Source: Rubrobacteraceae bacterium
Lineage (GTDB): Bacteria; Actinomycetota; Rubrobacteria; Rubrobacterales; Rubrobacteraceae
NCBI GenBank assembly: GCA_030447045.1
Contig: JAUJMB010000078.1
Coordinates: 1 to 7,317, forward strand
Reading direction: 5' to 3'
Length of the DNA: 7,317 nucleotides
Shown: positions 1 through 7,317 of the stretch, one piece after another
Numbering within the stretch: position 1 is the stretch's first letter
Layout of the letters: every line of letters begins with the position of its first letter
Notes under the pieces: model-generated
Told to the model about the DNA's origin: nothing
The model's input: only the letters and a program-made list of their open reading frames with translations
Database searches by the model: none
Position numbers and translations under genes: made by a program

Positions 1-495
1 GCCGACGAAGACGCCGCCGGCGGCGCGGCCGGTGCGCCCCCAGTCGTTGCCCTCGGGGCGGACCCTGGGCCCGCCGGTCCCCCCGTCGGGGGTTCCGTGG
101 CGGCGGCGCCTGAGGTACTCGCCGAGAAAGACGCCGCCCACGGAGCCGATGATGAGGCCGAAGAGGGAGCCGATGCCGAGAAAGAGCAGGCCGACGAGGG
201 CGCCGACGATACCGCCGATGGCGCCGCCGGCGGTCCCCCAGTTGCTCGCGCCGAAGCGACGCGCGCCGTAGCTGGTGCCGACAAAGTCCGCGACGAGGGC
301 GAGGGCCGCGAAGAGGCCGAGGAGGGCCACCACCCAGCCGCCGACGACCTCGAAGCCCGTCGAGAAGGCGTAGACGAGGGCGGAGATGAAGATCAGGGTC
401 ACCCCGGGGAGCGCCGGGAGCACGCTGCCCACGAGCCCCACGAACATCGCGACCAGGGTGACGACGAGAAGCGTGCCCTCGGGAAGGTCGAACAT
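1..495 (-). CDS. DUF456 family membrane protein, partial (C-terminus beyond window edge)
   Basis: The reading frame is open from an ATG at 495 to the left edge with no stop, giving 165 residues. It is a hydrophobic, glycine-rich protein. Residues about 8-26, 31-47, 52-72 and 87-125 form membrane segments. The LPxLPG motif at 26-31, the Asp-Phe-Val-Gly near 70 followed by Arg-Arg-Phe-Gly-Ala-Ser at 79-84, and the glycine-zipper stretch at 87-121 are typical of the DUF456 family, whose function is unknown. A charged Arg/Gly/Pro linker (about 128-158) precedes the start of what should be a final glycine-rich membrane segment (159 onward), which is cut off. Its ATG shares one base with the TGA of the upstream sulfur transferase (TGATG overlap), so the two are probably translationally coupled in the fabF operon. 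The family assignment rests on recalled motif pattern; the membrane nature is clear. Confidence 0.8.
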   Translation of the reverse strand, partial: MFDLPEGTLLVVTLVAMFVGLVGSVLPALPGVTLIFISALVYAFSTGFEVVGGWVVALLGLFAALALVADFVGTSYGARRFGASNWGTAGGAIGGIVGALVGLLFLGIGSLFGLIIGSVGGVFLGEYLRRRRHGTPDGGTGGPRVRPEGNDWGRTGRAAGGVFVG

Positions 496-1349
496 CAGGA
501 GAGGACGGGCAAGGACTTCTTGCCCTTCTTCTTGAGGACGGCGTTGAGGCTGCCGGACCTGTAGCCGGCGAGGTCCAGGGTGACGTAGAGGAAGCCCGCG
601 TCCAGGAGCTCGGCCGTGATCTTCTCGCGCTCGGCGAAGGCCCGTTCTAGCTCCTCGGGGCCGACCTCCAGGCGCGCGATCTCGCCGTGGTGCCTGACGC
701 GGACCTGCCGGAAACCCTCGCGGCGCATGAACTCTTCGGCCCTGGCTACCTGGGCGAGCTTCTCCGGCGTGATCTCCTGCCCGTAGGGGAACCGGCTGCT
801 GAGGCACGCGAGCGCCGGCTTGTCCCAGCTCGGCAACCCGAGAAGCTTCGCAAGCTCCCTGACCTCGGCCTTGCCCACCCCGGCCTCCGAGAGCGGCGAG
901 ACCACCCCGAGTTCTTTGGCGGCCTTCCTGCCAGGGCGGTAATCCCCCTCGTCGTCCTTGTTGGCCCCGTCCACCACGCACCCGTAGCCCCGCTCCTCGG
1001 CCAGCGCCGCAAGGTCCGAGTAGAGGGTGCTCTTGCAGAAGTAGCAGCGGTTGGTCGGGTTGGAGGCGTAGTTCGGGTCGTCGAGCTCGCGGGTGTTCAC
1101 CACCAGGTGCTCCACCCCGAGCGAGGCGGCGAAGTCGCGCGCGAGGTCGAGCTCGGAGGGCAGGTAGGTCTCGTTGTTGGACGTCACGGCCAGAACGTTG
1201 CCGGCGGGCAGCGCCCTGGCCGCCACCGCGAGCGCGAGCGAGGAATCGACCCCGCCGGAGAACGCGACCAGGGCGCTCCCGCGGGGGGCGACGATCTCTT
1301 CGAGCTCCCGCAGGCGCCTCTCGGCCGGAACGGGGGAAAGCTTCTGCAC
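495..1349 (-). CDS. larE: LarE-type ATP-dependent sulfur transferase
   Basis: This 284-residue protein belongs to the PP-loop ATP pyrophosphatase superfamily. The P-loop SGGVDSS is at residues 31-37, and the LarE-specific stretches NRCYFCKS (100-107), ACLSSRFPYG (181-190) and a GYRSGSLN tail are present. LarE adenylates a pyridinium mononucleotide carboxylate and replaces the carboxyl oxygen with sulfur while making the nickel-pincer cofactor of lactate racemase-type enzymes. Cys182 matches the sulfur-donating cysteine of the classical enzyme. Cys102 and Cys105 form a CxxC that would allow the [4Fe-4S]-dependent version. I chose the GTG at 1349 because it has a GAGGTG ribosome site 6 nt upstream and the family's usual length. 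An ATG at 1430 in the same frame adds 27 unconserved residues and has no good ribosome site. No larB, larC or nickel-pincer enzyme is in the window, so the acceptor is unknown and a related thiolation role is possible. Confidence 0.9.
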   Translation of the reverse strand: MQKLSPVPAERRLRELEEIVAPRGSALVAFSGGVDSSLALAVAARALPAGNVLAVTSNNETYLPSELDLARDFAASLGVEHLVVNTRELDDPNYASNPTNRCYFCKSTLYSDLAALAEERGYGCVVDGANKDDEGDYRPGRKAAKELGVVSPLSEAGVGKAEVRELAKLLGLPSWDKPALACLSSRFPYGQEITPEKLAQVARAEEFMRREGFRQVRVRHHGEIARLEVGPEELERAFAEREKITAELLDAGFLYVTLDLAGYRSGSLNAVLKKKGKKSLPVLS

Positions 1350-1441
1350 TTCTACCACCTCTCTGGTCTTCTTCACGGAGGACCGTTGGGCCGTCGGCCG
1401 CGCGCCGGTGTTCTGCGGGAAGACGCCCATGCCCGGTGGGC

Positions 1442-2683
1442 CTAGGCCCTCTGGAGAACGATGGCGGCGTTGTGGCCGCCGACGCCGAGGTTGGCGCAGA
1501 GGGCGGCCTCGAGGTTCGGGGCGTCCCTCGGCTCGTTCACCACGTAGTCGAGGTCGGCGCAGCCCTCGGCTAGCTTGTCCAGGTTGCGCATGGGGGGGAT
1601 GGTCCTGTTGCCCAGGGCGAGGGCGCAGATGGCGGTCTCGATCGCGCCGGAGGCGCCCAGGGAGTGGCCCAAAGTGGACTTTGTCGCAGAGACCATGGCG
1701 TTCGGGTTGATCTCGGCCATCGCCATAGACTCGGGGCCGTCGCCGGCGACGGTGCCCGTGCCGTGGGGGTTGATGTAGTCGATCTGCTCCCCGCTGAGGC
1801 CCGCACCCTCCACGGCGAGCCGCATCGCCCTCGTGATGCCGCGGCCCTTGGGGTCGGGGTCGGTGAGGTTGTAGGCGTCCGTGCTGCGCCCGACGCCGGT
1901 GATCTTGGCGTAGGGCTCCGCCCCGCGCCGCTCGACGGACTCGGCGCTCTCGAGGACCATGACCGCGGCGCCCTCCCCTATGAGGAAGCCGTTGTGGTTG
2001 GAGTCGTAGGGGCGGCAGGCGCCCTCGGGGTCGTCGTTGCGGCGGCTCATGGCGCGCATCGCGATAAACCCGGCGACGATGACCGGGGTGATGGAGGCTT
2101 CAGAGGCGCCGCAGAGGACGACGTCGGCGTCGCCGCGCCGGATCAGGTCGTAGCCAAGGGCCATCATGTCCGTCCCGCACGTGCAGGCGAGCGCCCCGGT
2201 GATGGATGGGCCCTGCACGCCGAGCTGGATGGCGACGTGGGCCGCGGCGGAGTTCGGCATGATCTTGGTGACCGAGAACGGGTTTACCCTTGCCGGGCCC
2301 TTGGAATCTATGGTGGCCTGGGTGGTCTCCATGCTCGTCACCCCGCCGATGCCGCTCCCGAGCACGAGGCCGACCCTCTCGGCGTTGTTCTCGAGCTCGC
2401 CCCAGGCGCCGGCGTCTTCGAGGGCGAGCTTGGCGGAGGCGAGGCCTATCTGGGCGAAGCGGTCGGTGCGGGCGGCGACCTTGCGCTCCATAAAGTCCGT
2501 GGGCTCGAAGGAGTCGCACTCGGCGGCGATCCTGACGTCGAACCCGTCCGGGTCGAAGAGGGTGATGGGGCCGGCCCCGCTCTCGTTGGCGAGCAGCGAG
2601 CTCCAGAACCTCTTGCGGCCGACCCCGACCGGGCTGACCACCCCTACCCCCGTTATGTAAGCCGCCGGGCGTCCGTTTTCCAT
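1442..2683 (-). CDS. fabF: Beta-ketoacyl-[ACP] synthase, FabF (KAS II) type
   Basis: A cytosolic condensing enzyme of fatty acid elongation: it joins malonyl-ACP to acyl-ACP with loss of CO2. It has 413 residues, the usual FabF length, starting YITGVGVVSPVG. The active site is complete: nucleophile Cys167 in ALACTCGTD, His307 in NPHGTGT, and Lys335 and His340 in TKSTLGHSLG. The GEGAAVMVLE segment is near 236-245. Two positions are odd. The nucleophile is followed at +2 by a second cysteine (Cys169). The C-terminal loop that normally reads GFGG reads GVGG (Val401), so the gating phenylalanine (Phe400 of E. coli FabF) is absent. The ATG at 2683 follows a GGGGGGCG ribosome site. The same frame opens at a GTG at 2734, but the extra 17 residues look untranslated. 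It is first in a minus-strand run with larE (92 nt gap) and the DUF456 gene, and divergent from the small membrane protein and PKS cluster. Confidence 0.93.
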   Translation of the reverse strand: MENGRPAAYITGVGVVSPVGVGRKRFWSSLLANESGAGPITLFDPDGFDVRIAAECDSFEPTDFMERKVAARTDRFAQIGLASAKLALEDAGAWGELENNAERVGLVLGSGIGGVTSMETTQATIDSKGPARVNPFSVTKIMPNSAAAHVAIQLGVQGPSITGALACTCGTDMMALGYDLIRRGDADVVLCGASEASITPVIVAGFIAMRAMSRRNDDPEGACRPYDSNHNGFLIGEGAAVMVLESAESVERRGAEPYAKITGVGRSTDAYNLTDPDPKGRGITRAMRLAVEGAGLSGEQIDYINPHGTGTVAGDGPESMAMAEINPNAMVSATKSTLGHSLGASGAIETAICALALGNRTIPPMRNLDKLAEGCADLDYVVNEPRDAPNLEAALCANLGVGGHNAAIVLQRA

Positions 2684-2710
2684 CTCGCCCCCCGTGAACG
2701 TAAAAGACCG

Positions 2711-2733
2711 TGCAGGACCCCTGCATCTTAGCA
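2711..2733 (-). promoter_or_regulatory. Possible extended -10 overlapped by a perfect dyad, upstream of fabF
   Basis: Read on the minus strand, TGC-TAAGAT (2733-2725) resembles an extended -10 element. It runs into a perfect inverted repeat TGCAGG-GGT-CCTGCA (2725-2711) that would cover the transcription start. No convincing -35 is at the right distance. A dyad at the start point would suit a repressor of the fatty-acid operon. Both parts are short, so this is a candidate only. Confidence 0.3.
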
Positions 2734-2808
2734 CCGAAGGTCGGGCAAGAGGCGCCGGGCGTCCCCGCGCGGCACCGTAAGGGCCGGTACTTCCGGGTTC
2801 TCCGCCTG

Positions 2809-2817
2809 TGCTATAAA
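2809..2817 (+). promoter_or_regulatory. Extended -10 promoter for the small membrane protein
   Basis: TGCTATAAA is a strong extended -10 (TGnTATAAT type) in otherwise very GC-rich DNA, placed about 15 nt before the ribosome site of the next gene. The -35 is weak (TTCCGG at 2791-2796, 15-bp spacer), as is common for extended -10 promoters. Just downstream, CCGGT (2818-2822) and ACCGG (2830-2834) form a small 5-bp stem whose 3' arm overlaps the ribosome site. Confidence 0.45.
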
Positions 2818-2832
2818 CCGGTGAGCGTAACC

Positions 2833-2840
2833 GGAAGGAG
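2833..2840 (+). promoter_or_regulatory. Ribosome binding site that favours a CTG start at 2847
   Basis: GGAAGGAG is a strong Shine-Dalgarno sequence. It lies 6 nt before an in-frame CTG (2847-2849) but 15 nt before the GTG at 2856, the first conventional start codon. On spacing alone CTG is the better initiator, adding three residues to the protein. Confidence 0.5.
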
Positions 2841-2855
2841 CACCCGCTGGCGTCC

Positions 2856-3164
2856 GTGATCTTTTATTCCGCCTCGATCCTGTTCGTGGCCAACTTCGCC
2901 CTCGGCGTGCTCGTGCAATTTCGTATCGTCGACACGAAGCCTTTCCGGTGGCTCCACCACGCGCTGTTCTTCGCGGTCTTCGTCTCCGCCGCCCTGGCGG
3001 TGGCGGCGGGTTTCTGGCAGGGGGCGCCCTACCGGTGGGCGCTCCTGCCGGTCCTCGCCCTCTTCTTCTTCCTGCCCCGGGTGCGGGCCGGGACGGCGGG
3101 GCACGCCGCCCTGGCGGGGGCTGCCATGGTCTTCTACGCCGCCGGGCTCGCCCTGACGCTCTAG
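2856..3164 (+). CDS. Small four-helix membrane protein, unknown function
   Basis: I do not recognise the family. The protein is 102 residues from the GTG at 2856, or 105 from the CTG at 2847 that the ribosome site favours. It is almost entirely membrane: predicted segments at about 2-22, 31-54, 59-74 and 83-102. Between segments 1 and 2 is a short loop with Arg, Asp and Lys, and segment 2 opens with FRWLHHALFF, whose paired histidines at the membrane edge could bind metal or haem; that is speculation. The loop before segment 4 carries PRVRAG, giving positive charge between segments 3 and 4. It has its own promoter candidate, is divergent from fabF, and ends 148 nt before the monooxygenase. 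Whether it belongs to the lipid cluster is open. The hydrophobic pattern and the strong ribosome site support it as a real gene. Confidence 0.75.
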   Translation: MIFYSASILFVANFALGVLVQFRIVDTKPFRWLHHALFFAVFVSAALAVAAGFWQGAPYRWALLPVLALFFFLPRVRAGTAGHAALAGAAMVFYAAGLALTL

Positions 3165-3195
3165 CGCCGGCCCCCGCGGACCCTTTGTGTGCGCC

Positions 3196-3228
3196 TTGAC
3201 TTCCGGCCCGCGCGCCGCGGGTTAGATT
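3196..3228 (+). promoter_or_regulatory. Long-spacer promoter candidate with a dyad in the spacer, before the PKS cluster
   Basis: TTGACT (3196-3201) is a near-consensus -35. The only A/T-rich -10-like element downstream is TTAGAT/TAGATT (3222-3228), giving a spacer of 20-21 bp rather than 17. Inside the spacer is the perfect dyad CCCGCG-CGC-CGCGGG (3207-3221). A long spacer holding a dyad is the layout of promoters activated by MerR-family proteins. At this GC content a GC-only dyad can arise by chance, and no MerR gene is in the window. Confidence 0.4.
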
Positions 3229-3244
3229 CATCCGGCCCGCGGAC

Positions 3245-3293
3245 CTGCCGGGTGGCCCTCCGGCCCCGGTCTGCAGGCGCGGATACCCGGCAG
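3245..3293 (+). promoter_or_regulatory. Leader stem-loop touching the monooxygenase ribosome binding site
   Basis: CTGCCGGGT (3245-3253) and ACCCGGCAG (3285-3293) are perfect 9-bp complements closing a 31-nt GC-rich loop. The 3' arm ends in the first two bases of the purine-rich ribosome site AGAGGAGAGG (3292-3301 region). If the promoter at 3196-3228 is used, this hairpin makes up most of the leader and could modulate translation of the first cluster gene. It is not a terminator: no U-tract follows. Confidence 0.5.
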
Positions 3294-3312
3294 AGGAGAG
3301 GCGGCAGCGTTT

Positions 3313-4608
3313 TTGAGTACGGGGGCGGCGTCGCGCGCGCCGGAGAGCGAGCGCGCTAAAGACAGGCAAAGGGACGGGACCCGTCAGGCGACGCCCCGCA
3401 CGCGCCGGGCGGAGTGCTGCGTCGTCGGCGGGGGACCGGCCGGGGTGGTGCTCGGGCTCATGCTCGCCCGCGAGGGCGTTCGGGTCACCGTGCTCGAGGC
3501 GCAGACCAGCTTCGAGCGGCAGTTCCGGGGCAACACGTTGAACCCCGCCGTGCTCAAGATCATGGAGGACCTCGGCCTGATCGAGGACCTCCTCAAGCTC
3601 CGCCACGCCGAGGTGCGCACCTTCGTCGTGCAGACAAACGGGGTACACGAGACGTTCGCGGACTTCGGACGCCTGCGGTGCTCCTACCCCTACGTCCTCA
3701 TGCTCCCCCAGGCGCGTTTCTTGGAGTTCGTGACCCGGGAGGCGGGGCGCCACCCGAACTTCGAGCTGGTGATGGGCGCCAAGGTGCACGGGCTTATCGA
3801 GGAGGACGGGGCCGTCCGGGGCGTGCGCTACCGCGGCCCCGGCGGCGCGGGGGAGGTGCGGGCCGACCTCACCGTCGGGGCCGACGGGCGGTTCTCCAAG
3901 GTCAGGCGCCTCTCCGGGCTGCGGGCCCGCGCCGGCCGCTCGCCGATGGACGTGCTGTGGTTCAACCTACCCAGGGAAGTGGGCGACCCCGAGGGGGCGG
4001 GTGCCATCTTCCGCTGCGGGCCGGGGAGCCTGCTCGTCCTCATGGACCACTTCGACTACTGGCAGGTCGGCTTTATAGTCGAGAAGGGGTCCTACAGGCG
4101 GGTCAAGGAGGCCGGCCTCCCGGCGCTCCAGGAGTCGGTGGCCTCCCTCGCGCCCGAGTTCGCAGGAAGGGTGGGGCGCCTGTCCGGGTGGGAGGAGGTC
4201 TCGCTGCTCACCGTCGAGTCGGACATGCTCAGGCGCTGGAGCCGCCCGGGGCTGCTGCTGCTAGGTGATGCGGCCCACGTCGTCTCGCCGGTTGGCGGGG
4301 TCGGGATCAACCTCGCGATCCAGGACGCCGTGGCGGCCGCCAACACGCTCGCCGGCCCGCTCAGGGCCGGGACGCTCGGGGCCGGGCACCTGCGGGCCGT
4401 GCAGCGGCGCCGGGAGTGGCCCGTGCGGGTCGTCCAGGCCGCCCAGGACGCCGCCCAGCGTTGGGTGGTCGCCGGCGTGTTGGAGGCGGACGCGCCCTAC
4501 GAGCTGCCGCTGGCCGTGCGCCTCGGGCTCAAGACGCCCGTGCTGCGGGACGTTCCCACGCGCCTGATCGCGCTCGGCGCCCGCCAGGTACGCCCGAAGA
4601 CGCGGTAG
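3313..4608 (+). CDS. FAD-dependent monooxygenase (class A flavoprotein hydroxylase), SrsC-like role
   Basis: This 431-residue protein has the three marks of single-component FAD hydroxylases (the p-hydroxybenzoate hydroxylase/UbiH type). The dinucleotide-binding VVGGGPAG is at 37-44, with Glu62 ending the second strand. The DG motif [10 protein letters not shown] is at 189-198. The GD motif [16 protein letters not shown] is at 318-333. Such enzymes use NAD(P)H and O2 to hydroxylate electron-rich aromatic rings. First in the cluster, it probably oxidises the PKS product, as SrsC does with alkylresorcinols on the way to alkylquinones; that role is inferred. The first 30 residues are hydrophilic and precede the fold. 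The start is TTG at 3313, the first start codon after the purine-rich AGAGGAGAGG. The C-terminus after about 380 is variable in the family and gives no clue. It ends 52 nt before the nitroreductase; a GACCG-GG-CGGTC dyad (4624-4635) lies in that gap. A geranylgeranyl reductase-like role cannot be excluded. Confidence 0.88.
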
Positions 4609-4649
4609 GATAAGGGCCAATAGGACCGGGCGGTCGAAAGGACAATTCC

Positions 4650-4656
4650 GGAGGAG
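4650..4656 (+). promoter_or_regulatory. Ribosome binding site fixing the TTG start of the nitroreductase
   Basis: GGAGGAG lies 4 nt (6 nt counting from GGAGG) before TTG at 4661. No ATG or GTG nearby gives a full N-terminus, so the TTG start is well supported. Confidence 0.7.
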
Positions 4657-4660
4657 ACGT

Positions 4661-5482
4661 TTGGAGTTTTTCGAGGTCGTGAAGCGGCGCAGGACCACCA
4701 ACGGGCCGTTTCTGCCGGATCCCGTAAGCGAGGAGCACCAGCGCCTGCTGGTGGAGGTGGCGGCGATGGCGCCGTCGCACTTCAACAGCCAGCCCTGGCG
4801 CTTCGTGCTGGCCGACGATAGGGCCGTGATCGAGGAGGTGGCCCGCATCAGCGGCGAGTCCATGCGCCGGCTGATGGAGGAGGGGACGTTCTGGAAGCGC
4901 TACAGGCCGTACTTCCGCTTCTCCGAGGAGGAGATGGAGGAGCGCCGGGACGGCATCCACATCGACAAGCTCCCCGCGGTGGTGAGGCCTTTTAGGCGCC
5001 AGATCTTCAGCAACACGGGCCAGGCCGTGATGAACCGCTTCGGGGTGCCAAAGACGCTCGCCGAGGACAACCGGAAGCTGGTGGCCGGCTCCCCCCTAAT
5101 CCTCGCCGTGCTCCTGGACAAGACGGAGTACCGCCCCGGCGACCTCTCCGGGTTCTACTCCGTCTTCGGCATGGGCGCGGCCGTCGAGAACATCTGGCTG
5201 GCCACCACGGAGCTCGGCATGGGCATCCAGTTCGTCTCGACGCCGATGGAGATTCCGGAGAACTGGGAGAGGCTCCAAAGGCTCCTCAAGGTCCCAGACG
5301 ACCTGGAGCTAATGGCGGTCTACCGCCTCGGCTACGTCCCCCAGGAGCGCCGGCGGCCGACGATAGATTGGTCGAGCACGGAGCGCAAGCGCCTCTCCCA
5401 GTACGTGTTCCGGAATACGTGCGAGAGGCCGGTGGCTGATACCCTTGGAGAGAACGGCACCCAGACGCCTCCACCCGCTTAG
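4661..5482 (+). CDS. Nitroreductase-family flavoprotein
   Basis: The 273-residue product matches the FMN-dependent nitroreductase fold. An Arg-rich N-terminal FMN contact ([10 protein letters not shown], 8-17) is followed by the family signature [10 protein letters not shown] at 37-46. [17 protein letters not shown] is at 172-188 and the closing strand YRLGYV at 221-226. Classical members have about 200 residues. The extra length here is a charged helical insert at about 60-130 and a hydrophilic tail after 230. Family members are usually homodimers that reduce nitro, quinone, flavin or enone groups with NAD(P)H. Between the monooxygenase and the PKS, a quinone or enone reduction on the lipid product is plausible; this is inference. 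Its stop codon is 1 nt before the AGGAG ribosome site of the PKS, implying one transcript and coupled translation. The exact substrate cannot be read from the sequence. Confidence 0.88.
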
Positions 5483-5501
5483 CAGGAGCTTCGAGACCCG
5501 C

Positions 5502-6587
5502 ATGCACCAGGCAAACCCGAGCATACTCTCCGTGGCGACGGCGACGGCGCCGCACGGGATCCCCCAGCCGGTGGCCAAGGAATTCGCGCGGGCCATGTTC
5601 GCTGACGTGTACAGGGACATAGATCGCCTCCTCCCGATCTTCGACCACTCCGGGGTGGAGCACCGCAGCTTCTGCGTCCCGGTCGAGTGGTTCTACGAGG
5701 ACCACTCCTTCTCCGAGAAGAACGACCTCTACGTCCAGAGCGCGCTCGACCTCTCCGAGAAGGCCGCCCGCCGCGCCCTGGACAGGGCGGGGGCCGAGCC
5801 CTCGGACGTCGGCGCCGTCTTTTTCGTCTCGACCACGGGACTCGCGATCCCGTCGATAGACTCGTTCCTTCTCCAGCGGCTCGGCCTCTCGGAGCACACG
5901 AGGCGGGTGCCGGTGGTCGGGCTCGGGTGCGCAGCTGGGGCCTCCGGCCTCGGGCTGGCGGCGCACTACGCCCGCGCCTGCCGCCCGGGAGAATTGGTCC
6001 TGCTGGTCGCGGTCGAGCTCTGCGGCCTCACCTTCCAGAAGGGCGACCGCTCCAAGGCGAACCTGGTCTCGACCGCCCTCTTTGCCGACGGGGCGGCGGC
6101 GGTCCTGCTCGGCCCGGGCGCCGGCGAGGGAGGCGACGGGAGACCCGTCGCGGGACCCGAATTGCTCGGCAGCTACACCACCACCTGGCCCGGCACGGAG
6201 GACGTGATGGGCTTCGACATCGGCGAGCACGGCCTGAAGGTCCTGCTCTCGCGCAGCGTCCCTTCGGTGGTCTACGAGCGGATGCCGGAGAACCTGCGCC
6301 TGGCGCTCGGCTCCGTCGGGCTCTCGTTGGACGACATCCTGCACCCCCTCATCCACCCCGGGGGTGCTAAGGTGCTGGACGCCTTCGAGGAGGTTTTGGG
6401 CCTCGAGCCCGGCGGCCTGGACATCTCCCGCGAGGTCCTGCGCGAGCACGGGAACATGTCCAGCGTCACGGTGCTCTTTATCCTGGAGCGCTTTCTCGCC
6501 GGCGCAGATTACGCCCCCGGCGAGCACGGGGTGCTCTCGGCGATGGGGCCGGGCTTCTCCGCGGAGCACGTGTTTTTTAGGTGTTAG
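5502..6587 (+). CDS. Type III polyketide synthase (alkylresorcinol/alkylpyrone synthase-like)
   Basis: A 361-residue chalcone-synthase-fold homodimeric enzyme that extends an acyl-CoA starter with malonyl-CoA and cyclises the chain, without an acyl carrier. The catalytic triad is intact: Cys143 in GLGCAAGASG, His295 in IHPGGAK and Asn318 in EHGNMSS. The GFDIGEHGLKVLLSRSVP segment (237-254) and the C-terminal AMGPGFSAE loop are typical. The N-terminus ILSVATATAPH and the His295 surroundings look more like bacterial long-chain alkylpyrone/alkylresorcinol synthases than plant-type or THN synthases. The co-encoded membrane methyltransferase also points to a lipid product. ATG 5502 gives the usual family N-terminus, with AGGAG 13 nt upstream. 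The frame is open back to a TTG at 5445, which has no good ribosome site. The gene starts 19 nt after the nitroreductase stop, and its stop codon lies in the first unit of a 7-nt repeat array. Confidence 0.95.
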   Translation: MHQANPSILSVATATAPHGIPQPVAKEFARAMFADVYRDIDRLLPIFDHSGVEHRSFCVPVEWFYEDHSFSEKNDLYVQSALDLSEKAARRALDRAGAEPSDVGAVFFVSTTGLAIPSIDSFLLQRLGLSEHTRRVPVVGLGCAAGASGLGLAAHYARACRPGELVLLVAVELCGLTFQKGDRSKANLVSTALFADGAAAVLLGPGAGEGGDGRPVAGPELLGSYTTTWPGTEDVMGFDIGEHGLKVLLSRSVPSVVYERMPENLRLALGSVGLSLDDILHPLIHPGGAKVLDAFEEVLGLEPGGLDISREVLREHGNMSSVTVLFILERFLAGADYAPGEHGVLSAMGPGFSAEHVFFRC

Positions 6588-6617
6588 GCTTCGGGCATCA
6601 GGTTTCGGGTGGCGGGC
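6583..6617 (+). repeat. Degenerate 7-nt repeat array, about five units, orientation TTCRGGY
   Basis: Five consecutive heptamers, GTTAGGC, TTCGGGC, ATCAGGT, TTCGGGT and GGCGGGC, share a TTCRGGY pattern and differ mostly by transitions. The array begins at the PKS stop codon (6585-6587 lies in unit one) and fills much of the 67-nt gap before the methyltransferase. The same heptamer occurs in the opposite orientation at 7188-7215. Confidence 0.6.
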
Positions 6618-6654
6618 CCCGGTTCTCCCGCTCCGGCGAAAGACGTCTCTGAGG

Positions 6655-7164
6655 TTGGGGCTGCTTCTGCTCGGGGTTGGGCTCGTGGCCGTGCAGCGGC
6701 TTCTAGAGTTGCGGTATTCGCGGCGCAACGAGCGCCGTCTCCGGGCGCGGGGGGCCGTGGAGCGGGGGCGTGGACACTACCCTGCGATGGTCGCCGTGCA
6801 TACCCTGTGGCTCGTCTCGACGCTGGTGGAGGGGTTGCTGCGCGGGTCGGAGCCGCCCGCTTGGTGGCCCGTGCCGCTCGCGCTGTTCGTGCTCGTCCAG
6901 CCCTTGCGGTACTGGGCGATCTCTTCCCTTGGCGAGAACTGGAACGTGCGCATCCTCGTGGTGCCAGGCGGCAAGCTCGTCAGGAGCGGGCCTTACCGCT
7001 TCTTCCCGCACCCCAACTACGTGGTCGTCGCCACGGAGGTCCTGACCCTGCCCCTGATCTTCGGCGCCTGGACGACGGCCCTGGTGTTCACGATCCTCAA
7101 CGCCGCCTTCTTCTACGTGCGCATCCGCGCGGAAGACCGGGCGCTCCGGGAGCTTGCAGGCTAA
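6655..7164 (+). CDS. ICMT-family membrane methyltransferase, SrsB/BpsB-like role
   Basis: An integral-membrane SAM-dependent methyltransferase of the isoprenylcysteine carboxyl methyltransferase superfamily, 169 residues long. From the TTG start, a first membrane segment (2-16) runs into QRLLELRYSRRNERRLRARGA (14-34), the conserved block of the YpbQ/BpsB branch. Segments at about 43-62 and 69-92 follow. The SAM-binding SGPYRFFPHPNYV (111-123), a hydrophobic hairpin (124-155) and the terminal RIRAEDRAL (156-164) complete it. Members beside type III PKS genes (SrsB, BpsB) O-methylate alkylresorcinols or alkylpyrones, so that is the expected role here. The start is uncertain: the frame is open far upstream inside the PKS. 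TTG 6655 is chosen because it keeps the first membrane segment, though its ribosome site is weak. GTG 6685 would delete that segment. The gene is flanked on both sides by related 7-nt repeats and lies 65 nt before serS. Confidence 0.87.
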   Translation: MGLLLLGVGLVAVQRLLELRYSRRNERRLRARGAVERGRGHYPAMVAVHTLWLVSTLVEGLLRGSEPPAWWPVPLALFVLVQPLRYWAISSLGENWNVRILVVPGGKLVRSGPYRFFPHPNYVVVATEVLTLPLIFGAWTTALVFTILNAAFFYVRIRAEDRALRELAG

Positions 7165-7187
7165 GATAGCCTTGGCTCTCGGCTTCT

Positions 7188-7215
7188 GCCTGAGGCCCGA
7201 TGCCTGAAGCCTAAG
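7188..7215 (-). repeat. Degenerate 7-nt repeat array, four units, inverted relative to 6583-6617
   Basis: On the plus strand four units, GCCTGAG, GCCCGAT, GCCTGAA and GCCTAAG, repeat every 7 nt. Their reverse complement matches the array after the PKS: 21 of the first 26 bases agree and all five differences are transitions. GGCTTC (7181-7186) also pairs with GAAGCC (7206-7211), so the transcript can form a hairpin between the methyltransferase and serS. With no U-tract after it, this is a poor intrinsic terminator. Confidence 0.55.
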
Positions 7216-7229
7216 ACCCGGAGGCGCCC

Positions 7230-7317
7230 ATGTTGGATCTCAAGTTTATCCGCGAGAACGCGGAGGCCGTCCAGGAGAACTGCAAGAACCGCGGCGTCGA
7301 GGCCGACGTCGGGTTGG
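7230..7317 (+). CDS. serS: Seryl-tRNA synthetase, N-terminal fragment (cut by window edge)
   Basis: Only 29 codons are present. The opening MLDLKFIRENAEAVQENC, then KNRGVEADV, is the hallmark start of bacterial seryl-tRNA synthetase: the first helix leading into the tRNA-binding coiled-coil arm. The enzyme charges tRNA-Ser, and also tRNA-Sec where present, with serine. ATG at 7230 has GGAGG (7220-7224) 5 nt upstream. No T-box leader is seen in the 65-nt gap after the methyltransferase. No clear promoter is visible there either, so read-through from the lipid cluster is possible. The catalytic class II domain lies outside the window. Confidence 0.9.
   Translation, partial: MLDLKFIRENAEAVQENCKNRGVEADVGL

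Follow-up and report, generated by a model that had tools for sequence, protein, structure and literature searches.

What kind of molecule is made by a bacterial gene cluster in which a type III polyketide synthase (PKS) sits between a nitroreductase-fold flavin enzyme and a membrane methyltransferase, and what could the flavin enzyme contribute? The window considered here, the whole 7,317-nucleotide stretch that we analyzed, poses this question. ORF calling and Pfam searches identified four ORFs, all present and co-directional on the + strand: a class A FAD monooxygenase (FMO; 3313..4608, TTG start; PF01494, FAD_binding_3 E-value 6e-51), a nitroreductase-fold FMN-type oxidoreductase (NTR; 4661..5482; Nitroreductase PF00881, 6e-22), a type III PKS of 361 amino acids (5502..6587, ATG start at 5502; Chal_sti_synt_N 3e-23, Chal_sti_synt_C 6e-23), and an ICMT-type membrane methyltransferase (ICMT; 6655..7164, TTG start; PF04140, 3e-30). 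The successive intergenic gaps are 52, 19, and 67 bases. A small membrane protein, TM, is encoded upstream on the same strand (2847..3164; approximately 102 to 105 amino acids, starting at CTG 2847 or GTG 2856), giving the order TM-FMO-NTR-PKS-ICMT, and the operon is flanked by KAS and LarE in a synteny common to close species. A first-pass annotation of this DNA had described a co-directional cluster with short gaps in a Rubrobacter-like organism. Both points hold, and the best-matching locus (L001) is from an uncultured Rubrobacteraceae with 86 to 93% identity across TM, FMO, NTR, PKS, and ICMT. The rationale of that annotation did not include the nitroreductase, and it overlooked TM, which is conserved upstream in relatives of the window. 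Judging from the genes present, we think it likely (a probability of roughly 0.7) that the product is a long-chain lipid residing in the membrane, O-methylated and either phenolic (an alkylresorcinol) or an alkylpyrone, whose redox state the operon also adjusts.

The PKS retains the catalytic residues Cys143 (5928-5930), His285 (6354-6356), and Asn318 (6453-6455), and the Cys-His-Asn triad is identical in 65/65 aligned PKSs. The earlier description of an intact triad was right about Cys143 and Asn318; the residue it gave as His295 is His285. In a PKS tree of 65 rows, in which PKS loci without a nearby ICMT were represented by a selection, the window PKS groups with ICMT-paired PKSs from Bacillaceae and Chlorobi, and THNS, PKS11, and ArsC lie across a branch with support of 81/84, a separation that we regard as moderately supported. 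The tree was built without SrsA, PkqA, and Bacillus subtilis BpsA. PKS11 was the stand-in for the SrsA clade, the two having been placed in a single clade in the account of PMC8086630; it falls apart from the window PKS, yet on a long branch, as do L095_1, L096, and L150. Because the PKS is intact and groups with ICMT-paired enzymes, we read the locus as a lipid pathway. A type III PKS in an actinomycete could also suggest an RppA-like cluster for tetrahydroxynaphthalene (flaviolin pigment). We consider this hardly credible: THNS (1u0m) forms a 100/100 pair with a PKS from a Streptomyces plasmid, away from the window PKS, and the ICMT, together with an acyl-CoA-ligase-like neighbor in relatives, indicates lipids. 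The tree thus contradicts the RppA reading, in agreement with the first-pass view of the PKS.

We then considered whether the PKS forms resorcinols or pyrones. Phe238 of the window PKS aligns with ArsB Trp281 and ArsC Gly284. This position is aromatic in 63/65 PKSs (59 Trp, 2 Phe, 2 Tyr), including the pyrone-forming PKS11, which has Trp, and THNS; the site is therefore non-discriminating, and we make no product call from it. In an alkylpyrone route, the PKS would stop at triketide or tetraketide pyrones, as BpsA mainly does, the ICMT would form the 4-methyl ether, and NTR would reduce or dehydrogenate the pyrone, with no resorcinol or quinone produced. Phenolic rings are more fitting substrates for class A monooxygenases than pyrones are, and on this general knowledge of the family the nearby FMO argues against such a route. 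In its favor, the nearest PKS-ICMT pairs include those of Bacillaceae, and overexpression of bpsA-bpsB is described as yielding triketide pyrones plus alkylresorcinols in small quantity (PMC5686519). PKS11, which its PDB name and PMC8086630 identify as a pyrone enzyme, is also the best PDB sequence match of the window PKS. Weighing these points, we hold the pyrone-only route to be a substantial possibility that falls short of an even chance.

The preferred reading, a methylated lipid of either ring type, is strengthened by the gene neighborhoods. An ICMT lies directly 3' of the PKS in 25/25 related loci, and so the arrangement is not due to chance. The combination of PKS, ICMT, and FMO also recurs, including in a second cluster (L158, order PKS-ICMT-FMO) in the genome that carries L009. 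Three of three Bacillaceae loci consist of PKS-ICMT without NTR, TM, or FMO, and NTR was found in 0/199 genomes of the Bacillaceae's phylum, in a search whose positive control gave no match. Chlorobi-type loci have the order PKS-ICMT-TM-NTR, and a second group in the Bacteroidota phylum has NTR-PKS-ICMT. Six larger regions from this second group were compared, and four of them (L084, L087, L089, and L090, but not L086 and L091) contain an ORF of 586 to 615 amino acids immediately 5' of NTR-PKS. These ORFs are acyl-CoA-ligase-like in the three scanned with NCBIfam (best match FadD11, under the cut-off), and PF00501 was found in both of those scanned with Pfam; such a neighbor fits the need for a long-chain starter.

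NTR itself has a nitroreductase fold, as indicated by its PF00881 match and by PDB fold matches of a structure model of moderate confidence (pLDDT 79). Residues R10, S39, N42, and Q44, which we take to be FMN-site residues, are invariant in an alignment of homologues. In samples from two phyla, all genomes containing NTR also contain a type III PKS (24/24 and 17/17), compared with overall type III PKS frequencies of 72 and 143 of 296 genomes (Fisher P = 6e-17 and 2.5e-6, from counts that are phylogenetically non-independent). The PKS lies within approximately 1.1 kb of NTR in 22/24 and 16/17 of these genomes (38/41). The searches scored mostly up to 8 NTR and 16 TM candidates per genome, and some genes may have been missed. 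NTR and PKS distances also correlate (r = 0.89 over 46 pairs, with identical-NTR pairs counted once; 0/2000 permutations gave a value as high). NTR is, then, a flavin enzyme that tracks type III PKSs in two phyla.

This linkage bears on whether NTR and TM are bystanders kept by gene order alone, with the pathway limited to PKS-ICMT and, in some loci, FMO. Close species do share synteny that extends to the KAS and LarE flanks, and NTR is absent from the three Bacillaceae loci and from L017, which has FMO-PKS-ICMT. However, the linkage is kept in two phyla despite different gene orders, and the three genomes in which NTR does not adjoin the PKS all still have a PKS. In one of these (G090), TM-PKS-ICMT occur together and a weaker NTR is on a separate contig; in another (G582), NTR and a TM-like ORF recognized by eye lie apart from PKS-ICMT; and in the third (G276), NTR-TM is accompanied elsewhere by a sole PKS of a different kind, near which no ICMT was found. 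On balance, we judge it improbable that NTR and TM are mere passengers.

TM is predicted to be a four-helix membrane protein (structure model, pLDDT 96). Gly20, His37, His38, and His86, numbered from 2847, are invariant in 53/53 aligned rows, which include repeats of the same gene and one sequence (L083) chosen by its LHH motif, and the model places the three histidines close to where helices 2 and 4 begin. TM was found in 9/296 genomes of the Bacteroidota-phylum sample (up to 16 candidates per genome scored), all nine of which have NTR, and it lies within approximately 125 bases of NTR in eight of the nine. The six larger regions of the second group yielded no TM; a single weak and distant one was seen in G586. 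The window TM has no Pfam match at 0.001; matches of a Chlorobi TM to SirB (E = 0.044) and of the window TM to DUF3493 (E = 0.019) fall below the cut-off and are not believed. Fold searches returned four-helix bundles, including designed haem proteins and cytochrome b6f, and we draw no conclusion from the lack of a natural match.

These features raise the idea of a polyketide-quinone system, in which the product would be a PkQ-like membrane quinone and NTR with TM its own oxidoreductase, TM possibly binding haem through two histidines. The PkQ gene set of mycobacteria and streptomycetes, given in PMC9927152 as PKS, methyltransferase, and oxidoreductase, is the same as that found here, and the NTR fold, the placement of the invariant TM histidines, and the occurrence of TM only alongside NTR in the Bacteroidota-phylum sample are in line with it. 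However, no TM fold match reached E < 0.001, four-helix bundles resemble many unrelated folds, and the haem in TM is putative; moreover, 17/22 sampled NTR loci lack FMO, from which the quinone oxygen would probably come. We view a dedicated quinone system as possible but less likely than not and continue to favor a methylated phenolic or pyrone lipid.

The distribution of FMO, whose nearest NCBIfam model is NF004834 (471.6 bits, below the cut-off of 500), is informative in its own right. FMO is present in 10/17 named loci and absent from 6/17, with one locus at a contig edge (L008) not counted, and it occurs in only 5 of the 22 sampled loci. FMO is an optional partner and NTR the steadier one, and since FMO is lacking from most sampled loci, a quinone is not the general product of the family. 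FMO relatives are encoded elsewhere in four genomes whose loci lack FMO (G005, G010, G011, and G012), and a genome search detected none in two others (G006 and G007). The first-pass interpretation of an srsABC-like cluster is thus partly supported: the PKS, ICMT, and FMO set does recur, and the oxidase does precede the PKS, unlike in srsABC (FMO-NTR-PKS-ICMT here), but the PKS lies, with moderate support, among ICMT-paired PKSs rather than with PKS11, the stand-in for the SrsA clade, and FMO is not constant.

A comparison with L039, the sister of the window by its flanks, bears on the history of FMO. KAS and TM are 96% and 91% identical between the two, but FMO is in the window only, and their PKSs share only 64% identity. 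The window PKS instead groups with those of the FMO-bearing loci L001 to L004 (100/98). AU tests reject both a flank-like PKS clade (P = 1.7e-4) and a PKS-like flank clade (P = 2e-8), and thus a common history for the PKS and its flanking genes, for clades that were named after the trees had been seen. The comparison covered the window and 24/30 loci; inclusion required at least two of KAS, TM, and ICMT together with a long PKS, and five of the six loci left out carry FMO (L009, L014, L016, L017, and L037). ICMT alone does not set L039 apart (82% identity, against 84% for L005). The FMO label requires two changes on the PKS tree and three on the flank tree. A 12-row FMO tree leaves the window and L001 unplaced on a long branch, and we do not take it as proof that FMO and PKS moved together.

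Our working model is as follows. The PKS would load a long-chain fatty acyl-CoA, extend it with malonyl units, and cyclize the product; at the membrane, the ICMT would O-methylate one of the ring hydroxyls; where present, FMO would hydroxylate the ring towards a hydroquinone or quinone; and NTR, perhaps with TM, would act on the ring in an additional flavin-dependent redox reaction, the simplest version being quinone/quinol reduction. The sequences themselves establish the gene families, the catalytic residues, the kinship of the PKS, and a linkage of PKS, ICMT, NTR, and partly TM that recurs in two phyla; we infer which substrates are used, in what order the steps run, to which class the product belongs, and what FMO, NTR, and TM do. 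More speculatively, and with low odds in our estimation, the family might produce an electron-carrier phenolic lipid in Actinomycetota and Bacteroidota/Chlorobi, in which a Bacillus-type PKS and ICMT build the ring, NTR, in many lineages with a small multi-histidine and possibly haem-bearing TM, passes electrons to or from it, and FMO is an exchangeable cassette that, with a changed PKS allele, takes some species from the plain methyl ether to a quinone. We give this reading less weight because the FMO tree does not show a joint move.

A narrow literature search turned up no paper describing a Rubrobacter cluster of this kind or a nitroreductase that works together with a type III PKS. In our judgment, few roles of bacterial alkylresorcinols, alkylpyrones, and polyketide quinones are settled in the sources consulted. 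In a distant phylum the PKS-ICMT set recurs alongside a flavin enzyme that is itself unstudied and, in many cases, TM; NTR, often with TM, provides a genetic entry point to the question of whether these lipids serve a structural or a redox function. The FMO-bearing window and FMO-less L039 form a natural experiment on the effect of the oxygenase.

Among known systems, the window NTR differs from the BluB/iodotyrosine deiodinase/Acg superfamily in exceeding the Pfam profile by approximately 50 residues within the aligned region (the extra residues placed by eye at about 75 to 140) and in its NCBIfam scores, which stay under the cut-offs for both Acg (76 bits against 199) and BluB (59.5 against 150). 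Azotobacter ArsB and ArsC share the PKS family and catalytic triad, and the window is aromatic at the ArsB Trp281 site, but ArsC is distant in the tree. The ars-type operons carry type I synthases; in a Beijerinckia example, two type III PKSs are accompanied by a type I PKS. Cyanobacterial hidABC and a planctomycete methyltransferase-oxidoreductase-PKS operon, described in PMC10896814 as three-function alkylresorcinol operons, differ by that description in gene order and in having no nitroreductase. Streptomyces griseus srsABC and pkqABC share with the window, by family, a PKS, a methyltransferase, and a flavin oxygenase/oxidoreductase (PMC9927152). Their order of PKS-methyltransferase-hydroxylase is found in Rubrobacter L158 but not in the window, which adds NTR and TM and whose PKS is apart from PKS11, the clade-mate of SrsA as reported in PMC8086630; we keep srsABC as a functional likeness and do not adopt it as a family name. 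In Bacillus bpsA-bpsB, as in the window, a type III PKS is followed by an ICMT-type methyltransferase, and the three Bacillaceae PKSs fall on the same side of the tree as the window PKS; to that pair, the window adds all three of the genes that the Bacillaceae loci lack.

The operon-like gene run of the window lies on the forward strand in the order TM-FMO-NTR-PKS-ICMT, and comprises a small membrane protein (TM; 2847 or 2856-3164), a class A FAD monooxygenase (FMO; 3313-4608), a nitroreductase-fold flavoenzyme (NTR; 4661-5482), a type III PKS (5502-6587) and an ICMT-type methyltransferase (ICMT; 6655-7164). A Pfam profile search confirms the families of the last four genes. In the PKS catalytic triad, Cys143 and Asn318 stand as in the first-pass annotation, but the histidine is His285 rather than His295. 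Downstream, the run is followed at 7231 by what is presumably the start of a seryl-tRNA synthetase, judging from its N-terminal letters, which are also found after ICMT in loci L005 and L012. Upstream, on the reverse strand, are a FabF-like ketoacyl synthase (KAS; 1442-2734), LarE (495-1430; NCBIfam TIGR00268, 330 bits) and a DUF456 protein. KAS, which has apparent Cys-His-His residues, is divergent to the operon and is sited likewise in the 10 named Rubrobacter loci where it was found. Between LarE and KAS, L005 (3872-4453, reverse) and L012 (3864-4436, reverse) have an ORF that is peroxiredoxin-like by eye and that the window lacks.

A contig scan with a 14-sequence PKS alignment returned 25 loci, by title 17 from Rubrobacter, Rubrobacteraceae, Actinobacteria or Actinomycetota, five Chlorobi-type and three from Bacillaceae, onto which the window proteins were mapped. 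ICMT directly follows PKS in all 25. Of the 17 actinobacterial loci, 16 have NTR (the exception is L017; the L008 copy is partial, at a contig end), as do 5/5 Chlorobi-type loci, and the window NTR mapped to none of the three Bacillaceae loci. Gene order is TM-(FMO)-NTR-PKS-ICMT in Rubrobacter, PKS-ICMT-TM-NTR in the Chlorobi-type loci and PKS-ICMT in Bacillaceae. FMO is less constant: 10 of the 17 actinobacterial loci have it, six lack it and have TM directly before NTR, L008 was assigned to neither set, and none was found in the eight non-actinobacterial loci. Among whole genomes, an FMO relative at E 1e-30 occurs in 15/25, more than once in several Rubrobacter genomes, and in 0/8 of the non-actinobacterial ones; four genomes (G005, G010, G011, G012) have an FMO-less locus, yet carry a relative elsewhere. 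The L009 genome holds a second cluster (L158, G009:C237, 2730-5073) in the srsABC order PKS-ICMT-FMO; its FMO is 66% identical to that of the window, its PKS is truncated where the contig stops, and no NTR was found on this short contig. In L004, on the Rubrobacter marinus chromosome, FMO and the adjoining KAS match in several frames and look broken or affected by sequencing errors.

The association of NTR with PKS extends across phyla. NTR was found in 24/296 Actinomycetota genomes (E <= 1e-40), in 17/296 genomes from the phylum to which the Chlorobi-type genome G025 belongs, here called the Bacteroidota phylum, and in 0/199 genomes of the phylum of the Bacillaceae genome, a sample without a positive control. 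A PKS lies within about 1.1 kb of NTR in 38 of 41 fetched loci (Actinomycetota, 22/24; Bacteroidota phylum, 16/17), and FMO adjoins NTR in 5 of those 22 Actinomycetota loci. In the same samples PF02797, taken as the marker of a type III PKS, occurs in 72/296 and 143/296 genomes, respectively, and, from the listings, in 24/24 and 17/17 of the NTR genomes (Fisher p 6e-17 and 2.5e-6, shared descent ignored). NTR and PKS distances also correlate (r 0.89, 46 pairs; 0/2000 permutations as high). A second Bacteroidota-phylum group, whose close protein matches are labelled Kapabacteria, Ignavibacteria or Bacteroidetes, has NTRs 60-65% identical to that of the window. Directly before NTR-PKS, four of its six larger regions (L084, L087, L089, L090; not L086 or L091) have an ORF of 586-615 aa, and the three scanned look like fatty acyl-CoA ligases. 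A Leptospiraceae-labelled protein, P0356, is 67% identical to the L087 NTR, and the family may therefore reach a further phylum.

The NTR model (pLDDT 79) has a nitroreductase fold, with BluB, iodotyrosine deiodinase and Geobacter nitroreductases among its best structure matches; the protein contains a conserved stretch of 13 residues and scores well under the NCBIfam cut-offs of named members. TM is predicted with high confidence to form four helices. Gly20, His37, His38 and His86 are identical in 53/53 aligned rows; some of these repeat a gene already in the set, and one was picked through its LHH motif. Since His37/38 and His86 fall near the predicted starts of helices 2 and 4, they would lie on the same membrane side if the helices alternate, a placement reminiscent of the haem-ligating residues of cytochrome b, although the fold matches of TM are unspecific. 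TM matches occur in 9/296 genomes of the Bacteroidota sample, all nine with NTR and eight adjoining it. Genome G090 has a TM-PKS-ICMT operon without NTR (L161/L160) and a more distant NTR on another contig.

The PKS appears to have a history distinct from that of its flanks, one that FMO may share. In a concatenated KAS+TM+ICMT tree the window is sister to the FMO-less L039 (branch supports 100/99), with identities of 96% (KAS), 91% (TM) and 82% (ICMT), although ICMT by itself is equally close to other loci (84% to L005). The window PKS is 64% identical to that of L039 and 92% to that of the FMO-bearing L001; in the PKS tree, window and L001 group with L002-L004, which also carry FMO (100/98), and L039 falls among loci that lack it (100/99). 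AU tests on groups picked after the trees had been seen rejected the flank grouping for the PKS data (p 1.7e-4) and the PKS grouping for the flank data (p 2e-8). FMO presence requires three changes on the flank tree and two on the PKS tree, against a shuffled mean of 6.3 in either case, and L013 and L015 have FMO with PKSs from another branch. In the 12-row FMO tree, window and L001 sit on a long branch whose placement is not resolved; the window NTR is nearest to L001 and falls clearly in neither the FMO-bearing nor the FMO-less set. The simplest account is that recombination swapped a stretch running from FMO to PKS, which hints that FMO may act on the product of this PKS.

Across 65 rows, the PKS tree joins window and L001 (100/100) inside the Rubrobacter rows (100/99), which in turn join the second Bacteroidota-phylum group (98/95). 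One branch (81/84) holds PKS11, THNS, ArsC and the remaining selected PKSs, whose examined surroundings yielded no ICMT; outside it are the PKSs of the Chlorobi-type and Bacillaceae loci, together with all three plasmid-borne PKS-ICMT pairs from proteobacteria (L092-L094). This placement points, with moderate support, to bpsAB as the probable nearest known pair. The choice between resorcinol and pyrone is reported to depend on ArsB Trp281/ArsC Gly284 (PMC6274091), and a Phe-to-Gly change in trORAS is described as raising pyrones (PMC8086630). Located by comparison of 3vs8 and 3vs9 and then MAFFT alignment, the site is Phe238 in the window; of the 65 rows, 59 have Trp there, two Phe, two Tyr, one Leu and one, ArsC, Gly. 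Aromatic residues also occupy it in PKS11 (Trp) and THNS (Tyr), so that the site does not decide the product.

Operons of this kind are already known; the association with NTR and TM, for which a narrow search of the literature on such lipid genes found no precedent, is the part that appears new. Overexpression of bpsAB is reported to give triketide pyrones and little alkylresorcinol (PMC5686519), planctomycete PKSs from three-gene operons C15 and/or C17 alkylresorcinols (PMC10896814), and PKS-methyltransferase-oxidoreductase operons polyketide quinones linked to respiration (PMC9927152). A quinone with an electron-carrier role seems a rather unlikely product here. We favor, at a probability of roughly 0.7, a long-chain lipid, phenolic or pyrone, that is methylated and redox-tailored, a reading that follows from the combination of genes: the window joins a core like that of bpsAB to an oxygenase like those of srsABC and pkqABC, and adds NTR and TM to both.
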